Shown here in pieces: positions 1 to 64,000 of a DNA stretch of 64,000 bases. The notes beneath the pieces were generated by a model that worked only from the letters and a program-made list of their open reading frames with translations, was not told where the DNA came from and did no database searches. The translations under genes were made by a program, and so were the position numbers. The stretch lies in assembly GCF_028595305.1 (NCBI RefSeq), contig NZ_JAQQXS010000016.1, forward strand, positions 1 through 64,000, in the 5' to 3' direction. This stretch comes from Roseateles koreensis. Lineage in GTDB: Bacteria; Pseudomonadota; Gammaproteobacteria; Burkholderiales; Burkholderiaceae_C. Position 1 is the first letter of the stretch; each line of letters starts with the position of its first letter.

Positions 1-121
1 CAACGTCGGCATCACCGTGAAGCTGATCGCTCCGATCGCTATGGAAACCGGTCTGCGCTTCGCTATCCGCGAAGGTGGCCGTACCGTGGGTTCGGGTGTG
101 GTTGCCACCATCCTGGCCTAA
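1..121 (+). CDS. tuf: Elongation factor Tu, 3' end only (first tuf copy)
   Basis: Last 39 codons and stop of an EF-Tu gene whose beginning lies left of the window. EF-Tu is the GTPase that delivers aminoacyl-tRNA to the ribosome; the part seen is the end of beta-barrel domain 3. The 121 bases are identical to bases 20201-20321, the end of the complete tuf gene, and similarity stops right after the stop codon. The next genes (tRNA-Trp, secE, nusG) are the usual neighbours of tufB in proteobacteria, so this is the tufB-position copy. Confidence 0.97.
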
Positions 122-134
122 TATTTAACGCCAC

Positions 135-210
135 AGGGGCGTAGCTCAATTGGCAGAGCGTCGGTCTCCAAAACCGAAGGTCGGGGGTTCGAGACCCTCC
201 GCCCCTGCCA
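135..210 (+). tRNA. trpT: tRNA-Trp (anticodon CCA)
   Basis: A full cloverleaf can be folded. The seven-base acceptor stem pairs 135-141 with 200-206, the anticodon CCA is at 168-170 in a seven-base loop closed by a five-pair stem (161-165 with 173-177), the T loop is of TTCGAGA type, and the CCA end is encoded at 208-210. It starts 13 bases after the tuf stop, so it is probably processed from a tuf-tRNA-secE transcript, as in other proteobacteria. Confidence 0.97.
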
Positions 211-360
211 GCCGCCGCTGATCACGGTAGTTGGTTTGTTGGTGAAAGCATCGGCCCGCGGGAGTTAATCCCGGCGGGCTTTGCTGCTGATGGGTCTTCC
301 CCGAATTCGAAGTTTTCTGTGAATGCTGCGGCTCTGTCGCGCATGGAAATGAATCAATCA

Positions 361-744
361 ATGTCGAATCCTCATGTCGAAACAGTAACGACCAGCGCCG
401 ACAAGGCCAAGCTGGGTGGTGCTGTGCTGTTGTTGGTCGGCGCACTGGTGGCGTTTTATGCGCTGGCAGCACAGGGTCCTGTGGCTCAGTGGGCTGCTTT
501 GCTGGTGTTGCTGGCGGGCGCTGTGGCTGCATTCTTTACGTCCGAGTCGGGCAAGTCTTTGATCGCCTACGGCCGCGATTCCTTGCGAGAAGTGCGCAAG
601 GTGGTCTGGCCTACGCCTAAAGAAGCTCGGCAGATGACGGGTTATGTTTTTGCCTTTGTTGTTGTGATGGCGCTGTTTCTGTGGCTGACTGACAAGACGC
701 TGGAATGGGTGCTGTACGACCTGATCCTGGGCTGGAAGCGCTGA
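361..744 (+). CDS. secE: Preprotein translocase subunit SecE
   Basis: SecE clamps SecY in the SecYEG channel of the inner membrane. The 127-residue product has the E. coli length and three hydrophobic segments (about 18-37, 43-59 and 94-111). The conserved cytoplasmic stretch EVRKVVWPTPKEA lies at about 77-89, just before the last helix. The frame stays open upstream to a GTG at 319 and ATGs at 343 and 349. ATG 361 gives the family-typical N-terminus MSNPHVET, but no Shine-Dalgarno sequence is clear for any candidate, so the start is less certain than the gene. nusG follows after 37 bases. Confidence 0.93.
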   Translation: MSNPHVETVTTSADKAKLGGAVLLLVGALVAFYALAAQGPVAQWAALLVLLAGAVAAFFTSESGKSLIAYGRDSLREVRKVVWPTPKEARQMTGYVFAFVVVMALFLWLTDKTLEWVLYDLILGWKR

Positions 745-781
745 GGCCCGCAAGGGGCTTGTTTCGCATTGAAGGATTGCA

Positions 782-1375
782 ATGACTGAAGAGCAAATTG
801 GCGTGACTGCTGCACTCGATACCCCCGCTGCGCCCGTGGGGCTGCCCAAGCGTTGGTATGTGGTGCATGCCTATTCGGGCATGGAGAAGGCTGTTGAACG
901 CAATCTGCGCGAGCGGATCGATCGCGCCGAGATGCAGGAAAAGTTTGGCCGCATTTTGGTGCCGACTGAAGAAGTGGTTGAACTGAAGAACGGCAAGAAG
1001 GCCGTGACCGAGCGCCGCTTCTTCCCTGGCTATGTGCTGGTTGAGATGGTCATGGATGACGACACCTGGCACTTGGTGAAGCACACCTCTAAGGTGACGG
1101 GTTTCGTCGGCGGCGCCAAGAACCGCCCGGCTCCTATCTCTGAAGCTGAAGTGATGAAAATCGTCAGCCAGATGCAAGAGGGTGTCGAGAAGCCCCGGCC
1201 CAAGGTCGAGTGGATGGTGGGCGAAATCGTTCGCGTCAAGGAAGGCCCGTTCACGGACTTCAATGGCGCCATCGAAGACGTCAACTACGACAAGTCAAAG
1301 GTTCGCGTGTCGGTCACCATTTTCGGCCGTGCCACGCCGGTTGAGCTGGACTTTTCGCAGGTCGAGAAGGTTTGA
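782..1375 (+). CDS. nusG: Transcription termination/antitermination protein NusG
   Basis: NusG binds elongating RNA polymerase, raises processivity, and links it to Rho or to ribosomal protein S10. The 197-residue product has the NGN domain (about 22-125, beginning [19 protein letters not shown]) followed by a KOW domain near 145-197 with the pattern [23 protein letters not shown] ribosome-binding site precedes ATG 782. The stop codon lies inside a small hairpin (1371-1393) followed by five T, which may reduce read-through into rplK. Confidence 0.97.
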
Positions 1376-1578
1376 TGCGCTAGGCGCTTCAAACTTTTTG
1401 CATGAAATAAGAGTCTGACAGGGCTCGCCCGTGTCGCAAGATGCGGGTCTCCTGTCCGTAGTCAGTTCACGACGAGACGTGAACAAGAGGAGCAAGGGTA
1501 CGCGGCGCAAGCTGCCAGCCCCTTGCGCTAGCACTCAGGGGTTGTGGCGGGGCCGCCGCGACTCTGCAAGGAGAAAAT
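1376..1578 (+). promoter_or_regulatory. Structured nusG-rplK intergenic leader
   Basis: 203 non-coding bases with several possible RNA stems. One hairpin has arms 1371-1380 and 1384-1393 followed by TTTTT at 1395-1399, and resembles a weak intrinsic terminator. A long-range stem pairs GACAGG 1417-1422 with CCTGTC 1451-1456. A perfect 7-bp hairpin pairs 1465-1471 with 1478-1484. In E. coli the rplK leader carries the L1 autoregulatory site. A similar role here is likely by position, but I did not identify the L1-binding motif itself. The rplK ribosome-binding site AAGGAG lies at the 3' end. Confidence 0.5.
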
Positions 1579-2010
1579 ATGGCCAAGAAAATTGTCGGCT
1601 TTATCAAGCTGCAAGTTGCGGCAGGCAAGGCTAACCCCTCGCCGCCAGTCGGTCCGGCGCTGGGTCAGCGCGGTCTGAACATCATGGAATTCTGCAAGGC
1701 GTTCAACGCTCAGACCCAAGGCCATGAGCCGGGTATGAAGTTGCCGGTGGTCATCACCGCCTACGCAGACAAGAGCTTCACCTTCGTCATCAAGTCGGCT
1801 CCGGCCACGGCTTTGATCAAGAAGCTGGCCAAGATCGACAAGGGTTCGCCACGCGCCCATCTGGACAAGGTCGGCAAGCTGACCCGTGCCCAGTTGGAAG
1901 AAATCGCCAAGATCAAGGTCAAGGATTTGACCGCTGCTGATCTGGACGCTGCTGTTCGTACGATTGCTGGTTCCGCTCGCTCGATGGGCGTGCTGGTGGA
2001 GGGTGTCTGA
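1579..2010 (+). CDS. rplK: 50S ribosomal protein L11
   Basis: L11 binds the GTPase-associated region of 23S rRNA and is needed for factor binding and for RelA activation. The 143-residue product starts [19 protein letters not shown] and has the proline-rich [20 protein letters not shown] signature at about residues 20-39. The C-terminal RNA-binding half ends in the usual [10 protein letters not shown]. The start has a strong AAGGAG. rplA begins two bases after the stop, so the pair should be translated together. Confidence 0.98.
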
Positions 2011-2011
2011 A

Positions 2012-2719
2012 ATGGCAAAGCTGACTAAACGCCAAAAGGCCCTGCAAGGCAAGGTCGAAACCACCAAGCTGTACTCGCTGACTGAAGCGCTGGAACTGGT
2101 CAAGAGCCTGGCAACTGCCAAGTTCGACGAGTCCATCGACGTCGCCGTGCAACTGGGCGTGGATGCCAAGAAGTCTGACCAAGTCGTTCGCGGCGCGGTC
2201 GTGATGCCCAACGGCATTGGCAAGAACAAGCGCGTCGCTGTGTTCGCACAAGGCGCCAAGGCTGAAGAAGCCAAGGCTGCCGGCGCTGACGTGGTGGGCA
2301 TGGAAGACCTGGCAGAGCGCATCAAGGCTGGCGACATGCCTTTCGATGTGGTCATCGCCTCGCCTGACACGATGCGTATCGTCGGTACCCTGGGTCAAGT
2401 GCTGGGTCCCCGCGGCCTGATGCCTAACCCCAAGGTCGGCACCGTGACGCCTGACGTCGCAACCGCTGTCAAAAACGCCAAGGCTGGTCAAGTCCAGTTC
2501 CGCGTTGACAAGGGCGGCATCATTCACGGCACCCTCGGCCGTCGCTCGTTCGACACCGACAAGCTGGAAGGCAACCTGCGCGCGCTGATCGAAGCGCTGA
2601 ACAAGTCCAAGCCGGCAACGAGCAAGGGCGTGTACCTGCGCAAGGTGGCTATCTCCTCCACCATGGGCGTCGGCGCCCGTGTGGAAGTGGCCAGCATCAA
2701 CGCTCAAGCTTCGGCCTGA
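2012..2719 (+). CDS. rplA: 50S ribosomal protein L1
   Basis: L1 forms the mobile stalk at the E-site side of the 50S subunit and in many bacteria represses its own rplKA mRNA. The 235-residue product starts [15 protein letters not shown] and contains the conserved [16 protein letters not shown] near residues 129-144. The frame is open upstream into rplK to 1964, but ATG 2012, two bases after the rplK stop, gives the standard N-terminus. The gene is followed by a 9-bp hairpin and the long leader before rplJ. Confidence 0.98.
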
Positions 2720-2732
2720 GTTTGAAAACGAG

Positions 2733-2757
2733 GCGTGACGCTGGTCTGGCGTCACGC
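2733..2757 (+). other. Perfect 9-bp hairpin after rplA
   Basis: GCGTGACGC at 2733-2741 pairs exactly with GCGTCACGC at 2749-2757 around a seven-base loop. No T-run follows, so it is not a standard intrinsic terminator. It lies 14 bases after the rplA stop and may stabilise the rplKA 3' end or be an RNase processing site, which would fit the unequal expression of rplKA and rplJL. Confidence 0.55.
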
Positions 2758-2779
2758 TGTTGAATTGGTGGGGCGGGCA

Positions 2780-2945
2780 AGATTTCGGTCTTGTTCGCGT
2801 CATCCAAGACCGTTGGTGTGGGGTCTCTTTTCAGGGGCTTCGCTTAATCGAAGAGTCGGCGCAAGTTGATTTGGAAACCAACGCAGATGGCGGTCCCGCT
2901 GTAAAGGTTTGATTTGTTCCCGGCTTTGCGAAAGGCTGGGAATGG
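2780..2945 (+). promoter_or_regulatory. Probable L10 (rplJ) autoregulatory leader
   Basis: The 320 bases between rplA and rplJ hold no gene but fold well. A 7-bp stem pairs GGTCTTG 2787-2793 with CAAGACC 2805-2811, a 5-bp stem pairs 2838-2842 with 2849-2853, and a 10-12-bp stem spans 2917-2942. In many bacteria the L10-L12 complex binds a leader at exactly this position and represses rplJL translation. Position and structure support that role; the kink-turn consensus was not checked in detail. Confidence 0.6.
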
Positions 2946-3039
2946 TTTTCCTGGACAGAAGGTCGCTGAACCCGGGTGTGTTTGGAGCCTGAAGCAAAAA
3001 TGCACAGGGCAAAGAACACGTTTTTGTGAGGAGTAGACC

Positions 3040-3570
3040 TTGAGTCTCAATCGCAACGAGAAAGCAGCCGTCGTTACGGATGTGGCAGCCCAAGCGGCGA
3101 AGTCGCAGACCCTGGCGTTGGCCGAATACCGTGGCCTCACTGTGGAAGCCTTGAACAAGCTGCGCGTCGACGCACGTTCCAAGGGTGTTTATCTTCACGT
3201 GCTGAAGAACACCCTGGCACGTCGCGCCGTTGCTGGCACGCCGTTCGAGGTCGCCGCAGAGAGCATGGTCGGCCCGCTGATCTATGGCTTTTCTGAAGAC
3301 GCTGTTGCCGCGGCCAAAGTCATTGCTGACTTTGCCAAAGGTAACGACAAACTGATCATCAAGGGCGGCGCCTATGGCGGCAAGGCCCTGGACGCTAACG
3401 GCATCAAGGCCTTGGCATCTGTGCCCAGCAAGGAAGTTCTGCTGGCTCAGTTGTTGGGTCTCATGCAGTCGCCGGTCTCGCGCTTCGCGCGTGTCCTGGC
3501 CGCTGTCGCCGAGCAGCGTGGCACCCCGGCTGAGGCCGTGGTTGCCGAAGAAGCTGCTCCTGCAGCTTGA
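3040..3570 (+). CDS. rplJ: 50S ribosomal protein L10 (TTG start)
   Basis: L10 anchors the L7/L12 dimers to 23S rRNA, forming the stalk base. The 176-residue product starts [20 protein letters not shown] after an initiator TTG at 3040; GAGGAG at 3028-3033, six bases upstream, fixes this start. The RNA-binding N-terminal domain (to about 130) is followed by the helix that binds L7/L12 and an Ala/Glu-rich end. rplL follows after 38 bases. The rare TTG may add to translational control from the leader. Confidence 0.97.
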
Positions 3571-3608
3571 TCGATCAGTAACAAACCAATCTATCTAGGA
3601 GCCTCAAA

Positions 3609-3989
3609 ATGGCATTCGATAAAGACGCATTCATCACCGCTCTGGACGCTATGTCCGTGCTCGAACTCAACGACCTGGTCAAGGCCATCGAAGAGAAGTT
3701 TGGCGTGTCCGCCGCTGCTATGGCTGCTCCCGCAGCTGGTGGCGCTGCTGGCGGCGGCGCTGCCGCAGCTGAAGAGCAAACCGAGTTCAACGTGATCTTG
3801 ACTGACTGCGGCGCACAAAAAGTGTCCGTCATCAAGGCCGTGCGCGAAATCACCGGCCTGGGCTTGAAAGAAGCCAAGGATCTGGTTGACGGCGCTCCCA
3901 AGGCTGTCAAGGAAGGCGTGTCCAAGGCTGATGCCGAAGCCGCCAAGAAGAAGCTGGAAGAAGCCGGCGCCAAGGTCGACGTCAAGTAA
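3609..3989 (+). CDS. rplL: 50S ribosomal protein L7/L12
   Basis: L7/L12 is the multi-copy stalk protein that recruits and activates translational GTPases. The 126-residue product has the dimerisation domain (1 to about 36), an Ala/Gly/Pro hinge (about 37-56), and the C-terminal factor-binding domain with [20 protein letters not shown] near 74-93. AGGAG precedes the ATG. The gene is separated from rpoB by 429 bases with an attenuator-like hairpin, as expected where L7/L12 is needed in large excess over polymerase. Confidence 0.98.
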
Positions 3990-4128
3990 TGACGTTGCCA
4001 CGTGCGGGCTTGCTTCGGCGGTCTGCACGGGCAGACGGAGTCACACGAACGGTCGATTCTTTCTGTGCCACATGCCTGACGAGGCGGTGGCAGAGAAGTT
4101 CAGAATCACACCGCTTGTGAATGACTTG

Positions 4129-4158
4129 AAAGGGGTGGTCTTTTGGACCTCCCCTTTT
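4129..4158 (+). terminator. Attenuator-type hairpin between rplL and rpoB
   Basis: AAAGGGG-T-GGTC at 4129-4140 pairs with GACC-T-CCCCTTT at 4146-4157, with one T-T mismatch, and is followed by a very short T-run. It is the main structure in the 429-base gap 3990-4418. E. coli has a partial terminator in the same place that lowers rpoBC relative to ribosomal genes, so partial termination is the likely role. The rest of the gap shows no gene; the GGAG ribosome-binding site of rpoB is at its end. Confidence 0.65.
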
Positions 4159-4418
4159 AGCGTTTTAAGGTCAAATTGTTCTGAGGATAGTTGAAAGCCT
4201 CGCGCGGTGTATCATGCGCGGTTCTTTCAAGTGTTCTCTGATCCGACTGCAGAGAGCCGGTTTGGTCGGACCCAGGTGCAATGCCAGGGTTGTCCGCCAG
4301 CGATTGGTAGTGGCCAATCACCAAGCGTCGAACCCTCCGTCCTGGAGTGTGTTCGAGAAGCCAGTCGCCGACGAAGCCCGTCCCACGGCCAGGGGTGGGC
4401 TCTCGACACGGAGTGTTT

Positions 4419-8540
<4,122 letters not shown>

Positions 8541-8638
8541 TGGCTTTGCGGGACAGACCGCCCTCGCGTACCCGCGAGTAGCTCTGTCCCCAACTGACTA
8601 GACGTTCTTCGCACCCAACCACCAAATTAGGAGAAGCC

Positions 8639-12865
<4,227 letters not shown>

Positions 12866-12884
12866 TCCGCAATTCACTTCAGTC

Positions 12885-12937
12885 CGCCCCGATCCGTCGG
12901 GGCGCTCAAAAGGGCCACCTTCGGGGGGCCCTTTTTT
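12885..12937 (+). terminator. rpoBC intrinsic terminator (two hairpins)
   Basis: A first 8-bp hairpin pairs CGCCCCGA 12885-12892 with TCGGGGCG 12897-12904 around a TCCG loop. The second pairs AAAAGGGCC 12908-12916 with GGCCCTTTT 12927-12935 and ends in a six-T run to 12937. The A-run on the other side means it could also work on the - strand, which would serve the convergent PIN-domain gene if the intron between them were absent. Confidence 0.9.
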
Positions 12938-12940
12938 ATG

Positions 12941-14850
12941 GTGCGCCCGGCAGGGCGCACCCACTCGGAGGTGAAAGTCCTCTACTCGCCCGGCAAGGGG
13001 AAGAGTTAGCCAAAGGCAAGGGTTTCGCGGGTGACTGCGAGTCTGAAGGAAGCCGGAGGGCAAAGCGCTGGCCTGACGAACAGGAAGCGGATACGAGGCG
13101 TCGTGCTGGGGTGAGAAGGCCGTAATCTTCAAAGCCCAAAACTTGCACGGAACGGCATGGCGTAGATCCGACAGGCATAAGCGTGAAGGTGGGTGTGTCA
13201 TACCCGGGGAGATCTGGCTGTGGTGCCCGAGAGGGCTACCGGCACCAAGAGGTGGCGGGATGCCTGGCCAGAAGTCAGCAGAGGGCGTAGTAGGTGCAGG
13301 TCAAGGCGCTGAGCCACGAAGAACCGGCACCCAAGGCCCGAACGAGAGGAAACGAGAGTAGGAACGAAGTTCTCGATGTCTATCGATGAAGCAGAAGCCC
13401 TCGCAGGAGGGGCCAGCGGCGAGAGAACCGGACGGAATCCGGGGATGGCGCACGCGGGAGCTGAGGCGGACACGGCGGACAGCGCACAACCGAAATCGGA
13501 GAGAGACGGGCCCAGAACCCCAGTGATGGCCCAAGTGGTATCGCGTGCAAACATGCAGCTGGCCTTCAGCCGAGTGATGCGTAATCGCGGAGCTCCCGGC
13601 GTTGACGGGATGCGCTGCGAAGACCTCAAAGCCTGGTTGCTGGTGAATTGGGCGCACACGAAGAAGGCGCTGCTGGAGGGCCGGTACCGGCCTCAGGCGG
13701 TACGCAGGGTGGACATACCCAAGCCGCAAGGCGGGGTGCGCACACTGGGCGTGCCGACGGTGGTGGATCGGCTGATCCAGCAAGCCTTGCACCAGGCACT
13801 GCAACCGATCTTTGAGCCAACGTTCTCGGACGGCAGCTACGGCTTCCGTCCGGGGCGCAGCGCTCAGCAAGCGGTAGAGAAGGCGGCAGAATTCATCCGG
13901 GCCGGCAAACACTGGGTGGTGGACATGGATCTGGAGAAATTCTTTGATCGGGTCAACCATGACGTGTTGATGGCCAGGGTCGCCAGACAGGTCAGCGACA
14001 CGCAAGTGCTGCGCCTGATCAGGCGCTACCTTCAGGCGGGAATGATGGTCGATGGGGTGGAGACAGCCAGGCAGGAGGGGACGCCACAAGGCGGCCCCCT
14101 CTCGCCTTTGCTGTCCAACATCCTGCTGACCGATCTGGACCGGCATCTGGAGAAACGAAACCTGTCGTTTTGCCGGTATGCGGACGACTGCAACATCTAT
14201 GTGGGCAGTCAACGGGCGGGCCAGCGCATCATGGACAGCGTGACGACGTTCCTTGCAGAGCGTTTGAAGCTGACAGTGAACGCAGCCAAAAGCGCGGTGG
14301 CCAGGCCCTGGGAGCGCAAGTTCCTGGGGTACAGCACCACACTGCGCGACAAGAAGATCCGCATCGCCAAACCCAGCATTGAACGCCTGCGGCTCACCGT
14401 CAGGCGGACATGCGCACAAGGCCGGGGTCGGGCACTGTCCGACACCATCGAAAGGCTCAACCCGATATTGCGCGGCTGGATGAACTACTTCAGCCTCACG
14501 CAGAGTCGAAAGCCGATTGAAGAGCTGGATGCGTGGGTGAGGCGGCGCTTGCGGTGCATGGTGTGGCGGCAGTGGAAGACACCAAAGACGCGGGAAAGCA
14601 AAATGCGCAGCTGCGGGCTCGATGCCCAGCGTGCATGGCGCTCCAGTGTCAATGGGTACGGCCCCTGGTGGAATGCCGGGGCCAAGCACATGGTGGCTGC
14701 GTTGCCGCCCAAATACTTCACAAGGCTGGGGCTTGTCTCGCTGGTGGCTACCCACCAGCATCTCCAGCGTTCCGCTTGAACCGCCGTATGCGGAACCGCA
14801 CGTACGGTGGTGTGAGAGGGCTGAGGGAGCAATCCCTCACCCTACTCGAT
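12941..14850 (+). mobile_element. Group IIC intron inserted after the rpoC terminator
   Basis: A self-splicing retroelement of about 1910 bases. The 5' end GTGCGCCC matches the GTGCG consensus and lies four bases after the terminator T-run, the known target type of class C introns. Domain V can be folded at 14781-14810, with outer stem CCGCCGT/ACGGTGG, inner stem TGCG/CGCA and a CGC catalytic triad as in other IIC introns. A domain VI hairpin follows, and the 3' end ...CTACTCGAT closes at 14850. The internal ORF encodes a reverse transcriptase/maturase. CATAA at 13176-13180 can pair with TTATG at 12936-12940 as EBS1/IBS1. Boundaries are read from consensus and could shift by a base or two. 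Confidence 0.93.
13376..14779 (+). CDS. ltrA: Group II intron reverse transcriptase/maturase (LtrA family, class C)
   Basis: Intron-encoded protein of 467 residues that helps its intron fold and splice and copies it into new sites. Reverse transcriptase blocks run in order: RNRGAPGVDGM (about 66-76), GTPQGGPLSPLLSN (about 235-248), and the catalytic YADD at 268-271. The maturase (X) domain follows, with LNPILRGWMNYF near 361-372 and a conserved C-terminus. There is no HNH endonuclease domain, as usual for class C. The frame is intact and catalytic residues are present, so the element may still be mobile. ATG 13376 is the first start in frame; no strong ribosome-binding site is visible. Confidence 0.95.
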   Translation: MSIDEAEALAGGASGERTGRNPGMAHAGAEADTADSAQPKSERDGPRTPVMAQVVSRANMQLAFSRVMRNRGAPGVDGMRCEDLKAWLLVNWAHTKKALLEGRYRPQAVRRVDIPKPQGGVRTLGVPTVVDRLIQQALHQALQPIFEPTFSDGSYGFRPGRSAQQAVEKAAEFIRAGKHWVVDMDLEKFFDRVNHDVLMARVARQVSDTQVLRLIRRYLQAGMMVDGVETARQEGTPQGGPLSPLLSNILLTDLDRHLEKRNLSFCRYADDCNIYVGSQRAGQRIMDSVTTFLAERLKLTVNAAKSAVARPWERKFLGYSTTLRDKKIRIAKPSIERLRLTVRRTCAQGRGRALSDTIERLNPILRGWMNYFSLTQSRKPIEELDAWVRRRLRCMVWRQWKTPKTRESKMRSCGLDAQRAWRSSVNGYGPWWNAGAKHMVAALPPKYFTRLGLVSLVATHQHLQRSA

Positions 14851-15352
14851 CGCATGTTGCGGGCGCGATCAATGTGGTCCCAAACTCTGCTGTCCATCGC
14901 TCGGGGGTGAGGATGTCAACGCCAAATGCACGCGCCCGTTTGGCCAATGCCAGTACTGCACGGTCCCGTGAGACCAGCCAACGTGCGCGGACAGCGACGG
15001 CCAGGTCAATGAACATTTGATCGTCGCGATCACGGCAGATCAAGCGTTCGGCGCGCGGGGGGGCGACGGTGGTCATTTCGCAATATTGAGCAAATCCCTG
15101 CGTGACAAGAAGGGGGTCGGGCCCATAGCTGGCGGCTACGCCGCGTCCCAGCACGTGCAAAATTTCATCCAACATGGCCGCTTGCCCCAGCCAGCGGACC
15201 TTTTTTTCAGTGAGCGCCTGCACCAGCGTCTGCACCCGGGCGTCGTTGAAGACCAGCCAATCCATGACGACCTGGGTGTCGATCACGAGGGTGGGAATGT
15301 CTGCGGTTGTAGCGGCAGGCGCTGTCGCGCGAGCTGGGAGAGAGTCACACAT
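14837..15352 (-). CDS. PIN-domain protein, putative RNase (C-terminus altered by the intron)
   Basis: 171 residues from ATG 15352 on the opposite strand to its neighbours. The PIN fold is indicated by LVIDTQVVMDWL (Asp25), a conserved acidic residue near Glu63, CRDRDDQMFIDLA (Asp108, Asp110, Asp111) and LVSRDRAVL (Asp130), the four-acid arrangement of metal-dependent RNases. It resembles the 'putative toxin component, PIN family' group, but no antitoxin ORF is evident beside it. The last few residues (DRVG) and the stop are read from the 3' end of the group II intron. Without the intron the frame would read through one Ala codon and stop at a TAA in the rpoC terminator. No strong Shine-Dalgarno sequence is seen, and the frame is open upstream to 15496. 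Confidence 0.8.
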   Translation of the reverse strand: MCDSLPARATAPAATTADIPTLVIDTQVVMDWLVFNDARVQTLVQALTEKKVRWLGQAAMLDEILHVLGRGVAASYGPDPLLVTQGFAQYCEMTTVAPPRAERLICRDRDDQMFIDLAVAVRARWLVSRDRAVLALAKRARAFGVDILTPERWTAEFGTTLIAPATCDRVG

Positions 15353-15479
15353 GGATTTGCCGGTCAAAAGCTGGGGTCTGGTAAGGGCGCATTGAGCACC
15401 GCAAAACAGCCGCCGTTGGAAAAAAGCGCGGGCTGTGTGCCAAGAATACCCCCATTGACCCCGCCGCCAAGAAGTGGGC

Positions 15480-15509
15480 TTGTATGTGGCGGGCAATCTG
15501 ATCTACAAT
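15480..15509 (+). promoter_or_regulatory. Probable sigma-70 promoter of the str operon
   Basis: TTGTAT (15480-15485), an 18-base spacer and TACAAT (15504-15509) make a good promoter in the 404-base gap between the PIN gene and rpsL. It would give a leader of about 240 bases with several short stems, such as GGCG-rich pairings around 15520-15560, but no motif I recognise. No other gene is visible in this gap. Confidence 0.65.
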
Positions 15510-15756
15510 CGCAGGCTCTTCGGCGGACCTTGGCTGCGCGGTATTTGCGCGGCTGTAGTTTTCTATGGGGTTTCCTTGCGGGATTCCATGGGGCTCCACG
15601 ATTCGGGTTCATGCCTGAGTGGGTTCAGCTGCCGCAGCGCCAAAGGCGCACCGACACAGGTTGTCGGGCTCATTTGTGTTGCGGTGAAATTTCAAGGTCA
15701 GCTCATCCTGAGTCTCGCCGCCGAAGCGTGTGACTTCAAACGGGAACAAGTTACTT

Positions 15757-16134
15757 ATGCCAACCATCAATCAGCTCGTGCGCCACGGTCGTGAGACCGA
15801 GGTCACGAAATCCAAATCGCCAGCGATGCAGGGTTGCCCCCAGCGTCGTGGCGTGTGCACCCGCGTGTACACCACCACTCCTAAGAAGCCTAACTCGGCG
15901 CTCCGTAAGGTTGCCAAGGTTCGTCTGACGAACGGTTTCGAGGTCATTTCCTACATCGGCGGCGAAGGCCACAATCTGCAGGAACACAGCGTTGTGCTGG
16001 TTCGCGGCGGCCGGGTGAAGGACTTGCCAGGTGTGCGTTACCACATCGTTCGTGGCTCGCTGGACTTGCAAGGCGTGAAAGACCGCAAGCAGTCGCGTTC
16101 CAAGTACGGTGCGAAGCGCCCGAAGAACAAGTAA
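15757..16134 (+). CDS. rpsL: 30S ribosomal protein S12
   Basis: S12 sits at the decoding centre and controls accuracy. The 125-residue product starts [16 protein letters not shown]. The streptomycin-related loops [11 protein letters not shown] (Lys43, Lys44) and [11 protein letters not shown] (Lys88) are wild type, so no ribosomal streptomycin resistance is predicted. ATG 15757 is chosen for the standard N-terminus although the frame opens at 15730; the site upstream is weak (GGGAAC). First gene of the str operon, 176 bases before rpsG. Confidence 0.98.
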
Positions 16135-16310
16135 GAGTTGTCACGGTTCAGCGTTACGCTGTGCCCGATATTTTGCGGTTTGTGCCGACCCGAGGGTCAG
16201 GCAGCAGCCGAGTAAGTGGATGGCCCCATACAAAGCAAAGCGCTTTCGGTGGTTGTCCAGCGGTAAAGGGTGTTGAGCCCCGCACCAACTGAAGCAGAAG
16301 GAAGAATCCC

Positions 16311-16781
16311 ATGCCACGTCGTCGCGAAGTACCCAAGCGCGAGATCCTGCCCGATCCTAAATTCGGCAACGTCGATCTGTCCAAGTTCATGAACGTCATC
16401 ATGGAGTCGGGCAAGAAGGCGGTTGCAGAGCGCATCATTTATGGCGCCCTGGAACAAGTCGAGAAGAAGGCCGGCAAGGACCCCCTGGAAGTGTTCTTGG
16501 TTGCCTTGAACAACGTCAAGCCAATGGTCGAAGTGAAGTCACGCCGCGTTGGCGGTGCGAACTACCAAGTTCCCGTGGAAGTTCGCCCTGTCCGCCGTAT
16601 GGCTTTGGCCATGCGTTGGTTGAAAGAATCGGCCCGCAAGCGTGGTGAAAAATCCATGTCTCAGCGTCTGGCCAATGAGTTGCTCGAGGCTGCTGAAGGC
16701 CGCGGCGGCGCCATGAAGAAGCGTGACGAAGTTCACCGCATGGCAGAAGCCAACAAGGCGTTCTCGCACTTCCGCTTCTAA
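16311..16781 (+). CDS. rpsG: 30S ribosomal protein S7
   Basis: S7 starts assembly of the 30S head and contacts the E-site tRNA. The 156-residue product starts [19 protein letters not shown] and has the conserved [16 protein letters not shown] near 77-92. A GAAGGAAGA ribosome-binding site precedes the ATG. The 176-base gap to rpsL holds no gene. In E. coli S7 represses its own operon from the rpsL-rpsG gap; I could not identify that structure here. Confidence 0.98.
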
Positions 16782-16794
16782 ACTAGTTCGATTC

Positions 16795-16829
16795 AGCCGC
16801 CTCGGGTTACTACTGACCCGTTGGCGGCT
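16795..16829 (+). terminator. Two-part hairpin with T-run between rpsG and fusA
   Basis: AGCCGCC 16795-16801 pairs with GGCGGCT 16823-16829, and inside it CGGGT 16803-16807 pairs with ACCCG 16816-16820. CCTTTTT lies about eight bases after the stem, immediately before the GGAG site of fusA. It looks like an attenuator or a stem controlling fusA translation rather than a full stop, since fusA belongs to this operon. Confidence 0.5.
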
Positions 16830-16851
16830 CCTGCCTTTTTGGAGTGACATC

Positions 16852-18957
<2,106 letters not shown>

Positions 18958-18970
18958 CGTTTGAAGGCGT

Positions 18971-18993
18971 CGAACCCTCGCGTTGAGGGTTCG
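18971..18993 (+). other. Perfect 9-bp hairpin between fusA and tuf
   Basis: CGAACCCTC 18971-18979 pairs exactly with GAGGGTTCG 18985-18993 around a five-base loop. No T-run follows. It lies in the 173-base gap before tuf and may be an mRNA processing or stability element that lets tuf be expressed above fusA. Confidence 0.5.
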
Positions 18994-19130
18994 CACCTTC
19001 ATCCCGTTTTGCCGTATTTCAAGAATCGTCTTCGTCATGTCTTTCCCGGTTGCCAGTCGCCGGAATTCAAAAGCCTGACGGAAACGCTAAACCAACAGAC
19101 TGGCGCAATGTTCTTTTTGGAGCAATAGCA

Positions 19131-20321
<1,191 letters not shown>

Positions 20322-20427
20322 GTCTTTTGCGTGACCGTCCGGGCGCCGCTTGATGCGGGGCTCGGGCTTCACCTACTTCGCGGGTCTTGGCGGCATGCCA
20401 AACCGCTCGTTCTTTGAAGGAATAATC

Positions 20428-20739
20428 ATGCAAAAGCAAAAGATCCGGATCCGTCTGAAGGCGTTTGACTACAAGTTGATCGACCAGTCCGCCGCAGAAA
20501 TCGTGGAAACCGCCAAACGCACTGGCGCGATCGTCAAGGGCCCCGTGCCCCTGCCGACCCGCATGCAGCGTTTCGACATCCTGCGTTCGCCTCACGTCAA
20601 CAAGTCGTCGCGCGACCAGTTCGAAATCCGCACGCACCAGCGTTTGATGGACATTGTCGACCCGACGGACAAGACCGTTGACGCGTTGATGAAGCTGGAC
20701 CTGCCAGCTGGCGTGGACGTCGAAATCAAGTTGCAGTAA
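20428..20739 (+). CDS. rpsJ: 30S ribosomal protein S10 (NusE)
   Basis: S10 is a 30S head protein and, as NusE, links NusG and the ribosome to RNA polymerase. The 103-residue product starts [20 protein letters not shown] and contains the [10 protein letters not shown] segment near 68-77. ATG 20428 has GAAGGA upstream. The gene is joined to tuf (106-base gap) and separated from rplC by a strong terminator, so it behaves as the last gene of the str operon rather than the first of the S10 operon. Confidence 0.98.
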
Positions 20740-20814
20740 TTGCAACCCGGCGCTTGCTGGCGTACGAGTTTTTGCCAGCACCCGCCAGAGTCCAACGCCT
20801 GAGGGTGGAGGAAG

Positions 20815-20846
20815 AAAAGGGTGGCCTGCAAAGGCTGCCCTTTTTT
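20815..20846 (+). terminator. Intrinsic terminator after rpsJ
   Basis: AAAAGGGTGGCC 20815-20826 pairs with GGCTGCCCTTTT (two G-T wobbles) around TGCAAA and is followed by a TTTTTT run at 20841-20846. It should end the rpsL-rpsG-fusA-tuf-rpsJ transcript. It lies within the 337-base gap 20740-21076. Confidence 0.88.
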
Positions 20847-20866
20847 GTTGCAGCGCGAAGAAGCGC

Positions 20867-20896
20867 TTGCGTCCTTGCCCTTCGCCGCGTTATACT
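20867..20896 (+). promoter_or_regulatory. Probable promoter of the rplC-rpsQ operon
   Basis: TTGCGT (20867-20872), an 18-base spacer and TATACT (20891-20896) lie just after the rpsJ terminator. Transcription would start near 20903, leaving a leader of about 170 bases before rplC. A terminator-like hairpin begins almost at the predicted start site (see next entry). Confidence 0.65.
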
Positions 20897-20905
20897 CGCA
20901 AGCTT

Positions 20906-20938
20906 TCCCGCGCTGGTTATTGCCAGGGCGGGATTTTT
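20906..20938 (+). terminator. Attenuator-like hairpin at the start of the rplC leader
   Basis: TCCCGC-G-CTGG (20906-20916) pairs with CCAG-G-GCGGGA (20923-20933) and is followed directly by TTTTT (20934-20938). It has the form of an intrinsic terminator but sits within about 35 bases of the predicted transcription start, so it may be an attenuator for the S10-type operon, or a protective 5' stem. L4-controlled attenuation of this operon is known in E. coli; a link here is only inference. Confidence 0.55.
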
Positions 20939-21076
20939 CGCACCGCTGAAAGTTGCAGTTTTCTGGTTTTTGCCAGTATTTTGTGGTGAATTAGCGGTTC
21001 GAGGTCGCCCCGGCCAATCGTTGTCGGGTGTTTGTAAATGGCTTCCAGGGTCAATCCTGTGGGGCTGGAGAAAACC

Positions 21077-21748
21077 ATGAGTCTAAGCAATCGTCTCGGA
21101 TTGCTGGGCCGCAAGGTGGGCATGATGCGCATCTTCACGGACGACGGCGATGCCGTGCCTGTGACGGTGCTTGATGTGTCCGACAACCGCGTGTCCCAGA
21201 TCAAGACCGTAGAAAACGACGGCTACACCGCTATTCAAGTGGTGTTCGGTTCGCGCAAAGCATCGCGCGTGACCAAGCCGGAAGCCGGCCACCTTGCCAA
21301 GGCAGGTGTTGAAGCCGGTCGTGTGATGAGCGAATTCCGCGTTGCCGCAGAAGTCGCTGCCGAATACAAGCTGGGTGCGCAAGTGCCGGTCTCGCTGTTC
21401 GCAGCGGGTCAGCTGGTGGATGTGCAAGGCACTTCCATCGGTAAGGGCTTCGAAGGCACCATCAAGCGTCACAACTTCCATTCGCAGCGTGCGTCCCACG
21501 GTAACAGCCGTTCGCACAATGTTCCTGGCTCCATCTCGATGGCCCAGGATCCCGGTCGTGTGTTCCCTGGCAAGAAGATGTCGGGCCACCTGGGTGACGT
21601 GACTGTAAGCGTGCAGAACCTGGACATCGTGCGCGTTGACGAAGCTCGTCAACTGCTGCTGGTCCGCGGTGCTGTGCCGGGTGCCAAGAACGGCCATGTG
21701 GTCGTGCGCCCTGCCGTCAAGGTCAAGGTCAAGAAGGGAGCCAACTGA
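21077..21748 (+). CDS. rplC: 50S ribosomal protein L3
   Basis: L3 is an early assembly protein reaching to the peptidyl transferase centre. The 223-residue product starts [20 protein letters not shown] and includes the glutamine-methylation region around [20 protein letters not shown] near 154-173. GGAG precedes ATG 21077; the frame back to 21038 is not conserved. The stop overlaps the rplD start by one base. Confidence 0.98.
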
Positions 21749-22368
21749 TGCAGCTCGAGCTCCTGAATGAGCAAGGTCAGGCCACCTCCAAGGTGGATGC
21801 TCCTGATACGCTGTTTGCTCGCGATTACAACGAAGCCCTGGTGCACCAGGTGGTCGTGGCCTTCCAGGCCAACGCCCGCCAAGGCACTCGCGCCCAGAAG
21901 GACCGCGAACAAGTCAAGCACTCGACCAAGAAGCCTTTCCGTCAGAAGGGTACTGGCCGCGCACGTGCTGGTATGACGTCTTCGCCTCTGTGGCGTGGCG
22001 GTGGTCGGATTTTCCCGAACATGCCTGACGAAAACTTCACGCACAAGCTGAACAAGAAGATGTATCGCGCCGGTATGGCCGCCATCCTCTCGCAGCTGGC
22101 TCGCGAAGGCCGCCTGGCCGTGGTGGATTCGATCTCGATCGAAGCCCCCAAGACCAAGCTGCTGGCTGCCAAGTTCAAGGCCATGGGTCTGGAGTCGGTG
22201 ATGTTGATCGCCGACCAAGTGGATGACAACCTGGCGCTGGCATCGCGCAATCTGGCCAACGTGCTGGTTTGCGAGCCGCGTTACGCTGATCCGCTGTCGC
22301 TGGTCTTCTACAAGAAGATCCTGGTGACCAAGGCCGCAATGGAGCAACTCCAGGAGATGCTGGCATGA
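21748..22368 (+). CDS. rplD: 50S ribosomal protein L4
   Basis: L4 lines the exit tunnel with its extended loop and is the autorepressor of the S10 operon in E. coli. The 206-residue product starts [20 protein letters not shown]. The tunnel-loop segment [20 protein letters not shown] lies near 63-82, with the lysines and glycines tied to macrolide effects unchanged. Start and stop overlap neighbours by one and four bases, indicating coupled translation. Confidence 0.98.
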
Positions 22369-22679
22369 GCGTTCAAAAATATTCTGAAGGCCGTCTGGCC
22401 TCGGTGCTGCTGGCTCCGATCGTTTCCGAAAAGGCAACGGCTGTTGGCGAGACGCACAACCAAGTGTTGTTCAAGGTCTTGCGTGACGCCACCAAGCCTG
22501 AAATCAAGGCCGCTGTTGAACTGATGTTCAAGGTCGAGGTTTCTGCAGTGAACGTGGTTCAGGTCAAGGGCAAGGTCAAGAAATTTGGCCGCTCCATCGG
22601 TCGCCGCGATCACGTCAAGAAGGCGTATGTGTCGCTGAAGCCGGGCCAAGAGCTCAACTTCTCCGGGGAGGCTGCGTAA
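22365..22679 (+). CDS. rplW: 50S ribosomal protein L23
   Basis: L23 lies at the tunnel exit and is the docking site for trigger factor and SRP. The 104-residue product contains [22 protein letters not shown] near 17-38 and a C-terminal RNA-binding part with [17 protein letters not shown]. It starts by an ATGA overlap with rplD and its stop shares one base with the rplB start. Confidence 0.98.
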
Positions 22680-23503
22680 TGGCTGTCGTTAAAGTCAAAC
22701 CAACGTCACCCGGCCGTCGTGCCGTCGTGAAGGTGGTGCACAAGCATTTGCACAAGGGCGCGCCCCATGCAGCTTTGCTTGAGCCGCAAATCCAAAATTC
22801 CGGCCGTAATAACAACGGTCACATCACGATTCGCCACAAGGGCGGTGGTCACAAGCACCACTACCGTGTGGTCGACTTCAAGCGCAACAAGGACGGAATC
22901 CCGGCCAAGGTTGAGACGATTGAATATGACCCGAACCGTACGGCTCACATCGCTCTGGTGTGCTATGCCGACGGCGAGCGTCGTTACATCATCGCTCCGC
23001 GTGGTCTGGAAGTCGGTTCGACCATCCTGAGCGGCGCTGAGGCTCCGATCAAGGCTGGTAACACGCTGCCTATCCGCAACATTCCCGTGGGTTCAACGAT
23101 CCACTGCGTGGAAATGCTGCCGGGCAAGGGTGCTCAGATCGCCCGCTCCGCTGGTGTGTCCGTGGTGCTGATGGCTCGCGAAGGCGTTTACGCTCAGTTG
23201 CGTCTGCGCTCGGGCGAAGTCCGTCGCATCCACATCGACTGCCGCGCCACAATTGGCGAGGTCAGCAACGAAGAGCATCAGCTGCGCCAGTACGGCAAGG
23301 CCGGCGCGATCCGTTGGAAGGGTATTCGCCCGACCGTTCGCGGTACTGCGATGAACCCGGTGGATCACCCGCACGGTGGTGGTGAAGGTCGTACCGGTGA
23401 GGGCCAGGCGCCTGTGTCGCCGTGGAACACCCTCACGAAGGGCTACCGCACTCGTAACAACAAGCGCACGCAGACGTTCATCGTTTCGCGTCGCAAGAAG
23501 TAA
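22679..23503 (+). CDS. rplB: 50S ribosomal protein L2
   Basis: L2 supports the peptidyl transferase centre and subunit joining. The 274-residue product has the N-terminal OB-like part ([20 protein letters not shown] at about 42-61) and the C-terminal [18 protein letters not shown] around 224-241, which includes the functionally important His of the DHPHGGGEG loop. Coupled to rplW by a one-base overlap. Confidence 0.99.
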
Positions 23504-23513
23504 AGGGTAGGCC

Positions 23514-23792
23514 ATGACTCGTTCACTGAAGAAGGGCCCGTTCATTGACCATCACCTCTTGGCTAAGGTCGAGAAGGCAGTGGCCAACAAGGACAAGAAG
23601 CCTATCAAGACTTGGTCGCGCCGCTCGACGATCCTGCCCGAATTCATCGGTCTGACGATCGCCGTGCACAACGGCAAGCAACACGTGCCAGTTTATGTGT
23701 CTGACCAGATGGTCGGCCACAAGCTGGGTGAATTCGCACTGACCCGCACCTTCAAAGGCCACCCGGCCGACAAGAAGGCTGGGAAGAAGTAA
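23514..23792 (+). CDS. rpsS: 30S ribosomal protein S19
   Basis: S19 is a 30S head protein that contacts S13 and the A-site finger. The 92-residue product starts [20 protein letters not shown] and has the conserved [20 protein letters not shown] near 43-62. It is 10 bases after rplB with a GGTAGG-type site and is followed by rplV after 11 bases. Confidence 0.98.
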
Positions 23793-23803
23793 GGATGCCA
23801 ACG

Positions 23804-24133
23804 ATGGAAACCAAAGCAATCGTTCGCGGTGTCCGCCTTTCGTGTGACAAGGGCCGCCTGGTGGCGGACCTGATCCGCGGCAAGAAGGTGGATCACGCCC
23901 TGAACATCCTGGAATTCACCCAGAAGAAGGCTGCAGTCATCATCAAGAAGGCGCTGGAAAGCGCCATCGCCAACGCCGAGCATAACGACGGCGCTGATAT
24001 CGATGAACTGAAAGTCACCACCATCTATGTGGAACAAGGTGCAACGCTGAAGCGCTTCTCTGCCCGTGCCAAAGGCCGTGGCAATCGCATCAGCAAGCCC
24101 ACTTGCCACATCTTCGTGTCGGTCGGCAACTGA
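23804..24133 (+). CDS. rplV: 50S ribosomal protein L22
   Basis: L22 lines the exit tunnel with a beta-hairpin. The 109-residue product starts [20 protein letters not shown] and ends [14 protein letters not shown]. An in-frame ATG nine bases earlier (23795) directly abuts AAGG 23791-23794; ATG 23804 has that AAGG at a normal nine-base distance and gives the usual N-terminus, so it is chosen. The hairpin region near 80-98 ([16 protein letters not shown]) is intact. Confidence 0.96.
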
Positions 24134-24149
24134 AGGCTGAAGGAAGACT

Positions 24150-25001
24150 ATGGGACAGAAAATCCATCCGACTGGCTTTCGCCTGCCAGTCACCCGTAAC
24201 TGGGCTTCGCGTTGGTACGCGTCGAACAAGAACTTCGCCACCATGCTGGCTGAAGATCTGCAAGTTCGCGAATACCTGAAGACCAAGCTGAAGAATGCTG
24301 CGGTTTCGCGCATTCTGATCGAGCGTCCTGCCAAGAACGCCCGCATCACCATTTACTCGGCTCGTCCGGGTGTGGTGATCGGCAAGAAGGGCGAAGACAT
24401 CGAAAACCTGAAGGCCGAACTGACCAAGCGTCTGGGCGTGCCGGTGGCCGTGAACATCGAAGAAGTGCGCAAGCCCGAAATCGATGCTCAGCTGATCGCC
24501 GACTCGATCACCCAGCAGCTGGAAAAGCGCATCATGTTCCGTCGCGCCATGAAGCGTGCGATGCAGAACGCGATGCGTCTGGGCGCCCAGGGCATCAAGA
24601 TCATGTCGTCGGGCCGTCTGAACGGTATCGAAATCGCTCGTTGCGAGTGGTACCGTGAAGGCCGTGTGCCATTGCACACCCTGAAGGCTGACATTGACTA
24701 CGGTTTCTCTGAAGCCAGCACGACCTACGGCATCATCGGTGTCAAGGTCTGGGTCTATCGCGGTGACCGTCTCGCCAATGGCGATGCGCCCGTGATCAAG
24801 AGCGAAGCAGGCGAAGAGGATCGTCGCCCACGTCGCAACACCCGTCCTGGTGCACCGAGCGGCCGTGGCCGCCCTGGTGGTGACCGTGGCCCGCGTGGTG
24901 ACGGCGGTGGCGATAAGCCTGCCGGCGACGCCGCTCAGCCCGCTGCTAAGCGTGTGGTCCGCAAGGCCGCACCCGTGGCTGGCGAAGCCAAAGGAGAATA
25001 A
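24150..25001 (+). CDS. rpsC: 30S ribosomal protein S3 with basic C-terminal tail
   Basis: S3 lines the mRNA entry tunnel and contributes to ribosomal helicase activity. The product has 283 residues against about 233 in E. coli. The KH domain with [20 protein letters not shown] near 75-94 and the C-terminal S3 domain are followed by about 55 extra residues rich in Arg, Gly, Pro and Ala. Such tails are common in Burkholderiales S3. GAAGGA precedes the ATG. Confidence 0.98.
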
Positions 25002-25003
25002 CA

Positions 25004-25420
25004 ATGCTGCAACCAGCTCGTCGCAAATATCGCAAGGAGCAAAAGGGTCGTAACACGGGTGTTGCTACCCGTGGTGCTGCGGTGTCTTTTGGCGATTTCG
25101 GCCTGAAGGCAACCGAGCGCGGCCGTTTGACGGCTCGTCAGATCGAAGCTGCACGTCGTGCAATCTCGCGCCATATCAAGCGCGGTGGTCGTATCTTCAT
25201 CCGCATCTTCCCCGACAAGCCGATCTCCCAGAAGCCTGCCGAAGTCCGTATGGGTAACGGTAAGGGCAACCCGGAGTACTACGTCGCTGAGATTCAGCCT
25301 GGCAAGGTGCTCTACGAGATCAACGGTGTGCCGGAAGCTCTGGCTCGCGAAGCGTTCACTCTGGCTGCTGCAAAGCTGCCCCTGAGCTGCACCTTCGTGA
25401 CGCGCCAAGTCGGCACCTGA
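25004..25420 (+). CDS. rplP: 50S ribosomal protein L16
   Basis: L16 organises the A-site region of the 50S subunit. The 138-residue product starts [20 protein letters not shown] and includes [20 protein letters not shown] near 51-70 and [20 protein letters not shown] near 85-104, which contains the arginine-adjacent loop modified in some species. The AAAGGAGAA site lies within the end of rpsC, two bases upstream of this gene. Confidence 0.98.
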
Positions 25421-25433
25421 AGGGAAAGACACC

Positions 25434-25634
25434 ATGAAAGCATCTGAACTGCGTGGCAAGGATGTCGCCGCCTTGGAAAAGGAAGTGACCGACCTGCTCA
25501 AGGCCCATTTCGGCCTGCGCATGCAAAAAGCCACTCAACAGTTGAGCAATCACACTGTTCTGGGCAACACGCGCCGTGATATCGCTCGCGTCAAGACCAT
25601 CTTGAACGAGAAGAAGAAGGGAGCCGCCAAATGA
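25434..25634 (+). CDS. rpmC: 50S ribosomal protein L29
   Basis: L29 is a small two-helix protein at the tunnel exit next to L23. The 66-residue product starts [20 protein letters not shown] and contains [16 protein letters not shown] and the conserved [14 protein letters not shown]. It begins 13 bases after rplP and overlaps rpsQ by four bases. Confidence 0.97.
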
Positions 25635-25900
25635 CGCAAGCTCAAGAAAAGAACACGCGTACCTTGATCGGTCGTGTGGTCAGCGACAAGCGCGCCAAGA
25701 CCGTGACCGTGCTGATTGAGCGCCGTGCCAAGCACGAGCTCTACGGCAAGATCGTGGCCCGTTCCCGCAAGTACCACGCCCATGACGAAAAGGGCGAGTA
25801 CAAGATGGGTGATGTGGTCGAGATCGCCGAAGGCCGTCCGCTGTCCAAGACCAAGAGCTGGGTTGTGACCCGCTTGGTCGAGAAGGCTGAGATCGTCTGA
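25631..25900 (+). CDS. rpsQ: 30S ribosomal protein S17
   Basis: S17 is a primary 16S rRNA-binding protein of OB fold. The 89-residue product contains [20 protein letters not shown] near 10-29 and [19 protein letters not shown] near 49-67. It starts in a four-base ATGA overlap with rpmC. A strong terminator begins about 55 bases after its stop, so it is the last gene of the rplC-rpsQ operon here. Confidence 0.98.
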
Positions 25901-25954
25901 TCATTGCATTGCTGAAGTCCTGAACCTTGTACGGTCTTGTACCGTACTTGGCAC

Positions 25955-25999
25955 AAAACGGTCGGAACGCTGGAATACTGGCGCCCGGCCGTTTTTTTT
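25955..25999 (+). terminator. Strong intrinsic terminator after rpsQ
   Basis: AAAACGGTCGG 25955-25965 pairs with CCGGCCGTTTT 25985-25995 (one T-G wobble), and the T-run continues for eight bases to 25999. It separates the S10-type block from the peroxiredoxin gene. A smaller stem, ACGGT/ACCGT, lies just before it near 25931-25945. Confidence 0.92.
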
Positions 26000-26069
26000 G
26001 GCCAGAAATTCTTGCGCAACCCGCTCGTGGGTTGTTGTGACTACCGGCTCTCAAAGGAAAGTAAACACC

Positions 26070-26579
26070 ATGTTGAAAATTGGCGATCAAGTGCCCACGG
26101 GTACGCTGCAGGAGTTCATCGAAGTCGAAGGCAATGGCTGCAGCCTGGGGCCGAATGCGGTCGACATTGCCGGCGCTGTGGCTGGCAAAACGATTGCCGT
26201 GTTTGCGCTGCCCGGTGCCTTCACGCCGACCTGCTCCGCTCAGCATGTGCCGGGCTACATTGCCCAGGCAGATGCCCTGAAGGCCGCTGGCGTGGACGAA
26301 ATCTGGTGCGTGTCCGTCAATGATGCCTTTGTGATGGGGGCCTGGGCCCGCGAGCAAAAGACGGCCGACAAGGTTCGCATGTTGGCAGACGGCAGCGCCG
26401 ACTTCACCAAGGCGACCGGCCTGACGCTCGATTTGCTGTCGCGTGGCATGGGCCTGCGTTCGCAGCGCTACTCGATGCTTCTGGTGAATGGCCAGGTGAA
26501 GACGCTGAATATCGAGGCGCCGGGCAAGTTCGAGGTGAGTGACGCGACCACGATGCTGGCTCAAGCGCAGGCACTCTGA
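26070..26579 (+). CDS. Peroxiredoxin of the Prx5 type
   Basis: 169 residues from ATG 26070 (AAAGGAAA upstream). The active-site stretch PGAFTPTCS places the peroxidatic Cys at residue 55, with the conserved Thr three residues before it. The matching Arg is in LRSQRYSMLLVNG, and Cys80 (EIWCVSVND) is the only other nearby cysteine. Prx5 enzymes reduce hydrogen and alkyl hydroperoxides with thioredoxin or glutaredoxin. No glutaredoxin domain is fused, so the reductant is encoded elsewhere. It stands alone between the rpsQ terminator and the spc promoter. Its own promoter is not obvious in the short gap 26000-26069. Confidence 0.95.
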   Translation: MLKIGDQVPTGTLQEFIEVEGNGCSLGPNAVDIAGAVAGKTIAVFALPGAFTPTCSAQHVPGYIAQADALKAAGVDEIWCVSVNDAFVMGAWAREQKTADKVRMLADGSADFTKATGLTLDLLSRGMGLRSQRYSMLLVNGQVKTLNIEAPGKFEVSDATTMLAQAQAL

Positions 26580-26585
26580 ACTGCT

Positions 26586-26646
26586 GCGGTCATGCTGTGA
26601 CCGCGCAAGAAGACTGCGGCGGGGAAACGCCCGCGCCGCAGTCTTC
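26586..26646 (+). other. Two strong hairpins after the peroxiredoxin gene
   Basis: GCGGTCA 26586-26592 pairs with TGACCGC 26598-26604. Directly after, GAAGACTGCGGC 26609-26620 pairs exactly with GCCGCAGTCTTC 26635-26646. No T-run follows either stem. They probably mark the 3' end of the peroxiredoxin mRNA. They lie in the 314-base gap 26580-26893, which otherwise holds the spc promoter and a leader. Confidence 0.6.
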
Positions 26647-26667
26647 AAAGACATTTGCAGAAAGTGC

Positions 26668-26697
26668 TTGACGCCGCATGCGCGTTCAGTGCACAAT
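26668..26697 (+). promoter_or_regulatory. Probable spc operon promoter
   Basis: TTGACG (26668-26673), an 18-base spacer and CACAAT (26692-26697). Transcription would start near 26704, giving a leader of about 190 bases before rplN with no gene inside. The near-consensus -35 box and the position directly before rplN support it as the main promoter for rplN onwards. Confidence 0.7.
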
Positions 26698-26893
26698 CTA
26701 AAGCTTCGCCGAACGCAATGCGCACCTGGTGGTGCGTTATGGCCTCGGATCCGCCCTCAACTGCTGAGCGCAGGACTCTCACGGAAGTGAATCAAGTCTT
26801 GTGTTTGGTCAACGGGCCCAAGACTGACCGATGAGTCCGCAGCGCCCGGAATGACCAGGGGCTAGAGATGATTTGGGAAAAGTTGGGGATAAC

Positions 26894-27262
26894 ATGATTC
26901 AAATGCAATCGCGACTCGACGTCGCGGACAACACTGGCGCCAAGTCCGTCATGTGTATCAAGGTGCTTGGTGGTTCCAAGCGTCGGTACGCTGGCATTGG
27001 CGACATCATCAAGGTCAGCATCAAAGAAGCTGCGCCTCGTGCCCGAGTGAAAAAGGGTGAGGTCTACAGCGCTGTGGTCGTTCGCACCGCCAAGGGTGTT
27101 CGTCGTCAAGACGGCTCGCTGGTGAAGTTCGACGGCAATGCCGCCGTGCTGCTGAATGCCAAGCTGGAGCCGATCGGCACCCGCATCTTCGGCCCCGTGA
27201 CGCGTGAACTGCGTACCGAGCGCTTCATGAAGATCGTGTCGCTGGCGCCTGAGGTTCTCTGA
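26894..27262 (+). CDS. rplN: 50S ribosomal protein L14
   Basis: L14 lies at the subunit interface and is the RsfS silencing-factor target. The 122-residue product starts [20 protein letters not shown] and has the signature [20 protein letters not shown] near 55-74. ATG 26894 follows TTGGGGATAAC; the frame from 26873 is not conserved. First gene of the spc block. Confidence 0.98.
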
Positions 27263-27287
27263 GCTCGGTCACAGTAAAAGGTAAGCC

Positions 27288-27605
27288 ATGAACAAGATTC
27301 GTACAGGCGACCAAGTCATTGTTTTGACCGGTCGCGACAAGGGCAAGCGCGGCGCTGTGGCGCAGCGCATTGATGCCGATCACATCGTTGTGGAAGGCGT
27401 GAATGTCGTCAAGAAGCATGTCAAGCCGAACCCCATGAAGGGTACGACTGGCGGTGTTGTTGACAAGACGATGCCTATCCATCAATCCAACGTGGCGATT
27501 TTTAACGCTGCATCCGGCAAGGCCGATCGCGTGGGCATCAAGCTCGCAGCCGATGGCAAGAAGGTGCGCGTTTTCAAGTCGACCGGCGAAGAGATCAAGG
27601 CTTAA
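27288..27605 (+). CDS. rplX: 50S ribosomal protein L24
   Basis: L24 is an assembly initiator at the tunnel exit. The 105-residue product contains the KOW motif [20 protein letters not shown] near 4-23 and [15 protein letters not shown] near 43-57. It lies 25 bases after rplN with AAAGGTAAG upstream, and 10 bases before rplE. Confidence 0.98.
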
Positions 27606-27615
27606 GGGGTTCGAC

Positions 27616-28155
27616 ATGACTCGTTTGCAAGCGTTTTATCGCGAAAAAGTTGTGCCAAGCCTCTCTGAGAAGTTTGGTTACTCGTCGGTCATGGAAGTGC
27701 CTCGCATCACCAAGATCACTCTGAACATGGGTGTGAGCGAAGCCGTCGCCGACAAGAAGGTCATGGACCACGCTGTCAGCGACCTGACCAAGATCGCAGG
27801 CCAGAAGCCTGTCGTGACGAAGTCGAAGAAGGCAATTGCCGGCTTCAAGATTCGTGACGGCGTGCCAATCGGCTGCATGGTGACTCTGCGCGGCGTGCAG
27901 ATGTACGAATTCCTGGATCGTTTTGTCACCATCGCTTTGCCGCGTGTGCGTGACTTCCGCGGTATCTCGGGTCGTTCGTTCGATGGCCGTGGCAACTACA
28001 ACATCGGCGTCAAAGAACAGATCATCTTCCCTGAGATCGACTATGACAAGGTGGATGCGTTGCGTGGGCTGAATATCAGCATCACCACAAGCGCCAAGAC
28101 GGACGACGAGTGCAAAGCCCTGTTGGCAGCATTCAAGTTCCCGTTCAAGAACTGA
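27616..28155 (+). CDS. rplE: 50S ribosomal protein L5
   Basis: L5 binds 5S rRNA and contacts the P-site tRNA. The 179-residue product starts [20 protein letters not shown] and contains [20 protein letters not shown] near 31-50 and the C-terminal [22 protein letters not shown] precedes ATG 27616; the frame continuing back to 27454 overlaps rplX and is rejected. Confidence 0.98.
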
Positions 28156-28163
28156 GGTGACCC

Positions 28164-28469
28164 GTGGCAAAAACATCCCTGAAGCAACGTGAGCTGAAGC
28201 GCGACGCGCTGGTGGCCAAGTATGCAAAGAAGTATGCGGAACTGAAGGGCATCGCCAATGATGCCAAGAAGACGGACGAAGAGCGTTATGCCGCTCGTCT
28301 GGAGCTGCAACAGCTGCCCCGCAATGCCTACCCAACTCGTCAGCGTAACCGCTGCGCGTTGACTGGGCGTCCCCGCGGTACCTTCCGCAAGTTCGGCCTG
28401 GGCCGTAACAAGATTCGTGAGCTGGCCTTCAAAGGCGACATCCCTGGTGTCGTCAAGGCCAGCTGGTAA
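28164..28469 (+). CDS. rpsN: 30S ribosomal protein S14, zinc-free form (GTG start)
   Basis: S14 helps assemble the 30S head. The 101-residue product is the long form without the zinc-binding CXXC pairs; a single Cys occurs in [20 protein letters not shown]. It starts at GTG 28164 behind GAGGTGACCC, eight bases after rplE. A zinc-free S14 in the main operon removes one zinc demand. L36 further along does carry zinc ligands. Confidence 0.97.
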
Positions 28470-28494
28470 TCGGCACGATTAGGAGAAATCGCAA

Positions 28495-28890
28495 ATGAGC
28501 ATGAGTGATCCTATCGCCGACATGCTGACCCGCATTCGCAACGCCCAAAGCGTTGAGAAGGTCAGCGTCGTGATGCCGTCCTCGAAGTTGAAAGTGGCGA
28601 TCGCCAAAGTCCTGAAGGACGAAGGCTACATCGACAGCTTTGCAGTGCGCGGTGAAGCCGCTCGCCCAGAGCTGGAGATTTCGCTGAAGTATTACGGCGG
28701 TAAGCCCGTGATTGAGCGCATTGAGCGCGTGAGCCGTCCCGGCCTGCGCATCTACAAGGGCCGTCACGACATTCCTCAGGTCATGAATGGCCTGGGTGTG
28801 GCGATTGTCACCACGCCGCAAGGTGTGATGACGGACCGCAAAGCACGTCAAGCCGGCATCGGCGGCGAAGTGCTCTGCTACGTCGCCTAA
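28495..28890 (+). CDS. rpsH: 30S ribosomal protein S8
   Basis: S8 is a primary 16S rRNA-binding protein and the spc repressor in E. coli. The 131-residue product starts [20 protein letters not shown] and ends with [26 protein letters not shown]-type residues. Two ATGs (28495, 28501) lie in frame; the first has TAGGAGAAAT at suitable distance. rplF follows after 18 bases. Confidence 0.98.
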
Positions 28891-28908
28891 GCGCAAGGAG
28901 ATATAACA

Positions 28909-29442
28909 ATGTCCCGCGTTGGAAAAATGCCGGTCGCCATCCCGCAAGGTGTGGACGTTACGGTGACTGCTGAGCAAATCAGCATCAAAGGTTCGCTCGG
29001 CACGCTGGTTCGCCCAGCCAACAGCCTGGTGTCGATCAAGAACGAAGGCGGCAAGCTGAGCTTTGCCCCTACGAATGATTCGACCGCTGCTGATGCTATG
29101 AGCGGCACGGTGCGCGCACTGGTGGCCAATATGGTCGTCGGCGTGAGCAAGGGTTTCGAGCGCAAGCTGAACCTGGTTGGCGTGGGCTTTCGTGCCCAGG
29201 CTCAAGGCCAGAAGCTGAACCTGCAAATCGGTTTCTCTCACCCTGTGGTGAAAGACATGCCGGCTGGCATCAAGGTTGAGTGCCCGACCCAGACCGAAAT
29301 CCTGATCAAGGGCTCGGACGCTCAAGTGGTCGGTCAGATCGCCGCCGAAGTGCGCGCCTTCCGTCCGCCAGAGCCCTACAAGGGCAAGGGCATCCGCTAT
29401 TCTGACGAAAAGGTCTCTCTCAAAGAGACCAAGAAGAAGTAA
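28909..29442 (+). CDS. rplF: 50S ribosomal protein L6
   Basis: L6 lies near the sarcin-ricin loop and supports factor binding. The 177-residue product starts [20 protein letters not shown], has two similar domains, and carries the conserved [16 protein letters not shown] near 152-167. AAGGAGATATAACA is a strong start signal. rplR follows after 11 bases. Confidence 0.98.
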
Positions 29443-29453
29443 GGAGCAGCGCA

Positions 29454-29819
29454 ATGTTGACCAAAAAAGAACAGCGCATCCGTCGCTCACGTCAGACCCG
29501 GGCTCGTATCGCCGTTCAGCGCGCTGTGCGCTTGACGGTGTTCCGCTCCAACCTGCACATCTATGCTGCCGTCATTTCCGACGATGGCACCCGTGTGTTG
29601 GCCAGCGCATCGACGGCCGAAAAGGCTGTCCGCGAGCAACTCGGTGGTTCCGGCAAGGGCGGCAACGTCGCTGCTGCGACACTGATTGGCAAGCGCATCG
29701 CCGAAAAGGCGAAGGCTGCTGGCGTCGAGAAGGTTGCTTTCGACCGCGCAGGCTTCGCCTACCACGGCCGTATCAAGGCCCTGGCCGAAGCAGCCCGCGA
29801 AGCCGGTCTGCAGTTCTGA
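29454..29819 (+). CDS. rplR: 50S ribosomal protein L18
   Basis: L18 brings 5S rRNA into the 50S subunit with L5. The 121-residue product contains [20 protein letters not shown] near 26-45 and ends in the typical [24 protein letters not shown]-type segment. AAGGAGCAGCGCA precedes the ATG. Confidence 0.98.
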
Positions 29820-29837
29820 CGCACAAAGGAATTCGAA

Positions 29838-30356
29838 ATGGCAAAGTTTCAACCCCGCGTTCAGACCGAAGGCAATGACGACGGCCTGAAGGAAAAGATG
29901 ATCGCGATCAACCGCGTCACCAAAGTTGTGAAGGGCGGCCGCACGCTGTCTTTCGCAGCGCTGACGGTGGTCGGTGATGGCGCAGGTCGTATCGGCATGG
30001 GCAAAGGCAAGGCGAAGGAAGTTCCTGTCGCCGTGCAAAAGGCCATGGAATCGGCTCGTCGCAACATGATCAAAGTTGATCTGCGCAATGGTTCGATCCA
30101 CCACAACGTGGTGGGCGAGCACGGTGCTTCCCACGTGATGATGGTGCCCGCTTCGGCTGGTACTGGCGTCATCGCCGGTGGCCCAATGCGCGCAGTCTTC
30201 GAAGTCATGGGCGTGACCGACATCGTGACCAAGAGCCACGGTTCGACCAACCCTTACAACTTGGTGCGTGCCACACTGGACGCTCTGAAGCGTTCCACGA
30301 CGGCTTCGGAAGTTGCTGCCAAGCGCGGCAAGTCGGTCGAAGAAATTCTCGGCTGA
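29838..30356 (+). CDS. rpsE: 30S ribosomal protein S5
   Basis: S5 acts in decoding accuracy and at the mRNA entry channel. The 172-residue product has [20 protein letters not shown] near 16-35, including the loop where spectinomycin-resistance changes occur (unaltered here), and the C-terminal [20 protein letters not shown] near 117-136. AAAGGAATTCG precedes the ATG. Confidence 0.98.
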
Positions 30357-30378
30357 TCCGGCTGTACTGGAGAGACAC

Positions 30379-30561
30379 ATGTCTGACAAGAAAACTGTAA
30401 CCGTCAAGCTGGTTCGCAGCCCCATCGGCACCCGTGCTTCGCACCGTGCCACGGTGGTTGGCCTCGGCTTGCGCAAGCTGAACAGCACCAGCGTGTTGGA
30501 AGACACGCCTGCGGTTCGCGGCATGATCAACAAGATCGCCTACCTCGTGCAGGTGCTGTAA
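30379..30561 (+). CDS. rpmD: 50S ribosomal protein L30
   Basis: A 60-residue small subunit starting [20 protein letters not shown], with the family motif [20 protein letters not shown] near 24-43. ATG 30379 follows CTGGAGAGACAC; the longer frame from 30313 overlaps rpsE and is rejected. rplO is 27 bases downstream. Confidence 0.97.
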
Positions 30562-30588
30562 GCGCCATCACGAAAAGAGGACAAGAAG

Positions 30589-31020
30589 ATGCAACTCAAT
30601 ACCATTCAGCCCGCAGCTGGTGCCAAGCACAGCAAGCGTCGTGTTGGACGTGGCATCGGCTCCGGCTTGGGTAAAACCGCCGGCCGTGGTCACAAGGGCC
30701 AAAAGTCGCGTGCTGGCGGCTACCACAAGGTGGGCTTTGAAGGCGGTCAAATGCCTTTGCAGCGTCGCCTGCCCAAGCGCGGTTTCAAGTCGACGACTCT
30801 GAAGTTCAACGCTGAGATCAACCTCGACGACCTGCAGGCTTTGGCCGGCGACGAGATCGATCTGTTGACACTGAAGGCTGTCGGCCTGGTGCCCGAGCTG
30901 GCTCGCAATGCCAAGGTCATTCTGTCTGGCTCCATCAGCCGCAAGGTCACGCTGAAGGGCGTGTCTGCGACGGCCGGTGCCAAGGCTGCGATCGAAGCCG
31001 CTGGCGGCTCGGTTGCCTAA
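30589..31020 (+). CDS. rplO: 50S ribosomal protein L15
   Basis: L15 is a late assembly protein. The 143-residue product starts [20 protein letters not shown] and has the Gly/Arg/Lys-rich N-terminal extension ([20 protein letters not shown] near 21-40) that threads into 23S rRNA. AAAGAGGACAAG precedes the ATG. secY starts 19 bases after its stop. Confidence 0.98.
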
Positions 31021-31039
31021 ATAGAACGGCAAGGGAACT

Positions 31040-32350
31040 GTGGCTACCAACGCAAACCAACTGGCCAAGAGCGGCAAGTTCGGCGACTTGCGTCGCCGCC
31101 TGGTGTTTCTTTTGTTGGCGCTCGTCGTGTACCGCATCGGGGCTCATATCCCCGTGCCCGGTATCGATCCTGGCCAGCTGAAGCAGTTCTTCAAGGGTCA
31201 GGAAGGTGGCATCCTGTCCCTGTTCAATATGTTTTCGGGCGGTGCGTTGTCGCGCTTTACCGTCTTCGCGCTGGGCATTACGCCCTACATTTCGGCCTCC
31301 ATCGTCATCCAGCTGATGACGTATGTGGTGCCGGCCTTGGAAGCGCTGAAGAAGGAAGGCGAAGCAGGGCGTCGCAAGATCACGCAGTACACGCGTTACG
31401 GCACATTGGGCCTGGCTATTTTTCAGTCGCTGAGCATTGCTCTGGCGCTGGAGAGTTCGGCAGGTTTGGTGATCAACCCCGGGTTTGGATTCCGCCTTAC
31501 GGCAGTGTCCAGCTTGGTCGCTGGCACCATGTTCCTGATGTGGTTGGGCGAGCAAATTACTGAGCGTGGCTTGGGCAACGGGATCTCGATCCTGATCTTC
31601 GGCGGTATCGCTGCAGGTTTGCCCGGTGCGATTGGTGGTTTGCTGGGTCTGGTGCAAACCGGCGCCATGGGTCCTGTTTCTTCACTGTTCATCGTGGCCA
31701 TTGTGGTGGCGGTGACGTATCTGGTGGTGTTCGTCGAGCGCGGTCAGCGCAAGATCTTGGTGAACTATGCCAAGCGCCAGGTGGGAAACAAGGTCTATGG
31801 GGGTCAAAGCTCGCACCTGCCGCTCAAGCTCAATATGTCGGGCGTGATTCCACCGATCTTCGCGTCGTCTATCATCTTGCTGCCAACCACCATGGTGAGT
31901 TGGTTTGCAACCGGTGACAGCATGCGCTGGTTGAAGAATATTGCGGATATGTTGCATCCCGGTCAGCCCATTTATGTGCTGCTGTATGCATCAGCCATTG
32001 TGTTCTTCTGCTTCTTCTACACGGCGCTTGTTTTCAATAGCCGCGAGACCGCAGACAACCTGAAGAAGAGTGGTGCGTTCATTCCGGGCATTCGCCCGGG
32101 TGAGCAGACCGCAAAGCATATTGACAAGATCTTGTCCCGTTTGACCTTGGCTGGCGCCATCTACATCACCGGTGTGTGCTTGTTGCCAGAGTTCTTGACC
32201 TTGAAGTACAACGTGCCCTTCTATTTTGGCGGCACCTCCTTGTTGATCATTGTTGTGGTCACCATGGACTTCTGGGCTCAAGTGCAGTCTTACGTGATGA
32301 GCCAGCAGTACGAGTCGCTGCTGAAAAAGTCGAATTTCAAGGCCAGCTGA
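31040..32350 (+). CDS. secY: Preprotein translocase subunit SecY (GTG start)
   Basis: SecY is the channel of the inner-membrane SecYEG translocon. The 436-residue product has ten hydrophobic segments. The first follows [20 protein letters not shown], and the conserved loops [15 protein letters not shown] and [15 protein letters not shown] are cytosolic. Translation starts at GTG 31040 behind AAGGGAACT. Placement at the end of the spc block matches E. coli and keeps SecY with the ribosomal genes. Confidence 0.98.
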
Positions 32351-32399
32351 AAAGCTGAGTCAACGTTTAACCAATTTCCATCAGAACAGAAACGAAGGC

Positions 32400-32618
32400 A
32401 TGGCGAAAGACGACGTCATTCAGATGCAAGGCGAGATTCTTGAGAATCTTCCTAATGCCACGTTTCGTGTGAAGCTGGAGAACGGGCACGTGGTTCTCGG
32501 TCACATCTCGGGCAAGATGCGTATGCACTACATCCGCATTCTGCCTGGTGACAAAGTCACCGTGGAATTAACCCCGTACGATTTAAGTCGTGCTCGCATC
32601 GTGTTCCGGGCGAAGTGA
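32400..32618 (+). CDS. infA: Translation initiation factor IF-1
   Basis: IF-1 occupies the ribosomal A site during initiation. The 72-residue S1-like OB fold contains [20 protein letters not shown] and [20 protein letters not shown]. Unlike in E. coli, where infA is elsewhere, it stands between secY and rpmJ, as is usual in betaproteobacteria. AACGAAGGC precedes the ATG. Confidence 0.98.
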
Positions 32619-32678
32619 GCTTTTCTTTTCCCCGGGTTTCGCGCTGAGAGCGCTTTTGAGTAGGTCAAGGAGCAGACT

Positions 32679-32792
32679 ATGAAAGTTTCGGCATCCGTCA
32701 AGCCGATGTGCCGCAATTGCAAAGTCATCCGTCGCAAGGGCGTGGTGCGTGTGATCTGTACCGATCCGCGCCACAAACAGCGTCAGGGCTGA
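32679..32792 (+). CDS. rpmJ: 50S ribosomal protein L36
   Basis: A 37-residue protein, [20 protein letters not shown] followed by 17 more residues ending HKQRQG. The zinc-binding set Cys11, Cys14, Cys27 and His32 is complete, so this is the zinc form. CAAGGAGCAG is a clear ribosome-binding site. The gene is too short for most ORF finders but its position between infA and rpsM is standard. Confidence 0.96.
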
Positions 32793-32825
32793 TTGCTGCA
32801 TTAACGAGCGAATTAGAGGACGCAA

Positions 32826-33191
32826 ATGGCACGTATTGCTGGTATTAATATTCCGCCGCAAAAGCACACTGAGATTGGTCTGACTTCGATCTACGGCATC
32901 GGCCGTACGACCGCTCAGAAGATCTGCACGACTTGCGGCATTCCTTTCGACAAGAAGGTCAAAGACCTCACCGACGCTGATCTGGAAAAGATCCGTGACG
33001 AAGTGGGCCGCATGACCATCGAGGGCGATCTTCGCCGCGAAATGTCGATCAACATCAAGCGTTTGATGGACCTCGGTTGCTACCGCGGTTTCCGTCATCG
33101 CCGCGGTCTGCCGATGCGCGGTCAGCGCACCCGCACGAACGCTCGCACTCGTAAGGGCCCTCGCAAGTCGGCCGCTACGGGCAAGAAGTGA
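32826..33191 (+). CDS. rpsM: 30S ribosomal protein S13
   Basis: S13 forms intersubunit bridges in the 30S head and contacts the P-site tRNA. The 121-residue product starts [20 protein letters not shown] and ends with the conserved [17 protein letters not shown] tail near 100-116. AGAGGACGCAA lies upstream. First gene of the alpha block; no separate promoter is obvious before it. Confidence 0.98.
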
Positions 33192-33220
33192 TCTGCGCTA
33201 AGCATTGAAAGAAGGTCAAG

Positions 33221-33625
33221 ATGGCAAAAGCACCCAATAACTCGGCTGCGCAGCGCGTTCGCAAGAAGGTTCGCAAGAACGTCGCCGATGGCATTGCACA
33301 CGTTCACGCGTCGTTCAATAACACGATCATCACGATCACCGACCGCCAAGGCGGCGCACTGTCCTGGGCTTCCAGCGGTGGACAAGGCTTCAAGGGCTCG
33401 CGCAAGTCGACGCCTTTCGCAGCCCAAGTCGCTGCTGAGGTCGCTGGCCGTGCGGCTCAAGATCAAGGCATCAAGAATCTGGATGTCAAGATCAAGGGCC
33501 CAGGTCCTGGTCGTGAGTCCTCAGTGCGCGCTTTGGGCGCCCTGGGTATTCGGATCAATTCGATCTCTGACGTGACGCCCGTGCCGCACAACGGCTGCCG
33601 TCCGCAAAAGCGTCGTCGTATCTAA
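33221..33625 (+). CDS. rpsK: 30S ribosomal protein S11
   Basis: S11 lies on the 30S platform near the E-site mRNA. The 134-residue product contains [20 protein letters not shown] near 21-40 and ends [17 protein letters not shown], including the Asn-Gly pair that can form isoaspartate. GAAGGTCAAG precedes the ATG. A 273-base gap follows before rpsD. Confidence 0.98.
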
Positions 33626-33898
33626 GGGTATTCCCCTTTGATGCGGAAGATGCGATAATCGACGTTTCCCCGCGCCGGCGGGCACGCAAGTGCCACGCCG
33701 GCCGTTTCGTTGAAGTTTTTCCGTAAGTTTGTCGTATTGGTTTTTGCCCAAGACCTTGCCTTGGCAAAGTCTTGATGGGGCAAACCAAGTATTTTGAAGA
33801 CCACCGTCTGAGCCGATAAAAACACTGGCCAGACTCGCGTGTGTTGCCTGGCTTCGTGGCCGGCGTGATGCACGTCAGATTGATTAAGGACACGCAAA
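33626..33898 (+). promoter_or_regulatory. rpsK-rpsD intergenic leader
   Basis: 273 bases without a gene. The clearest element is the GC-rich inverted repeat GCCGGCG/CGCCGGC in about 33675-33702. A GATAAT hexamer at about 33654 could be a -10 box, but I see no good -35 partner. In E. coli S4 represses the alpha operon; this long leader directly before rpsD would be a place for such control, without direct evidence here. Confidence 0.35.
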
Positions 33899-34522
33899 GT
33901 GGCACGTTACCTCGGCCCCAAGGCCAAACTTTCCCGCCGTGAAGGCACCGACCTGTTCCTGAAGAGCGCACGCCGCCCCATCAGCGACAAGGCCAAGTTC
34001 GACTCCAAGCCTGGCCAACATGGCCGCACTTCGGGCCAGCGCACCTCCGACTTCGGCCTGCAACTGCGTGAAAAGCAGAAGGTCAAGCGCATGTACGGTG
34101 TGCTGGAGCGTCAGTTCCGCCGCTATTTCGCCGAAGCCGAGCGCCGCAAGGGTTCGACCGGCACCAACCTGCTGACCCTGCTGGAGTCGCGCCTCGACAA
34201 CGTCGTGTATCGCATGGGCTTTGGCTCGACACGCGCCGAAGCACGTCAACTGGTTTCGCACAAGGGCATCACCGTGAACGGTGAAGTCGTGAACATCGCT
34301 TCTTACCTGGTCAAAGCCGGCGACATCGTCGCTGTGCGCGAAAAGGCCAAGAAGCAGCTGCGCATCATCGACGCGCTGAAGTTGGCCGAGTCCATCGGCC
34401 TGCCTGCCTGGGTGACGGTTGACGCCACCAAGCTGGAAGGTGTGTTCAAGAAGGCGCCTGACCGTGATGAGTTCGGCGCTGAGATCAACGAATCGCTGAT
34501 CGTTGAGTTGTACTCGCGTTAA
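33899..34522 (+). CDS. rpsD: 30S ribosomal protein S4 (GTG start)
   Basis: S4 is a primary 16S rRNA-binding protein and an accuracy determinant. The 207-residue product starts [20 protein letters not shown] after GTG 33899 and carries the S4 RNA-binding domain with [20 protein letters not shown] near 98-117. AAGGACACGCAAA lies before the start. rpoA follows after 138 bases. Confidence 0.98.
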
Positions 34523-34660
34523 TCGTTTCGCTGTTGCCGGCAGCGCCCGCCAAGGGCCTGTCGGCGTTCCCTCGTCTGGGCTGGGCCTACCTTGGCTTTG
34601 CCCGGTTGGTCCCTCAGCCTTATCGGTGTAACGAACCGAGGGTATTGAAAGAAAGACCTC

Positions 34661-35650
34661 ATGCAAACAAATCTGCTCAAACCCAAATCCATCAATGTGG
34701 AGCCCCTCGGCGGTCATCGCGCGAAGGTCACGCTGGAACCGTTCGAACGCGGCTATGGCCACACGCTGGGCAATGCTCTGCGCCGTGTGCTGCTGTCTTC
34801 GATGGTGGGTTATGCGCCGACGGAAGTGACCATCGCTGGCGTTCTGCACGAGTACTCGGCTATCGACGGCGTGCAAGAAGACGTGGTTCACATCATGTTG
34901 AACCTCAAGGGCGTGGTGTTCCGTCTGCACAACCGTGAAGAAGTGACCCTGGTTCTGCGCAAGGAAGGTGAAGGCCCGGTGACGGCAGCCGATATCCAGA
35001 CGCCGCATGACGTCGAGATCATCAACCCTGAGCACGTCATCGCCCATCTGTCGCAAGGCGGCAAGCTTGACATGCAAATCAAGGTTGAAAAGGGTCGTGG
35101 CTATGTGCCCGGCACGATGCGCCGCTATGGCGATGAGCCGACCAAGTCGATCGGCCGCATCGTTCTGGACGCGTCTTTCTCGCCCGTGCGCCGCGTCAGC
35201 TATGCCGTCGAGAACGCCCGCGTTGAGCAGCGTACCGACCTGGACAAGCTGGTCATGGAAATCGAAACCAACGGTGCCATCTCGCCCGAGGAAGCGATCC
35301 GTGCTTCGGCCAAGATCTTGGTTGAACAACTCGCCGTCTTCGCGCAGCTGCAAGGCACCGACGTGGGCGACATCTTCGACCAGCCGGCCCAGCGTTCCAG
35401 CAGCTTCGATCCGATCTTGCTGCGCCCTGTGGACGAGCTCGAGTTGACCGTTCGTTCGGCCAACTGCCTGAAGGCCGAGAACATCTACTACATCGGCGAT
35501 CTGATCCAGCGCACCGAGACCGAGCTGCTGAAGACCCCCAATCTGGGTCGCAAGTCGCTCAACGAAATCAAGGAAGTGCTGGCTTCGCGCGGCCTGACTC
35601 TGGGCGCCCGCCTGGAAAACTGGCCCCCGCAAGGTCTGGACAAGCGCTGA
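34661..35650 (+). CDS. rpoA: DNA-directed RNA polymerase subunit alpha
   Basis: Alpha dimerises to start polymerase assembly and binds UP elements and activators. The 329-residue product has the N-terminal domain (1 to about 235, with [20 protein letters not shown] at 26-45), a flexible linker, and a C-terminal domain with [20 protein letters not shown] near 260-279 and the [19 protein letters not shown] helices. AAAGAAAGACCTC is a modest site before ATG 34661. Confidence 0.99.
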
Positions 35651-35838
35651 TTGACTTCACCTCCGTAGGCGCTGTGCGCCGACCCTTTAAAGGGTTGCAC
35701 TCAGTCGCCCGGCAATGCCGGGTTCACGGGCGATGCGGGAGAAGACAAAATTTTTGAAAGTGGGTGGGTCAAACCACCCGGTGCCCCCGGGCAGTACCTG
35801 ATACGGCTGCTGGGATTAATCTAGAAAGGACTAGCACC

Positions 35839-36228
35839 ATGCGTCATCGTAACGGCCTCCGTAAACTCAACCGCACCAGCGAACACCGCAAAGCCATGTT
35901 GCGCAATATGTGCAACTCGCTGCTGCAGCACGAAGCCATCAAGACCACGGTCCCCAAGGCCAAGGAACTGCGCCGCGTGGTTGAGCCTCTGATCACCTTG
36001 GCCAAAGTGCCCACACTGGCCAATCGCCGTCTGGCTTTTGACCGCCTGCGTGATCGCGATATGGTCACCAAGCTGTTCAACGAACTGGGCCCGCGTTTCG
36101 CTGCCCGTCCGGGCGGCTATACCCGTATCTTGAAGATGGGCTTCCGCGTTGGCGACAATGCACCGATGGCCTATGTTGAGCTGGTGGATCGCGCTGAAGG
36201 CGAAACTGCTGGCGAAGCCGCAGAATAA
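35839..36228 (+). CDS. rplQ: 50S ribosomal protein L17
   Basis: L17 lies near the exit tunnel. The 129-residue product starts [20 protein letters not shown] and includes [20 protein letters not shown] near 73-92. ATG 35839 follows AGAAAGGACTAG; the frame open from 35764 is not conserved. The 188-base gap after rpoA contains palindromes (such as ACCCTTTAAAGGGT near 35682) but no gene. It is the last gene of the ribosomal superoperon. Confidence 0.98.
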
Positions 36229-36294
36229 TTTGTTTGGGGTCTCCCGCAAATTCTTGCAGCCACGTGCGCAAGGACTTGCAGGGGTACTGATTTG

Positions 36295-36325
36295 AAAAGG
36301 CCAGCTGCTCAGCTGGCCTTTTTTT
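36295..36325 (+). terminator. Intrinsic terminator after rplQ
   Basis: AAAAGGCCAGCTG 36295-36307 pairs perfectly with CAGCTGGCCTTTT 36310-36322, and the T-run extends to 36325. A very strong bidirectional-looking terminator ending the 36-kb ribosomal region. The 175 bases from here to dsbD show no gene. Confidence 0.94.
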
Positions 36326-36500
36326 GTTTGTATTTTGTTTGATGGCAGGTCTGCCCCGGTCTTGCAACAGACAAGGTCATCTCGGTGGTGGAAGATGCAC
36401 CCTGTGTTGACGCTGCGCTATCCTGGCCGAACGACAACCGCGCCCGCCTGCTTTTCGAGTTGACGCGCGCCTATATCGGCCCCATTTCTCTCCTGAATTC

Positions 36501-38384
36501 ATGACTCGTACACCTACATTCAACCGCCTAGTTTTCTGGATCGTGCTGGGCTTGGTCGGCGTATTGGGCTATTTCTCTGGGGCCCGGGCAGACGACTTTC
36601 TTGAGCCGGAGCAAGCCTTCAAGCTCCACGTTCAGGCGCTGGATGGACACCAGGTTCTGGTCACCTTTGACATTGCGCCCGGCTACTACATGTACCGGGA
36701 GCAATTCAAGGCGCAGGCGAGCGGCGCCACGCTGGGCGAGATTCAAATCCCCGCTGGCAAGTCCAAGTTCGACGAAACTTTTCAGAAAACTGTAGAAATC
36801 TACCGCGACGCGCTTCGGGTGCCCATCGTGGTGAGCCAAGCCGATGGCAAGTTCAAATTGACTGTCAGCGGCCAGGGCTGCGCGGACAAAGGCTTGTGCT
36901 ATCCGCCGATGACAGCCAATTTCGAGCTGAGCCTGGCTGATTTTGGTGGCGACGGACAGATCCAACGCATCGACGCGCTGGACCCTCTTGCTGCAACGCC
37001 CGCTGAGAAGTCGCTCTCCACTTTGCCCGCTGGGTCGATTCTGGCGGCTTCACCGGTCACAGAGACAGGGCGCTTGGACGCAGCCTTGCAATCGGGGCAC
37101 TTCTGGAGCGTAGTGGGCGTATTTTTTGTCGCAGGCCTGCTGCTGTCTCTGACGCCTTGTGTGCTGCCCATGCTGCCCATCTTGTCGTCGATCATCGTCG
37201 GCAGCGCCGAGGGCAAGAGCAGCCGTCGCCGGGGTCTCTTGCTTGCTGTGAGCTACTCCCTCGGCATGGCGCTGATCTACACCGCCTTGGGCGTTGCAGC
37301 CGGTTTGGCCGGTGAAGGTTTGGCGGCAACCTTGCAAAAGCCTTGGGTGCTGAGTGCCTTCGCCTTGGCCTTGGTGGCCTTTTCGTTGTCGATGTTTGGC
37401 GCGTATGAGTTGCAACTCCCCAGTGGGTTGTCGGGGGGCTTGTCGCAAGCCTCCCAGCGTCTGCCAGCCGGGCGTTTTGTGGGTGTTTTCGCCATGGGCG
37501 GTGTTTCGGCCTTGATCGTCAGCCCCTGCGTTGCAGCGCCGTTGGCAGGTGCCTTGCTCTACCTGAGCCAAACCCGCGACGTGATGTTGGGGGGCAGCGC
37601 GCTCTTTGCCTTGGCTTGCGGCATGAGTGTGCCTCTCTTGTTGCTCGGCGCCTCGGCCGGTAGCTTGTTGCCGCGGGCCGGTGCCTGGATGGACGAGGTC
37701 AAGCACTTCTTCGGCATGTTGTTGCTCGCCGTTGCCCTGTGGACCGTACAACCCATCTTGCCGGAAGGTGTCGCCCAGGCCTTGTGGGGTGCGCTGTTGA
37801 TCGGTGCTTCTGCGATGCTTGGCCTGTTTCAGCCGGCCCATGCCATTCACCGGCCCCGCACCTGGCTGCGCAAGACTGCGGCCGTGGTGTCTTTTGTCTT
37901 TGGCTTGCTTCAATTGGTGGGCGCGGCCAGCGGGGGCACTGATCCACTCAAACCTTTGGCAGGCCTTGCCCATGCCCAAGCCAAGACTTTGTCCGCTGAA
38001 GGCAATGCCGGCAAGGCTGATGACGGCGCCTTGCAGTTTCAGCGGGTGCACAACCTGGCCGAACTGGACGCCGCGCTCGCATCCGCCGGCAAGCCTGTTC
38101 TGCTCGACTTCTATGCAGATTGGTGCGTGTCGTGCAAAGAGATGGAGCGTTTCACCTTCAGCGACCCCACCGTGCGCCAACGCCTACACGGCGCCTTGCT
38201 GCTCAAGGTTGACGTCACCGACAACAGCCTTGCCGATCGCGCCCTGCTCAAACGATTCAAACTGTTTGGCCCGCCCGGCACCGTGTTCTTCGATGCACAA
38301 GGCCAAGAGCTCCCGGCGCAGCGCGTCATTGGCTTTCAAGGTCCAGAACAGTTCCTATCTTCATTAAAAGCCGCCGGTATCTAA
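36501..38384 (+). CDS. dsbD: Thiol:disulfide interchange protein DsbD
   Basis: DsbD carries electrons from cytoplasmic thioredoxin across the inner membrane to periplasmic DsbC, DsbG and cytochrome c maturation. The 627-residue product has a signal peptide (to about 30), an N-terminal domain with GCADKGLCYPP (Cys127, Cys133), an eight-helix core with LTPCVLPM (Cys220) and VSPCVAAPL (Cys343), and a C-terminal thioredoxin domain with WCVSC (Cys542, Cys545). All three redox pairs are intact. ATG 36501 lacks a strong ribosome-binding site. It stands alone between the rplQ terminator and the tRNA genes. Confidence 0.97.
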   Translation: MTRTPTFNRLVFWIVLGLVGVLGYFSGARADDFLEPEQAFKLHVQALDGHQVLVTFDIAPGYYMYREQFKAQASGATLGEIQIPAGKSKFDETFQKTVEIYRDALRVPIVVSQADGKFKLTVSGQGCADKGLCYPPMTANFELSLADFGGDGQIQRIDALDPLAATPAEKSLSTLPAGSILAASPVTETGRLDAALQSGHFWSVVGVFFVAGLLLSLTPCVLPMLPILSSIIVGSAEGKSSRRRGLLLAVSYSLGMALIYTALGVAAGLAGEGLAATLQKPWVLSAFALALVAFSLSMFGAYELQLPSGLSGGLSQASQRLPAGRFVGVFAMGGVSALIVSPCVAAPLAGALLYLSQTRDVMLGGSALFALACGMSVPLLLLGASAGSLLPRAGAWMDEVKHFFGMLLLAVALWTVQPILPEGVAQALWGALLIGASAMLGLFQPAHAIHRPRTWLRKTAAVVSFVFGLLQLVGAASGGTDPLKPLAGLAHAQAKTLSAEGNAGKADDGALQFQRVHNLAELDAALASAGKPVLLDFYADWCVSCKEMERFTFSDPTVRQRLHGALLLKVDVTDNSLADRALLKRFKLFGPPGTVFFDAQGQELPAQRVIGFQGPEQFLSSLKAAGI

Positions 38385-38422
38385 CGAAAGTCATGAAAGT
38401 GCGCTATACTGCTAGCTTCAGT

Positions 38423-38499
<77 letters not shown>

Positions 38500-38584
38500 A
38501 AGTTTTTAAAAGTTGTCATCCCTCTCGATGGCCTCTTTTCTTCCGAGTTCGATGTGACGAAATCGACCGGAACACCCGATCAGT

Positions 38585-38661
<77 letters not shown>

Positions 38662-38668
38662 AAAAATC

Positions 38669-38728
38669 GCAAGTAAATCAATTACTTGCCTTGTCAAGAC
38701 GCCAGCCATGAGGTTGGCGTCTTGCTTT
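38669..38728 (+). terminator. tRNA transcript 3' hairpins
   Basis: GCAAGTAA 38669-38676 pairs exactly with TTACTTGC 38682-38689, then CAAGACGCCA 38695-38704 pairs exactly with TGGCGTCTTG 38715-38724, followed by CTTTG. The second stem is strong but its T-run is short. Confidence 0.7.
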
Positions 38729-39056
38729 GTGGCCCCAAAATGGCCCATCCGTAGCCCGTGTGATCTGCCCCCAGGACGACGAGGCGCGAAAGCTCGCGCG
38801 AACTTGATCCTGAATGCAGCCGACCTCAAAGTCAATTGAGCAGCGATAGCGCGAGTTCAGTACATCGTGCAGCAGACATTCAACCCCGCTTGACTGGTCA
38901 AGTTCACTACGGCACTTCCGCTTTCTTGCACCTAGCCTCGCCTGGTTGGGAGGCTTCAAGCGAACAACGCGCCGTCGAACCTAGTTGACTTGCACCGAAG
39001 TGGTGCGAATCAGAGCAAAATACAGGTTTTGATGCGGACGTTCGTCATATCCTTGT
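38729..39056. other. Non-coding stretch after the tRNA genes
   Basis: 328 bases with no convincing ORF. A 5-bp hairpin, GCACC/GGTGC, lies at 38992-39006, close to the start of the truncated sigma-factor gene. The stretch lies immediately downstream of a tRNA gene where gene content becomes mosaic, but I found no attachment-site repeat or integrase. Confidence 0.4.
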
Positions 39057-39533
39057 GTGAACCCTCTGAATACTCCCGACCCAGACTGCCAAGCGGCGTT
39101 GCCCTGCCGGCCTCTTGCAGCCGTCGTGACTAGAGAGTGGTTTAGCGCCGAGGTGATGCCTCTTGAGCCTGCGCTCATGCGCCTGCTGAAGCGCCACTGG
39201 CGGCACCCAGATGATCTGCCCGATATGAGGCAGGAAATCTACGTGCGCGTGTTCGAGGCGGTAAAACGAGATGGCCTTCCGCTGTCGACGCCTGCCTTCG
39301 TATTTCAGTGCGCTCGAAATCTTCTAGTGGATCGTGCACGCCGTGCACAAGTGGTGTCCTTTGACACCGTTGCAGATCTGGAAGAACTTGAAGAGCAGCC
39401 TCAAGCAGACTTCACGCCGGAACAATTGGTAAACGCCACACAGGAACTTGCGCTCCTTGAATCTGCGCTTGATGACCTTACGCCCAGGCGCCGAGAAGTC
39501 CTGACCTTGCTAAAAGTCGGCTTGGTGGCTTAA
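39057..39533 (+). pseudogene. Truncated ECF sigma factor (FecI-like)
   Basis: 158 codons from GTG 39057 (another ATG at 39156). Sigma region 2 is clear: HPDDLPDMRQEIYVRVFEAV, then FQCARNLLVDRARR, near 51-70 and 93-106. The protein runs to LTPRRREVLTLLKV, where sigma region 4 should begin, and then stops (GLVA) instead of giving the 45 or so residues of the DNA-binding helix-turn-helix. Without region 4 it could not recognise a -35 box, so it is very likely a deletion remnant. No FecR or receptor gene follows. An inverted repeat starts exactly at the stop. Confidence 0.75.
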
Positions 39534-39604
39534 TTCAGAGGCGGCGCCAACACTGTTCTCGCTCTAATAGGCGCCGTGTACTGATAAGTTCTTCGGTCTG
39601 AATT
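39532..39604. repeat. Nested inverted repeat at the sigma-factor break
   Basis: AATTCAGA 39532-39539 is the reverse complement of TCTGAATT 39597-39604, with GGCGCC at both 39543-39548 and 39570-39575 inside. The structure begins at the stop codon of the truncated sigma gene, so it may mark a recombination or insertion scar. It does not match an attachment or integron site that I know. Confidence 0.45.
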
Positions 39605-39644
39605 CAAAAGACCTAACCTAAGCGCTGGGTGCGGCGGGCATGCG

Positions 39645-40061
39645 CTACGCCACCTCTTGGCTCAATCGATTGATATTCTGCTCATTGGCCGGCTCAACAA
39701 TGTGGCGAATGGCGCTCGCCACCGATGCGTCGATGAACGTTTGCGTCCACTGCAGAAGGGTGCCCTCAGGTGCCGGTTCAAGGCCAATCGTGAGGCTGAA
39801 GTGAGGCGGGCAGAGGTGCTCAATCGTGACTTGACGATCAGGCTCAATGCGCGTGAAGACCGATTCATTCGGATAAATCGTTCCGTCCGGTCCGACCATG
39901 TCGAAGACCCACTTGCCGCCCGGCTGGAACTCAAAGGCCTTGAATTGGTTGGTGAATCCATCCGGACCCCACCACCTCGCCAAGCGCTCGGGATCCCTGA
40001 ATGCGGCAAAAATAGCCGATGGGGTTGCTGCAATATGGCGGCTGGTTTTGAAGGTCGTCAT
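39645..40061 (-). CDS. SRPBCC (AHSA1-like) domain protein 1
   Basis: 138 residues starting MTTFKTSRHIAATPSAIFAA. The START/Bet v1-like pattern is clear: the N-terminal strand followed by PSAIFAAFRDPERLARWWGP, then FEFQPGGKWVFDMVGPDGT and the C-terminal helix. Such proteins bind hydrophobic ligands; their roles are mostly unknown. ATG 40061 has GAGGTGTGC upstream, better than GTG 40067. It lies in the same direction as a second SRPBCC gene, 181 bases downstream of it. Confidence 0.85.
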   Translation of the reverse strand: MTTFKTSRHIAATPSAIFAAFRDPERLARWWGPDGFTNQFKAFEFQPGGKWVFDMVGPDGTIYPNESVFTRIEPDRQVTIEHLCPPHFSLTIGLEPAPEGTLLQWTQTFIDASVASAIRHIVEPANEQNINRLSQEVA

Positions 40062-40242
40062 GCACACCTCACTGGCAATCGGTTCATTAGAGCATGGGCG
40101 ATGAACCGGTGCCGCCCGGCCGTCCTGTGCAAGGTTGAATTGCCGATGAAACGGCCCATCGCAGATGTCGGCCTATTTGTGACCTAAGGCCGAAGTTGAG
40201 CGGCACCGTGATGCACGGGCGCAGCACGTGCTCTGTTCAGGC

Positions 40243-40650
40243 CTAATGCTGCCCTTCAACATGTTTTGCAAAATTATTCAGAATGGCTTGCCAGCCATTG
40301 CGCTGGTGCGCAACAGGATGCTCGTGCTCGGCGTCAAACGTGACGCGAACCGTGACACCGCCGGCTGCCGGATTGAACTCCACCACACCCGTGCGATCGC
40401 CAAACGAGTACTCAATGAGCGCGTTCGGAACGACCTTTGTATACGTTCCAGAAAAATCAAAGCCAAAGCTCCCGTCTTTGGCCTCCATGCGCGAGGTAAA
40501 TGCCCCGCCAACACGTAAGTCGACCGTGGACAGGGTTGTGTGCCAGTCCTCTGACGCAGAGTTCCACTGCACGATGTCTTCCGGGCTTGTGTATGCGCTC
40601 CAAACCTTGGCGATGGGCGCATTGACTGTGGTTTCCACGGTGATCTTCAT
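40243..40650 (-). CDS. SRPBCC (AHSA1-like) domain protein 2
   Basis: 135 residues starting MKITVETTVNAPIAKVWSAY, with SPEDIVQWNSASEDWHT and the GDRTGVVEFNPAAGGVTVRV strand region. Same fold family as the neighbouring gene but clearly not a recent duplicate. AAGG lies nine bases before ATG 40650; an earlier ATG at 40659 touches the AAGG and is less likely. Function unknown: ligand binding or a YndB-like role is possible. Confidence 0.85.
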   Translation of the reverse strand: MKITVETTVNAPIAKVWSAYTSPEDIVQWNSASEDWHTTLSTVDLRVGGAFTSRMEAKDGSFGFDFSGTYTKVVPNALIEYSFGDRTGVVEFNPAAGGVTVRVTFDAEHEHPVAHQRNGWQAILNNFAKHVEGQH

Positions 40651-40771
40651 TGAATTCATCCTTGGGTGTCGTATCCACCGCCATCTGATGCATGGGGCAT
40701 CATCAATGAGTTGAAGAGATCGCTCGCCGCATGGGCGCCTGCCTCACACCCAACTCTGCGCGACAGCAAAC

Positions 40772-41125
40772 TCAGTTTCCAGGCTCATAGATCACGAAGG
40801 TCTTCTTGCTGGGTGTGATGACTTCCCAAGTGCCCACAAAGCCGCGCGGCACCACAAAGCTCTCGCCGGCTGAGACGGTGATTGCGCAGCCCGAGGCGTC
40901 CGTGATGATGCTTATCCCATCAAGCATATGGCAGTACTCCTCTTCCGTGTACTGGATTTTCCACTTGCCGACCTCGCTGTGCCAGACGCCGGTGACGAAC
41001 TTTTTCGTGGGATCCGTGTATTGCATCCAGAGAGTCTGTTTCGGATTGCCTGACAGCAGCTTCTCCGGTGACAGGTAGTACTCTGAGCGCTCGGCGGAAG
41101 CTTCGTTGACTTTGTAGACTGGCAT
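40772..41125 (-). CDS. Cupin domain protein (DUF861 type)
   Basis: 117 residues from ATG 41125 (MPVYKVNEASAERSEYYLSP), with AAGG eight bases upstream; a TTG at 41155 would add ten residues. One cupin domain: KFVTGVWHSEVGKWKIQYTE, EEYCHMLDGISIITDASGC, then GESFVVPRGFVGTWEV. The single metal site typical of cupins is poor here, as in many DUF861 members. Related folds include ureidoglycine aminohydrolase and EutQ, but no such pathway is nearby. Confidence 0.85.
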   Translation of the reverse strand: MPVYKVNEASAERSEYYLSPEKLLSGNPKQTLWMQYTDPTKKFVTGVWHSEVGKWKIQYTEEEYCHMLDGISIITDASGCAITVSAGESFVVPRGFVGTWEVITPSKKTFVIYEPGN

Positions 41126-41307
41126 GAGCGTGGCCTTGGGGAACACCTTGGGCAAGACGTTTGAGCGGATTGTTGCGAGCGATTGTGGGCTGTGGCGGGC
41201 TGTGGCGGGCAGCGAATAGCCTGATCACGAGTGTGGGGGCTGCACTGTTTCAGCGCCAAGTGCATCGAATGCAGGTGCCGCTGCTTAACGGCACCCTTCT
41301 CGTGCGC

Positions 41308-42456
41308 CTATTTTTCTTCGACCGGGGGTTGGGAGAACACCGGCACAAAGTCATCCGGTGCGATGGAGGTGTCGAACTTGTAAGTGGCGTAGTTGCTTTC
41401 ATCGACCAGCCCCAGCTTGATCAAAATGGTGTGGGGCGCGTTTGCGGTGCGTCCTTCCAAGTAATTGACCACTGAATCGGTCACCACTCTGGCCTGGCTG
41501 ACCGCCTTTGTGTCGACCGACGCAGCAATATGCCCCTGCTGGATCAGTCCAGCAATTTCGCGAGTCAGGTCATAGGCAATGACCTTGACCTGTTTTTGAA
41601 GCTTGGCCTCCCTGATTTCGGCGCTGGCAGGCGGGGCGCAACCGGTACAACCAATGATGTAGTCGAGCGATTTCCCATGCTCGCGCAATACTTGCCTGGC
41701 AAGTTGCCCCTGTACATGGCGGTCACTGTCGCCATATTTCACATCAACGATATTGATGGTGAGCGGCGCCTTGCTGACCACTTCTCGGGTGCCGTTTACC
41801 TCGCCACTGACCCAGCCAGCACCTCGCGGACCTGGTAGCAGGGCAACATTGACCGTTTTCAGTCCGCGCCGTAGCGCGTCGTGAATCATCCAACGTGCGG
41901 CCTCTTCGCCCATTCCTTTCAGCGAGGTGGTGACTTTGACGGTCAAATCGTCGCTGGTGCTGTCGTTCGCCAGTTCAAATACCGGGATGCCCTGTGATCG
42001 CGCCCATGCAATGGACGGATTGTTGGCCGTCAAATCGATGGGCGACAGGACGATGGCATCAAACTTGTCGCCAGTAATTGCCGCCATTTTGCGCAATTGG
42101 CCTTTGACATCGTCATAGCCGTCAGCCACAAAAATCGTGGCCGCTACGCCAAGGCGTTTCGCCTCGGTGATGACGCCGTAATTGCAGCCTACCCAGTACG
42201 GGTCCTTGATATGGGGGAACAAAAAGGCAATACGCCAGGGCTTGCTGGCCCGCTCTGCCATGGGGAAATAGCCCCGTTTCACTTGGCCGGTCGCCAGCGC
42301 GTCGTCGGCAGTCCCGTTTGCCTTCAATGGCGGAAAGATAGAGTAGGTGACGATGGGCTCAAACCCGGTCACCACGGCAGTTGCGGCCGCAACTGCGGGC
42401 AGCGCCAGCGTGCCGCACAGGGTAAGCACCTTCAAGGCATTCAACAATGTGGTCAC
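41308..42456 (-). CDS. torT: TorT-like periplasmic binding protein (GTG start)
   Basis: 382 residues with a signal peptide (about 1-26) and a two-lobed fold of the ribose-binding type, including WRIAFLFPHIKDPYWVGCNY and FDAIVLSPIDLTANNPSIAW. TorT proteins sense trimethylamine N-oxide in the periplasm and signal to the kinase TorS. Here no torS, torR or torCAD gene is adjacent, so the partner must be elsewhere or the protein has another role. It is divergent from arsR. Start GTG 42456; no clear ribosome-binding site. Confidence 0.8.
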   Translation of the reverse strand: MTTLLNALKVLTLCGTLALPAVAAATAVVTGFEPIVTYSIFPPLKANGTADDALATGQVKRGYFPMAERASKPWRIAFLFPHIKDPYWVGCNYGVITEAKRLGVAATIFVADGYDDVKGQLRKMAAITGDKFDAIVLSPIDLTANNPSIAWARSQGIPVFELANDSTSDDLTVKVTTSLKGMGEEAARWMIHDALRRGLKTVNVALLPGPRGAGWVSGEVNGTREVVSKAPLTINIVDVKYGDSDRHVQGQLARQVLREHGKSLDYIIGCTGCAPPASAEIREAKLQKQVKVIAYDLTREIAGLIQQGHIAASVDTKAVSQARVVTDSVVNYLEGRTANAPHTILIKLGLVDESNYATYKFDTSIAPDDFVPVFSQPPVEEK

Positions 42457-42702
42457 GCCTCAGTCCTTTGAATTGGCCCAGGTTGGGCGCGGTTTGATTC
42501 TATCGATTCGGCTGTTCAATGCCACTGGGCGCGAGCAGATCCAACGGGTAACTTCTCCACTTGGAAGCTTGCCGCCGGCACCGGGCCCGTGTCCAGCCCT
42601 TATTGCGTACTTTCTTTGTTGCCGTAGCGTCGGGCACGGCAGGTCCTTTGCGGTACGGAGCTTCAGAAAAGGGCGGGATCAAAATGTGAGCAGATTTTTG
42701 TG

Positions 42703-42752
42703 TTGCATCCATAATTCCAATTTCATAGAATCATAGAATCATTGAATTATGG
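42703..42752 (+). promoter_or_regulatory. arsR promoter with overlapping operator repeats
   Basis: TTGCAT (42703-42708), a 17-base spacer and TAGAAT (42726-42731) form a promoter. Three tandem octamers CATAGAAT, CATAGAAT, CATTGAAT fill 42724-42747. CCATAATTC 42709-42717 is the exact reverse complement of GAATTATGG 42744-42752, which includes the start codon. Transcription would begin about 10 bases before the ATG, with no room for a Shine-Dalgarno sequence. This is the expected binding site for ArsR itself. Confidence 0.65.
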
Positions 42753-43081
42753 AAGTTAAGCAAATTGTCCGTTCCCTCGCAGCCCTGGCGCAAGCGCACC
42801 GGCTCAAGGTGTTTCGTCTGCTGGTCGTTGCTGGCCAACAAGGCCTGACGCCAGGCGCAATCGGGGAAGCGCTGGAGTTGCCGGCAGCGACCCTTTCCTT
42901 CCATCTGAAGGAGCTGAGCAACGCCGGCCTTGTGACGCAGGAGCGCATCAGCCGTAACGTGGTGTACCGCGCATCCTTCGATCACATGAACGAATTGCTG
43001 GCTTATCTCACGGAAAACTGCTGCAAGGGCGAGGCCTGCCTGTCCACGCCGTCCACGCCGTCCACGGCCTGCGCCTGCTGA
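42749..43081 (+). CDS. arsR: ArsR-family metalloregulator
   Basis: 110 residues: a winged helix with ALAQAHRLKVFRLLVVAGQQ, LPAATLSFHLKELSNAGLVT and YRASFDHMNELLAYL. ArsR repressors leave DNA on binding As(III). No Cys pair is in the DNA-recognition helix. Instead the C-terminus holds Cys-Cys, Cys and Cys-Ala-Cys (NCCKGEAC ... ACAC), a C-terminal thiolate site as described for some other ArsR groups. A 9-base sequence is repeated three times between these cysteines. The start lacks a ribosome-binding site. arsC follows after 60 bases. Confidence 0.93.
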   Translation: MEVKQIVRSLAALAQAHRLKVFRLLVVAGQQGLTPGAIGEALELPAATLSFHLKELSNAGLVTQERISRNVVYRASFDHMNELLAYLTENCCKGEACLSTPSTPSTACAC

Positions 43082-43141
43082 TACCCAAGCCCGCCCTGAA
43101 GCAATCCTGAGAGTTTTTCGACATCCATCCTGCCTGTCACC

Positions 43142-43654
43142 ATGACGACCCACGTACTCATCCTCTGCACCCACAATTCCGCACGTAGCGTGCTCTCTGA
43201 GGGTATGTTGAATCACCTCGCTGCAAAGCTAGGTAAGGACGTGAAGGCCCACAGCGCCGGCAGCGCGCCCAGTGGTCGCCTGAACCCCTTCGCGCTCGAA
43301 GCTTTGACCAATGCCGGTGTCGACATCAGTGGCTACCGCAGCAAGAGTTGGGATGAATTCACCACACCGGAAGCGCCTCCGCTGTCTATCGTCATTACCG
43401 TGTGCGACAGCGCTGCCGCAGAGCAGTGCCCTGTCTTCTTCGGCGCAAGCTCTGATGATGGCCCGCCGGTAAAAGTGCACTGGGGCTATCCGGACCCGTC
43501 CAACGCAGAGGGGGGCGATGAAGGCAAGCGCCGCGCTTTTGAGCTCACACGCCAGGCTCTGGGCTACCGAATGCTCCAATTGCTGCAACTGCCCTTGGAG
43601 CAACTGAGTAAAGCGGAGCTGCTGGCCGCCCTGAATGCCATCGCAAAGACTTGA
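43142..43654 (+). CDS. arsC: Arsenate reductase, low-molecular-weight phosphatase type
   Basis: 170 residues that should reduce As(V) to As(III). The phosphatase loop CTHNSARS (Cys9 to Arg15) is at the N-terminus and the general-acid loop with Asp is in HWGYPDPSNAEGGDEGKRR. AHSAGSAPSGRLNPFALEAL is typical of this group. The Cys of FTVCDSAAAEQCP-type position is present (VCDSAAAEQCP). It is 60 bases after arsR and 16 bases before the aquaporin gene, so the three form one operon. Confidence 0.92.
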   Translation: MTTHVLILCTHNSARSVLSEGMLNHLAAKLGKDVKAHSAGSAPSGRLNPFALEALTNAGVDISGYRSKSWDEFTTPEAPPLSIVITVCDSAAAEQCPVFFGASSDDGPPVKVHWGYPDPSNAEGGDEGKRRAFELTRQALGYRMLQLLQLPLEQLSKAELLAALNAIAKT

Positions 43655-43670
43655 GACGCCGCCTTTGATC

Positions 43671-44333
43671 ATGAAAACGAGTACCTCTCAAAAGCTCCTG
43701 GCTGAGACGCTGGGCACTGCGCTGTTGCTGGCCGTCGTGATCGGCTCCGGCGTCATGGCCGAGCGCCTGTCTGGCGGCAATGTCGCCATCGCGCTGCTCG
43801 CCAACACCTTGGCGACCGTTGGTGGCCTGTACATCTTGATCGAGGTCTTTGGGCCTATCAGCGGCGCGCATTTCAACCCGGCGGTCAGCGCTGTCATGGC
43901 CTGGCGTGGCGAGTTGCCGGCGGCCGCTTTGCTGCCCTATATTGGCGCGCAGTTGCTCGGTGCCATGCTGGGCGCTTGGTTGGCGCATGCAATGTTCGAT
44001 ATGAGTATTCTGCAGTTCTCCACCAAGCTGCGTGGGGGCCGCGGGCAGTGGATCGCGGAGGCCGTCGCCACGTTCGGGCTCTTGCTGGTGATCCTGCGCG
44101 CACCCAGCTCCCGCGTGGCAGCCATGGTCGCGGCCTACATCGGTGCGGCGTACTGGTTCACGGCGTCTACCTCGTTTGCCAACCCCGCTGCCGTGTTCGG
44201 CCGCATGCTCAGCGACAGCTTTGCCGGGATTGCGCCGTCGAGCGCCCCGGGCTTTGTTGTCGCCCAACTGCTGGGCGCCGCCGTTGCCGTGGGCGTGAAT
44301 CAGCTGTTTTCGGCAGCCGATCCCCAAACCTAG
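43671..44333 (+). CDS. aqpS: Aquaporin-family channel of the ars operon (AqpS-like)
   Basis: 220 residues with six hydrophobic segments and two NPA boxes (69-71 and 171-173). In most aquaporins the second box is followed by Arg, which narrows the pore; here it is NPAAVFGRM, with Ala174. In ars operons such channels let As(III) made by ArsC leave the cell down its gradient, as shown for AqpS of Sinorhizobium. No arsB or acr3 pump gene is in the window. ATG 43671 is chosen over the frame from 43635, which overlaps arsC. Confidence 0.88.
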   Translation: MKTSTSQKLLAETLGTALLLAVVIGSGVMAERLSGGNVAIALLANTLATVGGLYILIEVFGPISGAHFNPAVSAVMAWRGELPAAALLPYIGAQLLGAMLGAWLAHAMFDMSILQFSTKLRGGRGQWIAEAVATFGLLLVILRAPSSRVAAMVAAYIGAAYWFTASTSFANPAAVFGRMLSDSFAGIAPSSAPGFVVAQLLGAAVAVGVNQLFSAADPQT

Positions 44334-44439
44334 CAAACGCCCGCCATGACCATCCCTTGCGAACCCGCGCGTGCTGGGTCGCAGGATGCGCATGCTGATC
44401 CTCCTGAATCAGTCAGCCATTGCCATTGCCGGGCGGTGC

Positions 44440-45465
44440 TCACTTCTTGCTGTAGATTTGGTCAAACACGCCACCGTCGGCGAAGTGGGTTTTCTGCGCC
44501 TTGGTCCAGCCGCCGAACACGTCGTTGATGTTGAACAGCTTGAGACTTGGAAATTGCTTGGCGTACTTGGCCTGAGTCTTGGGGTCGGCCGGGCGGTAGA
44601 AGTTTTTGCCGGCGATGTCCTGACCTTCGGGTGAGTACAGATACTCCAGATAAGCCTGAGCGATTTCGCGGGTGCCGCGCTTGTCGACCACCTTGTCCAC
44701 CACAGCCACCGGCGGTTCAGCCAAGATGCTGGAAGGTGGGTACACCACATCGAACTTCCCGGCACCGAACTCCTTCAGCACCAGGCCGGCCTCGTTCTCC
44801 CAGGCCAGCAGCACATCACCGATGCCGCGCTCAGCAAAGGTGACCGTGGCACCGCGAGCGCCGGAATCCAGCACCGGCACATTGGTGTAGACCTTGCGAA
44901 TGTAGTCCTTGGCCTTGGCCTCACTCCCACCGGGTTGCAGCAGTGCGTCGCCGTAGGCGGCCAGATAGGCCCAGCGTGCGCCCCCGGAGGTCTTCGGGTT
45001 GGAGGTGATCACACCCACGCCTGGTTTGACCAAATCGGTCCAGGCATGGATGCCCTTGGGGTTGCCTTTGCGCACCAGGAAGATGATGGTGGACGAGTAG
45101 GGCGTGCTGTTATTTTTGAACTTCTTTTGCCAATCTGCGTTTACCAACTTGCCCCCTTCGGTGGCGATGGCGTCGATGTCATAGGCCAGGGCCAGGGTCA
45201 CGACGTCGGCCTCCAGGCCGTCGATCACCGAGCGGGCTTGTTTGCCCGAGCCGCCATGCGAAGCTTTGACGATGACGTTGTCGCCGGTTTTGGCTTTCCA
45301 GTATTTGGAGAAGGCGGCGTTGTATTCCTGATAGAGCTCGCGGGTTGGGTCATAGGAGACGTTGAGCAGGGTGATGTCCCTGGCAAAGGCCAGGACCGAG
45401 CTGGCGCCCAGAACGGCAGCGAGGACGGTGTTGCGGAAGAATTTCTTGGGCAGCATAGAAGTCAT
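44440..45465 (-). CDS. sbp: Sulfate/thiosulfate ABC transporter substrate-binding protein
   Basis: 341 residues from ATG 45465 with a signal peptide ending near LAFA (about 27). Family motifs are [40 protein letters not shown] and [17 protein letters not shown]. It binds sulfate in the periplasm for a CysTWA-type importer, whose membrane and ATPase genes are not adjacent. An orphan receptor of this kind is common. It converges with the ars genes and is divergent from nikR. Alternative start ATG 45456. Confidence 0.92.
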
Positions 45466-45737
45466 GAATCCGAGTTGAGTTATCGGTGCCAATGCCTGGA
45501 AAACTTGAAAGAGGCGGCATGTCCAGGCTCAGTTTGCTGTGTGCAGTTCGATTCGTGAAGAACGAAGATTGCAGATGCTTATGCGGTGTTTGGTTTTTTG
45601 ATGAGCGCACGCCATGCCGTTGATCCCGGGTACTGCCCTCCTGGGGCTTGAATTTCGGTTGCCCAACGCTAGATGAACTTGCGTCATCCGAGCCGTATAG
45701 GATGACGGTGAGCCGTCGGCAAAATTTGAGGATCGTG

Positions 45738-46229
45738 ATGAAACGCCTGACCATGTCGCTGGATGATGAATTGGCCGATGCTTTCGAGCATTGGGTGCAG
45801 GAACACGGCTATGAGAACCGTTCAGAGGCCTTCCGCGATCTTTTGCGCCAGGACTTGGGCGAGCGGCATTTGGCGCGGCGTCCGCATGGACCTTGCGTGG
45901 CTGTGTTGAGTTATCTCTATGACCACCATCAGCGCCAATTGGCCCTGCGTTTGACAGAGATGCAGCATGAGCATCATGAGCTGACCGTCTCCACCACTCA
46001 CGCGCATCTCGATCACGATCATTGCATTGAGACCGTCATTTTGCGAGGGCGCAGTGACCAAGTGCAGGCCTTCGCCCAGACGGTGATGGCGCAGCCCGGA
46101 GTCAGCCATGGCCATCTGCATTTAGTGCCTGTGGCGACCCGCTTGGCTCATGGGCATGAGCATCTGGCTCCGGCTGATTTCACGACGCCTGTGAAGGCCG
46201 TGTTGCCCAAGAAAAAAGGCGCTAAGTGA
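45738..46229 (+). CDS. nikR: Nickel-responsive regulator NikR
   Basis: 163 residues: a ribbon-helix-helix DNA-binding domain (KRLTMSLDDELADAFEHWVQ) followed by an ACT-type metal domain. The high-affinity nickel ligands His77, His88, His90 and Cys96 are present (HAHLDHDHC), equivalent to E. coli His76, His87, His89 and Cys95. The tail to 163 is longer than in E. coli. ATG 45738 has TTGAGGATCG; the frame from 45648 is not conserved. A NikR-like palindrome lies 140 bases beyond its stop, before a TonB receptor. Confidence 0.95.
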   Translation: MKRLTMSLDDELADAFEHWVQEHGYENRSEAFRDLLRQDLGERHLARRPHGPCVAVLSYLYDHHQRQLALRLTEMQHEHHELTVSTTHAHLDHDHCIETVILRGRSDQVQAFAQTVMAQPGVSHGHLHLVPVATRLAHGHEHLAPADFTTPVKAVLPKKKGAK

Positions 46230-46263
46230 AGCCAGCCTGGCGAAGCGAGGTGCTTTCCAGTCA

Positions 46264-46320
46264 CCTGCGCGAACGCAGGACGAATGAATCCCCCGGGACC
46301 ACGAGTTGCCCGCATCGTGG
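46264..46320 (+). other. Two hairpins after nikR
   Basis: CCTGCG 46264-46269 pairs with CGCAGG 46274-46279 around a CGAA tetraloop; CCACGA 46299-46304 pairs with TCGTGG 46315-46320. No T-run follows. They may form the nikR 3' end. The stretch was checked for a cobalamin riboswitch because of the receptor gene downstream; no B12-box was found. Confidence 0.45.
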
Positions 46321-46356
46321 CGCGTCGGCAGTCCCATGTTGCCGGAGGATTTCAGC

Positions 46357-46395
46357 TTGAGAAGCGCCGTATGATGAAATAATATTTCTTCATAC
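46357..46395 (+). promoter_or_regulatory. NikR-type operator overlapping the TonB receptor promoter
   Basis: A sigma-70 promoter, TTGAGA (46357-46362), 17-base spacer, TAATAT (46380-46385), is overlapped by a 27-bp palindrome at 46369-46395. Its arms are GTATGA and TCATAC, with inner GAAATA and TATTTC. Only one arm pair and the centre fail to match. The E. coli NikR site is GTATGA-N16-TCATAC; here the spacer is 15. Bound NikR would cover the -10 box, so repression by nickel is predicted. Confidence 0.7.
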
Positions 46396-46440
46396 CGTCA
46401 TGTGTTGCGGTTACAAAGACTGACCGCAACGAGGCGCCCT

Positions 46441-48594
46441 ATGAGCTATTCCCCGCCGATCTCCCGTTCTTGTCGATCTCCTTCGCAGATTTCTTTGGCC
46501 GCGGCCTTGATCTGCAGCTCTTTCTTGGCGCATGCACAGGAGCGCCCCGCGAAAGAAGACGACAAGCCGCAGCAACTGGCTATGGCCAATGTGCTGGAAA
46601 CGGTGGAAGTCAGTGGCCGGCATTACGACAATGCCGTGGGCAGCAGCGATGCAGCCTCGCAAGGCGTGGTGCGAGCCGAGTTGCTGAAGAGCCGGCCTTT
46701 GTTGAGGCCCGGTGAGGTGCTGGAAACGGTGCCAGGTCTCGTCGTCACTCAGCACTCGGGCGATGGCAAGGCCAATCAGTATTTTTTGCGCGGTTTCAAT
46801 TTAGACCATGGCACCGACTTCGCCACCACGGTCGATGGACTGCCGGTCAATATGCCCAGTCATGGCCATGGCCAGGGCTATTCGGACTTGAATTTTTTGA
46901 TGCCCGAGTTGGTCGATCGCATTGAGTACCGTAAAGGGCCTTACTTCGCGGGCAATGGCGATTTTGCGGCCGCCGGTTCGGCCGATATGCTGCTGCAGCG
47001 CCGCCTGAGAGCGCCTTTTGTGCAGCTGACCTTGGGGGGAGGAGGCTATCGCCGTGGCTTGTTGGCGGGCTCCTCCGACTTGAATGCTGGCCTGCATCTG
47101 CTGGGTGCCGTCGAAGTGATGCGCAACGACGGGCCCTGGACCTTGAAAGAAGGGCTGCACCGCAACAATGCCGTGCTGAGTCTGAGCAAGGGGAATGCGC
47201 AAGCAGGCTGGTCAGCCAGCTTGATGGCGTATGACGCCCGTTGGAATTCCACCGACCAAGTGCCGCAACGTCTGGTGCAAGCCGGCCGCTACGACGGCAA
47301 GCCATTTGGCCGATTCGACGCGGTGGACCCCACAGATGGCGGCGAAACCTCGCGCAGCAGCCTGTCTTTTGAATGGCACGATGCCGATGCGCATGGCAGC
47401 ACCCACTGGGCGGCCTATGCCTTGGACTATCGCCTCAAGCTGTTCTCCAATTTCACCTACGCCATGGACCGGCCGGGGATGGGTGACCAGTTCTCGCAGC
47501 AGGACCAGCGCCATGTTTATGGGCTTTCAGCCAAACGCGTCATCCAACACAAGTTGGGCGGGTTCGAGGCGAGCAGCGAGCTCGGCCTCCAACTGCGCCA
47601 CGACAACATCCGCGTCGGCTTGTATGACAGCCAGGCACGCGTGTTGAGTGCGACAACGCGTGATGATGAAGTGCGTCAAAGCTTGGCCAGCGTCTATGCG
47701 CAAACCGGTGTTGAATGGTCGCCCAAGTTTCGATCGGTGCTGGGCTTGCGCCTAGACCGCCTGGACGCCCGGGTGAACAGTTTGCTGCAGCCGCTCAACT
47801 CCGGCACGGCCGGGCAGACCTTGCTGTCGCCCAAGCTTTCGCTGGTGATGGGGCCCTGGAACAAGACTGAGTTCTTCTTCAACGCGGGCAGCGGTTTCCA
47901 CAGCAATGATGCACGTGGCATGACGGCGGCTGTCGACCCTAAATCGGGCGAAGCGCAGGAGCGTGTACCCGGCCTGGTCAGGGCCAGGGGCGCCGAGATT
48001 GGCACGCGCACGGAGTGGTTGCCCGGCCTGCAAAGCTCGCTGTCCTTGTGGCAGTTGAACTTTGATTCAGAGCTGATTTACTCCGGCGACTCGGGCACCA
48101 CTTCCGCACAAGGGCCCAGTCGCCGCTACGGCGTGGAGTGGAACAACCACTGGCTGCCCACGCCCGGGCTGCAGATCGATCTGGACATGGCCTGGACGCA
48201 TGCGCGATTCAAATTTGATGCGAGCGATGACATCACTGTCGGTCGTTACATCCCCAACTCGGTGGACCAAGTCGTCACCGGCACGGTCACGCTGAATGAT
48301 CTCGGCCCCTGGTCCATGAGCCTGACCGAGCGCTATATCGGCAGCGGCCCCTTGAGCGCTGACAACAGCGTGCGTTCCGAGTCATCGCTGATCAGCAATC
48401 TGCGCCTTGGCCGCAGTCTGGGACCCAAGATGCAGCTGAATCTGGACGTGCTCAATCTTTTCGATCGCCGCTACAACGACATCGAGTACTTTTATGCCAC
48501 CCAGCTCAAGGGTGAGCCCGCGCCGGTGAACGGCAAGGTCATCCACCCCGGTGAGCCACGCACCTTGCGCTTGACGCTGAAGGCACAGTTCTGA
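46441..48594 (+). CDS. TonB-dependent outer-membrane receptor, probably for nickel
   Basis: 717 residues with a signal peptide ending at AHA (about 31), a plug domain (about 60-180) and a 22-strand barrel ending in AQF. The plug carries a His-rich stretch, NMPSHGHGQGYSDLNF, seen in metal-type receptors. TonB-dependent receptors import scarce ligands using inner-membrane energy. Its promoter is overlapped by the NikR-like operator, which together with adjacent nikR suggests nickel or a nickel chelate as substrate; that is inference. ATG 46441 gives a complete signal peptide; the frame from 46402 is not needed. Confidence 0.9.
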   Translation: MSYSPPISRSCRSPSQISLAAALICSSFLAHAQERPAKEDDKPQQLAMANVLETVEVSGRHYDNAVGSSDAASQGVVRAELLKSRPLLRPGEVLETVPGLVVTQHSGDGKANQYFLRGFNLDHGTDFATTVDGLPVNMPSHGHGQGYSDLNFLMPELVDRIEYRKGPYFAGNGDFAAAGSADMLLQRRLRAPFVQLTLGGGGYRRGLLAGSSDLNAGLHLLGAVEVMRNDGPWTLKEGLHRNNAVLSLSKGNAQAGWSASLMAYDARWNSTDQVPQRLVQAGRYDGKPFGRFDAVDPTDGGETSRSSLSFEWHDADAHGSTHWAAYALDYRLKLFSNFTYAMDRPGMGDQFSQQDQRHVYGLSAKRVIQHKLGGFEASSELGLQLRHDNIRVGLYDSQARVLSATTRDDEVRQSLASVYAQTGVEWSPKFRSVLGLRLDRLDARVNSLLQPLNSGTAGQTLLSPKLSLVMGPWNKTEFFFNAGSGFHSNDARGMTAAVDPKSGEAQERVPGLVRARGAEIGTRTEWLPGLQSSLSLWQLNFDSELIYSGDSGTTSAQGPSRRYGVEWNNHWLPTPGLQIDLDMAWTHARFKFDASDDITVGRYIPNSVDQVVTGTVTLNDLGPWSMSLTERYIGSGPLSADNSVRSESSLISNLRLGRSLGPKMQLNLDVLNLFDRRYNDIEYFYATQLKGEPAPVNGKVIHPGEPRTLRLTLKAQF

Positions 48595-48628
48595 GCCGGA
48601 TCCTGGCGTTCAAGGCCCAATGGATGTG

Positions 48629-48665
48629 CCCATGCGGGCGACGACTAACTCGCCACCTGCATGGG
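48629..48665. terminator. Hairpin between convergent receptor and macB genes
   Basis: CCCATGC 48629-48635 pairs with GCATGGG 48659-48665, with inner GGCG 48637-48640 and CGCC 48651-48654. It lies in the 86-base gap between two converging genes, so it could end transcripts from both sides, though no T-run follows on either strand. Confidence 0.45.
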
Positions 48666-48680
48666 AGCCGTAGCGCTTGA

Positions 48681-50675
48681 TTACGCCCGCGCCAGCGCCT
48701 CGACCGGATCAAGCTTTGCCGCGCTGCGGGCGGGCATGAAGCCGAAGACCACGCCGATCAGGGTGGACACGCCGAAGGCGCCCAGGATCGCCGTGCTGGA
48801 AAAAGTCATGCGGAAGTCACCGGCGAATTGATCAAACACCGCGCCGCAAGCCAGGGCCAGGCTGATGCCCAGCCCCCCGCCGATCAGGCAGACCAGAATC
48901 GCCTCGATCAGGAACTGCCGCAGGATGTCGTTCTGCCGTGCGCCCACCGCCATGCGCACGCCAATCTCCTGGGTGCGCTCAGTGACCGACACCAACATGA
49001 TGTTCATCACGCCGATGCCGCCCACCAGCAGCGAGATCAGCGCGATGGACGAGATCAGCAAGGTGATCGTCGCCGTCGTCTGTTCAACCGTCTGGCGGAT
49101 GCTGTCGGTGTTCATCAGGAAAAAATCTTCCTTGCCGTGGCGCTGCGTTAGCAGCTTGCGCACGGCTTGTTCGGCCACGCTGCTGGGCACGCTGTCGTTG
49201 ACGCGCACCGAGATGGTTTGCAGATAGTCTTGGCCGTTGATGCGATTCATGGCCGTGGTGTACGGGATCCAGATGTTGAGTGAATCGTCGTTGCCGAAAG
49301 CGCGTGTCTTTTTGGCCGTTACGCCGACGATGCGTACCGGCACCGTGCCGATCAGGATTACTTCACCCAGTGCGGTTTCACCGTTAGGGAACAGGCGCTT
49401 GCGCGTGTTCTCGTCGATCACCGCTTCTTGCGCACGCTGCAGCACGGCTTGCGCGCCAAAGGCCTGCCCGCTCGCCAGCGTGTAGCCGTTGACGCGAAAG
49501 TACTGCTCGCCGACGCCGCTCACGCTGCTGCTGACGTCGACGTTGCGGTAGCGCAGGCCGGCGCTGACCACCACCGAAGGCGTGGCGCTGTCCACAAAGG
49601 GCAACTCGGCCAAGGCCCGCATGTCGGCGATGCGCAGGGTGCGCACGGCAGCGGCACGCCGGTCGCCAAAGCCCTTGCCGGGCATGACCTGGATGGTGTT
49701 GGTACCCATCGAGCTGATGTCGGCCAGGATGCGTTGCCGAGAGCCATCTCCCAATGCAACGACGGACACCACCGAGGCGATGCCGATGATGATGCCCAGC
49801 ATCGTCAGCAAGGTGCGCATGCGGTGGCTCAGCATGGCCCGTATGGCCATGCGGGCCGCCTCGGCAATGCGGCCGAACAGGGCGCCTACCGCGGAGCGCG
49901 CCGGCCTGCTCTTTTCTTTGGGGTTGCCGCTGCGATGGTGCGGCTGGGCTGCGGCCGTGCTGCTGTGGCTGCTGTTGTTGTTGTTGTTGCGTCGGTCCGC
50001 GACGATCTCGCCGTCGCTGATCTCGATCACCCGCTGCGCATGGGCGGCGACTTGCGCGTCATGGGTGACCAGGATGATGGTGTGGCCTTCGGCGTTGAGC
50101 TCCGCGAGGATCTTCATCACCTCGCGGCCGCTGGCTTGGTCCAGCGCGCCGGTGGGCTCGTCGGCCAGGATCACGTCGCCACCGTTCATCAATGCACGCG
50201 CGATCGAGACACGCTGCTGCTGACCCCCCGAGAGCTGACCGGGTCGGTGCGTCAGGCGTTCGTTGAGCCCCAGCCGTGTGAGCAAGTCGCGGGCCCGCGT
50301 GTGGCGCGAGGCGGCGGCGGTGCCGGCGTAGATGGCCGGGATCTCGACGTTGCCGAGCGCCGAGAGGTCGCCCAGCAATTGGTAGCGCTGGAAGATAAAG
50401 CCGAAGTGCTCGCGGCGTAGCCGGGCGCGCTCATCCGGCGCCATCTCGCCGGTCTCCTGGCCGGCGACGCAGTAGCTGCCGCGCGTGGGCCGGTCGAGGC
50501 AGCCGAGAATGTTCATCAAGGTTGACTTGCCCGAGCCCGACGGCCCCATGATCGCGACCATCTCGCCCGCTTCGATGCGCAGGTCGATATTGCGCAGCAC
50601 GGCCACCACGCCGTCCCCGGCCGGGAATTCGCGCGTCAGGCCACGCAGTTCCAACAAGGCTGCCATGCCGCTCAC
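48681..50675 (-). CDS. macB: MacB-type ABC exporter, ATPase-permease
   Basis: 664 residues. The N-terminal ATPase domain has the Walker [10 protein letters not shown] (about 44-52), signature [10 protein letters not shown] and Walker [11 protein letters not shown] linker with five Asn and many Ser/His residues near 230-240 follows, then a transmembrane helix, a large periplasmic domain and three C-terminal helices, as in MacB. It transports macrolides, peptides or siderophores through a MacA-outer-membrane factor conduit. It starts by a GTGA overlap with macA; an ATG three codons on (50666) is the alternative start. Confidence 0.95.
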
Positions 50676-51910
50676 ATCCGTGGCGGTGGGCCGGAGGACT
50701 GTGCAGGCGCGCCGCCTGGCGCAGCGGCCTCACTGGTGACCACCCGGTCGCCCAGCGCCAGCCCCTCCAGCACCTGGGCCTTGACCCGGTTGTCCAGGCC
50801 GATGCGCACGGGCTTGTCAACGATGCGCGGGCCTTCCAGCACGCGCACGGTGTAGCGGCCATCCTTGCCTTTGCTGCCCAACGCGGCGCTTGGCACCATC
50901 AGCACGTTTTTCACCTGCGCCAGTACGATGGTGGTTTGCGCCGTCATGTTGATGCGCAGTTTGCCCTGCGGATTGGGCACGTCGAAGATGCCGTTGTAGT
51001 AAATCGCGCTGGTGGTGCCGGTGCTCGCGGTGCTGGTGGTCGTGTCGGTCGCCAGGGTCGTTGGCCCGGGTTCGACCGCGCGCAGCTTGACCTCGATGCG
51101 TTTGTCCGGCTCGCCGAGCAGGCTGAAGTAGACCGGCATGCCGGGCTTGACCCGTGGCACATCGGCTTCAGAGATTTGCGCCTTGACGGTCATGGTGTCC
51201 AGCCTTGCCAGCTTGATGATGGTTGGCGCAGACTGGTTGGCGTTGACGGTCTGCCCTTGCTCGGTCACCACGGCCACCACCGTACCGTCCATCGGCGCCG
51301 TTACTCGTGTGTAGCCAAGGTTGACCTTGGCGGTATCGGCCGCCAGCCGGGCTTGCACGATCTGCGCTTGCAGCACGGCGATGTCGGCCTTGCTGGTGTC
51401 CAGCGTGGCTTCGGCGGCTTCCAGGTCGGCGCGGGCGCCGGCGTCAACCGCAACCAACTCACGCAGGCGGGCGGCGGCCAGTTGTGCCTGTTTCAACGCT
51501 GCTTGTTTGGAGCGCAATTGCGCCTCGGCAATGTCCAGCGCGGCGGCCGCGTTGCGCACGGTGTTCTGCTGCGTCAGTGCCTCGATCTCAGCAATTAACT
51601 GGCCCTGCTTCACGGTATCGCCCAACGCCACGGTCAGGCGTTTGACTTCACCGGTGACTTGCGCGCCAACGCTGACCAGCTTGGCCGCGCCGATGGTGCC
51701 CGTGGCCAGCACGGCCTCCTCGATGTCACCTTGCTCAACCGGCGAGGTCGCCACCTGTGGGGCCGGCGGCGGGGTGAACCACATGCGCTTGGCGATCCAT
51801 CCCAACCCGAGCAGCAACAGCGTTAGCATGACCAAGCGCCATGGGCTGAACCAGTGACGCAGTCCACTGCGCGGCTTGGCGGTTTGATGCACAGCTTCGC
51901 TACTTGTCAT
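50672..51910 (-). CDS. macA: MacA-type periplasmic adaptor protein
   Basis: 412 residues: one N-terminal membrane anchor ([17 protein letters not shown], about 24-40), lipoyl-like half-motifs ([14 protein letters not shown] and [20 protein letters not shown]), a long alpha-helical hairpin and a beta-barrel part. It links MacB to the outer-membrane factor and stimulates the ATPase. ATG 51910 lies in an ATGA overlap with the stop of the NodT-type gene; another ATG at 51922 is rejected for that reason. The C-terminus is Pro-rich. Confidence 0.95.
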
Positions 51911-53307
51911 TGTTCTTTCCATCCCCCGCCCAGCACTTTGTAGAGGGCGATCCGGTTGTTCTGCTCGGTGAGCCGCAGCGCGATCAAGGCCTGTTGCGCC
52001 GCATAAGACGAGCGTTCTGCGTCCAGCACTTCCAGCATGCCGGTCCGGCCACTCTGAAATTGCGCGCGCGCCAGGCTCAATTGACGCTCTGAGCTGGCCA
52101 GCAGCGCCGCTTGCGCCGCCAGGCGCTCCGTCAGCATGGTGCGCTCGATCAAGGCGTCGCGCACCTCTTTGAACGCGGTCTGCACGGCCTTGTCGTACTG
52201 CGCCACGGCAATGTCGCGATTCACCTCTGCGATCTCGACATTGGCGCGATTGCCGCCCCCATCAAAGATCGGCACCGACAAGCCGGGGCCAAAGCTCCAG
52301 TTGCCGTTGCTGGACTTGAACAGCCCCGAGAGCTCCGTGCTGGCCGTCCCTGCGGAAGCTGTCAGCGCAATGCGAGGGAACAGCGCGGCACGTGCCGCAC
52401 CGATATTGGCCGTGCTGGCTTGCAGCTGATGCTCTGCTTGCAGCACGTCGGGGCGGCGCTGCAAAACGCTAGAAGGCACGCCGGCCGGCAGTTCTGGCAG
52501 CAGGCTCACCGCGCTCAGGCTCTCTTGGCTGGCGGGCGTCAAGGCATCGGGCAAGGCAGCGCCGAGCAACAGTTCAAGCGCATGACGATCTTGTGCGACT
52601 TGCGTGGCGAGCGCTGCCAAGTCAACGCGCGCACTGTCAACGCTGGACTGCGACTGCGCCATCGCCAGGCCGGTGATGGCGCCCAGGTCGTGGCGGCGGG
52701 TGTCGAGGGTCAGGCTTTGCCTGCGGCTGGCCAGCGTTTGCCGCGTGAGCTGCTCGCGCTCCAGATCGGCGGCCAAATTGAGCCAGGCGTTGGCCGTCGC
52801 GGCGACCAGGCTGATCTGCACACTGCGTCGGGCTTCGTCGCTGGCCAGATAACTTTGCAGCGCTGCGGCATTGAGATTCTTGACGCGGCCGAACAGGTCC
52901 AACTCGTAAGCTGAAAGATTGGCACTGGCGGAAAAATTGTTGCTCGCGAAGCCCGTGCCACCCGAGCGCGTGGCCGCAGCACCTGCCGTCATGGTGGGCC
53001 CCGTCGCCGCGTCTTGGATGCGGTACTGGGCGCGGGCGCTCTGCACATTCAACAAGGCCACGCGCAGATCGCGGTTGTTCGCGAGCGCCAGTTCGATCGT
53101 GCCGCCCAGTCGAGGCTCGGTGAAGAACTCACGCCAGCCCAAGTCGGCAGCGTCCCGCGCAGCCCCAGCGCGGGTCGAGGTGGCGCCTGAATCTTTGGCC
53201 GAGGCGACGGCAGGCTCAGGCCGCACATAAGTGGGCGCCAGATCGGCACACGCACTGAGCGCCGCGGCGAAGGGCAAGGCCCAAATCAAACGGGAGGGGA
53301 CGGTCAT
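51907..53307 (-). CDS. NodT-type outer-membrane efflux lipoprotein
   Basis: 466 residues with a lipoprotein signal (lipobox LSAC, Cys at about 20) and two TolC-like repeats, each a long coiled-coil pair, with YELDLFGRVKNLNAAALQSY and RRPDVLQAEHQLQASTANIG as landmarks. It forms the outer-membrane channel of the MacAB system. First gene of the three-gene operon, overlapping macA by four bases. ATG 53307 is chosen; a TTG at 53337 would extend the N-terminus. Confidence 0.93.
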   Translation of the reverse strand: MTVPSRLIWALPFAAALSACADLAPTYVRPEPAVASAKDSGATSTRAGAARDAADLGWREFFTEPRLGGTIELALANNRDLRVALLNVQSARAQYRIQDAATGPTMTAGAAATRSGGTGFASNNFSASANLSAYELDLFGRVKNLNAAALQSYLASDEARRSVQISLVAATANAWLNLAADLEREQLTRQTLASRRQSLTLDTRRHDLGAITGLAMAQSQSSVDSARVDLAALATQVAQDRHALELLLGAALPDALTPASQESLSAVSLLPELPAGVPSSVLQRRPDVLQAEHQLQASTANIGAARAALFPRIALTASAGTASTELSGLFKSSNGNWSFGPGLSVPIFDGGGNRANVEIAEVNRDIAVAQYDKAVQTAFKEVRDALIERTMLTERLAAQAALLASSERQLSLARAQFQSGRTGMLEVLDAERSSYAAQQALIALRLTEQNNRIALYKVLGGGWKEQ

Positions 53308-53489
53308 GCGAAATTCATGAAATCTTGTCCTCAGCAAAAGGCTGAAAAGGCTAGCGAGTTGATCGGCCCTAGCTTACCCAGTCTATGTTGCTCGTTTGTG
53401 TGAGATTTATAAAATGTATGACTTTAATATTCCCCAAAACCCCCATGCGGGCGGCAACATTGAAAGGGCCGGCCCGGCTGGCCTCGCCT

Positions 53490-53536
53490 GGGCTTTCACT
53501 CGCCCTTCACTCAGCCCTTCACGCTACCCTTCAGCC
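53490..53536. repeat. Four degenerate 11-12-base direct repeats
   Basis: CTTTCACTCGC, CCTTCACTCAGC, CCTTCACGCTAC and CCTTCAGCCAG follow each other directly in the gap between the NodT-type gene and the next gene. The 233-base gap 53308-53540 otherwise contains an AT-rich stretch (53400-53440) that can serve as the promoter of the efflux operon on the - strand, with TATAAA near 53408-53413 read in reverse. Confidence 0.4.
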
Positions 53537-53540
53537 AGGC

Positions 53541-54506
53541 TCAAAACCCGTAGCGCAAGCCCAGCGAGAAAGTCACTTTGGGTTCCAGTTGAAGCCCGGT
53601 GACGTGCTGGTAGATCGGTACTTGCACGAAGCCATAACCCTGGAGTTGCTCGGTCAAGGCCACGGTGGCGCCTGGGCTTAAGTACACCAGGGTGGAGCCG
53701 GAGTTGGGGGCGTCGGCGTTGTCGCCCGACTCCCTGCCTTCATGCCGAAGGTTCAATTGCAGCTGCGGCACGATGCCGCTCTCGCTCACGTAGCGCAGGC
53801 CGGCCGTCAGGGTGGTGGTCACGCCGGGTTTGAATTGGTCCTTGGTGCTCAAGGGTGCTTGAACCAGCACTTGGCCGAAGTAGTCCAGCCCGGCGCCGAT
53901 GCTGCCGAAGTGGTAGGCGCCGACAAGCAAGTCGGTGGAGCCCGTGCCGGCTTGCAGGCCGCGGTCCAGTGGCTGGTCGGCTTGCGGGCCGCCGTTGAAG
54001 TTCACGTCGATGGCGCCCGTGGGCAGTTTCAGGCCGAACAGCAGGCCCCAGGAGCGCTCGGCGTTGAAGCCGCGATAGCGGCCCAGCACACGCGCATCGC
54101 CAAAGCTTGATGAGCGGGAGCTCGACAGGTCGGTGTCGCCCGCGGCAATGGTCGTGTGTGAACGGCTGATGTAGGGCAGTTGCAGGCTCACGCCCCAATC
54201 GGCGTTGATCCCGTAGTCGGCCGTGAGTGTGGTGACGTGGTTGGTGGTGCGCTGCTGAATTTCCTGCTCATTGGGGAAGGTGAGACTGCTGCGATTCATC
54301 GTGCCGGTGCCGCTGCGCAGTTGGTCTTGGTCGAAGTAGTCGTGGCGCAAATCCAGCGTCAGGCCGGCGTCGGCCTTGAAGCCTTGGCTGGCCCAGTCTG
54401 AATTGAGCAGGCAGCCGCAGGAGGAGCAGGCTTGGGCGGCGCCGGATGCGAGCAGGCTCGCGGCCACGGCGCTGAGCGCCCAAGCGGGAAAGGAGGTGAT
54501 GTTCAT
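53541..54506 (-). CDS. Outer-membrane beta-barrel protein with Cys-rich N-terminus
   Basis: 321 residues from ATG 54506 with a signal peptide ending near AQA (about 25). Right after it comes CSSCGCLLNSDW, three cysteines in six residues. The rest has alternating strands typical of a barrel (GLTLDLRHDYFDQDQLRSGT, WGVSLQLPYISRSHTTIAAG, GVTTTLTAGLRYVSESGI) and ends in Phe (LGLRYGF). The Cys cluster could bind a metal, cofactor or thiol partner. No precise function is known to me; it lies next to a metal and efflux cluster and a small Cys/His protein gene. Confidence 0.8.
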   Translation of the reverse strand: MNITSFPAWALSAVAASLLASGAAQACSSCGCLLNSDWASQGFKADAGLTLDLRHDYFDQDQLRSGTGTMNRSSLTFPNEQEIQQRTTNHVTTLTADYGINADWGVSLQLPYISRSHTTIAAGDTDLSSSRSSSFGDARVLGRYRGFNAERSWGLLFGLKLPTGAIDVNFNGGPQADQPLDRGLQAGTGSTDLLVGAYHFGSIGAGLDYFGQVLVQAPLSTKDQFKPGVTTTLTAGLRYVSESGIVPQLQLNLRHEGRESGDNADAPNSGSTLVYLSPGATVALTEQLQGYGFVQVPIYQHVTGLQLEPKVTFSLGLRYGF

Positions 54507-54725
54507 GGCAATGCCGATCAGCGGGGGGCGTACAAGCGTGGGCGACGATGGCCGCGGCGCGAGGCGCGCAGGGCAGGGTGGCAATGATGCAAACGGCTTG
54601 TCCGCCGGGTGAGTTCAAAGTGCCGGGCGCTGATGGAAGCTTCAGGAAGCTTCCGGGCGCCGGCAGTATGGAAGCGGGCGGCCCGCGCAGTTTGAAGGCT
54701 GCTGCGCAAGGGCCGGGCTTGACGC

Positions 54726-55136
54726 TCAGGCCGCTGACGGCGGGCCGCGCGCCTCACTGCTGCGCCAGACATGGCTGCCTTGGCTGGCGCTGTAATAGCG
54801 CATCGGCATGGGGCGGGCGTGGGCGGCAGTGCGTGAATGCAGGCTCAAATCCTGCGGCGGCGGCATCGAGTCGGCGGCAGGGTGGGCGCAAGTGCCGACA
54901 GCGCCGCAGTGCAGTTTGAAGATGCCGTGAACATCCGCGTTGTCGTCAGCAGCGCCCGCGCCCTTGCGGGCGCTGGGTGAAACCATGCTGCTACTGCACA
55001 GTTGGCTCCAGGGCGCCACATCACCGCGCAGCGCGGCCAGGCCTTGCGAAAAAGCGGGCATGACCGCAGCCAGCCACAAGGTCAGGATGACCCCGTAGCG
55101 AATCAACAGGCTAGGACGGCACGGGTGGGTAGACAC
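54726..55136 (-). CDS. Small exported protein resembling DUF2946 (GTG start)
   Basis: 136 residues starting at GTG 55136 with an N-terminal hydrophobic segment (GVILTLWLAAVMPAFS, about 15-30). The mature part has LCSSSMV, KLHCGAVGTCAHPAAD and a C-terminal ARGPP typical of the DUF2946 family. The family often lies near copper or other metal genes and TonB receptors; its role is unknown. The 219-base gap to the next gene shows no further ORF. Start codon uncertain. Confidence 0.6.
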   Translation of the reverse strand: MSTHPCRPSLLIRYGVILTLWLAAVMPAFSQGLAALRGDVAPWSQLCSSSMVSPSARKGAGAADDNADVHGIFKLHCGAVGTCAHPAADSMPPPQDLSLHSRTAAHARPMPMRYYSASQGSHVWRSSEARGPPSAA

Positions 55137-55175
55137 GACCGCGATTCTACGCCCGGGCCGCCTTGATTCATGGCA

Positions 55176-58100
55176 TCACATACTGCGCCGGTATTGCCCG
55201 CCCACGGCGAACAAGGCGTCGGTGATCTGGCCCAGCGAACACACGCGCACGGCGTCCATCAGCACCTCGAACACATTGGCGTTGTCGATGACGGCTTGCT
55301 GAAGCCGCGCCAGCATGGCCGGGCAGGCCTGCGCGTGGCGGGTGTGGAAGTCGCCCAGGCGCTGCAACTGGCTTTGTTTTTCAGCCTCGGTCGAGCGGGC
55401 CAGTTCGATGGGGCCGGTGTCCGCGTCGCCCTTGGGGTTGCGGAAGGTGTTGACGCCGATGATGGGATATTCGCCAGTGTGCTTGAGCATCTCGTAGTGC
55501 ATGCTCTCTTCCTGGATCTTGCTGCGCTGGTAGCCGGTTTCCATGGCGCCCAGTACGCCGCCGCGTTCGGTGATTTTCTCGAACTCCTGCAGCACCATTT
55601 CTTCCACCAACTCGGTCAGCTCGTCAATGATGAACGCGCCTTGGCTGGGGTTCTCGTTCTTGGCCAGGCCCCATTCGCGGTTGATGATCATCTGGATTGC
55701 CATGGCACGCCGCACGCTCTCTTCGGTGGGCGTGGTGATGGCCTCGTCGAAGGCGTTGGTGTGCAGGCTGTTGCAGTTGTCGTAAATGGCGATCAGCGCC
55801 TGCAGCGTGGTGCGGATGTCGTTGAACTGGATCTCCTGGGCATGCAGGCTGCGGCCCGAGGTTTGAATGTGGTATTTCAGCTTTTGCGAGCGCTCGTTGG
55901 CGCCGTACTTCTCGCGCATCGCCACCGCCCAGATGCGGCGCGCCACGCGGCCCAGCACCGTGTATTCGGGGTCCATGCCGTTGCTGAAGAAGAAGCTCAG
56001 GTTTGGCGCGAAGTCGTCAATGTGCATGCCACGCGCCAGATACGCTTCAACAAAAGTGAAGCCGTTGGACAGCGTGAACGCCAGCTGGCTGATCGGGTTG
56101 GCGCCCGCCTCGGCAATGTGATAACCGCTGATCGAGACGGAGTAGAAGTTGCGCACGTCGTGGGCGACGAAATAGCTCGCCACATCGCCCATGACCTTGA
56201 GCGAGAACTCGGTCGAGAAGATGCAGGTGTTCTGGCCCTGGTCTTCTTTCAGGATGTCGGCCTGCACGGTGCCGCGCACATTGGCCAGCACCCAGGCGCG
56301 GATTTTGGCGGCCTCGGCGGCATCGGGGGCGCGGCCATTCTCGGCCTCGAATTTCTCAAGATTCTGGTCGATGGCAGTGTTCATGAACATCGCCAGAATG
56401 CTGGGTGCGGGGCCGTTGATGGTCATTGAGACGGAAGTGCCGGGGTTGCACAGGTCAAAACCGTCGTACAACACTTTCATGTCGTCCAGCGTTGCGATGC
56501 TGACGCCCGAGTTACCCACCTTGCCGTAGATGTCGGGCCGCAGGTCGGGGTCGTTGCCGTACAGCGTGACCGAGTCAAAGGCGGTGGACAGGCGCTTGGC
56601 CGGCATGCCAGCCGATACCAGCTTGAAGCGCCGGTTGGTGCGAAAGGCATCGCCCTCGCCGGCGAACATGCGGGTCGGGTCTTCGCCCTCGCGCTTGAAG
56701 GCAAAAGTGCCGGCGGTGTAGGGGTAGCTGCCAGGCACGTTTTCCAGCATCAGCCACTGCAGCAATTCGCCGTGGCAGGCGTATTTAGGCAAGGCCACCT
56801 TGCGGATCTTGTTGCCGCTGAGCGAGGTGTGCGTCAGGCGGGTGCGCAGCTCTTTGTCACGCACCTTGACGACCAGTTCGTCGCCCGCATAACTCTCTAC
56901 CAAAGCAGGCCACTGCTGCAGCAACTGCCGGCTGTCCAGGGTCAGATGGGCTTCGCGTTGTGCGGCCAATGCGTCCAGCTGATGGGCGACCGAGTCGCCC
57001 AGCGCGTCGCGCTTGGCCTCGGCCTGCCCGGCCGCAAGCATTGCCTGGCTGGCGCGCAGTTGTTGCAGTTCGCGGGCGAGCTTGGCTTGCTGGCGCGCCT
57101 GCTTTTTGTAGGCGCGCACCGTGTCGGCAATTTCTGCCAGGTAACGCACTCGGGCGCCGGGCACCACCGGTGTTTGGTGGGTGCTGTGGCGGGTGGCTGC
57201 CAGGGGCAGGCGCCCAGCGTGCAAGGGCAGGCCGAGCGACTGCAGGCGCTGCTTGACGGCCTGGTAGAGGGCGGTCACGCCGTCGTCGTTGAATCGGCTG
57301 GCCATGGTGCCGAACACCGGCATGGCCTCGGGCATCACACCAAAGGCTTCGCGGTTGCGCTGCACTTGTTTGGCCACGTCGCGCAGGGCGTCCAGGGCGC
57401 CCTTGCGGTCGAACTTGTTGATGGCCACGAATTCGGCAAAGTCCAGCATGTCGATTTTTTCGAGCTGGCTGGCGGCGCCGAACTCGGGCGTCATCACATA
57501 CATCGGCACATCCACCAGCGGCACAATGGCGGCGTCGCCCTGGCCGATGCCGGAGGTCTCGACAATGATCAGATCGAAGCCTGCCAACTGGGTGGCGGCC
57601 AGCACATCGGGCAGCGCGGCGCTGATCTCGCTGCCGGTGTCGCGTGTGGCCAGTGAGCGCATATAGACCTTGGGGCCGTCGTTCCACGGAGAAATCGCGT
57701 TCATGCGGATGCGGTCGCCCAGCAGTGCGCCCCCGCTCTTGCGGCGCGAAGGGTCGATGCTGATCACGGCGATCTTCAGCGCATCGTCCTGATCGAGGCG
57801 CAGGCGGCGGATCAACTCATCGGTCAGGCTGCTCTTGCCCGCGCCGCCGGTGCCGGTGATGCCCAGCACGGGCGTTTTCACCGCAGCGGCTTGCTGGCGC
57901 AATTCACCCAATAGCGGCTCACTGATGCGGCCGGCCTCGAGTGCGGTGATGAGTTGGGCCAGTTGGCGCCAGGCGGCGGGGCTGTGGCCTCGCACGGCCG
58001 CCAACTGGGCCGGTGCATGCACCGCCAAGTCGACGTCGGCGCGCATCACCATCTCGCCGATCATGCCGGCCAGGCCCATGCGTTGGCCGTCTTCGGGGCT

Positions 58101-58487
58101 GTAGATGCGGCTCACGCCGTAGCGCTGCAGTTCGCTGATTTCTTCCGGCACGATCACGCCGCCGCCGCCGCCGAACACCTGGATGTGGGCGCCGCCGCGC
58201 TCCTTCAGCAGGTCGACGATGTATTTGAAGTATTCGACATGGCCGCCCTGGTAGGAGCTGATGGCGATGCCTTGCACGTCTTCTTGCAGCGCGGCGGTAA
58301 CCACCTCTTCCACCGAGCGGTTGTGGCCCAGGTGAATCACCTCGGCCCCCATGCCTTGCAGGATCCGCCGCATGATGTTGATGGCCGCGTCGTGCCCGTC
58401 GAACAAGGCGGCCGCGGTGACGAAGCGCACTTTGTGGCGGGGCTTGTAGCTGGCCAGGGCTTTGAATTCGGCGGAAAGGTCGGTCAT
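55176..58487 (-). CDS. icmF: Fused isobutyryl-CoA mutase IcmF
   Basis: 1103 residues joining three parts. An N-terminal B12-binding domain has DGHDAAIN (30-37). A MeaI-type G-protein chaperone has the P-loop GTGGAGKS (212-219) and NKFD (357-360). A C-terminal acyl-CoA mutase barrel (from about 540) has [18 protein letters not shown], where Phe before AGEG marks isobutyryl-CoA over methylmalonyl-CoA use. It interconverts isobutyryl-CoA and n-butyryl-CoA with adenosylcobalamin. AGGAGA precedes ATG 58487. It is divergent from an AraC-family gene (140 bases between), a likely regulator. Confidence 0.96.
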
Positions 58488-58627
58488 GGTCGGTCTCCTG
58501 ATCCCCACAATATAGGCAGCTTTGCCTGGCTTGGAAATGGCTGGGCCGGTCAGTGCTTTGGTGTTTTTTGTCAATTTGGTTGACGCGGTGCTGATACGCT
58601 TGCCTGCCTTCAGAACCCCTGTTCCAA

Positions 58628-59710
58628 ATGAACCACGTGCGCGCTACTGCCGAAAAAGTCACCGTTGAAAGAGACACCGTTTCGATGTATTTCGCCAATG
58701 CGGCACTGCGTCATTTGACGCCGGTTGCGCGCGAGCGGGTTTTGGGCGAATTGGACATTCCTGAGTCCTGGCTCGGCGTGCCGCACGCGCGCATGCAGGC
58801 GGCGACCTTTTCCGCCTTATGGCTGGCGGTGGCGCGGGAGTTGGACGACGAATTCTTCGGCCTCGGCCGCCGTGCCATGAAGGTGGGCAGCTTTGCCCTG
58901 CTGTGCCAGGCGGTGTTGCATTGCGAGAACCTGGAGCGCGCCATCAAGCGCATGCTGCGCGGCTTCAGCGTATTTTTGGACGATTTGCAGCTGAGCCTGA
59001 CGCAAGAGGGGGATGAGGCGCGGGTGCATCTGCGCAACGGCATCGCCGATGAGGCCGACCGGCGCTTTGCCGATGAAACCCTGCTGGTGCTGATCCACGG
59101 CCTGATGTGCTGGCTGGCCGGGCGCCGCATCGAGCTGCTGCGGGTGGACTTTGCCCACGCCCGGCCCGCGCATGTGGCGGAGTACACGGCGATGTTTTCC
59201 AAAAATCTGAGCTTCGACGCCGCGCACACGGTGATGGGTTTTGACGCTCAATTGCTGGTCGCGCCGGTGGTGCAGAACAGCCAGGGCTTGCAGCGCTTTT
59301 TGCAGACCGCGCCACAGTCGGTGGTGCTGAAGTACAAGAATGAAGACAGCTGGACCGCGCGGGTGCGGCGGCGGCTGCGGGCCTGCCAGACCGCCGAGTC
59401 CTTGGGCGACTGGCCGCGTTTTGAGGCGATGGCGCAGGAGATGGGCCAGCCGCCCACCACCTTTCGCCGCCGCTTGGAGGCCGAGGGCAGCCGCTATCAA
59501 GGCATCAAGGACCAACTGCGCAACGAATGGGCGATTGAGCGCCTGAGCACCAGCACAATGAGTTTGGACGAGATGGCTGCCCATCTGGGTTTTCACGACG
59601 CCAGCGCCTTTCATCGGGCCTTCAGTCGCTGGAACGGTGTGCAACCCGGGGAATACCGGCGCCGACGCCTGGCCGCGTCTGAGGCGGTCATGGCGGCGCG
59701 CAGCCCATGA
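58628..59710 (+). CDS. AraC-family transcriptional regulator
   Basis: 360 residues: an N-terminal AraC ligand-binding region of the PF12625 kind (about 25-215) and a C-terminal pair of helix-turn-helix motifs, ending [20 protein letters not shown] (about 314-333) and [10 protein letters not shown]. Regulators of this type often control fatty-acid or branched-chain catabolism genes beside them, so control of icmF is plausible. Start ATG 58628; an internal ATG at 58685 is possible. It ends just before a terminator that mainly serves the opposite strand. Confidence 0.93.
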
Positions 59711-59742
59711 AAAAAGGCGGTGCGTTTTTGGCCGCACCGCCT
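59711..59742 (-). terminator. Terminator of the TonB receptor gene
   Basis: AGGCGGTGCG 59715-59724 pairs exactly with CGCACCGCCT 59733-59742. Read on the - strand the stem is followed by a run of T (59715 to 59711 and on), so it ends the receptor transcript. On the + strand it lies right after the AraC gene stop without a T-run. Confidence 0.88.
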
Positions 59743-59785
59743 GTCAAAGGTTCGCTATGAACAGGCCCGAACGGGCCTTGGGTCA

Positions 59786-62422
59786 TCAGAGCTTGTAAGA
59801 CAAACCCACGTTGAAGCGACGGCCGAACTGGAAGTCGTTCTGGTAGTAGGGGTTGACCGGGTCGGTGTAGGTGACCTTCTGGTTGGTCAGGTTCTCGACC
59901 CCGAAGCGCAGTTGTACATGCGAGTTCAGCTGTTGCGACAGGTTCAGCGAGGCCCAGGTTTCAGCCCCGTTGATCTGGAACGCGGTGGAGTCCCAGGTCG
60001 GTGCGCGGTTGTAGGCGCTGTGTGCGTTGACTGCCAGGCGGGCTTCGAAGCCATTGCGCTCGTACCACAGCGTCAGGCCGCCGTTGTGCTTCATCAGGCC
60101 GTTGGTGGCGATGGGCGTGAAGGTCGAGCCACTCTTGTCGCCGTTCTCCTGGATGTTGCTGTCGGTATAGGTGTAGTTCGCCGCCAGACCCAGGCCATTG
60201 AAGGGCTCGGGCAGGGTGGTGAAGGCCTGTTGGTAGATCAGCTCGATGCCGTCCACATGGCCGCCGTCGCGGTTCACCTGCTGGGTAAAGTAGGCCTTCT
60301 GGCCGTTGTAGGTGCCCGCCACCGAGGCGATGCCGATGTAGTCGCTGATGTCCTTGTAGAACACGCCCACCGAGACCAGATTGCCCTTGCCGAAGTAGTG
60401 CTGGAAGGCCAGATCCACCTGGTTGGCCATCATGGGCTTGAGCTGCGGGTTGCCGCCGGAGATGGTGGTCGGGTTGACGCCGTTCTTGTCGATGTTGACA
60501 ACATGGGCGTCGTTCATCACGTCCAGCGGCGCACGCGACATGGCGCGGGCCACGCCGAAGCGGACCTGGTTCACATCGTTGTCGTCCAGGTTCAGGATCA
60601 GATTCAGGCTGGGCAGGAAGCGGGTGTAGCTGGTGCCGTCTGACACCGGCGTGGGCGCGCCGCCATTGACTTGCTCATTGCCATAACCGGTCTGCGTGGT
60701 GTGGACCAGGCGGGCGCCCACATTGCCGCGGTAGCTCAGGCCACCAAAAGCGGTACCGGCCAGGTCGCCCTGCACGAACACGGCGGTATTGCTCTCCTTG
60801 GCACGCCAGTCTTGCTGCACCAGATCGCTGGTGGTGGCGGTGCGGCCATCGGCGCTCAAGGCGCTGCTGCCGAAGTACTTGCCCACGGTGTCGGCAAAAC
60901 CGCCCTTGAACTCGATGAAGTCGGGCCGGCCAGCCACGCTGACGCGCTGGAACTCTGAGGTTGGGATCGTGGCCGTGCCGTAGTCCCAGGAGACCTGGTT
61001 GTAGGACTTTTCACGCTGGGTTGCGCGCAGGCCGAACTTCAGCTTGACCATATCGCCCCAGTCGACAAAGCGGCTGGCGCTCAGCGATTGCGAGTTGAGC
61101 GAGTCATGCAGCTTTCCGGCGTAGGTGGGGCCCCAGGTCTCGCTGACCGAGTTGGCGTAGTTGGCCGGGTTGCCGGTGTCCTGGCTGAAGCCATAGGTCA
61201 TCCAGCCGTCTTTCGGGAAGTTCCAGTTGACCGAGCCGGACTGCAGCATGGTCATGTTCACCGCGCTCCACATTGTGTCGCGGGTGGCGGTCGAGCCGGC
61301 GATATCGCCCTCGAACTGCCAGTCGCCGGTCTTGAACTTGCCGTTGACACCGCCGGCGAAGTTGGTCATGTCCTGCTTCCACTGGGCGTTGATGGTGTCC
61401 ATATTGACGCCAGACACGGTGGCGCCCGTCACATAGCCACCGTCCACCGTGTAGTTGCTGTAGGCGCCGCTCTGCCAGCCATTCCAGTTGCCCACATTGC
61501 TCTGGACGTGGATGATCTGCGGCTCCAGGATGTTGGAGCGGGCGTAGTACACATCACCGGTCAGGGCCAGGTCGGCGCTGGGCTTGTACTCCAGCTTGCC
61601 GAGCACGCTGGAGCGCTTGTCGGTGCCCTTCTTGACACTGTTCTGGAAGCCCCAGGGCGTCTTGCTCACCGTGGTGCCGGGCAGCACGCCGGAGTTGTTC
61701 TCGTTGAAGCCCCAGTTGTTCGTGCGGTCTTCCAGCGAGGGCTGGTCGTAGTAGCTGAAGGCCAGGGCCACGCCCAACTTGTTGTCGGCGAATTGGTCGA
61801 TGTACACGCCGCCCAAACGCGGGGCGTACTTCTTTGCGCCGTCGATGTCGCTGGCCAGTTGGTAGTACAGCGCGTCGGCCTTCAGCGAGAGCTGGCGCGT
61901 CTTGTAGGCCAGGGGTTGCACGGTCTGCAGGTCGATGGTGGTGGCGATGCCGCCTTCCACCAACTCCGCAGACTGGGTCTTGTAGACCGTGGCACCCGAC
62001 ACCGACTCCGACGGGAACATCTCAAAGCGCACAGCGCGGTCAGGTTCGGAGGACGCAAACTCGCGGCCGTTCAGCGTGGCGCCGACAAAGCGCGGGCCTA
62101 GACCCCGTGCCACGATCTGGCTGGCGTTGCCGCGGTCAATGCCGGCAGACAAGCCGGGCAGGCGAGCCAGCGATTCGGCGATCGTGGTGTCAGGCAGCTT
62201 GCCGATGTCTTCGGAGGAGATCACCTCCACCATGCCGTTGCTCGCTTCCTTGGCTTCCAGGGCGCTGCGCACCGAAGCGCGGATACCGGTCACCGTGACG
62301 GTTTCAAGGGCCTGTTTGTCGGGCGCTTGCTGGGCTTGTGCCTGAGCCTGGACGCTCAGGGCGGCTGGCGCCAGAAACAGGGCGTGAATCAGCCAAGCGA
62401 GTTTCTTTTGTTTCATCTGCAT
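59786..62422 (-). CDS. TonB-dependent receptor, carbohydrate-type
   Basis: 878 residues with a signal peptide (ALSVQAQAQAQ, to about 27), a TonB box-like TVTVTGIRASV near 42-52, a plug with ISSEDIGKLPDTTIAESLARLPG and GNASQIVARGLGPRFVGATL, and a large barrel ending in SYKL. The plug pattern is that of the large group of TonB receptors used for oligosaccharides in Caulobacter, Xanthomonas and Roseateles relatives. The actual substrate is unknown. No sugar enzymes are visible beside it; more may lie to the right. ATG 62422 follows GGAAGAGAC; ATG 62416 is an alternative. Confidence 0.93.
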   Translation of the reverse strand: MQMKQKKLAWLIHALFLAPAALSVQAQAQAQQAPDKQALETVTVTGIRASVRSALEAKEASNGMVEVISSEDIGKLPDTTIAESLARLPGLSAGIDRGNASQIVARGLGPRFVGATLNGREFASSEPDRAVRFEMFPSESVSGATVYKTQSAELVEGGIATTIDLQTVQPLAYKTRQLSLKADALYYQLASDIDGAKKYAPRLGGVYIDQFADNKLGVALAFSYYDQPSLEDRTNNWGFNENNSGVLPGTTVSKTPWGFQNSVKKGTDKRSSVLGKLEYKPSADLALTGDVYYARSNILEPQIIHVQSNVGNWNGWQSGAYSNYTVDGGYVTGATVSGVNMDTINAQWKQDMTNFAGGVNGKFKTGDWQFEGDIAGSTATRDTMWSAVNMTMLQSGSVNWNFPKDGWMTYGFSQDTGNPANYANSVSETWGPTYAGKLHDSLNSQSLSASRFVDWGDMVKLKFGLRATQREKSYNQVSWDYGTATIPTSEFQRVSVAGRPDFIEFKGGFADTVGKYFGSSALSADGRTATTSDLVQQDWRAKESNTAVFVQGDLAGTAFGGLSYRGNVGARLVHTTQTGYGNEQVNGGAPTPVSDGTSYTRFLPSLNLILNLDDNDVNQVRFGVARAMSRAPLDVMNDAHVVNIDKNGVNPTTISGGNPQLKPMMANQVDLAFQHYFGKGNLVSVGVFYKDISDYIGIASVAGTYNGQKAYFTQQVNRDGGHVDGIELIYQQAFTTLPEPFNGLGLAANYTYTDSNIQENGDKSGSTFTPIATNGLMKHNGGLTLWYERNGFEARLAVNAHSAYNRAPTWDSTAFQINGAETWASLNLSQQLNSHVQLRFGVENLTNQKVTYTDPVNPYYQNDFQFGRRFNVGLSYKL

Positions 62423-63069
62423 GATGTCTCTTCCGTTCTTTTAGGAGGCAGGGCGCGCCGTGCCTGGATATTGAAGGGTGCAATACCGCACTGTCGGTGC
62501 AGTGCTTGGCGGAATACTAAGGAAGGCTCACATGCCGCGTGTATCACTTTATTAGTCGGATATATGTGCAATTCGGATAGCTTGAAGGGCTGGGGGGTGA
62601 CGCCCGGGCGGCGAGGGCCTGCAGGCCGCATGAACACACGGTGGCGCGGCAAAGTGTTGCGCTCAAACCATAGTAGTTACCCGATTAACCCGACGGGCGA
62701 ATAGGTCAGCGCGCTGAGTTTGATTTGTCAGAACTTCATACCGTCAATGGGCGTGAAAACAGCGCTGAAGTTTCTCGAGCATGTTGATGCCCGAAAAATA
62801 GTTGCCGCCTTGACGGCGCCTCCCACGCATTGCGCCCCTATTTTTTTGCTAACCCAGGATTGGCGCCGAATTCACCGCATCGACAGACCTTTGTCGAACG
62901 CTGTTGCCGTGCAAATGCCCTCGGCCTTGCGGTGCGACCGCACGAAAGACACCCGCCCAGCGCCCAGGGGGCGTGCGGCACAAATCGGCACGGCTGCGAG
63001 TTGTCGTGATGTTGTTATCGGTTTTGACGCAAACCTTTAATCGAGGTGATGGTCATTTTTGTCATTTAG
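62423..63069. other. Long non-coding stretch upstream of the TonB receptor
   Basis: 647 bases without a convincing gene. A hairpin-type palindrome, GCACTG 62488-62493 with CAGTGC 62500-62505, lies about 65 bases before the receptor start and could be an operator. An ORF at 62720-63040 (+) has no recognisable features and is not called. The 3' part borders the PEP-CTERM remnant. Confidence 0.5.
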
Positions 63070-63470
63070 TTGGCCCTGTACGTGGACTCTCTTGCCGCAG
63101 CAGTGCCCGAGTCGGCCAGCTACGGCTTGATGCTGGCGGGTCTGGGTGTCATGGGCTTTGTCGCACGACGCCGTGCCGCCACCGCCGCCACTGGTTCCGT
63201 CACCTTTTTGGGATCCGGGCAGCTACGCCTTCAACAGTGCCACGGACTGGAATCAATGGAAGTACGTGTCGGACGGCCTGGGTGGCACGATCGGCGTGAA
63301 GTACGGCGTCAGCGCTGGCTACAGCACCTGGGACGGGTCGGCCGCTGGTGTGCAGCCCATGGCTCCACGGCCGACAGCGTTGGCAACAGCTCCTTTCAGG
63401 TCTTTACGTTGGCTCTCTGGCCGCCGTGGCATTTACCGCACGCCGGCGCTCGCAAAAGCGGGCTTGATCA
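63070..63470 (+). pseudogene. Remains of a PEP-CTERM exported protein
   Basis: In the frame from 63070 the peptide AVPESASYGLMLAGLGVMGF followed by VARRR is a PEP-CTERM sorting signal: a Pro-Glu motif, a membrane helix and an Arg cluster. It normally ends a protein, but here the frame continues. Shortly after, a second frame (about 63190-63370) reads DPGSYAFNSATDWNQWKYVS and more secreted-protein-like sequence, and then a third frame takes over. The order (sorting tag before body) and frame changes show rearranged gene debris. Confidence 0.6.
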
Positions 63471-64000
63471 CGCACTGAAACTGCTGCGGCGCATGCCGAG
63501 TTCGCGCAAGATCTCCAGCATGGCGCTGGCGCCGGGCGAGAGGCGGTGGTTTTTACGGGTGACGATGCCGTACATATCCATGCGCACGCCCAGCTCAAAG
63601 GGCAGCACCGTCAGCAAGCCGGCGTCCAAGTGCGATTGCACCAGTTCGGTGGGCAAGGCCACCACCATATTGCTGCCCATCAGCAGCTGAGTGATGACGG
63701 GCAGGGCCAGGGTTTCAACCACCTCGGCGGGTTGATCCAGACCGTGCGAGAGAAATAGCGCGGTCAGGCGATCCCGCAAAATGCTGCCGCTGGGGGGCAA
63801 GATCCAGCCCTCTCGCGCCAGGTCGGCCAATTGCAGGGGCTCGCCCTGCGCCAGCGGGTGGCCCGCACGGGCGATCACCATGTGCGGCTCGTCGGTCAGG
63901 GGCTCAAAGTTCAGCACCGAGGCGGATTCGGTGTCCAAAATCCGCCCGATCACCAAGTCCAGCTCACCGGCCCGCAAGCGCTGGATCAACAGCTTGCTGG
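63468..64000 (-). CDS. LysR-family regulator, C-terminal part (cut by window edge)
   Basis: About 177 codons of the effector-binding domain are visible: LRAGELDLVIGRILDTESA, FEPLTDEPHMVIARAGHPLA, LADLAREGWILPPSGSILRD and ETLALPVITQLLMGSNMVVA. The N-terminal helix-turn-helix lies beyond base 64000. This version of the domain is close to the group that includes GbpR-like regulators of sugar and aromatic metabolism. The gene ends at 63468, inside the pseudogene debris on the other strand. Confidence 0.9.
   Translation of the reverse strand, partial: SKLLIQRLRAGELDLVIGRILDTESASVLNFEPLTDEPHMVIARAGHPLAQGEPLQLADLAREGWILPPSGSILRDRLTALFLSHGLDQPAEVVETLALPVITQLLMGSNMVVALPTELVQSHLDAGLLTVLPFELGVRMDMYGIVTRKNHRLSPGASAMLEILRELGMRRSSFSA

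Follow-up and report, generated by a model that had tools for sequence, protein, structure and literature searches.

The window, the 64,000-nucleotide stretch of Roseateles koreensis DNA analysed here, contains a gene for a nickel-responsive repressor, a 27-bp palindrome and a gene for a TonB-dependent outer-membrane receptor in a row. The features referred to below are:

45738..46229, forward strand: nikR, from the ATG at 45738 to the stop codon at 46227-46229; nickel-responsive ribbon-helix-helix repressor of 163 aa
46357..46362, forward strand: possible -35 hexamer TTGAGA, consensus match only
46369..46395, no strand assigned: predicted NikR operator GTATGA-N15-TCATAC of 27 bp; exact match, conserved with Paucibacter sp. 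KBW04, same type of site in relatives
46380..46385, forward strand: possible -10 hexamer TAATAT within the operator, consensus match only
46441..48594, forward strand: TonB-dependent outer-membrane receptor of 717 aa from the ATG at 46441, with Plug and barrel domains
46861..46881, forward strand: plug motif HGHGQGY, assigned by sequence; lies next to a short gap when aligned with the BtuB plug

The nikR product has both parts that define the NikR family, a ribbon-helix-helix DNA-binding domain (Pfam RHH_1, 25.6 bits) and a NikR_C nickel domain (100.2 bits), both above the cut-off. It scored 179.1 bits against NCBIfam NF002815, for which the cut-off is 83, and below the model cut-off for TIGR02793 in the same NCBIfam search. 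The closest PDB relative was E. coli NikR (1q5v, E 1.4e-34), compared with which the C-terminal tail is about 30 residues longer. H77, H88, H90 and C96 aligned with the nickel ligands of E. coli NikR, which we take to be numbered H76, H87, H89 and C95, and all four are retained. In the beta-strand that reads DNA, R3 and T5 are retained and T7 is replaced by Ser. Autoregulation of nikR through GTATGA-N15-TCATAC was dropped because there is no such site upstream of the gene, the best N15 match in the 287 upstream bases reaching only 7 of 12 letters. Close to nikR, at 42749-44333, genes for an ArsR-like regulator, an arsenate-reductase-like protein and a MIP-like channel form an apparent arsenic cluster, the first two genes being named by eye and the MIP match lying below the NCBIfam cut-off. 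A further gene of the window, at 53541-54584 on the reverse strand, encodes a secreted-looking protein of 347 aa with a CSSCGC motif, for which neither Pfam nor NCBIfam gave a match at E 0.001.

The receptor matched Pfam Plug (61 bits) and TonB_dep_Rec_b-barrel (81.5 bits), both above the cut-off, as expected of a TonB-dependent receptor. An in-frame GTG occurs at 46402, upstream of the ATG at 46441; the latter is probably the start, because the closest relative, KBW04, also has an ATG there in the alignment. G144, a genome of the same genus, carries a receptor identical to that of KBW04. Since a long open reading frame on the opposite strand comes after the receptor gene, this gene is probably a stand-alone transcription unit. 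The HGHGQGY stretch is present in the plug, as the earlier note had pointed out, but its use as a pointer to nickel control was given up. The second His was found in all 105 receptors and the first in 100 of the 105, whether or not a NikR site was present, so the motif marks the receptor family and not nickel control. A fold model of the receptor was weak, being built from 10 sequences only, with a mean pLDDT of 65.2 and much of the plug below 50, and was set aside as evidence.

The palindrome and its spacer

The 27-mer GTATGATGAAATAATATTTCTTCATAC at 46369-46395 has inverted GTATGA and TCATAC half-sites within the 27-28 bp overall length of GTATGA-type operators and no mismatch to GTATGA-N15-TCATAC. 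Inner arms that match each other had also been described for it, and 12 of the 13 arm pairs do so, pair 7/21 being the sole failure. No second 27-mer with 12 matching arm pairs was found in the window; base composition predicts 0.06 of them per 64 kb. It was also the sole match in the window at up to two mismatches, but 0.60 such matches are expected in shuffles, so a loose search with the 12 half-site letters is weak evidence. There are 139 bases between nikR and the palindrome, close to the earlier figure of 140, and 45 between the palindrome and the receptor ATG. When the region between nikR and the receptor was aligned with that of KBW04, the operator and the stretch downstream of it were conserved, and the upstream part was conserved much less.

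In the whole genome, no place other than the palindrome matched GTATGA-N15-TCATAC with fewer than two mismatches, and at two mismatches there were 36 matches versus 17 for a reversed control pattern. The same genome encodes urease and a full-length NiFe hydrogenase large subunit, plus a second large subunit in two pieces in one frame; a HupE gene adjoins the hydrogenase, and no NiCoT gene was found in this genome. The genome-wide list of N15 sites with up to two mismatches contained none less than 20 kb from the genes for urease, hydrogenase or HupE, which leaves the receptor as the only target found in this genome. Another HupE-like protein, the second, has a long N-terminal region and is encoded at G000:C4 25128-25574, and similar ones are encoded at loci such as L014, L211, L218 and L221.

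The arms are identical to the E. coli NikR half-sites and the spacer is one base shorter, as had been noted, the E. coli operator being GTATGA-N16-TCATAC (excerpt of PMC7055735). The enterobacterial NikR signal was printed in 2004 as GTATGAT-[N13/14]-ATCATAC, 27-28 bp long (excerpt of PMC545781). The spacer was compared with residue 7 of NikR across 112 NikR loci, a count that omits L340 and the matches without a locus. Within 1.5 kb of loci of the Ser7 type, exact N15 sites were found in 19 of 97 and exact N16 sites in none, and for loci of the Thr7 type exact N16 sites were found in 5 of 15 and N15 in 1 of 15. When one mismatch was allowed, the Ser7 type had 27 N15, 3 N16 and 1 N17 sites and the Thr7 type had 6 N16 and 1 N15. 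On the NikR tree, proteins with N16 sites and those with N15 sites were split across a 99/99 branch, save L336 on a long branch. The spacer result parts two NikR clades, N15 with Ser7 and N16 with Thr7, and because this is one deep split in the tree, residue 7 may be no more than a marker. N15 is the standard spacer of the clade to which the NikR of the window belongs. Moreover, the half-site centres of an N15 site are 21 bp apart, or two helical turns, and are therefore expected on the same face of the DNA. The idea of an unusual spacer that sets the dimer faces differently was rejected for these reasons.

Co-occurrence of the site, nikR and receptors

The earlier note had proposed a motif search over the genome and its relatives, and the relatives added to what the genome itself gave. 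Exact GTATGA-Nk-TCATAC sites with k = 12 to 18 numbered 49 in 299 genomes of the family versus about 33 in a reversed control (hand count), so that much of the total is background and the excess lies in N15. Exact N15 sites clustered with nikR: 17 of 21 had a NikR_C gene no more than 3.5 kb away, versus 0 of 28 sites with other spacers (Fisher 9e-10). Among the rest, the N15 site of G053 precedes a NiCoT gene and a receptor, with nikR on a different contig, and those of G005 and G174 have no nikR found and no receptor or nickel permease recognised alongside. In G147 the exact N15 site (L137, L220) lies ahead of a receptor in a genome with no NikR_C gene found; it has kept the exact operator together with a sigma-54-like element, which is possibly a case of recent nikR loss. 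In a wider sample of the class, about 4 of 33 exact N15 sites were beside nikR among the matches listed (hand count), so the pattern alone is not diagnostic outside the family.

Homologues of the receptor at E ≤1e-60 gave 103 rows in 93 of the 299 genomes. For 106 receptor loci, namely 97 of these rows (6 partial ones omitted) and 9 named loci, sites with up to two mismatches were sought in the 700 bases preceding the matched part; Paucibacter sp. KBW04 is in this set twice, L019 being a copy of L203. The scan gave 24 N15, 1 N13, 2 N14, 0 N16 and 2 N17 sites, and both N17 rows share their start base with an N15 site. A site lay ahead of the receptor gene itself or ahead of its operon for 22 of 30 receptors from genomes with nikR and for 2 of 67 from genomes without it (Fisher 3.8e-13, a value computed over related rows and to be taken as a guide). 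This comparison of 97 receptors counts L204, L209, L215 and L223, which lie behind a site and a NiCoT gene in one operon, and omits L019. The two exceptions without nikR were L220 in G147, with the exact site, and L285, whose two-mismatch site is as poor as chance would give.

Mapped on a tree of 105 receptor rows, the site calls for 14 changes, of which well-supported branches force no fewer than 13; shuffles gave 22.5. It is somewhat clustered on the tree, yet it has been gained or lost many times, and an operator that comes and goes with nikR over at least 13 changes is a better tie between these receptors and nickel control than one locus could be. The eight site-less receptors in genomes with nikR were L221, L239, L241, L267, L273, L280, L293 and L298. 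Four of them are in G183, G159 and G096, which have a distant NikR (27-28% identity, or not found with the NikR of the window), and three are in G291, G194 and G052, where another receptor copy carries the site. Two receptors with a one-mismatch site (L265, L278) and five with a two-mismatch site (L213, L257, L261, L271, L272) have nikR on another contig or more than 500 kb away. These seven distant sites fit what would be expected for action in trans.

The genes behind N15 sites include receptors and permeases, as assigned by Pfam for six proteins and by similarity to those six for the others. Close homologues of the receptor of the window are joined by a second receptor type (23-26% identity), which often has a DUF4198-like gene behind it, and by a third type (L090, L096). 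NiCoT permease genes follow sites with no mismatch in L081, L089, L092, L093 and L115 and with two in L128, and a CbiM-PDGLE gene follows a two-mismatch site in L111. The gene order in L089, L092 and L115 is nikR, site, NiCoT and a close homologue of the receptor. The pattern that marks GTATGA-type operators, co-occurrence with nikR and with genes for nickel transport in many genomes, is seen here. For 75 receptor homologues without a known nikR (67 and 8 named loci), a HupE-like neighbour was found in 12 and a NiCoT neighbour in 4. When 20 homologue loci without nikR were tested for a cobalamin riboswitch, one had it: in L217, at 3832-4080 on the reverse strand, the riboswitch lies some 250 bases ahead of the matched part, on the same strand, and the homologue is 59% identical.

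Six of the 51 plasmid records with a receptor homologue were examined, and a site with 0 or 1 mismatch was found at three of the six loci. In Afipia carboxidovorans pHCG3, nikR is divergent from the receptor gene, beside hyp genes, with a one-mismatch N16 site between them; a Comamonadaceae bacterium plasmid has nikR and then the receptor with a one-mismatch N15 site between, and a Bradyrhizobium guangxiense plasmid has an exact N16 site, a HoxN-type permease, the receptor and cybH. The three loci without a site were those of Paraburkholderia acidisoli, with nikR, a HoxN-type permease and the receptor; of Cupriavidus necator pHG1, where the receptor lies about 4.4 kb past HoxN and hydrogenase genes and no nikR was found in the stretch; and of a Sphingobium plasmid, where the homologue is at 38% and no nickel gene is nearby.

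Possible promoter elements at the predicted operator

A promoter with a 17-base spacing and its -10 box inside the palindrome had also been claimed. It exists as TTGAGA-17-TAATAT, but it is weak, with 9 of 12 consensus letters and two overlapping matches versus a shuffle mean of 0.4 (sd 0.6), and this sigma-70 promoter is not conserved in relatives. KBW04 has in its place a sigma-54-like element, GGGCATG-N4-TTGTA; the sigma-54 consensus is TGGCACG-N4-TTGCW. Such a -24/-12 element overlaps the operator at an offset of -13 in 11 of 41 site rows, and in 19 of 41 when two other registers are included. The rows at offset -13 (L084, L086, L089, L092, L093, L098, L105, L115, L134 and L220) match at least 7 of the 9 operator-independent letters, versus a background of 0.13% of 10,684 positions (P 6e-23, a value that ignores kinship, genomes with two rows and the presence of L134 in both orientations, with the offset chosen after inspection). 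Their -12 part is TTGT or a variant, a departure from the TTGC of the consensus, because the operator supplies the T. At offset -15 the element was found in L097 (10 of 12 letters) and L111 (8), and six closely related rows of the second receptor type have GGTATG-N4-TTGCT, the half-site doubling as the -24 part. At the site in the window the element is absent (1 of 9 letters at offset -13); the genome has an rpoN gene. Sigma-54 promoters as a general feature of the receptors were rejected, as matches of at least 10 of 12 letters occurred before 7 of 105 receptors versus 5.0% of shuffles, which is no excess, and only the fixed offset to the operator was enriched.

Upstream of the sigma-54-like sites, candidate NtrC-type enhancers are no more than suggestive: the best matches beat shuffles (P <0.05) in 4 of the 11 rows at offset -13 (register A), in 1 of 5 rows of register B and in 0 of 9 other rows. 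The four rows of register A were L220 (11 of 12 letters) and L115, L098 and L105 (10 of 12); the distances were scattered. Inspection by eye of the roughly 80 bases that precede the site in L089, L092 and L134 showed recurring stretches, GGGGTTnACCC-like or GGGGTTCTCCCC, which might be activator sites.

Tentatively, and leaning slightly against it, we consider that in Burkholderiaceae the NikR operator may be built into sigma-54 promoters, so that nickel uptake would be an AND gate that needs both the call of an activator and an empty NikR, and that the promoter class may have changed in R. koreensis. If so, the -12 element would share letters with the first half-site (TGGCACG-N4-TT|GTATGA), or the half-site would serve as the -24 element, and the enhancer-binding activator might carry a nitrogen or hydrogen signal. 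R. koreensis lacks the sigma-54 element and its operator holds a possible sigma-70 -10 box, so the promoter class would have changed there with the nickel switch staying constant. The overlap suggests that nickel uptake may be tied to nitrogen or hydrogen metabolism. Among the article titles listed by searches of mostly open-access literature, none dealt with such an overlap, and the nearest case, in an excerpt of PMC12622350, is a different arrangement in which H. pylori NikR represses the gene of the sigma-54 activator FlgR.

Interpretation and known systems

We are fairly confident that the NikR encoded upstream has its operator in the palindrome and would repress a nickel receptor through it when nickel is sufficient; the comparison of many genomes predicts the shut-off by Ni-NikR that the earlier note had proposed. 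NikR control of the receptor is very likely, and nickel is the likely cargo. In the proposed mechanism, sufficient cytoplasmic nickel would fill the His3Cys sites of the NikR tetramer, the two ribbon-helix-helix dimers would bind the two GTATGA half-sites, and NikR on the operator would keep RNA polymerase off the covered promoter and the receptor gene silent. When nickel is short, NikR would leave the operator and the receptor would be made. It would import nickel across the outer membrane with TonB energy, probably as a chelate, and this nickel would feed the urease and NiFe hydrogenases of the same genome. What the analysis establishes is the sequence, the gene identities and the conservation and co-occurrence of the site, nikR and nickel-permease genes; binding, repression, nickel as the cargo and its chelate form are what we infer.

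Several results count against the NikR reading, namely the 8 of 30 site-less receptors in genomes with nikR, the exact site in G147 without nikR, the three of six plasmid loci without a site (among them that of P. acidisoli, which bears nikR), the class-wide N15 sites that mostly lie away from nikR, the failure to find a NiCoT gene in the genome or a further target near its urease, hydrogenase or HupE genes, the cobalamin riboswitch at one of 20 homologues without nikR, and Fur-like matches somewhat above shuffles. The last of these bears on a reading that assigns the palindrome to Fur, Zur or some other factor and takes its resemblance to a NikR site as chance. With a threshold of 12 of 18 letters, Fur-like matches were found in 6 of 105 upstream regions versus 1.5% of shuffles, and with a threshold of 11 letters in 17 of 105 versus 7.5%, but they were poor, with a best of 13, and the one upstream of the receptor of the window (11 of 18) lies well away from the palindrome. 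The best Zur-like match upstream of the receptor of the window (9 of 12 letters) does overlap the palindrome; across the family, however, matches of at least 8 of 12 letters occurred in 10 of 105 regions versus 13.6% of shuffles, and Zur control of the receptor family was rejected for want of any excess. With N15 sites following the presence of nikR across genomes, another regulator is very improbable. Still further down in probability, to the point of being negligible, is a role at the RNA level, with a stem-loop terminating nikR transcripts or controlling translation. It would suit a near-perfect inverted repeat that comes after nikR, but there was no terminator-like call at the position of the palindrome in the window, the inner arms were A/T-rich and weakly conserved among 19 exact sites (0.05-0.83 bits per column), and sites are also found far from nikR.

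The alternative to be taken most seriously, though unlikely, keeps NikR as the repressor and nickel as the signal only, with cobalt, cobalamin or a broad metal chelate as the cargo. The apical loops of the BtuB plug bind B12, and BtuB plugs were the nearest solved sequences to the receptor, though at an E of about 2e-7. The riboswitch at L217 implies that the cargo may differ within the receptor family, but it was found in just one of the 20 loci, and the repeated pairing of these receptors with NiCoT or HoxN permeases, nikR and hydrogenase genes argues for nickel. The printed label of the receptor cluster discussed below, on the other hand, reads 'Nickel, Cobalt' (excerpt of PMC3400609).

An operator through which NikR represses a nickel receptor remains the preferred reading and places the locus among known systems. 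To our knowledge, experimental proof of outer-membrane nickel uptake exists for few bacteria. The original predictions of nickel TonB receptors are reportedly those cited as Rodionov 2006 and Schauer 2008. Ni(II) receptors named in an excerpt of PMC11247825 are FecA3, FrpB4, CntO, Bll6948, Daro_3944, Rgel01002199 and NikH; the part seen of PMC3400609 puts Bll6948, Daro_3944 and pHCG3_081 in one cluster, and that of PMC7142613 marks Daro_3944 and BLL6948 as predicted. The predicted receptors Bll6948, Daro_3944 and Rgel01002199 are likened to the receptor of the window by description only. The receptor homologue on pHCG3, the sole one in that record, was 42% identical over 90% of the query, stands beside the divergent nikR and is probably pHCG3_081; if it is indeed that gene, the receptor of the window has both the homology to a listed member and the linkage to nikR that define the cluster.

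The E. coli nikABCDE operator has the same half-sites and a homologous repressor, all four nickel ligands being conserved (PMC7055735, in part). It differs from the window in its N16 instead of N15 spacer, in Thr7 instead of Ser7 in NikR, and in serving an ABC importer instead of an outer-membrane receptor. H. pylori FrpB4 and FecA3 are NikR-repressed TonB-dependent receptors, and FrpB4 is implicated in nickel uptake (excerpts of PMC13367063 and PMC11247825). In these accounts they resemble the receptor of the window as NikR-controlled TonB-dependent receptors, a likeness by description and not by sequence. The H. pylori NikR site is an A/T-rich pseudo-palindrome, not GTATGA (excerpt of PMC5385501), with the motif TRWYA-n15-TRWYA (PMC12622350, in part). 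The receptor of the window thus joins nickel TonB receptors that were already predicted, so that the locus itself adds little that is new; together with its relatives it provides well-delimited, testable candidates for nickel receptors.
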